Below, one piece after another: positions 1 through 43,260 of a stretch of 43,260 bases of DNA; positions within the stretch are counted from its first letter, which is position 1, and every line of letters starts with the position of its first letter. Under the pieces are notes generated by a model, which was not told the origin of the DNA, searched no databases, and saw nothing but the letters and a program-made list of their open reading frames with translations. A program made the translations under genes and the position numbers. Source of the DNA: Actinomycetota bacterium. GTDB taxonomy: Bacteria; Actinomycetota; Acidimicrobiia; Acidimicrobiales; Ilumatobacteraceae. The stretch is from contig WLIV01000028.1 in NCBI GenBank assembly GCA_009702045.1, positions 1-43,260 on the forward strand, written 5' to 3'.

Positions 1-1
1 A

Positions 2-124
2 ATCAGCCACGGCTACCGCAACTACGACAACTATCGCCGCCGCCTACTCCTCGGCTGCGGCATCCAATGGACTACCGTCCCCACCTACAGAATCAGAGGC
101 CGCCACCCAGCGTTGGCCGCGTAG
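2..124 (+). pseudogene. C-terminal end of an ISL3-like transposase (runs in from outside the window)
   Basis: Reading frame 2 is open from the window edge to a TAG at 122-124 and encodes 40 residues starting ISHGYRNYDNYRRRLLL, then a short Arg-rich tail. The pattern HGYRN-(Y/F)-x-NYRxRLLL is what I know from the extreme C-terminus of ISL3-family (IS204/IS1001/IS1096/IS1165) DDE transposases. The rest of the gene lies upstream, so intactness cannot be judged. The fragment is too short for a secure family call. It suggests that the region left of tRNA-Lys is also insertion-sequence rich. Confidence 0.6.
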
Positions 125-186
125 AGCCACTATACCACTGTCCGTGCGAATTTGTCACGTTCTGTGGCGTCCACCGGTAGTGCAGT

Positions 187-1281
187 TCAGCCGCCCAGCA
201 CTTCGCGGATGGTGACCGGGCGACCTTCGGCGATGCTGCGGTGTGCTGCCACGCCGATGGCGACGGACATCAGCCCGTCGTGCAACGTGACCGAGGCTGC
301 CACGCCAGTGCGGATGGCGTCGGCGAAGTCGACGTGTTCGAGGTACGAGGCACCGTGATGCATTCCGGTGTGTAACACGGCGGGGTCGTGCACTGGTCGC
401 TCGCTGTAGTGCCCCATACCGTCGGCCCGGCGACCGAGACGCACGATGCCCTCGCCGACCATCGCCTCCACCTTGCCAAGCGGCCCGACGACAGAGATCT
501 CCTGCTCGTTCTTGGTGGCCTCGGCGAACATGCAGAGGTCGAGCACGGCGCGCGCACCACCCTCGTACTCGACGATCACGTAGGCGTTGTCGAGGATGTC
601 GGGTGTCTCGCCGTCGTAGCGCTCGTCGAGGTGGTTCACGTCTTGCGCGCCACTGGCCATCACGCGCACCGGGGTGGCACCCACCAGCAGGTTCATCAGG
701 TCGAAGAAGTGGCAGCACTTCTCCACGAGCGTGCCGCCGGTGTTGCGGTTGAACCGGTTCCAGTTGCCCACCTTCGGCAGGAACGGGAAGCGATGTTCGC
801 GGATGGCCACCATCTGCACCGTGCCGACCGCTCCGCCACGCACCTCGTGCAGGACGGCAGCGGTGGGCGGCATGTAGCGGTACTCGAGGCCCATCCACAC
901 CACCCGGTCGGGCCATTGCTCGCTGGTGCTGGTGGCGACCTCGATGGCCTCCAGGCAGTGTGGCACGGTGGTGCACAGCGGCTTCTCCACCATCACGTGG
1001 TGCGGTGTGCGCAGCACGTCGAGCAGCACCTCGTGGTGGGTGAAGTTCGGTGTGGCGATCACGACCGCATCGCACAACCCCGAGGCCAGCAGTTCCTGGT
1101 GCGACTCGAACGCGGCCAACGGTGTGTCGAGACCCACCGCCAACTGCGCCCACGCCCGGCTCTGTTCGTGCGGGTCGGCGATGGCGGTGACCCGCGCACC
1201 GGGCAACTGCAGCAGGTTGTTGATGTGCTCGATGCCCATCATCCCCGTGCCGATGACGCCGTACCGGATCTCGTCGCCCAT
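187..1281 (-). CDS. Gfo/Idh/MocA family NAD(P)-dependent oxidoreductase
   Basis: A 364-residue protein of usual length for the family. Residues 5-30 form a Rossmann entry (YGVIGTGMMG), followed by a beta-strand ending in IADP. The family signature EKP lies near residue 119 (VMVEKPL). The C-terminal sheet domain carries GGTLVEKCCHFFD, which includes the Lys/His usually involved in catalysis. Family members oxidise or reduce sugars, inositols and related polyols with NAD(P) in the cytosol. The substrate here cannot be read from the sequence. The ATG start fits the conserved N-terminus directly. The gene lies downstream of tRNA-Lys on the same strand and looks like core genome bordering the island. 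Long ORFs on the opposite strand here are shadows. Confidence 0.9.
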   Translation of the reverse strand: MGDEIRYGVIGTGMMGIEHINNLLQLPGARVTAIADPHEQSRAWAQLAVGLDTPLAAFESHQELLASGLCDAVVIATPNFTHHEVLLDVLRTPHHVMVEKPLCTTVPHCLEAIEVATSTSEQWPDRVVWMGLEYRYMPPTAAVLHEVRGGAVGTVQMVAIREHRFPFLPKVGNWNRFNRNTGGTLVEKCCHFFDLMNLLVGATPVRVMASGAQDVNHLDERYDGETPDILDNAYVIVEYEGGARAVLDLCMFAEATKNEQEISVVGPLGKVEAMVGEGIVRLGRRADGMGHYSERPVHDPAVLHTGMHHGASYLEHVDFADAIRTGVAASVTLHDGLMSVAIGVAAHRSIAEGRPVTIREVLGG

Positions 1282-1314
1282 CCAGCGCAGCCTAGAAGCC
1301 AGCCGGCCTCACAG

Positions 1315-1389
1315 TGGTGCCCCCCCAGGGGCTCGAACCCTGAACCAATGGATTAAAAGTCCACTGCTCTACCATTGAGCTAGAGGGGC
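1315..1389 (-). tRNA. tRNA-Lys (anticodon TTT), CCA encoded
   Basis: On the minus strand the acceptor arms GCCCCTC and GGGGGGC pair (one T-G), with discriminator A and an encoded CCA at 1317-1315. The D arm GCTC/GAGC, anticodon stem GTGGA/TCCAT with loop CTTTTAA, and T arm CAGGG-TTCGAGC-CCCTG are all intact. The anticodon TTT reads lysine codons. The 5' end of the tRNA abuts and slightly overlaps the structured repeat that starts at 1383, because GAGGGGCA on the plus strand is both the tRNA 5' end and part of the repeat. This placement makes the tRNA a likely anchor of the adjacent mobile region. Confidence 0.96.
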
Positions 1390-1560
1390 ATGGGGGCGGA
1401 CCAGAACCCGCGGCATAAGTGCTGCCGAGGGGTGGTGCGCGTCCCGTTTGTCTGAACGGGCAGGCTACTTGCCGCTTGGGCGGGTCGAACCGGTCGGTTC
1501 ATCTGAACCGCCGCCGTCGCGTGTGTCGGGGCGCGCCAGGGCCGCCCCGTGGGGCGGCTG
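1383..1560 (-). repeat. Structured repeat, copy A (3' flank of the YREK transposase, left edge of the island)
   Basis: This block is shared with copies B (18626), C (35988), D (36829) and E (38484). It begins at GAGGGGCATGGGGGCGG against the tRNA and contains the shared strings CAGAACCCGCGG, GTCTGAACGGGCAGGCTAC and ACCGGTCGGTTCATCTGAAC. It ends with the perfect palindrome GCCGCCCC-GT-GGGGCGGC at 1541-1558. Compared with copies B, C and E, the outer roughly 90 bases (starting CTGACCAGGG) are missing, so copy A is truncated exactly where the tRNA begins. It sits about 20 bases downstream of the transposase stop codon. Confidence 0.85.
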
Positions 1561-1580
1561 GAACCCTGGGTCAGTGTGGG

Positions 1581-3029
1581 CTATCCGACTGCGACGGTGG
1601 CAGTGACGTTTGCGATGCGATCGCGGTAGTGCAGTTCGGAGAGGGTGTTGCGGGCGACGCCGAGGAACAGCATGTCGATGTTCTGGTTGGCCTGGCCGTA
1701 GGTGCGGGCACGTCGCCCGGGCAGTTGGGCCTTGATCCACGAGTTCAACGATTCGGTCATCTGGCGGCGGTTGTAGATCGCTGCGTAGCGCTCGTCGTCG
1801 GCGGGGAGCGCGCGCAGGTGTTCACCGATCTTGGCGCCCTCGGCGCCAGTGGGGTTCATGCGGATCTCGCCGGTGGCGCCCCAGTGGCTCGGATGGCACG
1901 CGCTCCCGGTAGGGACCCGGTAGTGGGTGTAGGCGCGCTCTCGTCCGCTCACGTTGGGGTGGAAGGTGACCTTGGTCGAATGGAGTGGAATCCAGTGGTC
2001 GTCCCCGGATGCAATCCCGCGGATCATCGCGTGGCCTCCGGTGGCATATACGTCGATCGGCTTCGTCTTGCCGTTGGGCAGGGTGAAGGTGATCTGCTTG
2101 ATGTGGATGACGTCGGTTGACTTGCCTGTCTTGTCGTAGATAGAGACGACGGGTTGCAGTCCGAGGTTCCAGGTGTCGGTGACCCAGGTGCCACGCAGGG
2201 CCTTGTCGAAGGCAAGTGCCTGCATGTCGGGGAGTTGCTCGACGATGCTGGGCAAGCTGGTGAACAGGGCGGCCATCTCGCTGTCGGTGCCTTCGGTCTT
2301 GGACACCGGGATGACGTCGAGCATGAAGATCTCGTTGGCGTGACCGGTCATGGCGGAGACGATGACGAACTTGTTCCCGAAGACCTTCTCGCCGCCACCC
2401 GTCGTGTTGTAGCTGGCATCGGGGTCGGAGCGGCGGTCGTGGAACATCTTGTGTGTGTCGCAGAACGCCTGAGTTCCGGGCGTGTATTTGGAGGCGGCCT
2501 TGAGCACGGTGCCGTCGCTGAGGAGGGTGTTGTTGACCGCCGGCTCGAGGTTGGTGCCGGTCCCGCATCCGATGCCACAGCGTGCGGCCGTGTTGATGGC
2601 GGTCAGGCGGAAGACAGCCTGAAAGCGGGCGGCGTCAGGTTTGAGGGTCTGGTCGCGTAGCCGTGTCGCCGACGTGGTGTTCGGGACGGGGGCGAAGCGG
2701 AGGCGTCGATCGTCTGGGAATAGCAGTTCGAGTTGCCGCCGGTAGTGGAACCACCGCCGACCATGTCGGAGTTCGGCCTGGACCCTGCGGGCTGATCCGT
2801 AGATGGCGATGAGCTGGCGGAAGAACATGTTGGCAACTACCGACTGCTGGCCGGGCCGGCCGGTGGCCGCGTCTGCGGCGGCGACTCGCAGGGCCTCGTC
2901 GGTCAGGGCGATGAAGCTTTCGTCGTCGAAGATCGCTTGGATTCGCCGGTTCAGTGCGATTCGGACGTCGCGCCCGGGATTCTGGGTGCGACGGAGGATG
3001 CGGGTTTCGCTGGTCCTGGTCTTGATCAT
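1581..3029 (-). CDS. IS4-type DDE transposase with YREK signature
   Basis: A 482-residue protein. Near the C-terminus YNRRQMTESLNSWIK matches Y-x2-R-x3-E-x6-K, the signature of IS4-family transposases, with E as the third acidic residue. Candidates for the two Asp residues are in LLSDGTVLKA (about residue 180) and LAFDKALRG. The long stretch between the second Asp and Glu (about 150 residues, rich in beta-type sequence) is the insertion domain usual for this group. The protein should cut and join DNA at its element ends. The ATG overlaps the stop of the upstream recombinase-like gene by ATGA, so translation is coupled. C-terminal remnants of close relatives occur at 18852, 36278 and 36966, always beside the same repeat. 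Family is secure at the superfamily level only. Confidence 0.8.
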   Translation of the reverse strand: MIKTRTSETRILRRTQNPGRDVRIALNRRIQAIFDDESFIALTDEALRVAAADAATGRPGQQSVVANMFFRQLIAIYGSARRVQAELRHGRRWFHYRRQLELLFPDDRRLRFAPVPNTTSATRLRDQTLKPDAARFQAVFRLTAINTAARCGIGCGTGTNLEPAVNNTLLSDGTVLKAASKYTPGTQAFCDTHKMFHDRRSDPDASYNTTGGGEKVFGNKFVIVSAMTGHANEIFMLDVIPVSKTEGTDSEMAALFTSLPSIVEQLPDMQALAFDKALRGTWVTDTWNLGLQPVVSIYDKTGKSTDVIHIKQITFTLPNGKTKPIDVYATGGHAMIRGIASGDDHWIPLHSTKVTFHPNVSGRERAYTHYRVPTGSACHPSHWGATGEIRMNPTGAEGAKIGEHLRALPADDERYAAIYNRRQMTESLNSWIKAQLPGRRARTYGQANQNIDMLFLGVARNTLSELHYRDRIANVTATVAVG

Positions 3030-4012
3030 GCGCTGGTCCTCCAGTGGTAGCCGACAACGCCAGCAGCGATGTCAAGGGAACGGGTACCGAGGAAGCGGGC
3101 GACATCCTCGATGGACTTCGAATGCTCGAACAGACGGCGTGCTCGCCAGGCGCGAATGTCGTCCACGGTCACGCGGGGGCGGATGGCAGCCACCTTCGAC
3201 AGGTCGCCCAGCGTGTTCGACACCGTCGAGGCTGCACTCTTCGCGCTGATCAGGACCAGCGCGACCGAGCGGTCAGCGCAGTCGGCCGTGATGTCGCCGA
3301 GCACCTGCTGGCCCCACTTCGTCAGCTTGTTGGTGCGAGGGTCGATGCGGGTGCCCCCTGGCAGCGACACTGTTCCTGCTGCTAGGTCGAAATCAGCAGC
3401 AGCGACACGGGTGATCTCGGTGTTCGTGGCACCGGCCTCTGCCAATGCCAGAACGACCGCGCGTCGAGAAGCAACCAGCTCGTGAGGCGCAGCGGCCTGC
3501 AGTCGGCGGATGATCGTGTCCGTCAAGGGCTTCGCTCGCCGCGCAAGGGCTCCGGCCACATCGAGGTCCAGCGTCGGGTCGCCGACCAGAAAGCCAACTC
3601 CGCGCAAGACCTCGAAGGCGTAGCGGACTGCTGCCCGGCGGTTCTTCTGGGTCGAGCCAGCAGGCACCGCCCAGCTGGTGCCGCTGCGGGCTGCGCCCTG
3701 GGTGAACTCTTCGGTGATCTCCGGAGTGGCCGCCGCGATCAGGCGGACTCCGTTGTGGCCCAGGTGCCGCCAGAACCGCTCGATCTCGGTGCCGCGCACC
3801 TTGCGCGTGTCCGGCATCAGCGTCGAGTCCTGTGCCAAGGCGGCGTTCACCAACTCCCGTGCGTCGGCGATCGTCAGGGGCGAGTCGACGGACACGGCGA
3901 TCCTCGCCAGCAGTGGCCCATCCGGATGAGCGGACCAGTCCCCGGGCACCCCCCAGACGCGTTCGAACAGGACGTTCTGCTGCGCTTGAGGGGCGATCGC
4001 AACGGGCTGCAC
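3026..4012 (-). CDS. Degenerate tyrosine-recombinase-like protein (integrase fold)
   Basis: A 328-residue protein. The C-terminal half follows the layout of tyrosine recombinases: RRAVVLALAEAGATNTEIT at the box I position, then a DFDLAAGTVSLPGG strand pair. A box II-like segment has DDIRAWRARRLFEHS, LGTRSLD and a final GYHW. The key residues are altered: box I Arg is replaced (TGLR to AGAT), LGH reads LGT, and only the box II Arg and a candidate Tyr remain. It is probably not a standard active integrase and may only bind DNA. The start is GTG at 4012; an in-frame TGA lies upstream and there is no clear ribosome site. It is translationally coupled (ATGA) to the downstream transposase. The assignment rests on pattern only. 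Confidence 0.5.
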   Translation of the reverse strand: MQPVAIAPQAQQNVLFERVWGVPGDWSAHPDGPLLARIAVSVDSPLTIADARELVNAALAQDSTLMPDTRKVRGTEIERFWRHLGHNGVRLIAAATPEITEEFTQGAARSGTSWAVPAGSTQKNRRAAVRYAFEVLRGVGFLVGDPTLDLDVAGALARRAKPLTDTIIRRLQAAAPHELVASRRAVVLALAEAGATNTEITRVAAADFDLAAGTVSLPGGTRIDPRTNKLTKWGQQVLGDITADCADRSVALVLISAKSAASTVSNTLGDLSKVAAIRPRVTVDDIRAWRARRLFEHSKSIEDVARFLGTRSLDIAAGVVGYHWRTSA

Positions 4013-4115
4013 CCAACGAACGTAGCGGCGAACGCACGTTCCCCCACCTGTGTCCGAGAAAGATATCTTCCCTGGTCAAGCGCCATTTGTCGCGGCAACT
4101 CCTTGACGCTGCGGG

Positions 4116-4535
4116 TCACCATGCGTACTCGATCGCCGTATCGGATGGGACCATCCGCAGCGCCGGTGGCGAATCGCTTTCGGCGCCCCTGCCGTCGCTG
4201 ATGAACCGCAACCAGATGAAGCACTGATCGGGGTCTGTTGCCTCGGGCGCGGGCCCCCACACGGCCTCCCACCGTTCGCCTTCCAGCATCCCGCGCAAGC
4301 GCATCTTCTGGGGGTCACGGCGCCACGCGTTGCGGATGTCCGACGCGATCTGTGCCGCCGTCGTCGGCCGGAACGGCTCCACCGTCCGCCGCCACAAGCC
4401 GGCCTGCGCGCGGCACTCGTCGAAGAGGGACGCCCACTTCGAACGCCGCTGCGAACTGGCCGGAATCGGTGGCAGTGACGGAACCGTGAACCGGTTGCCG
4501 TTGTTGCCTTGGCTGCTGTTCTCTTTGCTGTCCAT
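4116..4535 (-). CDS. Hypothetical protein of the mobile module
   Basis: I do not recognise this 139-residue protein. The ATG at 4535 is chosen over an upstream start because GGAG lies about 7 bases before it. The first 30 residues are Ser/Asn/Pro rich and probably disordered. The middle (about residues 32-95) is helical, with RRSKWASLFDECR and TAAQIASDIRNAW, followed by a short beta-type tail. Size and composition resemble small accessory proteins of actinobacterial phages or integrative elements. It is divergent from the HTH gene at 4640 and shares with it a control region full of CGTACG-type dyads. It lies upstream of the recombinase-transposase pair on the same strand, about 100 bases away. 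Confidence 0.6.
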   Translation of the reverse strand: MDSKENSSQGNNGNRFTVPSLPPIPASSQRRSKWASLFDECRAQAGLWRRTVEPFRPTTAAQIASDIRNAWRRDPQKMRLRGMLEGERWEAVWGPAPEATDPDQCFIWLRFISDGRGAESDSPPALRMVPSDTAIEYAW

Positions 4536-4552
4536 GATGTTCTCCAAGCTGC

Positions 4553-4601
4553 ATACGTTCGTACGCATCACGAAGAGTACAACTGCGTACGGACTTACGC
4601 A
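4553..4601. promoter_or_regulatory. Divergent control region with two inverted repeats
   Basis: Two dyads lie between the divergent genes starting at 4535 (minus) and 4640 (plus). TACG-TT-CGTA is at 4554-4563. TGCGTA and TACGCA are perfect arms at 4584-4589 and 4596-4601, separated by 6 bases. The region is less GC-rich than its surroundings. It is a plausible operator for a small HTH regulator such as the neighbouring 69-residue protein; the regulator is inferred only from position. Confidence 0.45.
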
Positions 4602-4639
4602 AGCCACGACGGGAAGATTCTGAGGCCTACGATCGGAGC

Positions 4640-4849
4640 ATGATCCGTCGCGTCGCCGTGCAAGACCTCGTGGGCGCCCACGAGATCGCCGAGCGCCTAG
4701 GCGTTGCTCGACCTCAGGTCGTGCACGACTGGCGCAGGCGCCACGCCGACTTCCCGCAGCCGATCGCCCAGCTCAAGACAGCCCTCATCTGGGACTGGAG
4801 CGAGGTCGAAGCTTGGGCGAGGAAGACGGGTCGGTTGCAGCGCGACTAG
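4640..4849 (+). CDS. Small helix-turn-helix protein (AlpA/excisionase-like)
   Basis: A 69-residue protein. LVGAHEIAERLGVARPQVVHDWRRR (residues 10-34, quoted in part here as AHEIAERLGVARPQVVHDW) is a winged-HTH of the MerR/AlpA type: a helix, a turn at GVARP, and a recognition helix. It is followed by DFPQPIAQL and WDWSEVEAWARKTGR, the wing and closing helix seen in excisionase-like and AlpA-like regulators. Such proteins direct integrase excision or repress their own promoter. An ATG start with CGGAG just upstream is reasonable. It sits divergently from the mobile-element genes, which fits a role in controlling the element. Which gene it controls is inference. Confidence 0.75.
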   Translation: MIRRVAVQDLVGAHEIAERLGVARPQVVHDWRRRHADFPQPIAQLKTALIWDWSEVEAWARKTGRLQRD

Positions 4850-4979
4850 TGGGGGCCGGGTCGCTGGCCACGACTGTCAGCCAGCCGCACTCCATCCCCA
4901 AGTGGCGCGCTGGGTATTGCCATGTCGGTAACCCACCGGCCGCCGGCGTTCTCGCCCGTCGCGGCTTGAAACCTACGGG

Positions 4980-6062
4980 CTATATCCCGCTCTTCCGGCG
5001 GTTGTCCTCCGCGCACAGCATCTTGCAGTTGGCTGCGATGGTCTTGCCGCCCAAGTGCCATGGCGTGATGTGATCGGCCTGCATCTCCGGTAGTTCGAAG
5101 TGGTTCTTGCACGCGGGGCAGATCCCCTTCTGCCGTTCGTACGCCTCGCGCCTCTGGTTATCGGTGAAGGCTCGGATGCTCAGCTGCCGCTCTAGGCCGT
5201 TGAGCACGTATGGGTAGATGCCCCGCTTCTTCGTCACGTCCTCGTCGGCCATCAGGGTGGCGATACTGGTCTCCAGCTTGCCTGGGTCGAGTTCGTCGTC
5301 CTTGTAAGCGTTGTACAGGTCTCCCCAGGCCACCGATTTCATCTCGGTGCGGTGCTTCGGGAAGGTTGCTCTGACCCAGCTCATCACGTTCTGGAAGTAG
5401 AGCCAGAGGTCGTTGGCGCTGGGCTTGTGCTGCTGCTTCGCCATGTAGCCCTCGATGTCACCGTGGTTGATCCACTTGATGACTGTCTCGAGATAGTCCT
5501 GGCGGATGGGTGAGCCGCTCATGTAGTCGCTGCCGATGGCGTACGCAGGGCAGCCGTTCTTGCTGAAGTACCGCTTGGCGTCGGTTACCCAACTTCCGGC
5601 GTAGACGGCATTCCGGAGCTCTTGGTCCGTGAGCTCCTCGCCGGCGATGTTGATGGTTCTGAACCAGTCCAGCCGATCGCTATCCGTCCCACTGCACAGG
5701 TAGATGGTTAGCTGGTACGCCCGAACCTGTTCCTTCTCGTCCTGCTGTAGGTTGTGGAAGTAGCGGCCCTCGAAGGCGAAGTCCCCGTCCACGAATTGGC
5801 AGAGCGAGATGGTGCGCTGCTGCCCGTCGATGATCTCGTACGTGCCGTCGTCCCGCACCGACCAGTACATGACGTTCAGCGGGAAGCCCCGACGCAGCGT
5901 CGAGATAACGGCGTCCCTCTGCTTGTCCTTGTAGACGAACTCGCGCTGGTAGGGAGGGCGCACATCGAGCTTGCCGCCGTAGGCCCGCACACCCTCCTCG
6001 TCGTTGTCCTCGTAGCCATCGACGAGGTCTCCGACGGTGATGATCTTGGGTTCGATGTTCAC
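4980..6062 (-). CDS. DUF262 (ParB/Srx-like NTPase) - HNH nuclease fusion
   Basis: A 360-residue protein starting at GTG 6062. This start is chosen because it overlaps the stop of the methyltransferase by 4 bases (GTGA); a longer reading adds a low-complexity shadow of the upstream gene. Residues 37-95 carry the DUF262 signature: PYQREFVY near 38-45 and IDGQQRT at 78-84. This is the GmrS-like nucleotide-binding site of type IV restriction enzymes and related proteins. The last 50 residues form an HNH domain with CPAC, ADHITPWHLGG and NCKMLCAEDNRRK. The likely activity is nucleotide-regulated DNA cleavage. Coupling to a DNA methyltransferase suggests a restriction-modification pair rather than a modification-dependent enzyme. 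Confidence 0.85.
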   Translation of the reverse strand: MNIEPKIITVGDLVDGYEDNDEEGVRAYGGKLDVRPPYQREFVYKDKQRDAVISTLRRGFPLNVMYWSVRDDGTYEIIDGQQRTISLCQFVDGDFAFEGRYFHNLQQDEKEQVRAYQLTIYLCSGTDSDRLDWFRTINIAGEELTDQELRNAVYAGSWVTDAKRYFSKNGCPAYAIGSDYMSGSPIRQDYLETVIKWINHGDIEGYMAKQQHKPSANDLWLYFQNVMSWVRATFPKHRTEMKSVAWGDLYNAYKDDELDPGKLETSIATLMADEDVTKKRGIYPYVLNGLERQLSIRAFTDNQRREAYERQKGICPACKNHFELPEMQADHITPWHLGGKTIAANCKMLCAEDNRRKSGI

Positions 6063-7144
6063 AGCCGCTTGTTCCGAATCAGAATGCGGGCGTATACCGC
6101 CTGGAAGTAGTCGCCACCGACGGCGTAGTAGGTCTTGCCTGCAGGTGGGGACTGGAGCTGCAGCGCGGGCGCATCGTTCAGCTTCATGACCGTTGACTTT
6201 CGGCCATCGGCGCTCACCTGCACCTGGGGCGGGTACGCCTTCGAACGCTGCTCGTCCCACGACTGGCTTGTTCCGACGATCTCGAACTGATCGGGGTTGT
6301 ACTTCTCCAAGAACGTGATCGGCACGCCCATGACGCCGGGGTAGTCCATCGGGATGTCGACCGTCTTACTGACCTCGATCGCATCGAAGTTGTCATACGT
6401 CGGGTAGTCGTCGGGGTTGTAGCTCCTGTACAGGATCAGATCCTCGTGGCGCTTCGTTGTGTCCAGGTTCGTGAACCACTGGACACCCGAGATTCGGATC
6501 ATCCCTTCCTGACGGTCGAGGTCGGTCATCGTGTTCTCGTAGCTGCTCATGAACTGCGCCATGTTCCTGGTGAAGCCATACCCCAGCCACAGGCGGTTGT
6601 CCTTGATCAGGGGGAAGATGCCTTTGTACTTGATTGCGTTCTGGTGGCCGATGATGAGGAACTTCTTGTTGTGCTCCATGAGCTGGGCCACGTACTCGCG
6701 GAACAGCGAGAAGGGAGGGTTGGTCACGACGATGTCGGCCTGCTTGAGGAGCTCGACACACTCGGTGCTGCGGAAGTCCCCGTCGCCCATGAGCGGCTTG
6801 ACGCCGATCTCCTCAACGTCCGGGACGTTGTTGAGGTTCCGGTCGCCCTCATACTCCAGGTATACGGCCGACTCGGAGTCGTTCTGGCTGAACAGGTCCC
6901 GGTCTTGGCTCTTGTAGCAAGTAGTGATGAGCTTCTTGAGACCAAGCTTCTCGAAGTTGTATGAGAAGTAGTGGAAGAAGCTGCTGACCCGAGGGTCGTC
7001 GCAGTTGCAGTACACCACCTTGCCCTCGAAATGCGTCTTGTAGTGGCGGAGTTCCCGCTCGATGTCGGGCAACTGCGTGTAGAACTCGTCCCGCTTTGCC
7101 TTCTTGGCCTCCTGGAGGCTGCTGTTCGACGCCTTGGTGACCAT
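6059..7144 (-). CDS. EcoRI-family adenine-specific DNA methyltransferase
   Basis: A 361-residue protein. The ATG at 7144 has GGGAG about 8 bases upstream and is preferred to one eight codons further out. KVVYCNCDDPRVSSFFHYF (residues 42-60) and KKLITTCYK match the conserved N-terminal block of M.EcoRI-type enzymes. VVTNPPFSLFREY (about 139-151) is the adenine-methyltransferase motif IV. The enzyme should transfer methyl from S-adenosylmethionine to adenine N6 in a short DNA target. Its target cannot be read from sequence. The stop overlaps the GTG of the DUF262-HNH gene, so the two are one translational unit: modification first, nuclease second. Confidence 0.88.
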   Translation of the reverse strand: MVTKASNSSLQEAKKAKRDEFYTQLPDIERELRHYKTHFEGKVVYCNCDDPRVSSFFHYFSYNFEKLGLKKLITTCYKSQDRDLFSQNDSESAVYLEYEGDRNLNNVPDVEEIGVKPLMGDGDFRSTECVELLKQADIVVTNPPFSLFREYVAQLMEHNKKFLIIGHQNAIKYKGIFPLIKDNRLWLGYGFTRNMAQFMSSYENTMTDLDRQEGMIRISGVQWFTNLDTTKRHEDLILYRSYNPDDYPTYDNFDAIEVSKTVDIPMDYPGVMGVPITFLEKYNPDQFEIVGTSQSWDEQRSKAYPPQVQVSADGRKSTVMKLNDAPALQLQSPPAGKTYYAVGGDYFQAVYARILIRNKRL

Positions 7145-7325
7145 TCCAACACTCCCTGGGTCGGGCAACTGCTGCCGACCCTAGCCGGGGGCAAGGACGC
7201 CATGGTGCCTGCGGAGGGCGTAGGGCGGACAGTTCATGCACGCCGAACGAACGAAGGTTGCGGATCGCCGCCGACGACTGGCGGCTCGGTCTTGGGCAGG
7301 CGTGTCGGGGTTGTCTGCGGCAGGA

Positions 7326-8126
7326 TCAGGCCTGTCGGAGCTCGGTCACGGCTGCAGCAAGCTTCTCGGCAATGTCCTCAAGTGTCTCGGTGGCCGTGTT
7401 GAGTGCGACGATGTCAGCGAGCGACGGTGCGACTTCGAGGAGCCTCGTACGCGACAGGTTGTGCCAGATGGGCAGGATTAGCTGCTCCCCGTTCATCTGG
7501 CGGCCGACGATTCCGTCAAGCTCATACTGGGTCCAGGACTTCGTGAAGAACGTCGGGGACAGGATCACGACGGCGTAGCGGCTCTTGGCGATCGCCGCGT
7601 CGATTCCCTTGCGCAGGCTGTGGCCTACCTTCAGTTGGACCTCGTCGAGCCAGACGTTCAGCCCGCGGCCGACAAGCAGATCGTGCAGCGGCCGGGCGAC
7701 TTCGGCCTTGTCCTCGCTTGCGTGAGAGATAAACACGTCAATCCCTGGGTCGGTGTCATCCTCGTGGATCATTGCGAGGTTCCGACCGACATCAGTGATG
7801 GTGTGTGCCTGGGCCGGCCGATTCGAGTGTGCGGGTGCGGAAACGGCGGTCGGCAGACGGGCGGGTGCGCGGCGAACCTCAGCAGACGCTGAGACCTTTC
7901 CGCCGATGGGCTGCACTACGACGTGCCAGTGGCCGTCGCTCGGGACGACGAGCCGAAATGGCGAGCGCTTGACGAGTCCGCCGCCGTAACGGTACGACCG
8001 CCCAGCCTTGAATGCGGAGAGGTTCGACGGGTCGAGCAGGAGCACGTTTGACTCGACCCCTTTGAGAGTCACGATGATCTCATCGCCCCGCTGTAGGTTC
8101 GGGAAGTCGTAGTGGATGGAACTCAT
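7326..8126 (-). CDS. DUF1883-TIR domain protein, probable NAD-consuming defence effector
   Basis: A 266-residue protein. Residues 1-86 are a DUF1883 domain (IHYDFPNLQRGDEIIVTL, GGGLVKRSPFRL, GHWHVVV), a small beta module known to precede TIR domains. A Pro/Ala-rich linker of about 35 residues follows. The TIR domain (about 128-255) has DVFISHASEDK, WLDEVQLKVGHSLRKGI and the catalytic-type Glu at about 202 in SWTQYELDGIV. Bacterial TIR domains of this kind cleave NAD+ or make cyclic ADP-ribose products on phage infection. DUF1883 may sense the trigger; this is inference. The gene is a single unit with about 180 bases before the methyltransferase and 120 bases after the ABC-3C operon. Confidence 0.88.
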   Translation of the reverse strand: MSSIHYDFPNLQRGDEIIVTLKGVESNVLLLDPSNLSAFKAGRSYRYGGGLVKRSPFRLVVPSDGHWHVVVQPIGGKVSASAEVRRAPARLPTAVSAPAHSNRPAQAHTITDVGRNLAMIHEDDTDPGIDVFISHASEDKAEVARPLHDLLVGRGLNVWLDEVQLKVGHSLRKGIDAAIAKSRYAVVILSPTFFTKSWTQYELDGIVGRQMNGEQLILPIWHNLSRTRLLEVAPSLADIVALNTATETLEDIAEKLAAAVTELRQA

Positions 8127-8248
8127 GCGCTTCGCTCCTCGCCTGGGGGACAGCGGGAGGTGTCAGAAGTGTGCACCTGGTCCCCGCTTGAGACATCCTC
8201 GCGCGCAGGTGTGACGAAGATCGTCTGTCCGCTTTGCGTTGGCGTTAG

Positions 8249-10279
8249 TTAGGACGGCAAGGGCTTCAGAAGGAAGCCGTCGATAGAGATCAGGTTGTGC
8301 TGGACCCCTTCGAGCTTGCTTTCGAGTGAACGCGGATCCTCAGATGTTGCGAAGATGACTTGACCGCCACGGCTTGCGACAAGGGCTGCTTGGCGGAGAA
8401 GCGCCTCGAAGGAGACGTCTTTAGCGCTCTGCTGGCGCGGCTCGTCGAGGAGAAGTAATCGGGGATGGTTGGTCTCGTGGACACTCGAAACCTCCATCAA
8501 GCCAAGAAGGTAGGCCCAAATGACTCGGATGGAGTCCGACGCAGAGATGTCTGCCTCTAGGTCGAACTCGTCGCGCCGCGGGTGATAGTCGTCGCGTGAG
8601 ATCATCAAGTTCGCATCCAGGAAGGAACCAAAGTCGTACAGGCGAAGCTGATCTATGAACGACGTCTCAAGAGTCGCGAGTTTGGCAGCGTCGGTCTCCG
8701 ACAGCCGCTCCGCCGGAAGATCTGCCAGTTTGGCGCGAACCTCTAGAGCTGAGGAAGCGAGTGCCTCAAGGCGACTCTGGAACAGGAACCATCGCTCCTC
8801 GATCGCCACCAACCTCACGAGTTGCGCCTCACGACGAATGCGGCTGGCGATTGCCTCAACCGAAGGCGAGCCATTCGGGCCAACGAGCGATGTGCGCACG
8901 CTGCGGATCTGGCCCCGAACATCTGCCTCCTCCCGCATGTTTGCCGTAAGACGTTCACCCTTTGCCGCCATGGCGCGTGCGCTGTCCTCCTTCATCACGC
9001 GGAATAAGTCCAGTTGTTGGCTGAGATACATGACCGACTCATCTGGGGACAGTGCTGGCCCCGGCCCGAGTGCTACCAACGAGTCGGGCAGCAGTTGATG
9101 GCAGACCGGGCAAGCTTCATGCAGCTCCTCAAGAACGGGCGCACCCAATCGAACCAGAATGGCAGCGTCCCGGTGTTTGCGAAGGTCGTCCTCAAGGGCC
9201 TGAATCCGATCCTCAACAGCCGACAGCTCTGTCCGATGGCGAACCAAGTCTTCCCGGATCGCAGCGCTGGTCCTTCGTAGGGAGTCAGATCTCTCGGCCA
9301 GATCAGCGAGCCGACTCTCCAAGGCTGAGGAGTTCTCCGTGATCGCAGGAATCACGCTGCCGATGAGCGTTGCAACCTCCTGCCGCGCATTCTGGATTTG
9401 GTCGTCCAGGTCAATCCAGCCTGCCCCAACGCTGGCTGCGACGCGTGGGTCTGGGTTCGGAGGCCAAGCGACCGTGAGGTTCTTCGGCACGTTCAGCGTG
9501 ACGAGGCCCTCTCCGGTTAGCGACTCCTGGAACGCGTCGACTGATGCGCGCCACTCAAGCTGAAGTTCCGCATCGCGTGCCCGCAGGGTCTGGCGTTCCT
9601 GCTCGTACTTCCCGACATCAAGATTCAGCAGAAACTCGATGGATCGCCGTCGAACCTCGGTAACGCCTGAGAAATAGGGCATCTGCGCTTGGATGCCGCC
9701 CCACCCCCGTCGCTGCTCGACGAAGAGCAGAGGGAAGACCTGCTCCATGTACAAGGGAGCCAACTTGCCCTCCTTCGCTGGGAACAAGGGCATGGACCAA
9801 CCGATGAAGCGAGCCAGCCATTGCTGGTACCCAGCGGCACTCGACGCAGCACCGGCCCTGCCCACGTAGAGATTCTCGATTCGGTACTCGCCTGGGTCAG
9901 TGAGTGCCGGACCGTGCTCCAGCTGAATCAGGCCGACGTCAAACTGTTCATGTTTGACCCAGCGAGTGGCAGTAACAATCGCTCCGGAGCGGTTCTCAAA
10001 CTCAAGGGCAACCGAGGATGCCAGTACTGGTGTCTCAGCCTTGGTGAGAGGATCGAAAATGAGCCGGTCGCGCATGGCCGATGTCACTGCATTCGTGGGC
10101 TGAGCTGTAATCATGCGCTCAAGCCCCAATGCGAAGAGCATGCTCTTGACAGCGGTCGACTTGCCGCGGGAGTTGTCGGCCCTCAGCACGAACAGCCCAT
10201 CCCCGAACGCCAAGTCGGCCCCGAAGTCACCCCGGGCGGTGACGGCGCGAAGCCGTAGATGTCGGATCCTGAGACTCAT
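8249..10279 (-). CDS. ABC-3C system ATPase, Rad50/SMC-like with CxxC hook
   Basis: A 676-residue protein. Walker A is ADNSRGKST (about 34-42), an Asn/Ser-rich variant of GxxGxGKS. An ABC signature-like region is SASDSIRVIWAYLLGL (about 579-594), and Walker B is LLLLDEP (608-614). Two coiled-coil arms (about 295-375 and 415-460) flank ACPVC at 389-393, a zinc-hook-like turn as in Rad50. The domain order and small hook match the ATPase of ABC-three-component conflict systems described by Aravind and colleagues. Its ATG shares one base with the stop of the middle component (TGATG). It probably senses DNA or an invader structure and gates the effector; this role is inferred from the family. Confidence 0.85.
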   Translation of the reverse strand: MSLRIRHLRLRAVTARGDFGADLAFGDGLFVLRADNSRGKSTAVKSMLFALGLERMITAQPTNAVTSAMRDRLIFDPLTKAETPVLASSVALEFENRSGAIVTATRWVKHEQFDVGLIQLEHGPALTDPGEYRIENLYVGRAGAASSAAGYQQWLARFIGWSMPLFPAKEGKLAPLYMEQVFPLLFVEQRRGWGGIQAQMPYFSGVTEVRRRSIEFLLNLDVGKYEQERQTLRARDAELQLEWRASVDAFQESLTGEGLVTLNVPKNLTVAWPPNPDPRVAASVGAGWIDLDDQIQNARQEVATLIGSVIPAITENSSALESRLADLAERSDSLRRTSAAIREDLVRHRTELSAVEDRIQALEDDLRKHRDAAILVRLGAPVLEELHEACPVCHQLLPDSLVALGPGPALSPDESVMYLSQQLDLFRVMKEDSARAMAAKGERLTANMREEADVRGQIRSVRTSLVGPNGSPSVEAIASRIRREAQLVRLVAIEERWFLFQSRLEALASSALEVRAKLADLPAERLSETDAAKLATLETSFIDQLRLYDFGSFLDANLMISRDDYHPRRDEFDLEADISASDSIRVIWAYLLGLMEVSSVHETNHPRLLLLDEPRQQSAKDVSFEALLRQAALVASRGGQVIFATSEDPRSLESKLEGVQHNLISIDGFLLKPLPS

Positions 10280-10746
10280 CAGGCCCGTCCGCCCAACAGG
10301 CTTTCAACCATTGTTTGGGTCACCTTGTTCTTCATGCGGTCGAGCAGCGCTCGTTCTGTCGCAAGGGCGCCCGCGGCTTCGACAGCAACGACGACAGCGG
10401 TACCCGCCGGAAGCAGCCGGAAGGTGCCCGAGCGCTTGCGCTCCAGGTATCCGAGACCCGCAGACAGGTCGATGGCTCGATCCAGCGCAGGTTCGATTCG
10501 GACGATGGGTATGTCGGGAAGCAGCTCGCCGTCTCGGACACGTTCGAGGGCATGGAAGTTGCCGGAGCTGCGCACGGCCCAGTTCAGCACGTGGAGTGAC
10601 TTCCAGCTGGCTCCAGCTCCGTGACACCTTGAGACCAGAAGCAGCAGAAGCGCAACCTTTCGCTCAGTCCGGAGCTCTGCTGGGATGGGGTGAGGGCGCG
10701 CGCCGAAGCTGTACTCGGCATCCAGAAGGGCTTGCACGTCGCTCAT
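10279..10746 (-). CDS. ABC-3C middle component
   Basis: A 155-residue protein. The ATG at 10746 is chosen because it makes an ATGA overlap with the upstream effector gene; a start 13 codons further out would run deep into that gene. The sequence looks like a winged-helix protein: LRTERKVALLLLLVSRCHG, WKSLHVLNWAVRS, and LDRAIDLSAGLGYLERKRSGTFRLLPAG with a beta-hairpin wing. Length, position between a large effector gene and an SMC-like ATPase, and the helix-rich N-terminus fit the middle component of ABC-three-component systems, thought to bridge ATPase and effector. It has no catalytic motif that I can see. Confidence 0.75.
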   Translation of the reverse strand: MSDVQALLDAEYSFGARPHPIPAELRTERKVALLLLLVSRCHGAGASWKSLHVLNWAVRSSGNFHALERVRDGELLPDIPIVRIEPALDRAIDLSAGLGYLERKRSGTFRLLPAGTAVVVAVEAAGALATERALLDRMKNKVTQTMVESLLGGRA

Positions 10747-11846
10747 GCCGGCTCCCGAAACCTGAGCGGGCACCGCATAAGCCACTCGCTCACCTGCCCA
10801 CTCGCAAGTCGGGCTGCGTCCACCTGCCGCAGGCCGGGAACGTTGGCGAGCAGATCGTTCTGATAGCTCGCGATCAACTCGGAGACACGGTTCGCCGCCG
10901 GGTTCGATGATAGCAGGTTCTCAAGCTCAAGCTTTCGCTCGCAAAGGACTTGGCGCTCTTCGATGGCGGTTCGTGTGTGAGGCCATTCCTCAAGTTCCAG
11001 AAGAAGTTGCTCGCTCTCAAGGAAGTACCGAACCATGATGTCGCGCAGGGTCTCGCGGCCGCCAGTGTCCGTGAGTATCACCTCGATCTTGCGATCCAAG
11101 GTCGTGACGAGCTCCGGCTTCTCTGATTGGAACAACTGAGGGGCGGCCGCCTCTACCTGCGGGTCGGTCAACTCAAGTTCGGCGTAGCCACCGGCTACGA
11201 GCGCCCTGTACTCATCGGGGTAGTCGCGTGGTGTGACGATTCGAATCGCGAAGCGATCCGAGATGAAGGGAAGGCCAAAGCCCCGAACCTTCTGGGCGCG
11301 GTCTGCGGCATGAAACTGCAGCTCCGCAGCATGGAACTGAGGCACCATCAGAAAATAGAAATCGAGAAGAATCTGGTTACCTGCGAACAGCTTTGTGAGC
11401 TCCTTGCTGTAGGTCTTTAGCTTCCCTGTGTCCTGGGTCAACTTCCGCTTCTGTTTGTCGGTTCGCTGCCTGAGTGTGATCGAGTCCTGATCTGCGTAGC
11501 ACTGATACGCGATTCGGTCTGTGGAGAAGCCTTCAAGACCCCGATCGCCCCCCATCGTCGAAGGGAGGCGGATGAGATCCTTGGGCGCGTACCGACGTTG
11601 GAGCAAGCCCCAGCAAAGCTCCTCGAAATCCTCGCCCGCAGGCTGTGCTGCGATCCCATCAAGCCCGTCGATGTGGTCACAGTAGCGCCTACGCATCGCA
11701 GGGGGCACCAGTGCCGACCCACGCTGAGCCGCGCGAACCGCGGACTCACGCGCAGGCGGCTGAACCAGCCCGGGTTTGATGACTGGCTGGGGCTGCCCCT
11801 GGTTTGGCTGAGTCCTGTCGGGAGGCGGATGATGCCCTGAGGGCAT
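10743..11846 (-). CDS. ABC-3C effector with nuclease-like N-terminal domain
   Basis: A 367-residue reading frame; the first 50 residues are Pro/Gln rich and the true start may be a later Met (MRRRYCDHIDG at residue 51). The conserved part has GEDFEELCWGLLQRRY, then STMGGDRGLEGFSTDRIAYQCYADQ. This is the layout of a PD-(D/E)xK restriction-type fold (GDxGxDG then a hydrophobic strand with Q), but the usual Lys is not obvious. The second half is helical and likely the ABC-3C C-terminal domain that binds the partner proteins. It is first in a fully overlapping three-gene operon. The probable role is nucleic-acid attack once the ATPase is triggered; this is inferred from family and context. Confidence 0.7.
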   Translation of the reverse strand: MPSGHHPPPDRTQPNQGQPQPVIKPGLVQPPARESAVRAAQRGSALVPPAMRRRYCDHIDGLDGIAAQPAGEDFEELCWGLLQRRYAPKDLIRLPSTMGGDRGLEGFSTDRIAYQCYADQDSITLRQRTDKQKRKLTQDTGKLKTYSKELTKLFAGNQILLDFYFLMVPQFHAAELQFHAADRAQKVRGFGLPFISDRFAIRIVTPRDYPDEYRALVAGGYAELELTDPQVEAAAPQLFQSEKPELVTTLDRKIEVILTDTGGRETLRDIMVRYFLESEQLLLELEEWPHTRTAIEERQVLCERKLELENLLSSNPAANRVSELIASYQNDLLANVPGLRQVDAARLASGQVSEWLMRCPLRFREPA

Positions 11847-11847
11847 C
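11831..11847. other. Hairpin over the ABC-3C effector start
   Basis: GATGCCC and GGGCATC are perfect 7-base arms around TGA. The hairpin covers the first codon of the longest effector reading frame (ATG at 11846), and a GC-rich stretch follows. It could end transcription from the VRR-NUC gene that stops at 11901 or mask the first start codon. Without a T-run, either reading is weak. Confidence 0.3.
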
Positions 11848-11900
11848 CGGCCGCCGGGGCGGCGGTGCCTCTGAGCAAGAGCTTCATGACAATGGTGCGG

Positions 11901-12440
11901 TCAGCCCGGCGAGGTCAGCGGTCCCCATTCGACTACGGCGAGATCGAGCCGGTCGCCCAGCACCATGCGTGCGACGTCGGCGAAGCGATGCTGGTTGGCG
12001 CGTAGTCGGTCGGCTGATCGGGGTGTCTTCGCTTCGCGCATGGCGATTTGTCCGTCGGGGAAGCCAGCGAGCACATCAGGGAGGCCGCCGAGACGGTCGC
12101 CGTTGGCTGCACGCAGCTGGTCGATGAGTTCACCGACCGGGCCGGCAAGTGGTTGGCAGATCAGGTCGGCTCCGACGATGACGAACTTGCCCCACAGCTC
12201 GGTGAAGCAAGCCCAATCCGCTCCTTCGGCGAGGAGCTCACGGGCGATCGCTACGCCTACTGGCATCACTTCGCCGTCGAGATTGACGTAGTACTCAAAC
12301 TGGCCGTCGGACTCGGGGGCGTCGCGCCAATGTTCGCCGGGGGTGAGTCGGTAGGTCATGCGATAGTTGGCACGGTCGGCGACATCCCAGTCGCGTTCGA
12401 TGAGTCTGACCTCGGCGTTGCCGTACCGGATCGTGCGCAT
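11901..12440 (-). CDS. VRR-NUC-like PD-(D/E)xK nuclease, stand-alone
   Basis: A 179-residue protein. The C-terminal third reads GLPDVLAGFPDG, then AMREAKTPRSADRLRANQHRF and LAVVEWG. The order PD...(R)EAK...DRL-x-NQ is the core of VRR-NUC domains, a restriction-fold nuclease family found in phage and mobile elements. Asp of PD, Glu and Lys of EAK would be the metal-binding set. The first 100 residues are not recognised: they contain charged beta-type segments (EVRLIERDWDVADRANYRMTYRL) and may be a binding module. The gene lies upstream of the ABC-3C operon on the same strand, 54 bases from the longest effector start, so the two may be co-transcribed. Confidence 0.65.
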   Translation of the reverse strand: MRTIRYGNAEVRLIERDWDVADRANYRMTYRLTPGEHWRDAPESDGQFEYYVNLDGEVMPVGVAIARELLAEGADWACFTELWGKFVIVGADLICQPLAGPVGELIDQLRAANGDRLGGLPDVLAGFPDGQIAMREAKTPRSADRLRANQHRFADVARMVLGDRLDLAVVEWGPLTSPG

Positions 12441-12616
12441 GCGGCCATTGTTGTCGACCCGCGGATGGAGCGGCGATCTTGATGTGAACTGGCCGACAGA
12501 ATCGTAGGGTCCCCGTGCCGCGCTCGGTGACCTACACCAGCCCCATCATCTCACCTGAGATCCGAAACGCCTGTTTGCGAGTTGACGCTCTGGCAGAACG
12601 ATGAGGACTCGGTTCC

Positions 12617-13966
12617 TCAGCGGCGCCGTGTTGGCGTGTGGGCGTCCCAGCCGTCCATGAACGGTGCGAGTTTGTCTGCTGTCGCGGTGGTAACGGCTCT
12701 CGGTCCGAAGTGCGCTGTTGCCGGTGGGTTGATGGCATCCGCATAGCCGAGTGCCCACTCGATCCACTCGGTCGTCGTCGGGTCGTCGGGGTGTGTGCGC
12801 TGCACCTCTTCGCAGTAGGCGCGGATCTCGCTCGCTTTGCGCCACCGGGCAACCTGGTCGGCGAGGACCTCGGCACGTCGATGCTCGTTGTACCGGGCGA
12901 GCGCGGCGACCTTCGCTTCCTCCCAGGCGATCTTCCGTTGCTCGGCCTCGCGTCGTTCGGCCAGAACCCGTTGCTCAACTTGGTAGGCGCGTACCTCGAT
13001 CTCCCACAACAGTTCACCGAGCGCGTCCTCGAGGGGCCGGTCCTGTCGATCTGTCCACTTCGACGGGCGGATGCTGCCGGCGTGGCCGAGCAGTTCAAGC
13101 TGCAGGCGTCCGGTCGCCTTGGCGTCGGTTTCGGATGGCGGTGACGTTCGGGCCCTGTTGATCGTCTTGTCGTAGTAGTTGCGGCGCTCCCAGTAGTGGG
13201 CGTTCGGCAGGCCTTCCTCGGTGACTCGGACCACTTCGGTGTGAGCGCCGATCTTGACGGTGAGGTGTCCGTCCTTGACGCCGGACCACTCGGTAGAGCC
13301 GTCGTACTCCTTTCGGTTCGCTACGAGCGCAACCTGGTGGCCTCGACGGCCGGCCTCTCCGATGAGCGCGTGGAGAATCCTGAGCATTCGGGGCATCTGC
13401 GCCTTGGAGACCTCGCGTCGCGCGGTCAGATCTCTGAACTCGCGCACGAGCGGGTCGAACTTCCCGACGACTTCGGGAACCTCCACGTGGCGGATCGGGC
13501 GAACGGCCGACTCGGGTGGTGTCACGAGCCGGATTTCCATCTCGGTCGACGAGACATTGATGACCTGAAGCCACGAGCCCGACGGGACCCTGCCGCGTTG
13601 CTGGGCGTTTCGGGCGCGTCGTTCGTAGTCGATGCCGCAGCGATCCCAGCCGGTGTGGCGGGGAACCCGAAGCGTGCCGCCAGCGGCGATCACGTCGTGG
13701 ACGAGCTGCTCGGTGACCGGACCGTTCGGTTGGCGAGGGATCGGTGGGTTCGGTCCTTCGAGGCTGGCCAGGTACTTCGTGCCAGCGTCGGTGATTCGTG
13801 CGGTCCACGTCGGTCCCCGGCCCGTGGTCACCACGAGCCCACGATTCCTCAGCGCTCCGGCGGAGATGCGGGCGAACTCACCTGGCGTCTCCTCAGGGGT
13901 GCATCCTCCGGCGATCCATCGGAGTACAGCGATCTGCTGTTCGTTCAACGTCTTGGGCTGGGCCAT
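12617..13966 (-). CDS. Conserved actinobacterial hypothetical with N-terminal winged helix and coiled coil
   Basis: About 449 residues from ATG 13966 (GTG 13975, with GAGG 4 bases upstream, is equally possible). Residues 1-70 form a winged-helix-like module (LNEQQIAVLRWIAGGC, RISAGALRNRGLV, TWTARITDAGTKYL). The next part (VTEQLVHDVIAAGGTLRVPR, REVSKAQMPRMLRILHALI) recalls a protein family common in Streptomyces and mycobacterial accessory regions, with no known function. Residues 330-400 are a long Arg/Glu/Ala-rich helix. No enzyme motif is visible. It is divergent from the gene at 14119 and upstream of the VRR-NUC gene on the same strand, 176 bases apart. Confidence 0.75.
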   Translation of the reverse strand: MAQPKTLNEQQIAVLRWIAGGCTPEETPGEFARISAGALRNRGLVVTTGRGPTWTARITDAGTKYLASLEGPNPPIPRQPNGPVTEQLVHDVIAAGGTLRVPRHTGWDRCGIDYERRARNAQQRGRVPSGSWLQVINVSSTEMEIRLVTPPESAVRPIRHVEVPEVVGKFDPLVREFRDLTARREVSKAQMPRMLRILHALIGEAGRRGHQVALVANRKEYDGSTEWSGVKDGHLTVKIGAHTEVVRVTEEGLPNAHYWERRNYYDKTINRARTSPPSETDAKATGRLQLELLGHAGSIRPSKWTDRQDRPLEDALGELLWEIEVRAYQVEQRVLAERREAEQRKIAWEEAKVAALARYNEHRRAEVLADQVARWRKASEIRAYCEEVQRTHPDDPTTTEWIEWALGYADAINPPATAHFGPRAVTTATADKLAPFMDGWDAHTPTRRR

Positions 13967-14068
13967 GACACCCACTTTGCCTCAGGTGCTTGAGGGGCCC
14001 GGTTCGTCAGCAGAGACCAACGAGATGGCCTGGCGCGGCGGAGGTCAGGACAAGGGACTTGCGCGTAG

Positions 14069-14100
14069 ATAGAACTTCTAGTACAAATAGAACAACTAGA
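14069..14100. promoter_or_regulatory. Operator-like repeats before the 14119 gene
   Basis: This is an AT-rich patch in a GC-rich region. TCTAGT (14077-14082) and ACTAGA (14095-14100) are perfect inverted arms. ATAGAAC occurs twice in direct orientation 18 bases apart (14069 and 14087). It lies 18 bases before a strong ribosome site (AAGGAGG) of the plus-strand gene. It is probably the operator and promoter of that gene or of the divergent pair; the regulator is unknown. Confidence 0.4.
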
Positions 14101-14118
14101 TGTTCATAAGGAGGAGCT

Positions 14119-14529
14119 GTGAGATTCATCGTTGGTGGAAGACCGCTTGAGCTGACTGCCGAGCAGGTCATTCAAGCTATGGCCGGCGTACACCCCGAGC
14201 CCTTCCGCGAGCACATAGTTCAGTTGCGCGAAACGGTCTTTCCCCCGAAGCAGGTTCTAGCTGTGGTCACCGGGTGGGACCGGTTGTCATTTACGACCAT
14301 GGAGGCGCAGCGGGTGCTCTCCAAGCTGGGATTCGTGTGCCAACGCGCCGGCACGCTCGACGACGGTCGGGGGGCCTGGTTGGCCGTGGAAGGCGAGGCA
14401 GCTGCGGACCGGTCACTGGACCAGCGGATCGCGCTTGTCGAAGCTGGACTCGCAACGGCGCAAGTTGCAATCGCTGGGCTTCACGCTCGACTACGCGAGC
14501 TGGAGAACCGAGGATCGAGCGCTTCGTAG
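14119..14529 (+). CDS. Conserved hypothetical protein, SCO5918-like
   Basis: A 136-residue protein starting at GTG 14119 behind a near-perfect AAGGAGG. The N-terminal 75 residues are well ordered: MRFIVGGRPLELT, VIQAMAGVHPEPFREHIV, FPPKQVLAVVTGWDRLSFTTMEA and RVLSKLGF. This matches my memory of an uncharacterised actinobacterial family (SCO5918-like) in which a VTGWDR-SFTT-EA-RVL-LGF block is conserved, probably a small nucleic-acid-binding fold. The C-terminal 40 residues are one amphipathic helix (QRIALVEAGLATAQVAIAGL), likely a dimerising coil. No function is known. It is divergent from the hypothetical gene at 13966 and precedes the CBASS operon by about 370 bases. Confidence 0.7.
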   Translation: MRFIVGGRPLELTAEQVIQAMAGVHPEPFREHIVQLRETVFPPKQVLAVVTGWDRLSFTTMEAQRVLSKLGFVCQRAGTLDDGRGAWLAVEGEAAADRSLDQRIALVEAGLATAQVAIAGLHARLRELENRGSSAS

Positions 14530-14603
14530 CCGTCGCAGTTCTGTGCCCGCCCCGGCGGCCGGCCTTCTGGCTGCGTCATCGCCGTAACAGATCGAGGTCA
14601 TCA

Positions 14604-14633
14604 TTGACAGCGATGTAACTACAGTGCTGTAAT
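14604..14633 (+). promoter_or_regulatory. Strong sigma-70-type promoter of the CBASS operon with overlapping dyad
   Basis: TTGACA (14604-14609) and TGTAAT (14628-14633) are separated by 18 bases, an unusually good promoter for this GC-rich window. TACAG-TG-CTGTA overlaps the -10 region, so a repressor could sit there. The promoter is about 265 bases upstream of the CD-NTase start, leaving a long leader. Confidence 0.6.
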
Positions 14634-14726
14634 CTCAACTCCCCCCTCGCGAATCAGGTCGACCGGTTGTGGCCAGGTTCCCGTTCTTGCGCACGTAAGG
14701 AGCATTTTTCAGATTCAACCGAGCGG

Positions 14727-14760
14727 CGTCGAGGTGCCCCCTGCCAGGGGCACTCCGACG
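14727..14760 (+). other. Long hairpin in the CBASS leader
   Basis: GGTGCCCC (14733-14740) pairs with GGGGCAC and neighbours (14747-14756) around a 6-base loop. The outer arms CGTCG and CGACG extend the stem to about 14 pairs with a G-T mismatch. It lies between the promoter at 14604 and the start at 14898. The rest of 14530-14897 holds no convincing ORF. It may be an attenuator or a stability element; nothing in the sequence decides this. Confidence 0.45.
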
Positions 14761-14897
14761 CCAGCCCGCGGAGCTGTGCAAACACAACCCCCGTTCAGGA
14801 ATGTGTTCTAGCACGGTCACTGCGGTCAATCCGTCATTGCGTCCATTCGGCGCAACCCGTGTGTCGGCGCCACGCCGACCGAAAGGAACCGTTCCTA

Positions 14898-15872
14898 ATG
14901 TCCAAGAATCTCTCTCAGCGCTTCGATGCGCTCCACGAAGCCCTCAAGCTGGATCCGGGCGAACATGCCCGGGCCATCGCAGCGCACAAGCGGCTTGACC
15001 TGATCCTGCTCGGCTCTGGGCTGGTCAAGGCCACGCGGCTTCAGGGCAGTTTCGCCCGGAAGACCATGCTGCCTCCGTTGAAGGACATCGACAAGATCGT
15101 CGAGCTGAATGATGACCTTGTCGCCGAGTTCCATGTGCCGGGTGGGCCGCAACTCGCGATGAGGCGTTTGCAGGCAGTGCTCGAACCGAAGTTCCAGGGA
15201 GCGAAGTTCGAAGTGAAGCGTCACGCGCTCTGCATCGAACTGCCCGGTGACGGCTTCGACTTCGACGCTGTGCCCGCATTCAACTCCCCGGACGGTTCGA
15301 AGTGGGTCGCGATCGCGGATACCGAGGATGACCGTTGGGAGCCGTCCAGCACATACCTCCTCATCGACGCTGTCGCGGAGCGGAATCAGCTGTGCGTAGG
15401 TCGTTTCGTGCACCAGGTGCGCATGATCAAACAGGCCGTCAGGAACGCGAACCTCGACCTCCCAGGCCTGCACATCGAGTCCTTCGCCTACGCGGCCATC
15501 AATTCGCGACTGGACCACGCTGACGCCGTCGCAGCGGCGTTGAACACAGCAGCAACCATGATCCGCGGCTCCTACACCGACCCAACGGGTACCGACTTCA
15601 TCGACCGCCGGCTGACGGCGGAGCAACGTGCGAAAGCCACTACCGGGCTACGCCTTCTCGCTGATCAGGCCAACGAGGCGCAGCGCCTTAGCGCTGAGGG
15701 CCGCGAAGGTGCAGCCACCCACATCTGGGCGGACATCTTCGGCGACGCATTCCCACGGCTGGCCGACGAGAAGGGTTTCCTCGCGTCGTTGCACGCAGGA
15801 GCCGGGCTCGGCCACAGCGGCCGTCCCGGTTCGTCGAGTCCTACGCCGCCCACTCGGGCGTGGCGCCCATGA
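14898..15872 (+). CDS. CBASS CD-NTase (cGAS/DncV-like cyclic oligonucleotide synthase)
   Basis: A 324-residue protein; ATG 14898 has GAAAGGA about 11 bases upstream, and longer readings run into the leader. The nucleotidyltransferase core is clear: GS at 50-51 in RLQGSFARKT, DID at 63-65 (metal-binding Asp pair), and FDFDAVPAF near 120-127 for the third Asp. The helical C-terminal half (about 160-290) is usual for SMODS-type enzymes. On phage sensing it should make a cyclic di- or trinucleotide that activates the effector. The stop overlaps the next ATG (ATGA). The tail after residue 300 is Gly/Ser/Pro rich and ends in Pro, unlike the Gly or Ala end reported for enzymes that are conjugated by Cap2. 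The product nucleotide is not predictable here. Confidence 0.88.
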   Translation: MSKNLSQRFDALHEALKLDPGEHARAIAAHKRLDLILLGSGLVKATRLQGSFARKTMLPPLKDIDKIVELNDDLVAEFHVPGGPQLAMRRLQAVLEPKFQGAKFEVKRHALCIELPGDGFDFDAVPAFNSPDGSKWVAIADTEDDRWEPSSTYLLIDAVAERNQLCVGRFVHQVRMIKQAVRNANLDLPGLHIESFAYAAINSRLDHADAVAAALNTAATMIRGSYTDPTGTDFIDRRLTAEQRAKATTGLRLLADQANEAQRLSAEGREGAATHIWADIFGDAFPRLADEKGFLASLHAGAGLGHSGRPGSSSPTPPTRAWRP

Positions 15873-16417
15873 AGCCGGGAGACCTTCGGCATGCGTGCGT
15901 CCAGCCGCACCGGTGCGCCACGTGGCTGACCGAAGAAGCGGACCTGTGGGGTGTGAGGGCCGAGTTGGTCCACGCGGACAACCTGATGATTGTCCTCGAC
16001 GTGATGCTGTCTGGCCCGCCGGAGTTGCCTGGCTACCCAGACGAACACGTCCGAATCTCGGTGCGCGCAGATGGTGCAGTCTTCGCTGTACCCATCGATC
16101 TGGTGGGGGCTCGGCGGTGGGAGCACCGCTACCCACGACTCGCCATCGAGGATCTCGGACGACCCGAGTTCGCCTGTGTCGATTGGCACTTCCTACTCGG
16201 CGCACTCTGCCTTTGGTACCCGGAGGATCCTCAACACCTGCGATGGTCATGGGCCGACGGCCTCGATGCGTACGTCCGTGTCGTGCAACGCCATCTCTGG
16301 TCGGAGGAGTACCACCGTCGATGGGGGCAGTGGCCTGGCGAAGCAGCACCCCATGGGCATCGTCGTGACAGGCGGCCGCACCCAGTTCTCAGCCCGGCCT
16401 TGCGGGCGGCGGCATGA
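15869..16417 (+). CDS. E2-like protein of a type II-short CBASS
   Basis: A 182-residue protein; ATG 15869 is chosen for the ATGA overlap with the cyclase stop (a GTG at 15860 is less likely). The fold order fits the E2 domains of short type II CBASS operons: a central sheet (VRISVRADGAVFAVPI), WEHRYP near 84-89, then GALCLWYPEDP with the candidate active Cys at 114, and RHLWSEEYHRRWGQWPGEAAPHG (141-163, quoted in parts: RHLWSEEY, WPGEAAPHG). No E1 or JAB gene is present. In characterised systems the E2 links the cyclase C-terminus to a target and primes it. The last 20 residues are Arg/His rich and poorly conserved in appearance. The assignment rests on motif order and operon position. Confidence 0.72.
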   Translation: MKPGDLRHACVQPHRCATWLTEEADLWGVRAELVHADNLMIVLDVMLSGPPELPGYPDEHVRISVRADGAVFAVPIDLVGARRWEHRYPRLAIEDLGRPEFACVDWHFLLGALCLWYPEDPQHLRWSWADGLDAYVRVVQRHLWSEEYHRRWGQWPGEAAPHGHRRDRRPHPVLSPALRAAA

Positions 16418-16959
16418 GCGGGGCAGCCGTCATCACCGCGTGGACGTTTGCCAACGACATCGGTGTGCCAGTCACGGTTGCGCTGGCCACGTTGGTGGCG
16501 ACCACATTGATCAGGCAGCAGTCCGAGGCGCGGTCTCGTCGGCGAGACCGATATGCCCAGGCGGTAGCTGTTCTCGTCGCCTGGGTTGAGTACCCATACC
16601 GAATTCGCCGTCGGACGTCGGACTCGCCTGAAGGACTCAGCACACTCGCCACTGTTGGCCACGACCTGCAACAGGAGTTGGCGCGGAGCCGAGCCTGGGT
16701 TGAGGCGGAGGACGCCGTTGTCGCCGAGGTGTACCGCACGGTGGTGGCCACGCTCGGGGCGGCCATCGGACCCGCATGTTGCGAGGCGTGGGAGTCCCCA
16801 CCAGTCGCTACGGCAGCGGGAATGAACCTGAAGGGATGGGGCCCAGGAGCAGGCTGCTTCGCAGCCATCCAAGGACTCGAAAGCGCCATCGCCGAGCGTT
16901 TCCGCTGGTGGGGGTTTCTCGCGCCGCTCCGCCGTCGACGCTGCCGTTCGTCCGAGTGA
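16414..16959 (+). CDS. Membrane effector of the CBASS operon
   Basis: A 181-residue protein starting with an ATGA overlap on the E2 gene. Residues about 8-33 (WTFANDIGVPVTVALATLVA and following) form one N-terminal membrane segment, followed directly by a basic stretch RQQSEARSRRRDR that would stay inside the cell. The rest is mainly helical with no known motif: YAQAVAVLVAWVEYPYRI, LQQELARSRAWVEAEDAVVAEV, then a Gly/Trp patch and a basic tail. Third place in a cyclase-E2 operon and a membrane anchor make it the likely cell-killing effector that opens the membrane when the cyclic nucleotide binds. I do not recognise the cytosolic domain, so how it binds the signal is unknown. Confidence 0.7.
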   Translation: MSGAAVITAWTFANDIGVPVTVALATLVATTLIRQQSEARSRRRDRYAQAVAVLVAWVEYPYRIRRRTSDSPEGLSTLATVGHDLQQELARSRAWVEAEDAVVAEVYRTVVATLGAAIGPACCEAWESPPVATAAGMNLKGWGPGAGCFAAIQGLESAIAERFRWWGFLAPLRRRRCRSSE

Positions 16960-17106
16960 CGCTGGTCGATCTGCACCGCCGAGCAGGGCTTGCAAGCTTC
17001 TAACCAGCCTTTCGATAGCTATAGACTTGCAAACGTGCTGTGAGTGCTATGCTTTGACTTATCAAGTCGCCCCTGAATGTAAATCTCTGAGTTAGCAAGG
17101 AGGGGC

Positions 17107-17583
17107 ATGCGCGCCATCCAACGCCGTCAAGCCCGGCAAGCACTCGATGATCGCTTCGGGAAGCTTGAGCGATCAGCTCTCGCTGCGCCGCGCATGGGGT
17201 GGATCCGCGCCATCCGAGATGCGCTGGGTCTCAGCACCCGGCAACTCGCTGACCGTCTCGACGTTTCTGGCCCTGCCGTCACTGGCTTGGAAGCATCTGA
17301 ACGCGCCGGCACCATTCAGCTCGACACGCTTCGGAGGGTCGCAGCTGCCATGGAGTGCGAGGTCGTGTACGCGCTCGTCCCGAGAAGCGGATCTCTCGAA
17401 GCGGTTGTGCTCAAACGTGCAGAACAAGCTGCGGTCCTTGAGCTCAAGCGTCTCAACACCACGATGCGCCTTGAAGACCAAGGACTCGACGCTCAGCGCC
17501 TCAGAGCTGCACTGGTCAATCTGACGCACACGCTCCAAGACAGCTCGCGGATCTGGGATGAGCCGCTCAAGCATCGCTCATGA
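17107..17583 (+). CDS. Mobile mystery protein A (XRE-type DNA-binding protein)
   Basis: A 158-residue protein behind AAGGAGGGG. Residues 28-85 carry an XRE HTH: GWIRAIRDALGLSTRQLADRL, VSGPAVTGLEASERAGTIQL and LRRVAAAMECEVVYALVP. The sequence layout MRAIQRRQARQALDDRF at the N-terminus and the CEVVYALVP strand after the HTH match mobile mystery protein A (TIGR02612), always found beside protein B. It probably represses the pair and may neutralise the Fic partner; the latter is inference. The intergenic region upstream (16960-17106) is AT-richer and has TTGCAA and TATGCT boxes at sub-optimal spacing. Confidence 0.85.
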   Translation: MRAIQRRQARQALDDRFGKLERSALAAPRMGWIRAIRDALGLSTRQLADRLDVSGPAVTGLEASERAGTIQLDTLRRVAAAMECEVVYALVPRSGSLEAVVLKRAEQAAVLELKRLNTTMRLEDQGLDAQRLRAALVNLTHTLQDSSRIWDEPLKHRS

Positions 17584-18197
17584 GCACCCCGCCTGGGTTC
17601 CTCTTAGAACCTGAACCAGATGGCGCCACACCACTCAGCCCAGAGGACGCCGAGGGACTCAAGCCGACATGGATCGCAACGCGAGGAGAACTCAACCAAG
17701 CGGAGATGGCCAACATCACGCAAGCGGTGATCTGGGCCTACGTGGGCCGCCGGCCGATAGCGAGCGTCGAGGAGCTGCTCACTATCTCGTTCTCGGACCT
17801 GCTGCACAAGAAGATGTTCTCCGACGTGTGGACGTGGGCTGGAAGGCATCGCCGATCGCAGACCAACATCGGAGTAGAGCCGTATCTGATCGTGCCGCAG
17901 ATGAAGCTGACCTTGGATGACGCGTGGTTCTGGCACGAGCATCAGACATACCCGCCTACTGAGCTCGCTGTGCGGTTACATCATCGGCTTGTGGTCGTGC
18001 ATCCGTATCCAAACGGCAACGGGCGCCACACGCGCATGATGGCAGACCTCTACTTGCACCTGGTTGGGATGCAGCGGTTGTCGTGGGGAGGGGAGTCCCT
18101 CGTCGGAGACAGCGAGGCTCGCCGCACCTACATCGAAGCGGTGATTGCGGCGAACGGCCATGACATCAAGCCCTTGCTCGAGTTCGCGACCTCATGA
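17580..18197 (+). CDS. Mobile mystery protein B (Fic domain)
   Basis: A 205-residue protein; ATG 17580 overlaps the stop of protein A (ATGA). The opening PPGFLLEPEPDGATPLSPEDAEGLKP and TRGELNQAEMANI are typical for mobile mystery protein B (TIGR02613; segments abbreviated to PDGATPLSPED and RGELNQAEMANI). The Fic core has HPYPNGNGRHTR (141-152): catalytic His, Gly-Asn-Gly-Arg present, with Asn in place of the usual Asp/Glu. Fic proteins transfer AMP or other groups to target side chains. The pair is known from mobile elements and behaves like an addiction or defence module in position; its true target is unknown. The stop overlaps an ATG of a 35-codon frame that I do not trust. Confidence 0.88.
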   Translation: MSTPPGFLLEPEPDGATPLSPEDAEGLKPTWIATRGELNQAEMANITQAVIWAYVGRRPIASVEELLTISFSDLLHKKMFSDVWTWAGRHRRSQTNIGVEPYLIVPQMKLTLDDAWFWHEHQTYPPTELAVRLHHRLVVVHPYPNGNGRHTRMMADLYLHLVGMQRLSWGGESLVGDSEARRTYIEAVIAANGHDIKPLLEFATS

Positions 18198-18298
18198 CTG
18201 CTGAAGCCACACAGCGTCGAGTGCTCTCTGCACCAACCTCCGCGACACCTTCCTCGAGATCTTGCTCTACAACCTCCTCGGCATCATCGTGCACTCGG

Positions 18299-18327
18299 TG
18301 ATCCTGATCCTGATCCTGATCCTGATC
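18299..18327. repeat. Hexanucleotide tandem repeat (TGATCC)
   Basis: TGATCC repeats 4.8 times in perfect tandem. It lies in the 430-base stretch 18198-18625 that has no convincing gene. In one frame the tract encodes an alternating Leu-Ile run inside a membrane-like segment (LLYNLLGIIVHSVILI), but that frame has no ATG or GTG start after a TGA. It may be the remains of a small membrane protein. A hexamer cannot shift the frame, so phase variation by slippage is not expected. Confidence 0.7.
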
Positions 18328-18625
18328 AGCGCCCGCGTCTGCAGAGCCTTCGAACTGCGTGCTGGACAGCGTGGCTCGTGTCGGGCACCGTGCACTCGTG
18401 GCCGAACTCGTTGACTGTGCCCTTCGCTTGGGGTGCGGCTCCGAACTTCCTGTTGACCGGGCGGACTCCGCCTCCTGGAAGTACACGGAGATCATCGAAG
18501 AGTGGGCTGCTGCAGTTGAGGATCGGCCTCGCCGATGAAATCACAGCCACGATCGGACCGTGAGACACGATCCTGGGCTCGGAACCTCGACAGCGTGCAT
18601 GTGTTCGCACCAAGCCCGGCGCCCC

Positions 18626-18851
18626 TCTGACCAGGGACGTAACCGATTCGGCCGTTTCACGTAACTGACCTCGTGGCCAGGCCTTACGCCTGTTGGGCCG
18701 CAGAGTTTCGCTCCGCCCCCGAGGGGCATGGGGGCGGACCAGAACCCGCGGCAGAACTGTCGCGGAGGGCTGGTGCGCACCCTGTTTGTCTGAACGGGCA
18801 GGCTACTTGCCTGTCGGGCAGGTCGAACCGGTCGGTTCATCTGAACCGGCG
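18626..18851 (-). repeat. Structured repeat, copy B (right edge of the defence island)
   Basis: It starts at CTGACCAGGGACGTAACC, the outer boundary shared with copies C, E and F. It then has CTCCGCCCCCGAGGGGCAT and GGGGGCGGACCAGAACCCGC, the latter identical to copy A (copies C and E read GGTCAGAACCCGC). The ACCGGTCGGTTCATCTGAAC end follows. The closing GCCGCCCC palindrome is absent because the element is deleted at about 18852, where a transposase remnant begins. Same orientation as all other copies. Confidence 0.85.
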
Positions 18852-18976
18852 GGGTGTTGGCGACTCGGTCGCGGTAGAGCAACTCGGACAGCGTGCTGCG
18901 GGCGATGGCGATGAACATCAGATCGACGTGCTGGTCGGCCTGGCCGTAGGTGCGGGTCCGTTGGTCGGGCAGTTGG
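18852..18976 (-). pseudogene. YREK transposase remnant, C-terminal about 40 codons (copy B)
   Basis: On the minus strand this encodes RTRTYGQADQHVDLMFIAIA, then RSTLSELLYRDRVANTP, which aligns with RARTYGQANQNIDMLFLGVA-RNTLSELHYRDRIAN at the end of the 1581 transposase. The catalytic part and stop are lost. The remnant ends about 20 bases before the start of the epimerase-like gene, so that gene may use promoter sequence supplied by the remnant. Decay is shown by loss of the upstream protein and of the repeat's closing palindrome. Confidence 0.8.
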
Positions 18977-18996
18977 CCGTGTCCGTTACGGCCAGA

Positions 18997-19857
18997 ATGG
19001 CATTCATGAGAATTCTGGTTGCCGGGGCGACCGGCGTGATCGGGCGTCGGCTTGCACCCTTGCTCGTGGCTGAAGGTCATCAGGTCTGGGGTTCGACGCG
19101 TCGGGAGGTAAGGGGTCCGGAAATCCGTGCCCTCGGTGTCGAGCCGGTCGTTCTCGACGCGTTCGATCGGGCTGCAGTCTTCTCGACCCTCGATGCGATC
19201 CGACCCGACGTGGTGATCTACCAGTCGACTGATCTAGCGTCACGTGACTTCACGGCCAATGGTCGGTTGCGGCGCGAAGGAGCACCGAATCTCGTGGAGG
19301 CCGCACTCGCTGCTGGCACCGTTCGGCTGATCGGTCAAAGCGTCGCCTTCGCGTACGGAGCCGGCGACGAGCCAGCAACGGAAGACGAACCTCTCGACGT
19401 CTCGACCGGTGGCTCGCATGGTGACCTCGCGACCGATGTCGCCATGCTCGAACAGGCAGTATGTCGTTGCCCCGAGTGGGTCGTGCTCCGCTACGGGATC
19501 TTGTACGGGCCGGGCACCTGGTATTCAGCAGACGGGCTGGTAGGCCATCAACTGCGAAACCGCGAGCTCACCGCGACGGAAGGGGTCACATCGTTCATCC
19601 ACGTCGACGACGCTGTCCGGTCAGCGGCGGCGGCGCTCTCGTGGCCGTCGGGTGTCGTCAATGTGGTGGATGACGAACCTGCGGCCGCGACGAGCTGGAT
19701 GCCGATCTTCGCAGCGCGAATTGGCGCTCCACCGCCCATCCAGCGTTCCGGGCGAGAACCGTGGGAGCGGGGGGCGTCCAACCAGGTGCTGCGGGCCCGC
19801 GTCGGCTGGAGCCTGGACCATCCGACGTGGCGGTCGCTGCTCGGCGAGGACAGGTGA
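18997..19857 (+). CDS. NAD-dependent epimerase/dehydratase (extended SDR)
   Basis: A 286-residue protein; ATG 18997 or 19006 both lie just before MRILVAGATGVIGRRL, the glycine-rich NAD motif (GxxGxxG). A longer in-frame reading runs through the repeat and remnant and is rejected. Conserved points are DLASRD region after the first sheets, LRYGILYGPGTWY (active-site strand and substrate loop), FIHVDDAVRSAAAAL and VVNVVDDEP. The usual YxxxK pair is not evident: the position reads SVAFAYG, as in atypical members. Such proteins act on nucleotide sugars or on small carbonyl compounds. It precedes the transporter operon on the same strand but has its own spacing, and its job there is unclear. Confidence 0.85.
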   Translation: MAFMRILVAGATGVIGRRLAPLLVAEGHQVWGSTRREVRGPEIRALGVEPVVLDAFDRAAVFSTLDAIRPDVVIYQSTDLASRDFTANGRLRREGAPNLVEAALAAGTVRLIGQSVAFAYGAGDEPATEDEPLDVSTGGSHGDLATDVAMLEQAVCRCPEWVVLRYGILYGPGTWYSADGLVGHQLRNRELTATEGVTSFIHVDDAVRSAAAALSWPSGVVNVVDDEPAAATSWMPIFAARIGAPPPIQRSGREPWERGASNQVLRARVGWSLDHPTWRSLLGEDR

Positions 19858-19923
19858 AGTGCGCGAAACGGTCTGACGCGGTGGGGCGCCAGCCCATGGG
19901 AAGTAGCGACCCAGAAAAGAAAA

Positions 19924-19967
19924 AGTGAGTTCACTCTCTTGACACGAGGATCGCTGGCCTCCATGAT
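19924..19967 (+). promoter_or_regulatory. Promoter and TetR-type operator of the importer operon
   Basis: AGTGAGTTCACT (19924-19935) is a near-perfect dyad. It is followed 3 bases later by TTGACA (19939-19944) and, after 17 bases, CATGAT (19962-19967). The same dyad with the same distance to TTGAC occurs at 27450, between the TetR gene and the ligase operon. A repressor bound here would touch the -35 box. Pairing with the nearby TetR protein is inferred from this shared site. Confidence 0.75.
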
Positions 19968-20012
19968 CGCTGCATCGGAACGGGCATGGGCCCGTCCTTA
20001 GGGGAGGTCTCA

Positions 20013-21188
20013 GTGAAGAAACGACATGTCCTGTTCGGTGCCGTGCTCTTGTTCGGCGCCGTCGGCTGTAGCGACAGCAAGAGCGGATCAACAACCACGA
20101 GTGCACCAGGGGGGGCTTCCTCGATCACTGTGGGAGTCCTGGCTCCTCAGACCGGCTTCGCGGCGAACTACGGGCCAGAGGCGCAGCAGGGCATCGACCT
20201 TGCGCTCGCTGAGCTCGGTGTCGACTCATCGGTCACCGTGAAGATCGTGACGGCGGACGAGGATGTTCTCGATCCATCGGCGACGCTTGAGCGGCTGAAG
20301 AAGATGGTTGAGACCGATGGGGCCGACGTTGTGATCGGGCCGGTGTTCGGTTCTACACAGCAAGCCGTGGCGCCGTATCTGGCCGGTAAAGGCGTACCGT
20401 GGTTCAGCTTCCTGGGAGCCGGTACGGACCTGGCGACCAAGGGATCTGCCTTCATCTGGCCGGGCGCCGATGCGCTCACGGCCGCCCCACTTGGGGAGTA
20501 CGCAGCAACGGACCTCCACTACAAGAAGATCGCGACGCTTGCACCTGACTACGCGTACGGCCATGACGTGATCACAGGCGCTACCGACGCTTTCAAGGCT
20601 GCTGGCGGCCAGGTTGTGCAGCAACAGTGGGTCCCGCTGGGAACCACTGACATGTTGCAGTACGCGACATCGATGGACAAGTCGGTCGACGCCCTGCTGA
20701 TGTGGCTCGTACCGTCGGACGCAGCGGCCTTTGTCCGTGAGTACCGGAACCTCGGTATCAAGGTCCCGCTGCTGATGTTCCAAGGCGTGTTCGACCCGAC
20801 GTTCCAGGAGGTCGGTTCCCAACTGCTGGGCGAGATCGGCCTCAACGAGTACAACCCGAACCTGGACAACGCGGCCAACAAGGCGTTCGTGGCGGCCTAC
20901 AAGGCCAAGTACGGCGGCGGAATCCCGAACCAGACCACGGCCTTCGCCTACACCGTGATGAAGGTGATCGTGGCCGGAGTGGAGAAGTCCGGTGGCGACA
21001 CCTCGCTCAAGGGCTTGCGTACCGCCATCAGCGGGCTGAAGCTCGACACGGTCATCGGGCCGGCCACATACAGCGCTGACGGCATTGCCAGCTCCAACCG
21101 GACGATCGTCAAGGCGGCCAAGGCTGCCGACGGTACGTACTTGTGGGAACCTGTCAAGACCTACGAGGGCGTCGGCGCCCCAAAGTGA
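20013..21188 (+). CDS. Periplasmic-type binding lipoprotein of a Liv-type ABC importer
   Basis: A 391-residue protein; GTG 20013 follows GGGGAGG and gives a compact lipoprotein signal peptide (VKKRHVLFGAVLLFGAVGC, Cys 19 as the lipid site); the longer start is rejected. After a Ser/Thr linker comes the type I binding fold: ITVGVLAPQTGFAANYGPEA, VIGPVFGSTQQAVAPYL and FAYTVMKVIVAGVEKSG. This is the Leu/Ile/Val-binding (ANF receptor-like) family, anchored outside the membrane. Family members also bind amides, aromatics and other small organic molecules, so amino acid uptake should not be assumed. It is the first gene of the operon under the 19924 operator. Confidence 0.9.
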   Translation: MKKRHVLFGAVLLFGAVGCSDSKSGSTTTSAPGGASSITVGVLAPQTGFAANYGPEAQQGIDLALAELGVDSSVTVKIVTADEDVLDPSATLERLKKMVETDGADVVIGPVFGSTQQAVAPYLAGKGVPWFSFLGAGTDLATKGSAFIWPGADALTAAPLGEYAATDLHYKKIATLAPDYAYGHDVITGATDAFKAAGGQVVQQQWVPLGTTDMLQYATSMDKSVDALLMWLVPSDAAAFVREYRNLGIKVPLLMFQGVFDPTFQEVGSQLLGEIGLNEYNPNLDNAANKAFVAAYKAKYGGGIPNQTTAFAYTVMKVIVAGVEKSGGDTSLKGLRTAISGLKLDTVIGPATYSADGIASSNRTIVKAAKAADGTYLWEPVKTYEGVGAPK

Positions 21189-21194
21189 GTTGAA

Positions 21195-22043
21195 GTGCAG
21201 GTATTCGCCAACGGCGTCTCCATCGGCGCCGTCCTCTTTCTGATGGCCTCGGGTCTGTCGCTCCTCATCGGAGCCATGGGCGTCCTGAACCTCGCACACG
21301 GTGCGGTGTACATGGTCGGGGCTTACATCGGATGGGCGCTTGCCATTGATCACGGGCTGCCCTTCCCCGTCGCCGTTCTCGGCGCTGGGGTTGGAGCAGC
21401 CCTGATCGGGCTGGTCTTCGAGCGGCTGTTCCATCTGATCCAAGGGCGGCCGGACGAGCAGATCCTGTTGTCGTTCGGCCTCATCTACGTGATCACAAAC
21501 GTCAGCCAGTGGATCTGGGGCCCGATCTCGAAATCGCCGTTTCGCATTGAGTGGTTGTCCGGCGCCGTGAAGGTCGGTTCGGCCTCGATTCCGATTGTCC
21601 GTCTTGCGATCGCCGTCGTCGGTTTCGTCGTCGCTGGGGTGCTGTGGTTCGTGCAGGAGCGCACACGGGCCGGAGCCATCGTTCGAGCCGGCATGGACGA
21701 TCCGAACATGGTCCGCGCTCTCGGCATCAACCTCGACCTCGTCGTAGCAGGCGTGTTCGTGCTGGGCTCTGCCGTCGCCGGCGTCGCCGGTGCCATGGGC
21801 GGACTTGTACTCGGTGCCAGCTCCTCCCAGGCCATCGACGTCTTGCTGCTGGCGCTCGTCGTTGTAGTTGTCGGTGGAGTCGGCTCGGTGATGGGCACGT
21901 TGGCCGCAGCCCTACTGATAGGCGTGCTTGACGCCTACTCGCGATCCTGGCTGCCACAAATGTCCTCGGTGGTCCTCTATGCCCTCATGGCTGTGGTGCT
22001 CGTCGTGCGCCCCACGGGCCTCAGCGGGCGGGTCGCCCGATGA
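21195..22043 (+). CDS. livH: Liv-type ABC importer permease (LivH family)
   Basis: A 282-residue protein starting at GTG 21195, 6 bases after the lipoprotein stop. About eight membrane segments are visible, beginning VSIGAVLFLMASGLSLLIGA. GVLNLAHGAVYMVGAY is the family mark near residues 30-45. The cytosolic loop with RAGMDDPNMVRALGIN (about 160-175) is the ATPase contact, as EAxA-type loops are in other importers. The protein forms one half of the membrane channel with the LivM-type partner. The stop overlaps the next start by ATGA. The symbol names the family; the substrate is not known. Confidence 0.9.
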   Translation: MQVFANGVSIGAVLFLMASGLSLLIGAMGVLNLAHGAVYMVGAYIGWALAIDHGLPFPVAVLGAGVGAALIGLVFERLFHLIQGRPDEQILLSFGLIYVITNVSQWIWGPISKSPFRIEWLSGAVKVGSASIPIVRLAIAVVGFVVAGVLWFVQERTRAGAIVRAGMDDPNMVRALGINLDLVVAGVFVLGSAVAGVAGAMGGLVLGASSSQAIDVLLLALVVVVVGGVGSVMGTLAAALLIGVLDAYSRSWLPQMSSVVLYALMAVVLVVRPTGLSGRVAR

Positions 22044-23014
22044 AGCCGAGGTCAACCTCTCTGTCCACGTGGCTGTTCGCGATGTTCGTGATTCTTGTGT
22101 ACGTCGCACCAACATTCCTGACCACTCCTCAGCAAAGCCTGGTCACGCGGGCGCTCGTGTTCGCGTTGATGGCCGCGAGCCTCGACATCGCCTACGGCCA
22201 CGCCGGCCTCGCCTCGCTCGGCCATTCCGCGCTGGCGGGTATCGGCGGATACACCGTCGGGATCCTGATGGTGAAGCACGACGTTCATTCGTTCTGGGTC
22301 GGCGTGTCGGCCGCGGTTCTCATCACGGCCGGGCTGTCGGCGGTGTTCGCCGTGCTTGCGCTCAGAGCCAAGGGGATCTACTTCATCCTTGCGACGTTCA
22401 CACTTGGACAGATGCTGTCGAGCCTCGCCCAACAGTGGACTGCACTGAAATCACCAGGGGTCGACGCCATCGTGGGCATTGGTCTTCCCACGGTCGGGTT
22501 CATCGATTCATGGTCTCCCGCCGCGGTGATGCGCGCCGTGCTGATCGTGGTGGTCCTGGCGTTCTTGGCGATCAAGCGGGTTCTCGGTTCGCCGTTCGGA
22601 CTTGCGCTGCGTGGTGTTCGTGACAATCCCGCACGCATGGAGGCGCTCGGGTACCACGCATGGGCCTACCAACTAGGGGCGATGACGGTTTCCGGCGCCT
22701 TCGCTGGACTGGCCGGGGCTCTGTTCGCATATCACAGCGGAATCATCGCTCCATCGAACATCGGCATCGCCGCTTCTGGGCTTCTCGTCTTGATGGTCAT
22801 CTTCGGCGGGAGCGGTACCACCTACGGTCCGCTCATCGGAGGCTTCGGCATCACCATCATTCAGTTCTACGCAAGCGAGTGGTCCCAGGCCCGCGCTCCG
22901 ATCATCGTTGGTGCAGTGTTCATTGCGACGGCCCTCCTGCTCCGCGGTGGCGTGGCGGGCACTTCGCGAACGGCCCTTCGCCACTGGAAGGGGATCGCCC
23001 GTGAACCTGCTTGA
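22040..23014 (+). CDS. livM: Liv-type ABC importer permease (LivM family)
   Basis: A 324-residue protein, overlapping LivH by 4 bases. It has about eight to nine membrane segments. ALMAASLDIAYGHAGLASLG (around 45-65) is the LivM-family motif. LRGVRDNPARMEALGY (about 195-210) is the ATPase-contact loop. The C-terminal GVAGTSRTALRHWKG tail is basic. It pairs with LivH to form the channel. The LivG start (GTG 23001) lies inside its last codons, so the whole importer is translated as a chain. Confidence 0.9.
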   Translation: MKPRSTSLSTWLFAMFVILVYVAPTFLTTPQQSLVTRALVFALMAASLDIAYGHAGLASLGHSALAGIGGYTVGILMVKHDVHSFWVGVSAAVLITAGLSAVFAVLALRAKGIYFILATFTLGQMLSSLAQQWTALKSPGVDAIVGIGLPTVGFIDSWSPAAVMRAVLIVVVLAFLAIKRVLGSPFGLALRGVRDNPARMEALGYHAWAYQLGAMTVSGAFAGLAGALFAYHSGIIAPSNIGIAASGLLVLMVIFGGSGTTYGPLIGGFGITIIQFYASEWSQARAPIIVGAVFIATALLLRGGVAGTSRTALRHWKGIAREPA

Positions 23015-23765
23015 AGCGCAGAATCTGACCAAGCGGTTCGGTGGCCTGGCGGCCGTGAATGATGTCTCCTTCGCTGTCCCCGTGAGCCAATGGCTCGGGA
23101 TCATCGGTCCGAACGGCGCTGGTAAGAGTACGTTGTTCAGCCTCCTCGGCGGCCAGACTCGACCGACCAGCGGTACGATCCGGCTGGCAGGTGAGGACGT
23201 CACGAGAGCCACTCCACATCAGCGGTTCAAGAACGGTCTCGGCCGCTCGTTCCAGATCACGAGCCTCTTCGCCGGTTTGAGCATCGTCGACCACGTGGCG
23301 CTCGCCGTTCGTGCGAGTCACCGGCGGAGCCTCATTCGACGATCACTCGCCGACCGCGGACTCCGCGGTGACATCCAGCAGGTGCTCAGCGCGTGGGACC
23401 TCGATGGCGTGGCGTCCTCGGCTTTGCCAAGCGAGTTGTCGTACGGCGAGCAGCGCCGGCTTGAACTGGCGTTGGCGATTGCTTCCAACCCGCGTCTGCT
23501 GCTGCTCGACGAGCCGAACGTCGGCCTCACCAGCGCAGAGTGTGACGACCTCCTCGGTCGCGTTCGCAAAGTTGCTCACGATGTCACCGTGGTCTTTGTG
23601 GCACACGACATGGAGATGGTGCTCGGCTGGTCGCACAGGGTTCTCGTGATGCACTTCGGTGAAGTGATCGCTGACGAATCGCCCGAGCAGCTGCTGCACA
23701 ACGAGGTCGTGGGTGAGGTCTATCTCGGCACCCGAACAGGGGAAGACGATGCTGGAACTCACTGA
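23001..23765 (+). CDS. livG: Liv-type ABC importer ATPase (LivG family)
   Basis: A 254-residue protein. GTG 23001 gives VNLLEAQNLTKRFGGLAAV, the normal LivG opening; the longer frame is inside LivM. Walker A is GPNGAGKST, the signature is LSYGEQRR, and Walker B is LLLLDEPNVGL followed by a His switch (VAHDMEMVLGW). The Asn after DEP replaces the usual Ala/Met, a minor change. It hydrolyses ATP with LivF to drive uptake. Its end overlaps LivF by 17 bases. Confidence 0.9.
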   Translation: MNLLEAQNLTKRFGGLAAVNDVSFAVPVSQWLGIIGPNGAGKSTLFSLLGGQTRPTSGTIRLAGEDVTRATPHQRFKNGLGRSFQITSLFAGLSIVDHVALAVRASHRRSLIRRSLADRGLRGDIQQVLSAWDLDGVASSALPSELSYGEQRRLELALAIASNPRLLLLDEPNVGLTSAECDDLLGRVRKVAHDVTVVFVAHDMEMVLGWSHRVLVMHFGEVIADESPEQLLHNEVVGEVYLGTRTGEDDAGTH

Positions 23766-24465
23766 TGTACACGCCGGGTACGGCCAGACACCCGTGCTGC
23801 GCGGTGTCTCGATGACCGCCAGGCCGGGTGCGATTACGGCGCTCTTGGGGCGTAACGGAATGGGCAAGACCACGACTATCCGCTCCATTGTCGGCTTGGT
23901 GAGGGCTTCGTCGGGTTCGATCCGCTACAACGGCGTCGAACTGCGGTCGATGTCGATCCACAAACGTGCTCGGCTCGGCATCGGGTTCGTACCCGAGAGT
24001 CGCCAGGTGTTTCCATCCCTCACAGTCGCGGAGCATCTCAAGGTCGCTGCGCGGCGGGGAGTGAACGGCGAGAACGCTTGGCCCATCGAGCGCCTTGTGG
24101 AACTGTTCCCCGTCCTGGCCCGACGGTCGTCGACGCGTGGTGGACAGTTGAGCGGTGGGGAACAGCAACTCCTTGTCATTGCGCGGGCGCTGACCACCAA
24201 TCCGACGCTTCTGCTGCTCGACGAGCCGTCGGAAGGACTGGCCCCGTTGATCGTCAACGAGATCGGCGTGATGATCAAGCGGCTCAGCCAGGAGGACAAC
24301 TCTCCGTCGATCGTGCTCATCGAGCAGAACCTGCAATTCGCCCTCTCCGTGGCCGACCACGCATACGTCCTGGTGAAGGGTGAGATCGCCTTCTCCGGCC
24401 CTGGCGCCCAACTCCGCGCGGACACCGACCTCCAACACTCACTCATCGGTCTCGGAACGGCATGA
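23749..24465 (+). CDS. livF: Liv-type ABC importer ATPase (LivF family)
   Basis: A 238-residue protein. ATG 23749 has GGGGAAG upstream and begins MLELTDVHAGYGQTPVLRG, as LivF proteins do. Walker A is GRNGMGKTT, the signature is LSGGEQQ, and Walker B is LLLLDEPSEGLAP with a downstream His-switch position replaced by Gln (LIEQNLQFAL), which is normal for LivF. It is the second ATPase of the importer. The amidase ATG overlaps its stop by 4 bases, so uptake and the first hydrolytic step are linked in one transcript. Confidence 0.9.
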   Translation: MLELTDVHAGYGQTPVLRGVSMTARPGAITALLGRNGMGKTTTIRSIVGLVRASSGSIRYNGVELRSMSIHKRARLGIGFVPESRQVFPSLTVAEHLKVAARRGVNGENAWPIERLVELFPVLARRSSTRGGQLSGGEQQLLVIARALTTNPTLLLLDEPSEGLAPLIVNEIGVMIKRLSQEDNSPSIVLIEQNLQFALSVADHAYVLVKGEIAFSGPGAQLRADTDLQHSLIGLGTA

Positions 24466-25847
24466 GCGCTGCAGCGGACGAACGCTTCAGCGTGATGGAA
24501 CTCTCGGTCGCGTATCGCCGACGCCGTGGCCAGCTCTCTCCGGAGGAGGTCACGGAGTACTTTCTAGAACGCATCGGCGGACTTGACGGTGAGGTCCAGG
24601 CGATGGTGACTGTGACATCGCAGATGGCACGTGCGCAGGCACGGAGGGCTGCCGAGCGGATCGCTGACGGGGACCCGTCAGAGCTGCTCGGTGTTCCGAT
24701 CGTGTTGAAGGATCTCATCGACGTCCGGGGCGTCCCCACGACCGCTGGTAGCGCGATGTTGCGGGACTACGTACCGACGACAAGCTCTGCGGTCTGGAAT
24801 CGTCTGAAGAGCGCAGGAGCGGTCCTGCTCGGCAAGGCCAACACGCACGAGTTCGCGTACGGCGGCACCACCGAGCCGACGAGGAATCCGTGGAATACAG
24901 GTCGCTTGGTCGGTGGGTCCTCAGGCGGCCCTGGTGCGGCGCTGGCTGCCGGTCTGTGCGCAGCCGCGGTCGGTACTGACACGGCAGGTTCGATCCGGAT
25001 ACCGGCGAACCTGTGCGGCGTCGCCGGTCTGAAACCGACCAACGGATTGGTCAGGGCCTCGGGAGTCATCCCCTTGGCCCCGTCGCTAGATGTCGTCGGG
25101 CCAATGGCCCATCACCCGCGAGACCTGTCATCGCTGCTGGCGGTGATGTGCCGAGACCGAGCGATCGGCCAGGGCATCGCAGCGGCGCAGCAACGCATCA
25201 GACGACGGATGAAGGGCAAGCGACTTCGCATCGGAGTGCTTCGCAACACCGGCCCGTTGACACCTGGGGTCCTCTCGGTGCAGAACGCTGCGGCTGAGTT
25301 CCTCGGCCGCTACGGCGTGTTGGGCGAAGTTGTCATCGACGACTTCGCGTCATCGGTGTACACCAACTTCTCGATCCTCGGCGTGGAGGCCGTTCAGTTT
25401 CATCGGCGATACGCGGAGCGACGGCACCTCTACACCCCGTATGTGCGTGAGCGGCTCGAACAAGCAAGTGAGACCCGAGCCATCGACTACCTGGACGCTC
25501 TTCGAGCGGCGCGGACGCTGCGCACGACAATCGACAAACTCACGGCGTCCTGGGACGTACTCGTTCTGCCCGGACTCCCATTCGCCGCTCCGCCGATCGG
25601 AGCGACCGACGTTGCGGTGGGTGGTGCACTCGAGGACCGGGACACAGCGATGTGTCGCAACACAGCGTTTGCCAATGTCACGGGCCACCCGGCGCTCGCG
25701 ATGCCCGCCGGGTTAGACGGTGGCTTGCCCGTAGGCGTGCAGCTCGTTGGTCGACGCCACGGCGACGCCGAACTCCTCGCTGTCGGTGCGGCCCTCGCAG
25801 ACGAGATCGCGATCCAGACGATCGCGCCGGCATTCCGGACCTTCTGA
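24462..25847 (+). CDS. Amidase-signature hydrolase 1
   Basis: A 461-residue protein of normal length for the amidase-signature family. The catalytic triad is complete: Lys 83 in PIVLKDLIDV, cis-Ser 153 in GGSSGG, and nucleophile Ser 177 in GTDTAGSIRIP; the Ser-Ser distance of 24 is the family value. The family hydrolyses amides and some esters in the cytosol; GatA-like function in tRNA charging is unlikely because no GatB/GatC lies nearby and the gene is fused translationally to a catabolic importer. It may open a cyclic or substituted amide brought in by the transporter. A second, different amidase is encoded at 31685. Confidence 0.9.
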   Translation: MSAAADERFSVMELSVAYRRRRGQLSPEEVTEYFLERIGGLDGEVQAMVTVTSQMARAQARRAAERIADGDPSELLGVPIVLKDLIDVRGVPTTAGSAMLRDYVPTTSSAVWNRLKSAGAVLLGKANTHEFAYGGTTEPTRNPWNTGRLVGGSSGGPGAALAAGLCAAAVGTDTAGSIRIPANLCGVAGLKPTNGLVRASGVIPLAPSLDVVGPMAHHPRDLSSLLAVMCRDRAIGQGIAAAQQRIRRRMKGKRLRIGVLRNTGPLTPGVLSVQNAAAEFLGRYGVLGEVVIDDFASSVYTNFSILGVEAVQFHRRYAERRHLYTPYVRERLEQASETRAIDYLDALRAARTLRTTIDKLTASWDVLVLPGLPFAAPPIGATDVAVGGALEDRDTAMCRNTAFANVTGHPALAMPAGLDGGLPVGVQLVGRRHGDAELLAVGAALADEIAIQTIAPAFRTF

Positions 25848-25870
25848 GATCAACAAGGAGTCGATACCAG

Positions 25871-26737
25871 ATGGATTCGATCATGCGCAGTGTCGCCGTC
25901 GTGGGCGGTGGGCTGATGGGCTCCGGCATCGCCGAGGTCTGCGCCCGAGCAGGTATGGACGTCGTCATCCACGAGGTCGATTCGGCCGCCTGCGAGCGTG
26001 CGATCGGACGTATCGGCGCGTCGCTCGATCGTGCCGTGCGCAGCGGGAAGCTCGAGGAGACGGCCGCTCGTTCGGCGCTGTCCCGCCTGACGACGACGAC
26101 CCGACTCGAAGCACTGGCAGAGAGCGATCTCGCAGTCGAGGCGATCGTCGAGAACGAGCCCGCCAAGCGGACGTTGTTCGAATCACTCGACCGCGTCCTC
26201 GCCAAACCCGATGCGATCCTCGCTACGAACACGTCGTCGATCCCGATCATGAAGCTCGCCATGTCGACGAGCCGACCCGAACACGTCGTGGGGATCCACT
26301 TCTTCAACCCCGTACCCGTCCTCCGCCTCGTCGAGGTGGTGACGTCCCTCCTGACGAGCGACCGGACTGCGGCACGCGCCGAAGCCTTCGCCAGAGATCA
26401 GCTCGGCAAGCGAGTGATCCGTTCAAAGGATCGCGCAGGGTTCATCGTCAACGCGCTCTTGATCCCCTACGTCCTGGCTGCGATCAGAATGTTCGAATCA
26501 GGGTTCGCGACCGCCGATGACATCGATGCCGGAATGGTCGAAGGATGCGCGCACCCCCTCGGTCCGCTCGCGCTCTGCGACCTGATCGGCCTGGACACGA
26601 CGATGGCCGTGGCCGAGTCGCTCTATAGCGAGTTCAAGGAACCACTCAGCGCTCCACCGCCGCTGCTCATTCGGATGGTGGAAGCGGGATTGCTTGGACG
26701 CAAGACCGGCCAGGGCTTCTACAGCTATGTGCGCTGA
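25871..26737 (+). CDS. 3-hydroxyacyl-CoA dehydrogenase
   Basis: A 288-residue protein; ATG 25871 has AAGGAG about 10 bases upstream (ATG 25883 is an alternative). The Rossmann motif is GGGLMGSGIAE, followed by Glu in VIHEVDS, so NAD is preferred. The active-site His lies in VGIHFFNPVPVLRLVEVV, and the C-terminal domain has DRAGFIVNALLIPYVLAAIR and MVEGCAHPLGPLALCDLIGLD. This is the single-function type (also HbdA-like). It oxidises a 3-hydroxyacyl-CoA to 3-ketoacyl-CoA in a beta-oxidation-type route. It is last in the importer operon and its end overlaps the convergent TetR gene by 13 bases. Confidence 0.92.
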   Translation: MDSIMRSVAVVGGGLMGSGIAEVCARAGMDVVIHEVDSAACERAIGRIGASLDRAVRSGKLEETAARSALSRLTTTTRLEALAESDLAVEAIVENEPAKRTLFESLDRVLAKPDAILATNTSSIPIMKLAMSTSRPEHVVGIHFFNPVPVLRLVEVVTSLLTSDRTAARAEAFARDQLGKRVIRSKDRAGFIVNALLIPYVLAAIRMFESGFATADDIDAGMVEGCAHPLGPLALCDLIGLDTTMAVAESLYSEFKEPLSAPPPLLIRMVEAGLLGRKTGQGFYSYVR

Positions 26738-27396
26738 ACAGTCGCTTGGGCGCTCGATGGAGGCGCCGCTGAGTCTGACCAGCCGTGCGGTGCGAAGAAG
26801 AGACGATGCCACGCTCGCGTGACGACCTCTGCCGCCTGATCGAGGCTCACGGCACGCTCGTGGATGTCCTCATGTGCGTACCACACGTAGGCAACCTGTT
26901 CGACCAGACACGTCATGGCATCAGCAGCAATGGCAGCGTCGATGCCTTCGAGTTCAGCGATGCCGAAGTCGTCGAGCGCCGCTTGGGTGAAGCGGGCGGA
27001 GTGTCGGCTGCGCATCTTCCACCAGATCTCGCGGAATCGCGGGTCGACGGCAGCGGCCTCTACCAGGGTGCGCATCACGTCGCGATTGTCGTAGTAGTGC
27101 TGCAGGTAGCCAAGGTTTGCTTCGCGCAGCGCAGCGAACGGTTCGTCGGCGAACCGGTGCGTCGTTGGCCTGCTCGACGTGAACAGCTCCTCGTGGATGT
27201 CGGCCACGAGATGCTCGAAGACACTTTCCTTGTTCTCGAAGTACCGGTACAGCGCACCCATCGAAAGGCCGGCCTCAACCGCGACATCGGCCATACGAGC
27301 GTTGACATAGCCGTCCCGGGCGAACACTCGGCGGGACGCCTCGAGCAGTTGTTGCCACGTTCGGCGACCTTTGGGAGTAGAGGGAACTGCAGCCAC
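26725..27396 (-). CDS. TetR-family transcriptional regulator
   Basis: A 223-residue protein. The N-terminal HTH is standard: RRTWQQLLEASRRVFARDGY, ARMADVAVEAGLSMGALYRY and FENKESVFEHLV. The ligand domain has HYYDNRDVMRTLVEAAAVDPRFREIWW and a closing helix; acyl-CoA or aromatic ligands are common in relatives. It is divergent from the ligase operon; the space between them holds the dyad AGTGACGTCACT at 27450. The same dyad stands before the importer operon. It is therefore the best candidate for the shared repressor and probably controls itself too. The 3' end overlaps the converging dehydrogenase gene. Confidence 0.9.
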   Translation of the reverse strand: MAAVPSTPKGRRTWQQLLEASRRVFARDGYVNARMADVAVEAGLSMGALYRYFENKESVFEHLVADIHEELFTSSRPTTHRFADEPFAALREANLGYLQHYYDNRDVMRTLVEAAAVDPRFREIWWKMRSRHSARFTQAALDDFGIAELEGIDAAIAADAMTCLVEQVAYVWYAHEDIHERAVSLDQAAEVVTRAWHRLFFAPHGWSDSAAPPSSAQATVQRT

Positions 27397-27449
27397 GGAA
27401 CGAAATGTAGTGCAGGTCGCCGGGAAAGCGACGCACTTATCATAAAAAA

Positions 27450-27494
27450 AGTGACGTCACTCTCTTGACTTCTCCACCCATCGATGACCACAAT
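27450..27494 (+). promoter_or_regulatory. Operator and promoter between tetR and the ligase operon
   Basis: AGTGACGTCACT (27450-27461) is a perfect 12-base palindrome. TTGACT (27465-27470) follows 3 bases later, and CACAAT (27489-27494) is a fair -10 at 18 bases. The arrangement and the sequence from the AAAA run through CTCTTGAC are the same as at 19921-19943. A repressor here could block both the ligase operon and tetR. Confidence 0.75.
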
Positions 27495-27529
27495 GGTGCT
27501 CAGCCCACAGAGTGCTCGGGGGGAGCCGC

Positions 27530-29113
27530 ATGACAACCGAGGAGATCGCCCGCGGCTACCGCTCAGCAGGATGGTGGCCCGACGAAGCACTCGGTACTCG
27601 CTACACGCGCATTGCCCGCACTCTGCCCTCGCACTTGGCGGTTGCCGATGACCGGGGAACCGAGCTGAGCCACCAGCAGCTTCTTGCAGCCTCGCGACGG
27701 ATGATGGCGCGGCTCGCCGGCGCCGGGGTGACGTCGGGCGATCTTGTGCTGTCCGTCATGCCCAACCGAGTCGAATGGCAAGTGGTGTTCCTCGCGCTGC
27801 TACAGATCGGCGCACGGCCGATGACGATCCCAACCACCACCGACACAGCCACCATGACGTATCTGTGCGACCTGACACAGGCTCGAGCGATCATCACGAG
27901 TCCGCGCCTCGGCAACACCGCCCTCGGCGAGATGGCGGTCGAGGCGGCGTCGAAGGCCGATCGTGCTACCGCGGTCCTCGTTGTCGACGACGTCAACGAA
28001 GTCGTCGTCGCTGTGCCAGCGGGATGGGAACCGTCGGAATCGAGCGTGCCGCTGTTCGATCACGTGATGACCACCTCCAGCACCACGGGGATGCCCAAGG
28101 CAGTGATGCACACGAGCAACACGCTCGCTGCACTCAATGTCACGTTCGCAGATCGGTTCGCCCTCACCGCTGAGACCCCAATCTTCATGGGATCTCCGCT
28201 CGGCCACAGTGTCGGATCGATCCATGGGGCACGCCTGGCCCTCTACTTGGGCGCTCCGTTGATCCTTCAGGAGAGATGGGATCCAGATCTGGCGCTCCAG
28301 CTTTCGGCACGGTACCGGTGCGAATTCACGTGTGCCGCCACCCCCTTCCTCAAGGATCTGATCGACGCCGCGCCGCCAACGGGTCAGTCGAAGCTCCACA
28401 CCATGCGCACGTTCCTTTGTGGGGGCGCGGCGGTCCCGCCAATGCTGATCGACCAGGCTGACGAGCACTTTCCCAATACTTTCGTGTCCGTCCTGTGGGG
28501 AATGACGGAGGGCGGAGTTACCACTTGTACCCCGACAAGTTCCCGAGAGCAGCGACGAAACACCGCCGGATGCGGCATGCCAGGGCTCGAACTCAGCATT
28601 GTCGGCGCCGAACGCTGCCATCTTCCGATCGGCGACGAAGGTGAACTCGTCATGCGCGGGCCAGGAGTGTTGACCGGCTACCTCGGCCAGCATCAGTTGT
28701 ACGAGGAGTGCCTCACGAGCGATGGCTTCTTCCGCACTGGCGACCTCGCACGTCTTGACGCGGCAGGCTATGTCCATCTCACCGGTCGGCTCAAGGACCT
28801 CATCATCCGTGGCGGCGTCAATATCTCTCCGGTGCCGATCGAGGACGTGCTGTCCGGTCATCCTGGGGTGCGGCGCGTAGCCGTCATCGGCCAGCCCGAC
28901 GACCGACTGGGAGAACGACTTTGTGCCGTCGTGGTGCCGGCCGAGTCGTATGAGTTGACGTTCGAGTCACTCGTGGACTGGGCCTCAGCGCATGGCCTGA
29001 CCCGTCGCTATTGGCCAGAGTCGCTCAAGCTCGTCACCGAGATGCCGCAGACGGCTGCCGGGAAGATCCGGAAGAACCAACTTCGGGACGAAATCTTCGG
29101 GAGGACCCAGTGA
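27530..29113 (+). CDS. AMP-forming acyl-CoA ligase
   Basis: A 527-residue protein. ATG 27530 follows GGGGGGAG. The ATP loop reads MTTSSTTGMPKAVMHT (a variant of TSGTTGxPKG with Ser for Gly). SVLWGMTEGG is the adenine-binding TE motif, FFRTGDLARLDAAGYVHLTG carries the ribose-binding Asp and RLKDLIIRGGVNI the hinge. The catalytic Lys is in QTAAGKIRKNQL near the end. The enzyme activates a carboxylic acid to its CoA thioester with ATP. Being first in the second operon, it should prime the acid released by amidase or hydrolase action. The acid itself cannot be named from sequence. Confidence 0.92.
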   Translation: MTTEEIARGYRSAGWWPDEALGTRYTRIARTLPSHLAVADDRGTELSHQQLLAASRRMMARLAGAGVTSGDLVLSVMPNRVEWQVVFLALLQIGARPMTIPTTTDTATMTYLCDLTQARAIITSPRLGNTALGEMAVEAASKADRATAVLVVDDVNEVVVAVPAGWEPSESSVPLFDHVMTTSSTTGMPKAVMHTSNTLAALNVTFADRFALTAETPIFMGSPLGHSVGSIHGARLALYLGAPLILQERWDPDLALQLSARYRCEFTCAATPFLKDLIDAAPPTGQSKLHTMRTFLCGGAAVPPMLIDQADEHFPNTFVSVLWGMTEGGVTTCTPTSSREQRRNTAGCGMPGLELSIVGAERCHLPIGDEGELVMRGPGVLTGYLGQHQLYEECLTSDGFFRTGDLARLDAAGYVHLTGRLKDLIIRGGVNISPVPIEDVLSGHPGVRRVAVIGQPDDRLGERLCAVVVPAESYELTFESLVDWASAHGLTRRYWPESLKLVTEMPQTAAGKIRKNQLRDEIFGRTQ

Positions 29114-29907
29114 TGCATCACCAACGAATCGCAGATGTCGATGTTGCCTGGACGGAGGCCGGCGCGGGAATGCCGGTGGTCTTCGTCCATGGCCTCGCCG
29201 AGAGTCGTCACACCTGGGCCAACCAACAGTCTGTCTTCACTGATGTCCACACCTTCGCGTACGACCTCCGGGGGCACGGTGAGAGCAGCGTCGGCTTCGG
29301 CGACGAAACAGCCGAGCAGTTGTCGGGTGATCTGATCCACTTCCTTGAGGTCGTCACAGGTCCGGCGACGTGTGTGGGCTTCTCCCTCGGCGGCACCGTC
29401 GTACTCGGTGCAGCTGCGGACCGCCCCGACCTCGTGCGACGCGCGATCGTGCTGGGGACGTCCTCGATCGTCGGCAGGTCGGCCGCGGAGTTCTTCCTGG
29501 GCCGCATCGCGATGGTGAAGAGGGGCGTTGATGACGACTTCCGCGCAGCACTTCGCGACGACACCGCCGGCGCCATCGCCAACCCCGCTGTGGACATTGA
29601 CGCCGTCACCGCCGCCCGACTTGATGCAGTGGGCGAAGGCCTTGGGTACGTCAACGCTGCTGGCGCGATGGCTCGGGTCAACGCGGTCCCACTCACTGAC
29701 ACCCTGGCTCGGATCCGCTGTCATGTCGACGTCATCGGTGGGGAGCTCGACTCATTCTGCCCACGTAAGGCGGCCGACCTGCTGATGGCGGGCCTCTTTG
29801 ACGCGACGTACTGGGAGATCCCTGGTGTCGGCCATCTGATGAACATCGACAACCCCGATGAGGTCACGCGGCTTCTCGGATCGCTCCTGAAGGAGAATGT
29901 GCAATGA
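29113..29907 (+). CDS. Alpha/beta-hydrolase
   Basis: A 264-residue protein. ATG 29113 shares a base with the ligase stop (TGATG); GTG 29110 is also possible. HGLAESRHTW is the oxyanion region, FAYDLRGHGES the strand-4 motif, and GFSLGGT gives the nucleophile Ser. The later Asp lies in DVIGGELDSFCP and the His in IPGVGHLMNID, so the triad is intact. Relatives include lactonases, C-C hydrolases and esterases. In this operon it could open a lactone or ring-cleavage product formed by the neighbouring flavin oxidoreductase; that is inference. Confidence 0.9.
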   Translation: MHHQRIADVDVAWTEAGAGMPVVFVHGLAESRHTWANQQSVFTDVHTFAYDLRGHGESSVGFGDETAEQLSGDLIHFLEVVTGPATCVGFSLGGTVVLGAAADRPDLVRRAIVLGTSSIVGRSAAEFFLGRIAMVKRGVDDDFRAALRDDTAGAIANPAVDIDAVTAARLDAVGEGLGYVNAAGAMARVNAVPLTDTLARIRCHVDVIGGELDSFCPRKAADLLMAGLFDATYWEIPGVGHLMNIDNPDEVTRLLGSLLKENVQ

Positions 29908-30905
29908 ACCGTTGGGCACTGTCCATGGGCGTCAGCCCGCGTGAACCTCTCAGCAATGTTGCGGTGCTCGCCTCAGCGGCGGAGGGATTCGGGTTCGAAG
30001 CGCTGTGGTACATCGACTTCCAGCTCGGGATGAAGGACGTCTACGCAGCCATGAACCTCGCTGCGCTGTCCACCGAGTCGGTGCACATCGGGCCCTCGGT
30101 CACGAACCTCGTGACCCGGCACGCCACCGTCACCGCGAATGCCATCACCGCGTTGGACGAACTGACGGACGGGCGGGCAATGTTGGGAATCGGTGCAGGG
30201 TGGTCGGCTGTGATGGGCGCCGGTGGGCAACCTTCCAAGCTGAGCGACATCTCCGCCGGGATCGACGAGATCCGCCAGTTGTTCACCGGCGAGGAGCAGG
30301 CGCTCTACGGCGACCGGATCCAACTGAAGACCGCCCGTCGCCAGATCCCGATCTACATCGCCGTGTCCCAACCGGGGATGCTCAGGCTGTGCGGCGAGAA
30401 GGCGGATGGGGCGATCCTGATGGGTGCCGCCGACCCGGAGTTCTGTAAGTGGCAACTGGACTACATCTACGAAGGCATGGCACGGGCCGGTCGCGACCGA
30501 TCTGAGCTGACCATTGATCTAGTGGTCACCATGAGCTGCCGCGACGACGAGGAGAGCGCTCTCGATGACGTCAGGGCATGGGCGACAAGCCAGGCCGCAA
30601 CCTTCGAGCCATGGAAGACCATGCCGGCCGCCTGGGAGCGATTCCGCCCAGAGTTCGCCAAAGCTGCGAGCGAATACCACCTGGTCGACCACCTGTCATT
30701 GCACGCCGAACACAAGCAGGTGCTGTCCGACGAGTTCGTGAAGGCTGTCGCGATCGCCGGAGACCAAGCGGCATGCGTCGCCCGCCTGAAGGAGCTTGTC
30801 GCGCTCGACATCGATCGCGTCACCTTCGCCCTGCTCTCCGGCGGTCGCATGGACCGCATGGAACAAATCGCAAAGCACATCATCCCCGCAGTCCTCGCCG
30901 ACTGA
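29904..30905 (+). CDS. LLM-class (luciferase-like) flavin-dependent oxidoreductase
   Basis: A 333-residue protein, ATGA overlap with the hydrolase. The TIM-barrel pattern is clear: ASAAEGFGFEALWYIDF at strand 2, HIGPSVTNLVTRHATVTANAI and LTDGRAMLGIGAGWSAV, then IPIYIAVSQPGMLRLCGEKADG. The group uses FMN with a reductase, or F420 in actinobacteria. The GAGWSA loop and the absence of an obvious FMN-monooxygenase pair leave both open. Possible reactions are monooxygenation of an amide, ring or sulphur compound, or an F420-linked reduction. No reductase is encoded next to it. Confidence 0.88.
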   Translation: MNRWALSMGVSPREPLSNVAVLASAAEGFGFEALWYIDFQLGMKDVYAAMNLAALSTESVHIGPSVTNLVTRHATVTANAITALDELTDGRAMLGIGAGWSAVMGAGGQPSKLSDISAGIDEIRQLFTGEEQALYGDRIQLKTARRQIPIYIAVSQPGMLRLCGEKADGAILMGAADPEFCKWQLDYIYEGMARAGRDRSELTIDLVVTMSCRDDEESALDDVRAWATSQAATFEPWKTMPAAWERFRPEFAKAASEYHLVDHLSLHAEHKQVLSDEFVKAVAIAGDQAACVARLKELVALDIDRVTFALLSGGRMDRMEQIAKHIIPAVLAD

Positions 30906-30933
30906 CGCGGCCAGACTCGAGAGGACAGCAAAC

Positions 30934-31692
30934 ATGACCGCACACAAGGTCGCAATCGTCACGGCGGCAGCCGGAGCTGGGATTGGTGCAGCAATTGCTC
31001 GCCGCCTCGCCGATGACGGACTCGATGTGGTGATCACCGACGCACACGAACGCCGCGCTGGAGAGTTCGCAGAGGCGCTGGCCTCAGAGCACGGACGCCA
31101 CTTCGCTTCAGCCCAGTTGGATGTCACCGACGCAAACGCGGTCGCGGAAGTCATGGACCGGGTCGCCGCAGAACGGGGTGGCATTCACGTCCTGGTCAAC
31201 AACGCCGGCTGGAGCAAGATTGAGCCGGTCGCCGAGATGGACCTTGAGACCTGGAGGCGGTGCCTCGATGTCGACCTCAATGGCACCTTCTACTGCATGC
31301 GGTTTGCGTTGCCGCACATGATCACCGCCGGACGCGGCGCGATTGTCAACATCTCATCGATCGCCGCATGGGAGATGACCGCAGAACACGGTGCGGCGTA
31401 TTCTGCCGCGAAGGCTGGAGTCATGGCCCTCACCCGCGTGGCCGCAGCCGAGAACGGCCGACATGGCATCCGCGTCAACGCCGTCGCCCCCGGCCTCATT
31501 TACAACGACTTCCTGAAGAAGATCTATCCCCCCGAGTTCTTCTCAGGCTATGTCGAGAACCGATCCGTCGTGGGACGTGTGGGCCATCCCGACGACGTCG
31601 CTTCGCTCGTCTCGTTCCTCGTCGGCCCGCAGTCCGGCTACATCACCGGCGAAGTCTACGGGGTCAGCGGCGGGGTGCATCCGCATGCGTGA
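30934..31692 (+). CDS. Short-chain dehydrogenase/reductase
   Basis: A 252-residue protein. ATG 30934 is preceded by GAGAGGA. The cofactor loop is AAAGAGIGAA (a variant of TGxxxGIG), with ITDAHER suggesting NAD(H). NNAGWS, the Ser in NISSIAAW and YSAAKAG complete the SDR set (Ser-Tyr-Lys). The C-terminus GYITGEVYGVSGGVHPHA is as in FabG-like enzymes. It probably oxidises a secondary alcohol intermediate. There is 28 bases between it and the LLM gene, and its end overlaps the second amidase by 8 bases. Confidence 0.92.
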   Translation: MTAHKVAIVTAAAGAGIGAAIARRLADDGLDVVITDAHERRAGEFAEALASEHGRHFASAQLDVTDANAVAEVMDRVAAERGGIHVLVNNAGWSKIEPVAEMDLETWRRCLDVDLNGTFYCMRFALPHMITAGRGAIVNISSIAAWEMTAEHGAAYSAAKAGVMALTRVAAAENGRHGIRVNAVAPGLIYNDFLKKIYPPEFFSGYVENRSVVGRVGHPDDVASLVSFLVGPQSGYITGEVYGVSGGVHPHA

Positions 31693-33076
31693 TGGCAGCC
31701 CCATCACCTGGCCGGTCCGCGAACTCGTAGCTGCGTTCACGGCGCGCGAGCTCTCCCCGGTCGAGGTCGCGACAGAGGCGCTCGACCGGATCGCTGCTCT
31801 CGATCCAGAGCTTCATGCGTTCGTGACCATCGATCGGTCGATGACGCTTCAACAGGCGCAACAGTCCGAGCAGGCCTATCGAACGGGCAACCCACGGGCG
31901 CTCGAAGGGATACCCATCTCGGTCAAGGACGCCTTCCACATAAGCGGGCTCCCGACGACGCTCGGCTCACTTCACCATCTGAACGACATTGCGACGATGG
32001 ACTCCGGCGTCGTGCGTCGGTTGCGTGCATCGGGCGCGGTCTTCACCGGCAAGACGAACACGGCTGAGTTCGGACAGTCGGCCACCACCGACAACCTGCT
32101 TGGCCCAGACACGCTCAACCCCTGGGATCCGTCGAGGACTTCAGGTGGGTCGAGCGGAGGGGCGGCGGCCTCGGTCGCCGCAGGACTTTCGGCGCTGGCA
32201 GTCGGATCGGACGGGGGTGGGTCGGTGAGAATTCCTGCGGCGTTCTGCGGACTCTTCGGTATCAAGCCGACACGCGGGCGATGCCCCGACGAGGGTGGCT
32301 TTCGCGCAATGACCGACTTCGTCAGCCCTGGCCCCCTGGCGTGGACCGCAGCCGATGCTCGCCCGCTGCTGGAAGTGCTGTCCGGCCGCCACTACCCCCG
32401 CAGGCTCCTGCGCCCACTCGTCATCGGCTACTGCGCCCAGCCAGAAGGACGACCGGTCCACCCAGGGATTCGGACGTCTCTCGATCAGGTTGCCGGCCTT
32501 CTCGAGCAACTGGGGCACAAGGTCATCGAGATGGATCTTCCGCTGGGCGGATGGAACGAAGTGTTCGGGCCTCTCGTCCTCGAGGATGAGGGCCGCGAGC
32601 GTGGACACTTGCTCGCCGAACCCGATCGGCTGACCGAGTACGAACGCCGATCACTCGAAGCCGCCGCTCGGCTGGACCCTGCGGACGTCGAGCAAGCGCG
32701 ACGTGACCTCCCTATCTATCGGCAACGCATCTCGGACATCTTCCTCACGGTCGACCTCGTCCTTACCCCCTCGGTGGCAACACCTGCATTCGAGATCGGA
32801 CGACGCCCTCGCGACATTGACGGACAGCCCGTGGACGCCTTGTGGGGTGCCTTCCCCTTCGCCGTGCCGTTCAACGTCGCAGGAACGCCAGCAGCGACGG
32901 TCGCGTGTGGCCTTGTCGAAGACCTGCCGGTGGGTGCCCAACTGGTGACACCGATGCACACGGACGCCCTGCTGCTCGAAGTTGCCGAGAGTCTCGAGGA
33001 GGTCCTCTGCTTCGACCGGTCTCCCGTATTGAAGCGGTGGGTGCATCCCCCCTCACGGTCCGGACTGCTGGCATGA
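31685..33076 (+). CDS. Amidase-signature hydrolase 2
   Basis: A 463-residue protein; ATG 31685 lies within the end of the SDR gene. The triad is complete: Lys 81 in PISVKDAFHI, cis-Ser 156 in GGSSGG, and Ser 180 in GSDGGGSVRIP, again 24 apart. It differs strongly from the amidase at 24462, so the two are not a recent duplication and probably act on different amide bonds, or one on the substrate and one on an intermediate. There is no sign of a signal peptide. The stop overlaps the enoyl-CoA hydratase start by ATGA. Confidence 0.9.
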   Translation: MRDGSPITWPVRELVAAFTARELSPVEVATEALDRIAALDPELHAFVTIDRSMTLQQAQQSEQAYRTGNPRALEGIPISVKDAFHISGLPTTLGSLHHLNDIATMDSGVVRRLRASGAVFTGKTNTAEFGQSATTDNLLGPDTLNPWDPSRTSGGSSGGAAASVAAGLSALAVGSDGGGSVRIPAAFCGLFGIKPTRGRCPDEGGFRAMTDFVSPGPLAWTAADARPLLEVLSGRHYPRRLLRPLVIGYCAQPEGRPVHPGIRTSLDQVAGLLEQLGHKVIEMDLPLGGWNEVFGPLVLEDEGRERGHLLAEPDRLTEYERRSLEAAARLDPADVEQARRDLPIYRQRISDIFLTVDLVLTPSVATPAFEIGRRPRDIDGQPVDALWGAFPFAVPFNVAGTPAATVACGLVEDLPVGAQLVTPMHTDALLLEVAESLEEVLCFDRSPVLKRWVHPPSRSGLLA

Positions 33077-33813
33077 CAGTCACCCTCACGATCCGTGAGA
33101 ACCATGTCGCCGAGATTCGCCTCACCGCACCTGCACGTCGTAACGCGCTCAGCTTCGCCACGCTCGAGGCGCTCGTCGCGTCGATCGGGGAGGCCGAACG
33201 AAACGGCGCCCGGTCCGCGATCTTGTCCGCCGACGGAACAGTGTTCTCCGCCGGAGCCGACTTCCGCGACCTGACCGGCACGGCAGCTGACCTATCCTTT
33301 GACGAGGCAGTCGGCCGCGCCACATCGTCGTTGCGGCGCTCCCGTCTCCCGATTGTCGCCGCGATTCAGGGTCCCTGTCTCGGGGCGGCGGTCGATCTTG
33401 CATTGTCAGCCGACATCGTCGTTGCCGCTCGCTCAGCCAGGTTCGAAGTGCCAGCAACGCGCCTTGGATTGCTCTACAACCCTGCCGTGATCGCGTTGTT
33501 GCATCGCAACTACCCGTCGCCTGCGATCAAGCAGTTGCTGCTCGGCGTCCCAATCAGCGCTGAGAATGCCGTGACAGGAGGTTTGATCGCCCGGGCCGTC
33601 GACGATGACGAGCTCATGGCGACTGTGAACGACATCGCCGCCCGGATCGGCGCCGGAGACAAAGACGCGGTGGCCGCGACCAAGGAGTTGCTGACCGCGC
33701 TCGACGCCGGCCCGATAAAGCTAGAGCACTGGTCTGGCCCTCGTAAGCGGCTGCTCGATTCGGACGCTCGGCGCGAAGCCATCGAACGAGCCCGCAAGAC
33801 CCTGTCCCACTGA
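33073..33813 (+). CDS. Enoyl-CoA hydratase/isomerase family protein
   Basis: A 246-residue protein with ATG 33073 overlapping the amidase stop. Crotonase landmarks: FSAGADFRDL (first oxyanion Gly-Ala-Asp) and QGPCLGAAVDLALSADIVVAA (second oxyanion loop). The region that usually holds the two catalytic Glu residues reads EVPATRLGLLYNPAV, so at least one Glu is missing or moved. The reaction may be isomerisation, hydrolysis or ring opening rather than simple hydration. A separate MaoC hydratase is present downstream, which supports a different job for this one. Confidence 0.87.
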   Translation: MTVTLTIRENHVAEIRLTAPARRNALSFATLEALVASIGEAERNGARSAILSADGTVFSAGADFRDLTGTAADLSFDEAVGRATSSLRRSRLPIVAAIQGPCLGAAVDLALSADIVVAARSARFEVPATRLGLLYNPAVIALLHRNYPSPAIKQLLLGVPISAENAVTGGLIARAVDDDELMATVNDIAARIGAGDKDAVAATKELLTALDAGPIKLEHWSGPRKRLLDSDARREAIERARKTLSH

Positions 33814-33836
33814 AACCTTCTCCAGAGGTCCGCCGC

Positions 33837-35042
33837 GTGAATCTGTCCACATCCCCACTTCAACACACCAACGTCGGCGGTGGCGTCGACCCACTCGACT
33901 TGCTCGACATCTCCCGCTTGCTCTCGCCTGAGGAGCTACTCGTCCAGGCAACAGCTCGGCGCTTCGTCGAGGACCACGTGCTGCCCGGCATCTCCGACTG
34001 GTACGACCGAGGCGTCTTCCCACGAGACCTCGTTTCCGAGATGGGTGCCCTCGGCCTCCTTGGCATGCACCTCGACGGGTACGGATGCGCTGGCACCAGC
34101 GCCGTCTCGTACGGGCTCGCCTGTCTCGAGATGGAAGCAGGTGACTCGGGTATCCGATCCTTCGTATCCGTCCAGGGTTCCCTGGCCATGTTCCCGATCT
34201 GGGCGTTCGGTTCGGAGGAGCAGAAAGTCGAATGGCTTCCGCGCATGGCAGCAGGCGAAGCCATTGGGTGCTTCGGCCTTACCGAAGCCGACTCTGGCAG
34301 CGACCCCAGCAGCATGCGATCCCATGCGCGACGTGACGGGACGGACTGGGTTCTCAATGGCTCCAAGATGTGGATCACCAATGGTGGAATCGCTGATGTA
34401 GCGGTCGTATGGGCCCGAACCGAGGATGCTGTCAGAGGCTTCGTCGTGCCCACAGACGCGCCGGGCTTCAAGGCCAACAACATCCACAAGAAGAGTTCGC
34501 TGCGCGCCTCGGTGACGTCAGAACTTGTCTTCGACGATCTGCGCTTGCCCGCAGATGCAATGCTGCCGAACGTGGCGGGGATGCGAGGTCCTCTCTCGTG
34601 CCTCAACGAAGCACGGTTCGGAATCCTGTGCGGAGTCGTCGGTGCAGCACGCGCCTGCTACGAATCAGCCCTCGCCTACGCATGCGAGAGAGTTCAGTTC
34701 GGTCGCCCCATTGCTGGCTTTCAACTCACTCAGCGCAAGCTTGTGGAGATGGCGGTTTCGGTGAACAAGGCGATGCTCGTCGCGCTGCACCTCGGGCGGC
34801 TGAAGGACGAGCACCTGATCACTCCCGCCCAAGTGAGCTTCGGCAAGTTCGACAACGTTCGCCAAGCACTCGAGGTCGCCCGCGAAGCCCGATCAGTGTT
34901 GGGGGCCAACGGCATCACGCTTGAGTACCCCGTGATCCGCCACATGAACAACCTCGAGTCCGTGTACACGTATGAAGGCACGAACGAGATCCACACGCTG
35001 ATCCTTGGGCAGGCCATTACCGGCCTCGCAGCTTTCAAGTAG
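33837..35042 (+). CDS. Acyl-CoA dehydrogenase, glutaryl-CoA-dehydrogenase-like
   Basis: A 401-residue protein starting at GTG 33837, 23 bases after the hydratase. Acyl-CoA dehydrogenase marks: CFGLTEADSGSDPSSM, WITNGGIADVAVVWAR and the C-terminal NNLESVYTYEGTNEIHTLIL (here the catalytic Glu lies in YEGTNEIH). The run ILGQAITGLAAF at the end is very like glutaryl-CoA dehydrogenases, which also decarboxylate. A substrate with a second carboxylate or similar polar group is therefore plausible. It needs FAD and an electron-transfer flavoprotein, which are not encoded here. Confidence 0.9.
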   Translation: MNLSTSPLQHTNVGGGVDPLDLLDISRLLSPEELLVQATARRFVEDHVLPGISDWYDRGVFPRDLVSEMGALGLLGMHLDGYGCAGTSAVSYGLACLEMEAGDSGIRSFVSVQGSLAMFPIWAFGSEEQKVEWLPRMAAGEAIGCFGLTEADSGSDPSSMRSHARRDGTDWVLNGSKMWITNGGIADVAVVWARTEDAVRGFVVPTDAPGFKANNIHKKSSLRASVTSELVFDDLRLPADAMLPNVAGMRGPLSCLNEARFGILCGVVGAARACYESALAYACERVQFGRPIAGFQLTQRKLVEMAVSVNKAMLVALHLGRLKDEHLITPAQVSFGKFDNVRQALEVAREARSVLGANGITLEYPVIRHMNNLESVYTYEGTNEIHTLILGQAITGLAAFK

Positions 35043-35047
35043 GCACC

Positions 35048-35857
35048 ATGATCCTCTCCGAACTTTCCGGACAGTCGCTCGGTCACCGCACCGTCAGCTA
35101 CGACGATCGAACCACGATCCTGTACGCCCTCTGTGCGGGAGCAACAGCCGATGAACTCGACCTGGTGTGGGAGACGCGCCTGCGACCTCTGCCGTCGCTG
35201 GCGACGTCGCTCGGTCTTTGGGCCGTGGAAGCTGCCGGCAACCTTGGCGCATACGACCGGACACGTTCGCTGCACGTCGGCCAACGCCTTGCCATGCTGA
35301 GTCCCCTTCCGCCGACCGCCGACATCGCCATGACCGCACAGATAGACGCGGTGTGGGACAAGGGCCGCGCGGCGATCGTGGAGTTGGGCGTTCGGTCGTC
35401 GTATTTCGAGCTGGGGTACACAATCTTCCTCCCCGGGATGGGCGGGTTCGGTGGCGAGAGCGGGCCGCAGGTTTCCGATGTCGCTCCTTTCGAACCGACA
35501 GGGTCGGTGCTCGTACGGACGACAGAGAACCTTGCTCTGCTGTACCGGCTGACGGGCGACCGACATCCAGTTCACGTTGATCCGGTGACCGCCGCAAGTA
35601 ACGGGTTCGAACGGCCGATCCTTCACGGCCTGTGCACGCTGGCTGTTGGGGTGTACGCCGTGGCGGGAGCGATCGGCGCCCACCCAGCCGATCTCACGTC
35701 CTTGGCAGCGCGTTTCGCGGCGCCTGTGTTCCCAGGCCAAGTATTGGAGGTACGCACCAGCAACTCCGAGGGACAAGCCGTTCGCTTTGACGTCACGAGC
35801 GGTGGAGTAGCGGTGTTGAAGGACGGAACGGCGTCCTTCACAGGTACGTCCGACTGA
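35048..35857 (+). CDS. MaoC-like hydratase (double hotdog)
   Basis: A 269-residue protein, 5 bases after the dehydrogenase stop. Residues 1-140 form a degenerate N-terminal hotdog domain (LYALCAGATADELDLVWE). Residues 150-265 form the active one with YRLTGDRHPVHVDPVTAASNGF, the hydratase-2 motif containing the catalytic Asp and His, followed by PILHGLCTLAVG. This is the layout of R-specific 2-enoyl-CoA hydratases and mesaconyl-type enzymes. It closes the operon. It gives a second hydration route beside the crotonase protein. Confidence 0.9.
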   Translation: MILSELSGQSLGHRTVSYDDRTTILYALCAGATADELDLVWETRLRPLPSLATSLGLWAVEAAGNLGAYDRTRSLHVGQRLAMLSPLPPTADIAMTAQIDAVWDKGRAAIVELGVRSSYFELGYTIFLPGMGGFGGESGPQVSDVAPFEPTGSVLVRTTENLALLYRLTGDRHPVHVDPVTAASNGFERPILHGLCTLAVGVYAVAGAIGAHPADLTSLAARFAAPVFPGQVLEVRTSNSEGQAVRFDVTSGGVAVLKDGTASFTGTSD

Positions 35858-35870
35858 CGCATCGTGCGTC
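35856..35870 (+). terminator. Small hairpin at the end of the catabolic operon
   Basis: GACGCA-TCG-TGCGTC forms a 6-pair stem that overlaps the stop codon of the MaoC gene. There is no T-run, so it is at best a weak terminator. The following 35871-35987 contains nothing I can name. Confidence 0.35.
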
Positions 35871-35987
35871 GGAGCCTGCTGGTCTGATGTTGACCCAGTT
35901 CCGGCGCGCATTTCGCCCTGGAGACGATGCGGTGATCCGGGTCGGCGGAGCGGAGATGCGTGCTTGTCGAGGTTGCTGACCAGGCCC

Positions 35988-36258
35988 CTGACCAGGGGCG
36001 TAACCGATTCGGCCGGTTCACGTAACCGGCCTCGTAGCCAGGCCTTACGCCTGTTGGGCCTCAGAGTTTCGCGCCGCCCCCGAGGGGCATGGGGGCGGGT
36101 CAGAACCCGCGGCATAAGTGCTGCGGGGGCGTGGTGCGCACCCTGTTTGTCTGAACGGGCAGGCTACTTGCCGATCAGGCGGGTGGAGCCGGTCGGTTTA
36201 TCTGAACCGGCTGCTCGACTGGTGTGCGGGCGCGCCAGTGCCGCCCCGTGGGGCGGCT
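35988..36258 (-). repeat. Structured repeat, copy C (longest copy)
   Basis: This is the most complete copy. It opens with CTGACCAGGGGCGTAACCG and ATTCGGCCGGTTCACGTAAC. It then has CGCCGCCCCCGAGGGGCAT-GGGGGCGG (a stem with 7-8 G-C pairs), GGGT-CAGA-ACCC, GTCTGAACGGGCAGGCTAC and CCGGTCGGTTTATCTGAACC. It ends with GCCGCCCC-GT-GGGGCGGC at 36240-36257. The transposase remnant of 36278 follows directly. It therefore shows the full 3' end of the element, which copy A has lost at the tRNA. Confidence 0.88.
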
Positions 36259-36277
36259 GTTCAGCGGTTGGTGCCGG

Positions 36278-36676
36278 TTAGGCGGCGGCGGCGGCGGTGC
36301 CGGGTGGGGCGTTCGCGATGCGGTCGCGGTAATGCAACTCGGAGAGTGTGTTGCGGGCGATGGCGAGGAACATCAGGTCGACGTGTTGGTTGGCTTGGCC
36401 GTAGGTGCGGGCGCGGCGGCCGGGTAGTTGGGCTTTGATCCAGGAGTTGACCGATTCGGCTCGCTGGCGGCGGTTGTAGTTGTTGGCGTAGCGGTCGTCG
36501 TCGGCGGGGAGTGAGCGCAGGTGTTCGCCGATGTTGGTGTCGTGGTCGCTGGTGGGGTTCATGCGGATCTCGCAGGTGGCGCCCCACCAGGTGGGGTGGC
36601 AGGCGCTGGCGAGGGGAATGCTGTAGTGGGTGTAGGCGCGTTCTGGGCCGGTGACGTTCGGGTGGAAGGTGACCTC
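36278..36676 (-). pseudogene. YREK transposase remnant, C-terminal 130 codons (copy C)
   Basis: The minus strand encodes EVTFHPNVTGPERAYTHYS through NYNRRQRAESVNSWIKAQLPG (Y-R-E-K motif intact) to a normal stop after IANAPPGTAAAAA. It matches the last quarter of the 1581 transposase, with clear divergence (for example MTESLN to RAESVN), so it comes from a sister element rather than a recent copy. The two conserved Asp positions and everything before are gone. The break at 36676 joins unrelated sequence that leads into the palindrome at 36746. It cannot be active. Confidence 0.88.
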
Positions 36677-36745
36677 GGAACCTGTCAAGCGGATTGAGAC
36701 AGATTCGGTTCGGGTGGGTTGATTCAGAGGCGGTTCCGGACCCCC

Positions 36746-36767
36746 AGCTCTTAACTCGTTAAGAGCT
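36746..36767. repeat. Perfect 22-base palindrome
   Basis: AGCTCTTAAC (36746-36755) and GTTAAGAGCT (36758-36767) pair exactly around TC. It is AT-rich compared with its surroundings, stands alone between a broken transposase and the CRISPR-like sequence, and is not part of the structured repeat. It could be an operator, a target site or an element end; nothing here decides. Confidence 0.6.
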
Positions 36768-36770
36768 CGT

Positions 36771-36799
36771 GTCCTCCCCGCACGCGTGGGGAGTTGCCT
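36771..36799 (+). repeat. Single sequence resembling a type I-E CRISPR repeat
   Basis: The 29 bases have the plan of type I-E repeats: GTCCTCCCCGCACGCG, then TGGGGAGTTGCCT, with the stem CTCCCC/GGGGAG around GCACGCGT. Length and the CCCCGC...GGGG core fit. No second copy and no cas gene occur in the window, so this is not an array. It may be an orphan repeat left after array loss, or chance in GC-rich DNA. Confidence 0.35.
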
Positions 36800-36828
36800 G
36801 CACCGCGCGCTGATCACTGGAACTGGCC

Positions 36829-36949
36829 CACCCTGTGTGTCTGAACGGGCCGGCTACGTGCCGCTCGGGCGGGTGGAACCGGTCGGTTCATCTGAACCGG
36901 ATGCTCGGCGTGTGTGCGGGCGCGCCAATGCCGCCCCGTGGGGCGGCTG
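36829..36949 (-). repeat. Structured repeat, copy D (inner half only)
   Basis: It begins in the CACCCTG-TGTGTCTGAACGGG part, continues through GCTACGTGCCGCTCGGGCGG and ACCGGTCGGTTCATCTGAAC, and ends with the GCCGCCCC-GT-GGGGCGGC palindrome (36930-36947). The outer half from CTGACCAGGG to the GGGGGCGG stem is missing. It is followed by a very short transposase remnant. Its inner sequence is closest to copies A and C. Confidence 0.82.
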
Positions 36950-36965
36950 GCTGAGTCTGTCCGCG

Positions 36966-37028
36966 TTAGGCGGCTGTGGTGCCGGGTGGGGCGTTGGCGA
37001 TGCGGTCGCGGGCGATGGCGATGCGCGC
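36966..37028 (-). pseudogene. YREK transposase remnant, last 20 codons with an internal deletion (copy D)
   Basis: On the minus strand IAIARDRIANAPPGTTAA ends at TAA 36966-36968. Compared with copy C, about 27 bases (the NTLSELHY part) are missing between short GCGG direct repeats. The remnant joins directly to the end of the DUF4143 gene, which stops at 37042. It shows that this gene came to lie against a decayed element end. Confidence 0.75.
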
Positions 37029-37041
37029 TGCGCCGGGGAGG

Positions 37042-38322
37042 TCAGACGGTCTGCCACAACCGATCGACGGGGCAGACATGAATGCGGTCCTCGTACGTGT
37101 ATGACCGGGTACCCATCGACAGTACGACCCCGGCGACGAATCGGTCGCCGAGGGCGTCGCGCAGGACCCGCAGGCCCTTGAGGTCGGTGCCGGGCACGGT
37201 CTGGCTGGCCTTCACCTCGAACCCGATGACCCGCCCGTCGTCGGTCTCGATGACGAAGTCGACCTCTTGGTCGTTGCCCGTGCGCCAATGCCCGACAGTG
37301 ACGGCGTCATCCATCCAGGAGACCTGTTTGCGTAGCTCGCCAACGACGAACGTCTCCAGCAGGTTCCCGAAGTCAGTGAGCGCCGTCGAGTCCAGCCGGG
37401 CCAGCTTGGCCGGGCTGAGACGTAGCAGACGAGCGGCCAGGCCGGCATCGACGACGTGAATCTTTGGCTGCCGCTGTGCGCGAGCCCGCAATGTCGTTCC
37501 CCACGCGTTGAGCCGTTGGACCAGGAACAGATCCTCGAGCAGCCGCACGTGCGACTCAACTGTCTTGATGTTGGCGCCGATGCCCGCGCCGAGCTTGGCG
37601 ACGTTGAGCAGCTGGGCGGTTTGCCCAGCGAGCCGTTCGAGCACCGTGCGCAGCACTTGCCGTTCACGGACACGGGAGAGCTCGACGACGTCACGTTCGA
37701 TGCTCTGGCGGAGGTAGTCGTCGAACCACCGCTGCCGTGCTGCCTCGCTGCGGCTCACGGCGAGTGGGAACCCGCCGCGGGTCACGATCGTGATGTACTC
37801 GTTGCGGGTCGTCCTTGACGCCGGGTGGGCGGCGACTGCGGCGGTCGGGTCGGTGAGCAGACCGGGGATGAAGTTCTCGAACGTACCGATGAGTTCACCC
37901 TGGGACAGCGGCAGCAGTGCGAGCGAGTGCAGGCGACCGGTGAGCGCCTGCGCGGTGCGCGGCAGCGCATCATGGCGGGTCGACCCGGTGAGCACCGCTG
38001 TCCCTGGGGTGGAGTGCTCCTTGTTGAGGCGTGCCTTGAGTGCATCGAGGATCTCCGGGGCCCTCTGGTACTCGTCGATGCAGACCGGCTTGCTTCCGTT
38101 GGCGACCAGGCTCGGGTTGCGGGTCGCCGCCTCACGGATCTCGGCGTCGTCGAAGTCAATGACCGGTACACCTCGTGCGGCGGCGAACTGGGCGAGCACG
38201 GTCGACTTGCCGACGGATCGCGGGCCGTGGAGCGCGACCACCGGCTCATCCGCAGCACGCTGGTGGAGGACGGCAAGTATGCGGCGTTCGACGAGCTGAT
38301 CAGCGGAAATCGCCATCGGCAC
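37042..38322 (-). CDS. DUF4143 AAA-type ATPase 1
   Basis: A 426-residue protein starting at GTG 38322 or ATG 38316. Walker A is LHGPRSVGKST (about 31-41), Walker B is VCIDEYQRAPEIL (about 83-95), and the sensor strand is TAVLTGSTRHDALPR. The DUF4143 part follows (SYLLSQG-type LLPLSQGELIG; RGGFPLAVSR; SIERDVVELSRVRE). The C-terminal domain has FGNLLETFVVGELRKQ and EVDFVIETDDGRVIGFEVKA, a restriction-fold-like Asp/Glu-Lys set. These proteins are widespread in mobile DNA and sometimes linked with toxins; their function is not established. Transposon-end repeats D and E flank it. Confidence 0.9.
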   Translation of the reverse strand: MPMAISADQLVERRILAVLHQRAADEPVVALHGPRSVGKSTVLAQFAAARGVPVIDFDDAEIREAATRNPSLVANGSKPVCIDEYQRAPEILDALKARLNKEHSTPGTAVLTGSTRHDALPRTAQALTGRLHSLALLPLSQGELIGTFENFIPGLLTDPTAAVAAHPASRTTRNEYITIVTRGGFPLAVSRSEAARQRWFDDYLRQSIERDVVELSRVRERQVLRTVLERLAGQTAQLLNVAKLGAGIGANIKTVESHVRLLEDLFLVQRLNAWGTTLRARAQRQPKIHVVDAGLAARLLRLSPAKLARLDSTALTDFGNLLETFVVGELRKQVSWMDDAVTVGHWRTGNDQEVDFVIETDDGRVIGFEVKASQTVPGTDLKGLRVLRDALGDRFVAGVVLSMGTRSYTYEDRIHVCPVDRLWQTV

Positions 38323-38337
38323 ACACTACCAGGGACA

Positions 38338-38487
38338 ATGTCGATTGAACTGGATGAGTACGAGCACCATGAAGTGGATGTTTACGAGGATCAGCCAGCG
38401 GATGTTTATGAGCACCATGAAGTGGAGTTTCGTGACGACGTCATCGCGGACGTTGTCGAGAATGCTGGTTTCTGCCGGGACCGCTGA
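38338..38487 (+). CDS. Small acidic protein with an internal repeat
   Basis: A 49-residue frame from ATG 38338 with AGGG 4 bases upstream, divergent from the DUF4143 ATPase with only 15 bases between the starts. It contains DEYEHHEVDVYED and DVYEHHEVEFRDD, a direct repeat also visible in the DNA (GAGCACCATGAAGTGGA twice, 48 bases apart). It is strongly acidic (Asp/Glu over one third). The stop codon lies in the first bases of repeat copy E, so the natural end may have been lost. It might be an antitoxin-like partner or a non-functional frame; I cannot tell. Confidence 0.4.
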   Translation: MSIELDEYEHHEVDVYEDQPADVYEHHEVEFRDDVIADVVENAGFCRDR

Positions 38488-38697
38488 CCATGGACGTAAC
38501 CGATTCGGCCGTTTCACGTAACCGGCCATGGAACCAGGCAATACGCCTGTTGGGTCTCAGAGTTTCGCTCCGCCCCCGAGGGGCATGGGGGCGGGTCAGA
38601 ACCCGCGGCATAACTGTCGCGGAGTGCTGGTGGGCACCCTGTTTGTCCGAACGGGCGGGCTACGTGCCGCTCGGGCGGGCGGAAGCGGTCGGCAGAG
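38484..38697 (-). repeat. Structured repeat, copy E
   Basis: It opens with CTGACCATGGACGTAACC and ATTCGGCCGTTTCACGTAAC, continues through CTCCGCCCCCGAGGGGCAT-GGGGGCGG, GGGT-CAGA-ACCC, and GTCCGAACGGGCGGGCTAC. It ends within GAAGCGGTCGGCAGAGTCG, where similarity stops and the Fic gene (stop at 38702) begins. No transposase remnant remains. It separates the DUF4143 module from the Fic module. Confidence 0.82.
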
Positions 38698-38701
38698 TCG
38701 T

Positions 38702-39751
38702 TCAAGCGCCGACTCGGTGCCAGCTCGCGCTGCGACCGGTGCCGTCGTTGGCGATCAGGCCTTCGTTCCTCAGTTCACTGAGAACGAGCCGGATGGTGTT
38801 GTCGCTGATGTCGGGGACGGTTCTGCGGATGTCGGCGATGGTGAACGGGGTCGGGGCGTGCAGCAGCACAAAGTCGCGCACCCGGTCCTGTTTGGTTCCG
38901 CTGCCCTTCCCGGCGGCGATGCGCGTTCCGAAACGTGCGTAGGCGGCGTCAAGTCGTCCGAGCAGATAGCTGGCCCACGGCCACGCGGTGTGTTGTCCGT
39001 CGTCGAACCAGCCGTTCGTCGATGCTGCGAGCGACCGGTAGTACTCGTCCTTCGTTTCGTAGATGAGTTGTTCCACGCTGACGTACTTGCCGACCCCGTA
39101 GCCGGCTCGCTGGAGCAGGTGAGTGGTGGCGAGCCGTGCAACGCGTCCGTTGCCATCGGCGAAGGGGTGGATGCAGAGCAGGTCGAGCACGAACGCGGCG
39201 ATCACCAGCACGGGATGGGTCTCGTTGTCACCGAGCGCAGTGTTGGTACGGGCTACGAGCTCGTCCATGTAGAACGGTGTCTCCAGCCAACCGACCGGGG
39301 CAAATCGGGTGCTCGTGCTGCCGTCCGGGTGGCGATCGATGACCAGGTTGTCCTCGCCCTTGAAGCCGCCGCCGCGTCCGTCGGTCCAGGAGAACAGCAG
39401 TCGATGAAGGTGCAGCACCAATCCGACGGTGAGTTCGCCTGGGTCCTGCTTGTTGAGGTAGTCGAGAGCGGCGCTGTAGCCGGCGAACTCGGCTTCGCTG
39501 CGGTCGCGAATGCGCTGCGGACTCCCCGACACGAGATTGATCACCCGCCCATCGGCGACGTGCACACCCTCGATCGCGCTCGAGGCGGTCACCGACTCGA
39601 TGCGCGCCTGTTCCTGCAGAGCACCAAGCAGCCGCGGAAGTTGGTCGAGGTGACGCGCCTCGGCACCGGCGGCCATGTCGATCCGGCGCAACAGGATGAC
39701 GATGTCACCTGGCACGGGATCGAGTGTGCTTACTCGTGTGAAGCTCCTCAT
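38702..39751 (-). CDS. Fic-family protein with C-terminal winged helix (class II self-inhibited type)
   Basis: About 349 residues if ATG 39751 is used; the true start is uncertain (GTG 39715 is also in frame). SSAIEGVHV (about residue 57-65 from this start) is the inhibitory motif (S/T)xxxE(G/N) of class II Fic proteins. The Fic core has LCIHPFADGNGRVAR with all catalytic residues (His, Asp, GNGR). The C-terminal 70 residues are a winged helix (FTIADIRRTVPDISDNTIRLVLSEL, shown as DIRRTVPDISDNTIRLV). It should AMPylate a protein target and may regulate its own gene. It stands alone between repeat copies E and F with its own AT-rich promoter region. Confidence 0.9.
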   Translation of the reverse strand: MRSFTRVSTLDPVPGDIVILLRRIDMAAGAEARHLDQLPRLLGALQEQARIESVTASSAIEGVHVADGRVINLVSGSPQRIRDRSEAEFAGYSAALDYLNKQDPGELTVGLVLHLHRLLFSWTDGRGGGFKGEDNLVIDRHPDGSTSTRFAPVGWLETPFYMDELVARTNTALGDNETHPVLVIAAFVLDLLCIHPFADGNGRVARLATTHLLQRAGYGVGKYVSVEQLIYETKDEYYRSLAASTNGWFDDGQHTAWPWASYLLGRLDAAYARFGTRIAAGKGSGTKQDRVRDFVLLHAPTPFTIADIRRTVPDISDNTIRLVLSELRNEGLIANDGTGRSASWHRVGA

Positions 39752-39767
39752 AGAACGCCACAAACAT

Positions 39768-39801
39768 ACCAATATCGAAGGTGCTTGTATAGTTTATTGG
39801 T
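39768..39801. promoter_or_regulatory. AT-rich promoter region with an inverted repeat, upstream of fic
   Basis: ACCAATA (39768-39774) and TATTGGT (39795-39801) are perfect arms 20 bases apart in an AT-rich patch. The patch is just upstream of the Fic start on the minus strand and could hold its promoter and an operator for the Fic protein's own winged helix. The latter is inference. Confidence 0.4.
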
Positions 39802-39871
39802 TCCTTGGGGTGGTTTGGGCGCTCGGACGTCACTTCGCCGCCGCTGCGCGCGAGGTGCCCCTTGCGGCCCA

Positions 39872-39900
39872 CTGACCAGGGACGTAACCGATTCGGCCGT
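39872..39900 (-). repeat. Structured repeat, copy F (outer end only)
   Basis: Only the outer end CTGACCAGGGACGTAACCG-ATTCGGCCGT remains before the sequence departs. It confirms CTGACCA as a fixed outer boundary in four copies (B, C, E, F). The upstream bases differ in each copy, as expected for insertion into unrelated sites. Confidence 0.75.
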
Positions 39901-39980
39901 GTTGCGAGTCCGGCGAATCGTCTCGTTTGCAAGCGGCTATTGGTAGCGTTTGATGGCGGCGAATAGTAGCGTCAGCGTTC

Positions 39981-41267
39981 ATGACGCGGGATCTCCTTCC
40001 CATGAACTCCTATGCGCCGCGCGTGGTCGACGGCGAACTCGACGCGCTCTTCGGCGACCTGCCGGCAATCCTGCTCGACGGCGCGAAGGCCGTTGGCAAG
40101 ACCGCGACTGCTGCCCGCCGCTGCGCGACTGTGCGCCGGCTCGACGATGCGGCCGTCGCCGATGTCGTCCACGCCGACCCGCGGATCGTTGCCGACGACA
40201 AGGCTCCCGTGTTGTTGGGCGAATGGCAGCGCGTCCCTGCTGTGTGGGATGCGGTCAGACGGCTCGTCGACGAACAGCCGACCGGTGGTCGGTTCTTGCT
40301 CACCGGCTCCGCGCCGAACGCCGGTACCCACTCGGGGGCCGGGCGGATCGTCACCTTGCGCATGCGGCCGCTGTGCCTGGCCGAACGGCTCGCCGCTGAC
40401 GCCCCGGTGTCGGTGGCACGACTCCTGGCCGGCGACCACGAACAGGTCCGCGGTCACTCCGAACTCACACTGGCCGACTATGTCGACGAGATCATCGTCT
40501 CGGGCTTCCCTGGCATCCGCGCCCTGGGCGACCGGGCCTGCACAGCGGCCCTCGACAGCTATCTGGACCGCATTGTCGATCACGACCTCGCCGAGGCGGG
40601 GTTCACTGTCCGCCGACCTGCTGCCGTACGGGCCTGGTTGCGCGCCTATGCCGCCGGCACTGCCACCACGGCATCGTGGGAACAGCTGCGCGACTCGGCG
40701 ACCGCTGGACTGGACAACAAACCGGCCAAGACCACCACCAGCAACTACACAGAGCTGCTCACCCAGTTGCGCATCCTCGACCCGCTCGAAGCATGGCTGC
40801 CCGGCCGCAACCACTTCACGCGTCTCGCTTCATCGCCGAAACACCACATCGCCGACCCCGCTCTCGCCGTGCGGTTACTGCAGCGCAACAAGACGCACCT
40901 GCTCCGCGGCGACCGCGGTGGCATTGCCCTACCCAATGACGGATCGCTGCTCGGCAACCTGTTCGAGTCGCTCGTGGCGTTGACAGTGCGCACCGCTGCG
41001 CAGGCGACCGGCGCCCACGTCGCGCACTTGCGCACTCGGAACGGTGATCACGAGGTCGACTTCATCGTCGAAGGCGACAACGGGATCGTTGCCTTCGAGG
41101 TGAAGCTGTCGGGCAGCATCGACGACGATGATGTGAAGCATCTTGTCTGGCTCCGTGAGCGCCTCGGCGGAGACCTTGTCGACGCTGTCGTGATCACCAC
41201 CGGCCCGACGGCCTACCGCCGCAAGGACGGCATCGCTGTCGTCCCGCTGGCGCTGCTCGGTGCGTAG
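39981..41267 (+). CDS. DUF4143 AAA-type ATPase 2, altered Walker B
   Basis: A 428-residue protein from ATG 39981 (MTRDLLPMNSYAPRVVD; a Met at residue 8 is an alternative). Walker A is LLDGAKAVGKT (about 32-41). At the Walker B place it reads VLLGEWQRVPAVWDAVR: Gly stands where Asp is expected, while the EWQ part is kept. RFLLTGSAPNAG is the sensor strand. The middle matches DUF4143 (SGFPGIRAL, LDRIVDHDLAEAGFTVRRP). The C-terminal part has GNLFESLVALTVR and DHEVDFIVEGDNGIVAFEVKL, a restriction-fold-like core. It is only distantly similar to the protein at 37042, so the two are not a local duplication. Function is unknown. Confidence 0.88.
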   Translation: MTRDLLPMNSYAPRVVDGELDALFGDLPAILLDGAKAVGKTATAARRCATVRRLDDAAVADVVHADPRIVADDKAPVLLGEWQRVPAVWDAVRRLVDEQPTGGRFLLTGSAPNAGTHSGAGRIVTLRMRPLCLAERLAADAPVSVARLLAGDHEQVRGHSELTLADYVDEIIVSGFPGIRALGDRACTAALDSYLDRIVDHDLAEAGFTVRRPAAVRAWLRAYAAGTATTASWEQLRDSATAGLDNKPAKTTTSNYTELLTQLRILDPLEAWLPGRNHFTRLASSPKHHIADPALAVRLLQRNKTHLLRGDRGGIALPNDGSLLGNLFESLVALTVRTAAQATGAHVAHLRTRNGDHEVDFIVEGDNGIVAFEVKLSGSIDDDDVKHLVWLRERLGGDLVDAVVITTGPTAYRRKDGIAVVPLALLGA

Positions 41268-41331
41268 CTGAACTGGACCCGTCTGCGTGGGATGGCCAAC
41301 CCGGGCGGGCTAGTTGTACCGCCGGTGGAGG

Positions 41332-41922
41332 TCAGCGGGCGGCAAGGCCGCCGGTGCGTGAGTCGAACTGGACCCGAAGGGCGTTCTGGACATACGCCGT
41401 GGTGGTGTAGTTGCCGACGAGTGTCGGAAACTCGATCAGCTGCTGCTGGTCGTACCGTTCGGCGAGTGCCGCCCAGGTTGGGTCGGTAATGGTGCCGGTG
41501 GTGTGCAGTTCGTCGACGGCCCTCAGGACGATGCGGTCTGAGTCAGCCCAGCCGGCGGCATCCGGACCGAGCGTGACGCGCTCGACGTCGTCGGTGGTGA
41601 ACCCCTCGGCGTGAGCGATTTTGACGTGCTCGCTCCACTCCATGCTGCCTTGGCACAACCAGGCGACCCGGAGGCAGACGAGTTCGCGATCGCGGACGGG
41701 GATCTTCCCGCGCATGAGCAGCGCTCCTCCGAACGGCGCCCACTTGCGGAACAGCCGGGGGTGCCGGAGCATCGTGCCGATGAAGCTCGGGACGGGGTCG
41801 GCGGCGGTGCGGGCGCGGATCGTCCCTTCGTCGTTGTGGATCATCCCCAACAGCAACTCGCGGCCGTCGTCATCGAGTTCGTCGTACGTCAAGGGGGTGA
41901 TGCGGGGTGCTCCGGGCGTCAT
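41332..41922 (-). CDS. Carboxymuconolactone decarboxylase family protein
   Basis: A 196-residue protein. The CMD domain is central: LRHPRLFRKWAPFGGALLMRG, then RDRELVCLRVAWLCQGSMEWSEHVKIA with the Glu-Cys...Glu-x2-His pattern (E in RELV, C in WLCQ, EWSEH). Only one Cys is found at the AhpD CxxC place, so peroxidase activity of the AhpD type is unlikely. Proteins like this occur with oxidative degradation of aromatic or cyclic compounds. It is divergent from the aldehyde dehydrogenase with 106 bases between, and the two are probably co-regulated. Confidence 0.88.
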   Translation of the reverse strand: MTPGAPRITPLTYDELDDDGRELLLGMIHNDEGTIRARTAADPVPSFIGTMLRHPRLFRKWAPFGGALLMRGKIPVRDRELVCLRVAWLCQGSMEWSEHVKIAHAEGFTTDDVERVTLGPDAAGWADSDRIVLRAVDELHTTGTITDPTWAALAERYDQQQLIEFPTLVGNYTTTAYVQNALRVQFDSRTGGLAAR

Positions 41923-41940
41923 GGCTCTCCTCGATCGCGG

Positions 41941-41990
41941 GCGATGATACGTGTCCTATGATAGTGCATTACGATACGGTGTTCGGGGGC
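41941..41990. promoter_or_regulatory. Divergent promoter region between the CMD protein and the aldehyde dehydrogenase
   Basis: This is the AT-richer part of the 106-base space. TATGAT at 41957-41962 is a good plus-strand -10 box, with no clear -35. Related words GATGATAC and ACGATACGG lie around it and may be half-sites of an operator. Evidence is slight. Confidence 0.35.
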
Positions 41991-42028
41991 ACCCGCTGGG
42001 GTCGGTGCCGCTGTCGGAAGGAGATCCG

Positions 42029-43260
42029 GTGAGCAGCACGATGTCGCCCGCGCCCATTGAGTTGCTGCGTGAACCGGCACTCCTCATCGGTGATCAGCGA
42101 GTCACGGATTCCACCGGTGGACGGTTCCGGCATGTGTACGCGGCCACCGGAGCGGCCACCGGCGACGTCCCGCAGGCCGGTGTCGCCGAGATCGACGATG
42201 CCGTGCGCGCCGCTCGCGAGGCACTGCCCGCATGGCGGGCGCTCACCGGCGACAAGCGTCGCAATCTGCTGTTGGCCTACGCCGCGCTGCTCGACCAGCA
42301 CAGCGAGCGCCTGAGCCAGTTGAACGTGATCGACAACGCGACTCCGATCACCGTTGCCCGCTACATGCCTGCCAAGGCGGCCGACCTGTTCCGCTACAAC
42401 GCGGGGTGGGCCGACAAGATCGGCGGCGAAGTGGTGCCGACATGGCCCGCACCGGCACTCGACTACACGATGCACGAGCCCTACGGCGTGGTCGCCGTGA
42501 TCATCCCCTGGAATGGCCCGATCAGTGCCATCGGCATGACCGCCGCGCCGGCGTTGGCGGCCGGCAACTGCCTCGTCATCAAGCCACCGGAACTCGCTCC
42601 CTACGCTGCGCTGGAGATGGGCCAACTGTTCCTCGATGCGGGGTTTCCGCCAGGGGTCGTCAACGTGGTCCCCAGTGGCCCGGAGGGTGGCGAGGCACTG
42701 TGCCGCCACCCCGGTGTCGACAAGATCCACTTCACCGGCAGCGGTGGCACGGCCCGCAAGGTGCTCGCCTCGGCGCTCGAACACCTCACGCCCGTCGGTC
42801 TCGAACTCGGTGGCAAGTCAGCGAACATCATCTTCGACGATGCGAACCTCGACGAAGCGCTGCCACACACGATCGGTGCGGTCGCCAGCCTCAGCGGACA
42901 GGGATGCCTGCTTGGCACCCGTGTGCTCGTGCAGCGGTCGTGTTACGACGAGGTGGTCCGGCGCGTGGTTGCCGCCGTCGGCGGACTCGTGGTCGGCGAC
43001 CCGCTCATGGCCGGCACCCGGATGGGGCCGGTTGTCAACGCCGCGTCATGCGATCGGATCATGGCAACGATCCAACTTGCCACCACCGACGGGCACGGGC
43101 GACTGGCTGCCGGCGGGCAACGCCTCCACGGTGAGTTCGCCGACGGCTACTTCATCGAACCCACCGTCTTCGCCGACGTGGACAACCAATCACCACTCGC
43201 CCGCGACGAGATCTTCGGCCCGGTACTGGCGATGATCCCGTTCGACGACGATTCCCACGC
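42029..43260 (+). CDS. Aldehyde dehydrogenase (3' end beyond the window)
   Basis: The frame is open from GTG 42029 to the window edge (410 codons, no stop). AAGGAG lies 5 bases before the GTG. NAD-binding and catalytic marks are VIIPWNGP (Asn 162), VIKPPELAPYAA, FTGSGGTARKV, LELGGKSANI (Glu 259) and SGQGCLLGTRV (catalytic Cys 293). It oxidises an aldehyde to an acid with NAD(P). The family is usually about 480-500 residues, so some 80 residues are missing here. The divergent CMD-family gene suggests a degradation pathway separate from the TetR-controlled cluster. Confidence 0.93.
   Translation, partial: MSSTMSPAPIELLREPALLIGDQRVTDSTGGRFRHVYAATGAATGDVPQAGVAEIDDAVRAAREALPAWRALTGDKRRNLLLAYAALLDQHSERLSQLNVIDNATPITVARYMPAKAADLFRYNAGWADKIGGEVVPTWPAPALDYTMHEPYGVVAVIIPWNGPISAIGMTAAPALAAGNCLVIKPPELAPYAALEMGQLFLDAGFPPGVVNVVPSGPEGGEALCRHPGVDKIHFTGSGGTARKVLASALEHLTPVGLELGGKSANIIFDDANLDEALPHTIGAVASLSGQGCLLGTRVLVQRSCYDEVVRRVVAAVGGLVVGDPLMAGTRMGPVVNAASCDRIMATIQLATTDGHGRLAAGGQRLHGEFADGYFIEPTVFADVDNQSPLARDEIFGPVLAMIPFDDDSH

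Follow-up and report, generated by a model that had tools for sequence, protein, structure and literature searches.

The window, a 43,260-nucleotide stretch of contig WLIV01000028.1, carries on its minus strand a pair of overlapping genes. The upstream gene (positions 6059 to 7144; ATG at 7144, TGA at 6061-6059) encodes a 361-aa adenine-specific DNA methyltransferase of the EcoRI family, here called M, and the downstream gene (4980 to 6062; GTG at 6062) encodes R, a 360-aa protein that joins a DUF262 (ParB/Srx-like NTPase) domain to an HNH nuclease. The stop of M and the start of R share the four bases GTGA (6059 to 6062, minus strand); the preliminary description of this locus had noted a 4-base overlap. 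A 426-aa open reading frame at 4980-6260 is merely the longest frame around R; we prefer the 360-aa form because relatives begin at the position matching GTG 6062. Neither an EcoRI-type nuclease nor an S subunit was listed for the 21 window ORFs scanned, in agreement with the earlier statement that the pair lacks both. The scanned genes around the pair include integrase-like, TIR, LmuA/B/C and SMODS genes. The pairing had also been put forward as a new architecture, which it is not: PADLOC-DB already models both proteins as a Type II REase and MTase, with no mechanism stated. Our search of the open-licence PMC literature, with REBASE outside its scope, found no publication that describes the pair.

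M belongs to the EcoRI methylase family, matching Pfam EcoRI_methylase PF13651 over its full length (E=5.9e-134, profile 2-345 of 345) and PADLOC MTase_II PDLC03297 (E=1.1e-117), and it is 52% identical over 299 residues to an M encoded on an E. coli plasmid. The NPPF motif occupies residues 142-145; N142, P144 and F145 are present in 160/160 loci and P143 in 159/160. The AF2 model (pLDDT 83.1) has a methyltransferase fold, and its structure matches include the DNA adenine methyltransferases M.TaqI, EcoKI M and M.BseCI; no convincing solved structure is related to M by sequence (best E 0.89). Between WLG and WFTN, with conserved scaffold on both sides, lies a hypervariable, TRD-like cassette (approximately residues 187-222; 6479 to 6586, minus strand). 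Across 163 M sequences, single-linkage grouping at 50% identity sorts this cassette into 34 types, 20 of them represented once, and places the window M in type T01. The entropy profile reveals a second hypervariable segment near the C-terminus (approximately residues 292-348; 6101 to 6271, minus strand), which tends to vary in step with the cassette when loci of similar R are compared. The cassette probably sets the DNA specificity of M, so that different cassettes would denote different sites. An EcoRI-type cassette occurs in 8/160 DUF262 loci (two of them alike), and M in those loci may therefore methylate GAATTC.

R is a member of the DUF262 family, with a match to GmrSD_N (PF03235; E=1.4e-20, 74.7 bits against a cut-off of 33.2) and a DGQQR motif; it also matches HNH PF01844 (E=7.2e-09) and, over residues 1-358, PADLOC REase_II PDLC03418 (5.4e-139). 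Its AF2 model has a pLDDT of 90.3. With Foldseek alone, the M and R models both lacked matches at E<=0.001. Structural alignment with VIA-align relates the NTPase-like N-terminal domain (residues 3-143; 5634 to 6056, minus strand) to BrxU (7p9k; Z 9.1, 125 aligned, rmsd 3.5) and to SspE (6jiv; Z 7.1, 127 aligned, rmsd 3.6), and the HNH domain (residues 298-360; 4983 to 5171, minus strand) to the HNH domains of Cas9, EcoKMcrA and Gme HNH (Z 7.2-7.5), while the middle of the protein (~145-297) is barely covered by structure matches. By comparison across loci, the active-site residues are conserved. Within the N-terminal motifs YQR (38-40) and DGQQR (79-83), Q39-R40 and all of DGQQR are invariant in 160/160 loci, with Y38 in 139/160; in the HNH domain, D330 is kept in 159/160, H331 in 160/160, N345 in 159/160 and N354 in 156/160.

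The preliminary description called for a survey of co-occurrence of the two families, and the pair does recur: M lies on the same strand within 4.5 kb of R in 176/181 R loci (repeat fetches removed by hand), across very different bacteria. In the other five, a contig end lies 1-424 bases from the start of R; lower stringency gives a weak M match in one of them, L057. In the loci collected, for which the genome scan supplied the best 80 of 424 matches and the viral R scan the best 80 of 183, an EcoRI-family methylase is the only kind of methylase partner seen with R; the viral M scan likewise used the best 80 of 331, and the sample therefore favors relatives near the queries. The R loci were collected with profiles built from M-partnered R, and distant R relatives that lack M would therefore be missed. 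Removal of 21 loci with M below 280 residues, R below 330 residues or no M left the 160-locus set, in which 6 near-identical loci were kept and from which they were dropped for trees (154 tips). The idea that R would be translated only with its modifier stands in part. A 4-base overlap is the most frequent spacing (58/175 M-then-R loci), and translational coupling is common; it is not obligatory, and we rejected it as an essential key to the pair, given gaps of at least 30 bases in 21/175 loci, the order R-M in a single locus (L016) and another gene between M and R in L026 and L028. The loci examined include no fusion of M to R; phage "DNA methyltransferases" of 702 and 708 residues (L212, L213), considered as candidates, are fused to a cytosine-5 methylase.

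To compare the evolution of the two proteins, we set the identity of R against that of the cassette and of the M scaffold. Over all pairs of the 160 loci, which are non-independent, R identity correlates with M scaffold identity (Spearman 0.58) and hardly with cassette identity (0.14). Individual pairs illustrate the pattern: R is 99% identical between L046 and L111 (its 4 differences include the start residue) at a cassette identity of 23% (29% when the pair is realigned), 98% between L028 and L029 at 10% (9% realigned), and 94% between L021 and L032 at 26% (30% realigned). At the nucleotide level, L046 and L111 are 95-100% identical in R and 93-100% in the last 300 columns of M, whereas the cassette is only 28-55% identical; the second variable segment is identical in these two loci, of which L046 has an M truncated by the contig end. 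The nearest relative of the window R, at 81%, is that of L096, whose M shares 10% of its cassette with the window M. Among R clusters at identity of at least 0.85, 9/18 contain more than one cassette type. The R tree requires 97 cassette-type changes over its 154 tips, with types differing in 35/51 sister pairs; shuffled types require 108.5 +- 3.0 changes (lowest of 500 shuffles, 99), so the types are distributed non-randomly, as shared descent would give. R residues such as 202, 170, 169 and 6 differ more often between loci with different cassettes, an observation on which the slightly lower R identity of such pairs bears (0.80 versus 0.83 for same-cassette pairs). No segment of R is as variable as the two of M in the entropy profile, the highest 10-residue mean being 2.2 bits versus 2.9 and 3.4. 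A new result of this comparison is that R, as judged from its sequence, does not track the recognition-like cassette of M.

Loci with R.EcoRI and a methylase of the same family served as a control. This comprised 12 loci, namely 5 plasmid loci with an EcoRI-family methylase, L095 and 6 viral loci; the plasmids came from 7 of the 19 records listed, chosen to span identities, of which 5 entered. One cassette type was retained in 62/62 pairs at R identities of 0.60-0.95, in a control that is small (4/12 loci hold only part of R.EcoRI and 2 are alike) and whose pairs are non-independent. In contrast, DUF262-HNH pairs of comparable identity kept one cassette type in 692/5279 cases by the same gap-ignoring measure, or 658/5279 if gaps count as mismatches. 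Two R.EcoRI relatives (L208, L209) adjoin other methyltransferase annotations. By this comparison, the cassette stays fixed beside R.EcoRI; if the cassette sets specificity, the DUF262-HNH pairs lack the joint change of nuclease and methylase specificity expected of a conventional Type II system. Taken with the control, the failure of R to track the cassette indicates that R is very probably not itself a reader of the site. A conserved R beside exchanged cassettes suggests that the choice of what is cut rests with the methylase alone.

We propose, with confidence only just on the favorable side of even, a two-gene system in which both modification and restriction take their specificity from M alone, with R acting as an effector gated by nucleotides. 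M would methylate adenine at its own site in host DNA and would be the sole part that reads DNA sequence, R doing no reading for that site. M would direct R, most likely by contacting it while occupying an unmodified site; R would then nick or cut after nucleotide binding or hydrolysis, while modified host sites would give it no licence. An exchanged cassette would redirect both activities at once, in the way of Type III Mod/Res. We infer that M and R form a physical complex, that nucleotides gate R, that unmodified DNA is what is cleaved, and that the pair serves in defence. The earlier suggestion that R cleaves unmethylated DNA under nucleotide control, rather than attacking modified phage DNA, is a sensible reading in view of the conserved pair and of the matching solved DUF262 relatives, BrxU and SspE, which are NTPase-nucleases. 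No docking surface was found on M: DUF262-partnered and EcoRI-partnered M differ at 2/84 highly conserved columns, and the M scaffold falls to 53% between L021 and L032 beside their nearly unchanged R, so a finely co-evolved M-R interface is not evident.

The chief alternative, which we regard as unlikely though deserving serious weight, is that R senses the N6-methyladenine of host DNA through its DUF262 domain with no contact to M, the mark controlling nucleotide hydrolysis and hence where the HNH domain may nick. According to PMC9646914 and PMC13251355, SspE senses phosphorothioate with Y30 and Q31 of its N-terminal domain and requires DGQQR to hydrolyse GTP. The resemblance of the R N-terminal domain to those of SspE and BrxU and the invariance of Q39-R40 and DGQQR would suit such sensing, if, as we infer, YQR 38-40 is equivalent to SspE 30-32; mark gating would also account for the indifference of R to the cassette and for the missing docking surface. 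However, the mark of SspE lies in one fixed sequence, whereas R would need to sense a methyl group in any sequence. If R sensed N6-methyladenine regardless of context, Dam methylation would confuse it in hosts that have it; the Aeromonas host of L003 is presumably one of these. It would also admit other adenine methylases, and only the EcoRI family accompanies R in the loci collected.

A conventional Type II system, in which R recognizes the M site on its own, agrees with the PADLOC labels and with the usual look of such systems as small, often plasmid-borne gene pairs, but is improbable and disfavored: for an enzyme of that kind, exchange of the cassette beside an unchanged R, as within half of the close R clusters, would be suicidal, the R.EcoRI loci behave as Type II should where the DUF262-HNH loci do not, and R contains nothing to match the variability of the two M segments. 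We consider it more improbable still that R attacks modified phage DNA in the manner of Type IV enzymes and that the methylase merely guards against it or travels along as a passenger. GmrSD and BrxU, which share the DUF262 fold with R, do attack modified cytosine DNA (PMC4619093, PMC10952713); yet such an activity would make an adenine methylase unnecessary, and M accompanies R, often overlapping it, wherever upstream DNA is available. Moreover, the recognition-like part of M diversifies, and R ends in a classic HNH (PF01844) with no match to DUF1524 (PF07510) at E<=0.01 in Pfam.

Several phages or viral contigs (Norz/Hami1/Marchy, L215, L218 and L267) retain an open, full-length match to M beside a truncated R of which the first 46-85 residues are left; protection by M alone would lead one to expect this. 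Intact R beside a broken M was seen in L011, where M is shortened and adjoins an IS256 gene, in L019, which has one in-frame stop, and in L022, L069, L091, L140 and L146, which are MAGs or viral contigs. Such loci would suit an R that is harmless without M; we give them no weight, because expression and sequencing error are uncertain.

Among the closest known systems is Type III Mod/Res, in which, according to PMC3311624, res is conserved, mod recognition domains are exchanged and restriction uses nucleotides. The comparative pattern described here fits that arrangement of two genes, an exchangeable recognition domain in the methylase and a conserved restriction subunit. In contrast to the Type III effector, a helicase with PD-(D/E)XK, the effector here is a 360-aa DUF262-HNH protein for which Pfam gives those two domains only and lists no SF2 helicase; M is of the EcoRI family with NPPF, whereas Mod has DPPY, and no translocase domain is seen in the M/R pair. 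With SspABCD-SspE the pair shares a DUF262 NTPase and HNH-fold effector tied to modification, similar N-terminal domains and a conserved DGQQR, but the mark here would be methylation by a single gene product instead of a phosphorothioate from SspABCD, R has 360 residues versus 771 (PMC9646914), and its HNH is PF01844. No ssp or phosphorothioation annotation that would mark linked SspABCD genes appears among the scanned window neighbors or in the 11 named loci L002-L012. A DUF262 N-terminal domain and an HNH-type nuclease domain are also features of GmrSD and BrxU, which differ in that they need no methylase and in their DUF1524, by whose absence from the R matches R falls outside the GmrSD Type IV family. 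The EcoRI system has a methylase of the same family as M and a nuclease unrelated to R.

More broadly, we suggest tentatively, at somewhat under even confidence, that these loci form an unrecognized restriction-modification class filed under Type II, with specificity in the methylase alone and a nucleotide-gated DUF262-HNH nuclease. Exchange of a ~40-residue cassette, sometimes with the second C-terminal segment, would re-program both activities in bacteria, archaea and phages, and phages would respond by losing the nuclease while retaining the methylase. If M alone steers R, the present Type II label is wrong for a large group of systems, and two proteins totalling ~720 residues, with ~34 natural recognition-like cassette types, would become open to study and might serve for re-programmable cutting. 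Whether DUF262 domains respond to a mark, to a partner protein or to a nucleotide would then become testable, because near-identical natural nucleases accompany methylases with unrelated cassettes.

Both genes of the pair lie on the minus strand of the window, with M (6059-7144) encoding a 361-residue EcoRI-family adenine methyltransferase (PF13651, E = 5.9e-134) and R (4980-6062) a 360-residue DUF262-HNH protein (PF03235, E = 1.4e-20; PF01844, E = 7.2e-09). M precedes R, and the GTGA common to the end of M and the start of R, together with these domain matches, confirms the pair with a 4-base overlap that the preliminary description had reported. A search of the host genome returned one DUF262 match. 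Directly upstream of the pair is a stretch (7326-12440) that holds a TIR-DUF1883 gene (7326-8126) and matches to the Lamassu components LmuB (8249-10279), LmuC (10279-10785) and LmuA (10743-11846); a SMODS-domain gene (14667-15872) lies on the same side, and a Fic-domain gene at 17580-18197. On the other side are a tRNA-Lys gene (1315-1389) and an integrase-like gene (3026-4012) whose Pfam score falls short of the cut-off. With its TIR, Lamassu, SMODS and Fic neighbours, the pair looks like part of a multi-system defence island. Two direct repeats (1383-1728 and 18721-18976; 131 nt at 89%, 121 nt at 80%), ~17.3 kb apart, flank the defence region, the first beginning within the tRNA-Lys gene; they perhaps mark the boundary of an integrated element.

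We drew R loci from plasmids, phages, species genomes (best 80 of 424), viral contigs (best 80 of 183) and sampled genomes, and counted 181 after repeat fetches were taken out. An EcoRI-family M lies within 4.5 kb of R on the same strand in 176 of them; at the five without M, R starts 1-424 bases from a contig end. M comes first in 175 of the 176, with a spacing of -4 in 58 of these 175 and of -17 to +29 in 153. The M-R pair is a real unit, and the recurrence that the preliminary description would have sought in a genome survey is borne out. Its proposal of a possible new architecture is not: the PADLOC-DB models REase_II (PDLC03418; 5.4e-139, R residues 1-358) and MTase_II (PDLC03297; 1.1e-117, M residues 2-294) match both proteins and distant pair members too, and many R matches listed in the plasmid collection overlap or lie next to a gene annotated as "adenine-specific methyltransferase EcoRI family protein"; the pairing is therefore known to annotators. 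No paper on the pair was found in the open-licence literature searched.

A named phylum was available for 65 of the 159 loci looked up, giving 18 phylum-rank names that include Bacteroidota, Bacillota, Pseudomonadota, Actinomycetota and candidate phyla; two archaeal MAG contigs (L023 and L064) are among the R loci listed. R is sporadic in the window's phylum, occurring in 7 of 396 sampled genomes, counting the window's own. A survey from the M side (viral loci, best 80 of 331, plus 11 genome loci, on contigs partly shared with the R survey) placed R at 65 of 91 M loci, partial in 5 of the 65, R.EcoRI at 6 and neither nuclease at 15, with 5 edge-cut. Among individual loci, a Variovorax plasmid (L006, 1288-4011) carries a single R preceded by two EcoRI-type methylases with different cassettes. 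In two Bacteroidota MAGs (L026 and L028, 3021-3950), a gene in which a Fic-like motif was spotted by eye separates M from R; in an Enterococcus dispar plasmid (L007), a predicted optrA resistance gene does. In-frame TGA codons occur in the pairs from two Gracilibacteria (L049, L051), as code 25 would predict.

M consists of a conserved scaffold and a hypervariable, recognition-like cassette that lies C-terminal to NPPF, is flanked by WLG and WFTN and usually has 33-46 residues; a second hypervariable segment lies near the C-terminus. Grouping at 50% identity gives 34 cassette types, 20 with a single member. Over 160 loci, the identity of R follows M scaffold identity (Spearman 0.58) far more closely than cassette identity (0.14). 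The cassettes of near-identical R proteins can be unrelated: 23% identical (29% when realigned singly) beside 99% for R in L046/L111, 10% (9%) beside 98% in L028/L029, 10% (9%) beside 94% in L026/L028, 26% (30%) beside 94% in L021/L032, and 8% (14%) beside 91% in L033/L038. Among the 35 pairs of loci with R identity of at least 0.85, 19 share a cassette, 9 of these being near-copies (R identity at least 0.95), and 16 do not; conversely, R identity falls to 48% beside cassettes at least 80% identical. Mapping cassette types onto an R tree with 154 tips requires 97 changes (minimum possible 33), against 108.5 ± 3.0 for shuffled types (99 at the lowest in 500 shuffles); of 51 sister pairs, 35 have unlike types. 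In L046/L111, nucleotide identity is 72-90% in M before the cassette, 28-55% in the cassette region, 93-100% over the last 300 columns of M and 95-100% in R, a pattern that suggests recombination. Among pairs with R identity of at least 0.8, the C-terminal segments share 46% identity where the cassette is shared and 13% where it is not. L046 and L111, however, have identical C-terminal segments, so that the two hypervariable segments can change separately. From these comparisons, R appears to ignore the cassette of M, and the window fits: its nearest R among the loci compared (L096, 81%) accompanies a type T19 cassette 10% identical to the window's T01.

The classical nuclease behaves differently. 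In 12 loci that carry R.EcoRI (identities 0.58-1.0) with the same methylase family, all cassettes are of one type; at R identity 0.60-0.95, 62 of 62 R.EcoRI pairs share a type, against 692 of 5279 DUF262-HNH pairs by the same measure. Judged by sequence, a site-reading nuclease keeps its methylase cassette fixed, whereas DUF262-HNH does not. At two loci (L208, L209), R.EcoRI relatives adjoin other MTase annotations, and no match to M.EcoRI was found there; among the collected R loci, DUF262-HNH is seen only with the EcoRI methylase family. Eight DUF262 loci have the EcoRI-type cassette.

Among phages, the mycobacteriophages Norz, Hami1 and Marchy have M (98% covered, 55% identical) and, after it, a 50-residue gene that matches the start of R over its first 46 residues (61-63% identical). 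This hypothetical gene, a truncated R start, lies at 5062-5214 in locus L013 and at 2565-2717 in both L211 and L214. Three viral contigs (L215, L218, L267) have a full-length M match with no stops, then an R that matches only to residue 85, 69 and 71, respectively, with enough DNA beyond for a whole R; R is broken in L232. Flavobacterium phage laban6-1 has both genes. Phages thus look to keep the protective half, although viral contigs may include host DNA, and retention of M without a whole R would fit restriction of unmethylated DNA. Two gut phages encode a single fusion protein that combines an EcoRI-type adenine methylase with a cytosine-5 DNA methylase (L212, 609-2717; L213, 622-2748). 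A 166-kb viral contig (L140) has a methylase with three in-frame stops adjoining an R with none, perhaps through stop-codon recoding or decay.

The predicted model of M (pLDDT 83.1) shows a methyltransferase fold. Its top-ranking matches are rRNA adenine dimethylases, and the matches also include the DNA MTases M.TaqI, EcoKI M and M.BseCI. For R (pLDDT 90.3), Foldseek alone gave no match at E ≤ 0.001. Its N-domain (residues 3-143) aligns with BrxU (Z 9.1; rmsd 3.5 over 125 residues) and with SspE (Z 7.1); its C-terminal HNH domain (298-360) matches those of Cas9, EcoKMcrA and Gme (Z 7.2-7.5). Z values below 8 may reflect only a common arrangement. All 160 sequences have QR 39-40 and DGQQR 79-83, and the HNH residues D330 (159/160), H331 (160/160), N345 (159/160) and N354 (156/160) are kept.

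The cassette comparisons speak against the usual Type II mechanism. The chief rival, which we regard as rather improbable, is that R senses the mark, as SspE does; the portions consulted of two papers (PMC9646914, PMC13251355) describe an SspE patch with Y30 and Q31 that senses phosphorothioate and an HNH nickase licensed by the DGQQR NTPase. We lean, slightly better than evenly, to M as the specificity subunit of the system and R as a nucleotide-gated nuclease. Counting against M as specificity subunit, a surface specific to DUF262-partnered methylases was looked for and not found (2 of 84 columns), and M scaffold identity drops to 53% beside R proteins 94% identical. We favour this role for M because an R that read M's site independently would, on cassette exchange, expose the host chromosome.
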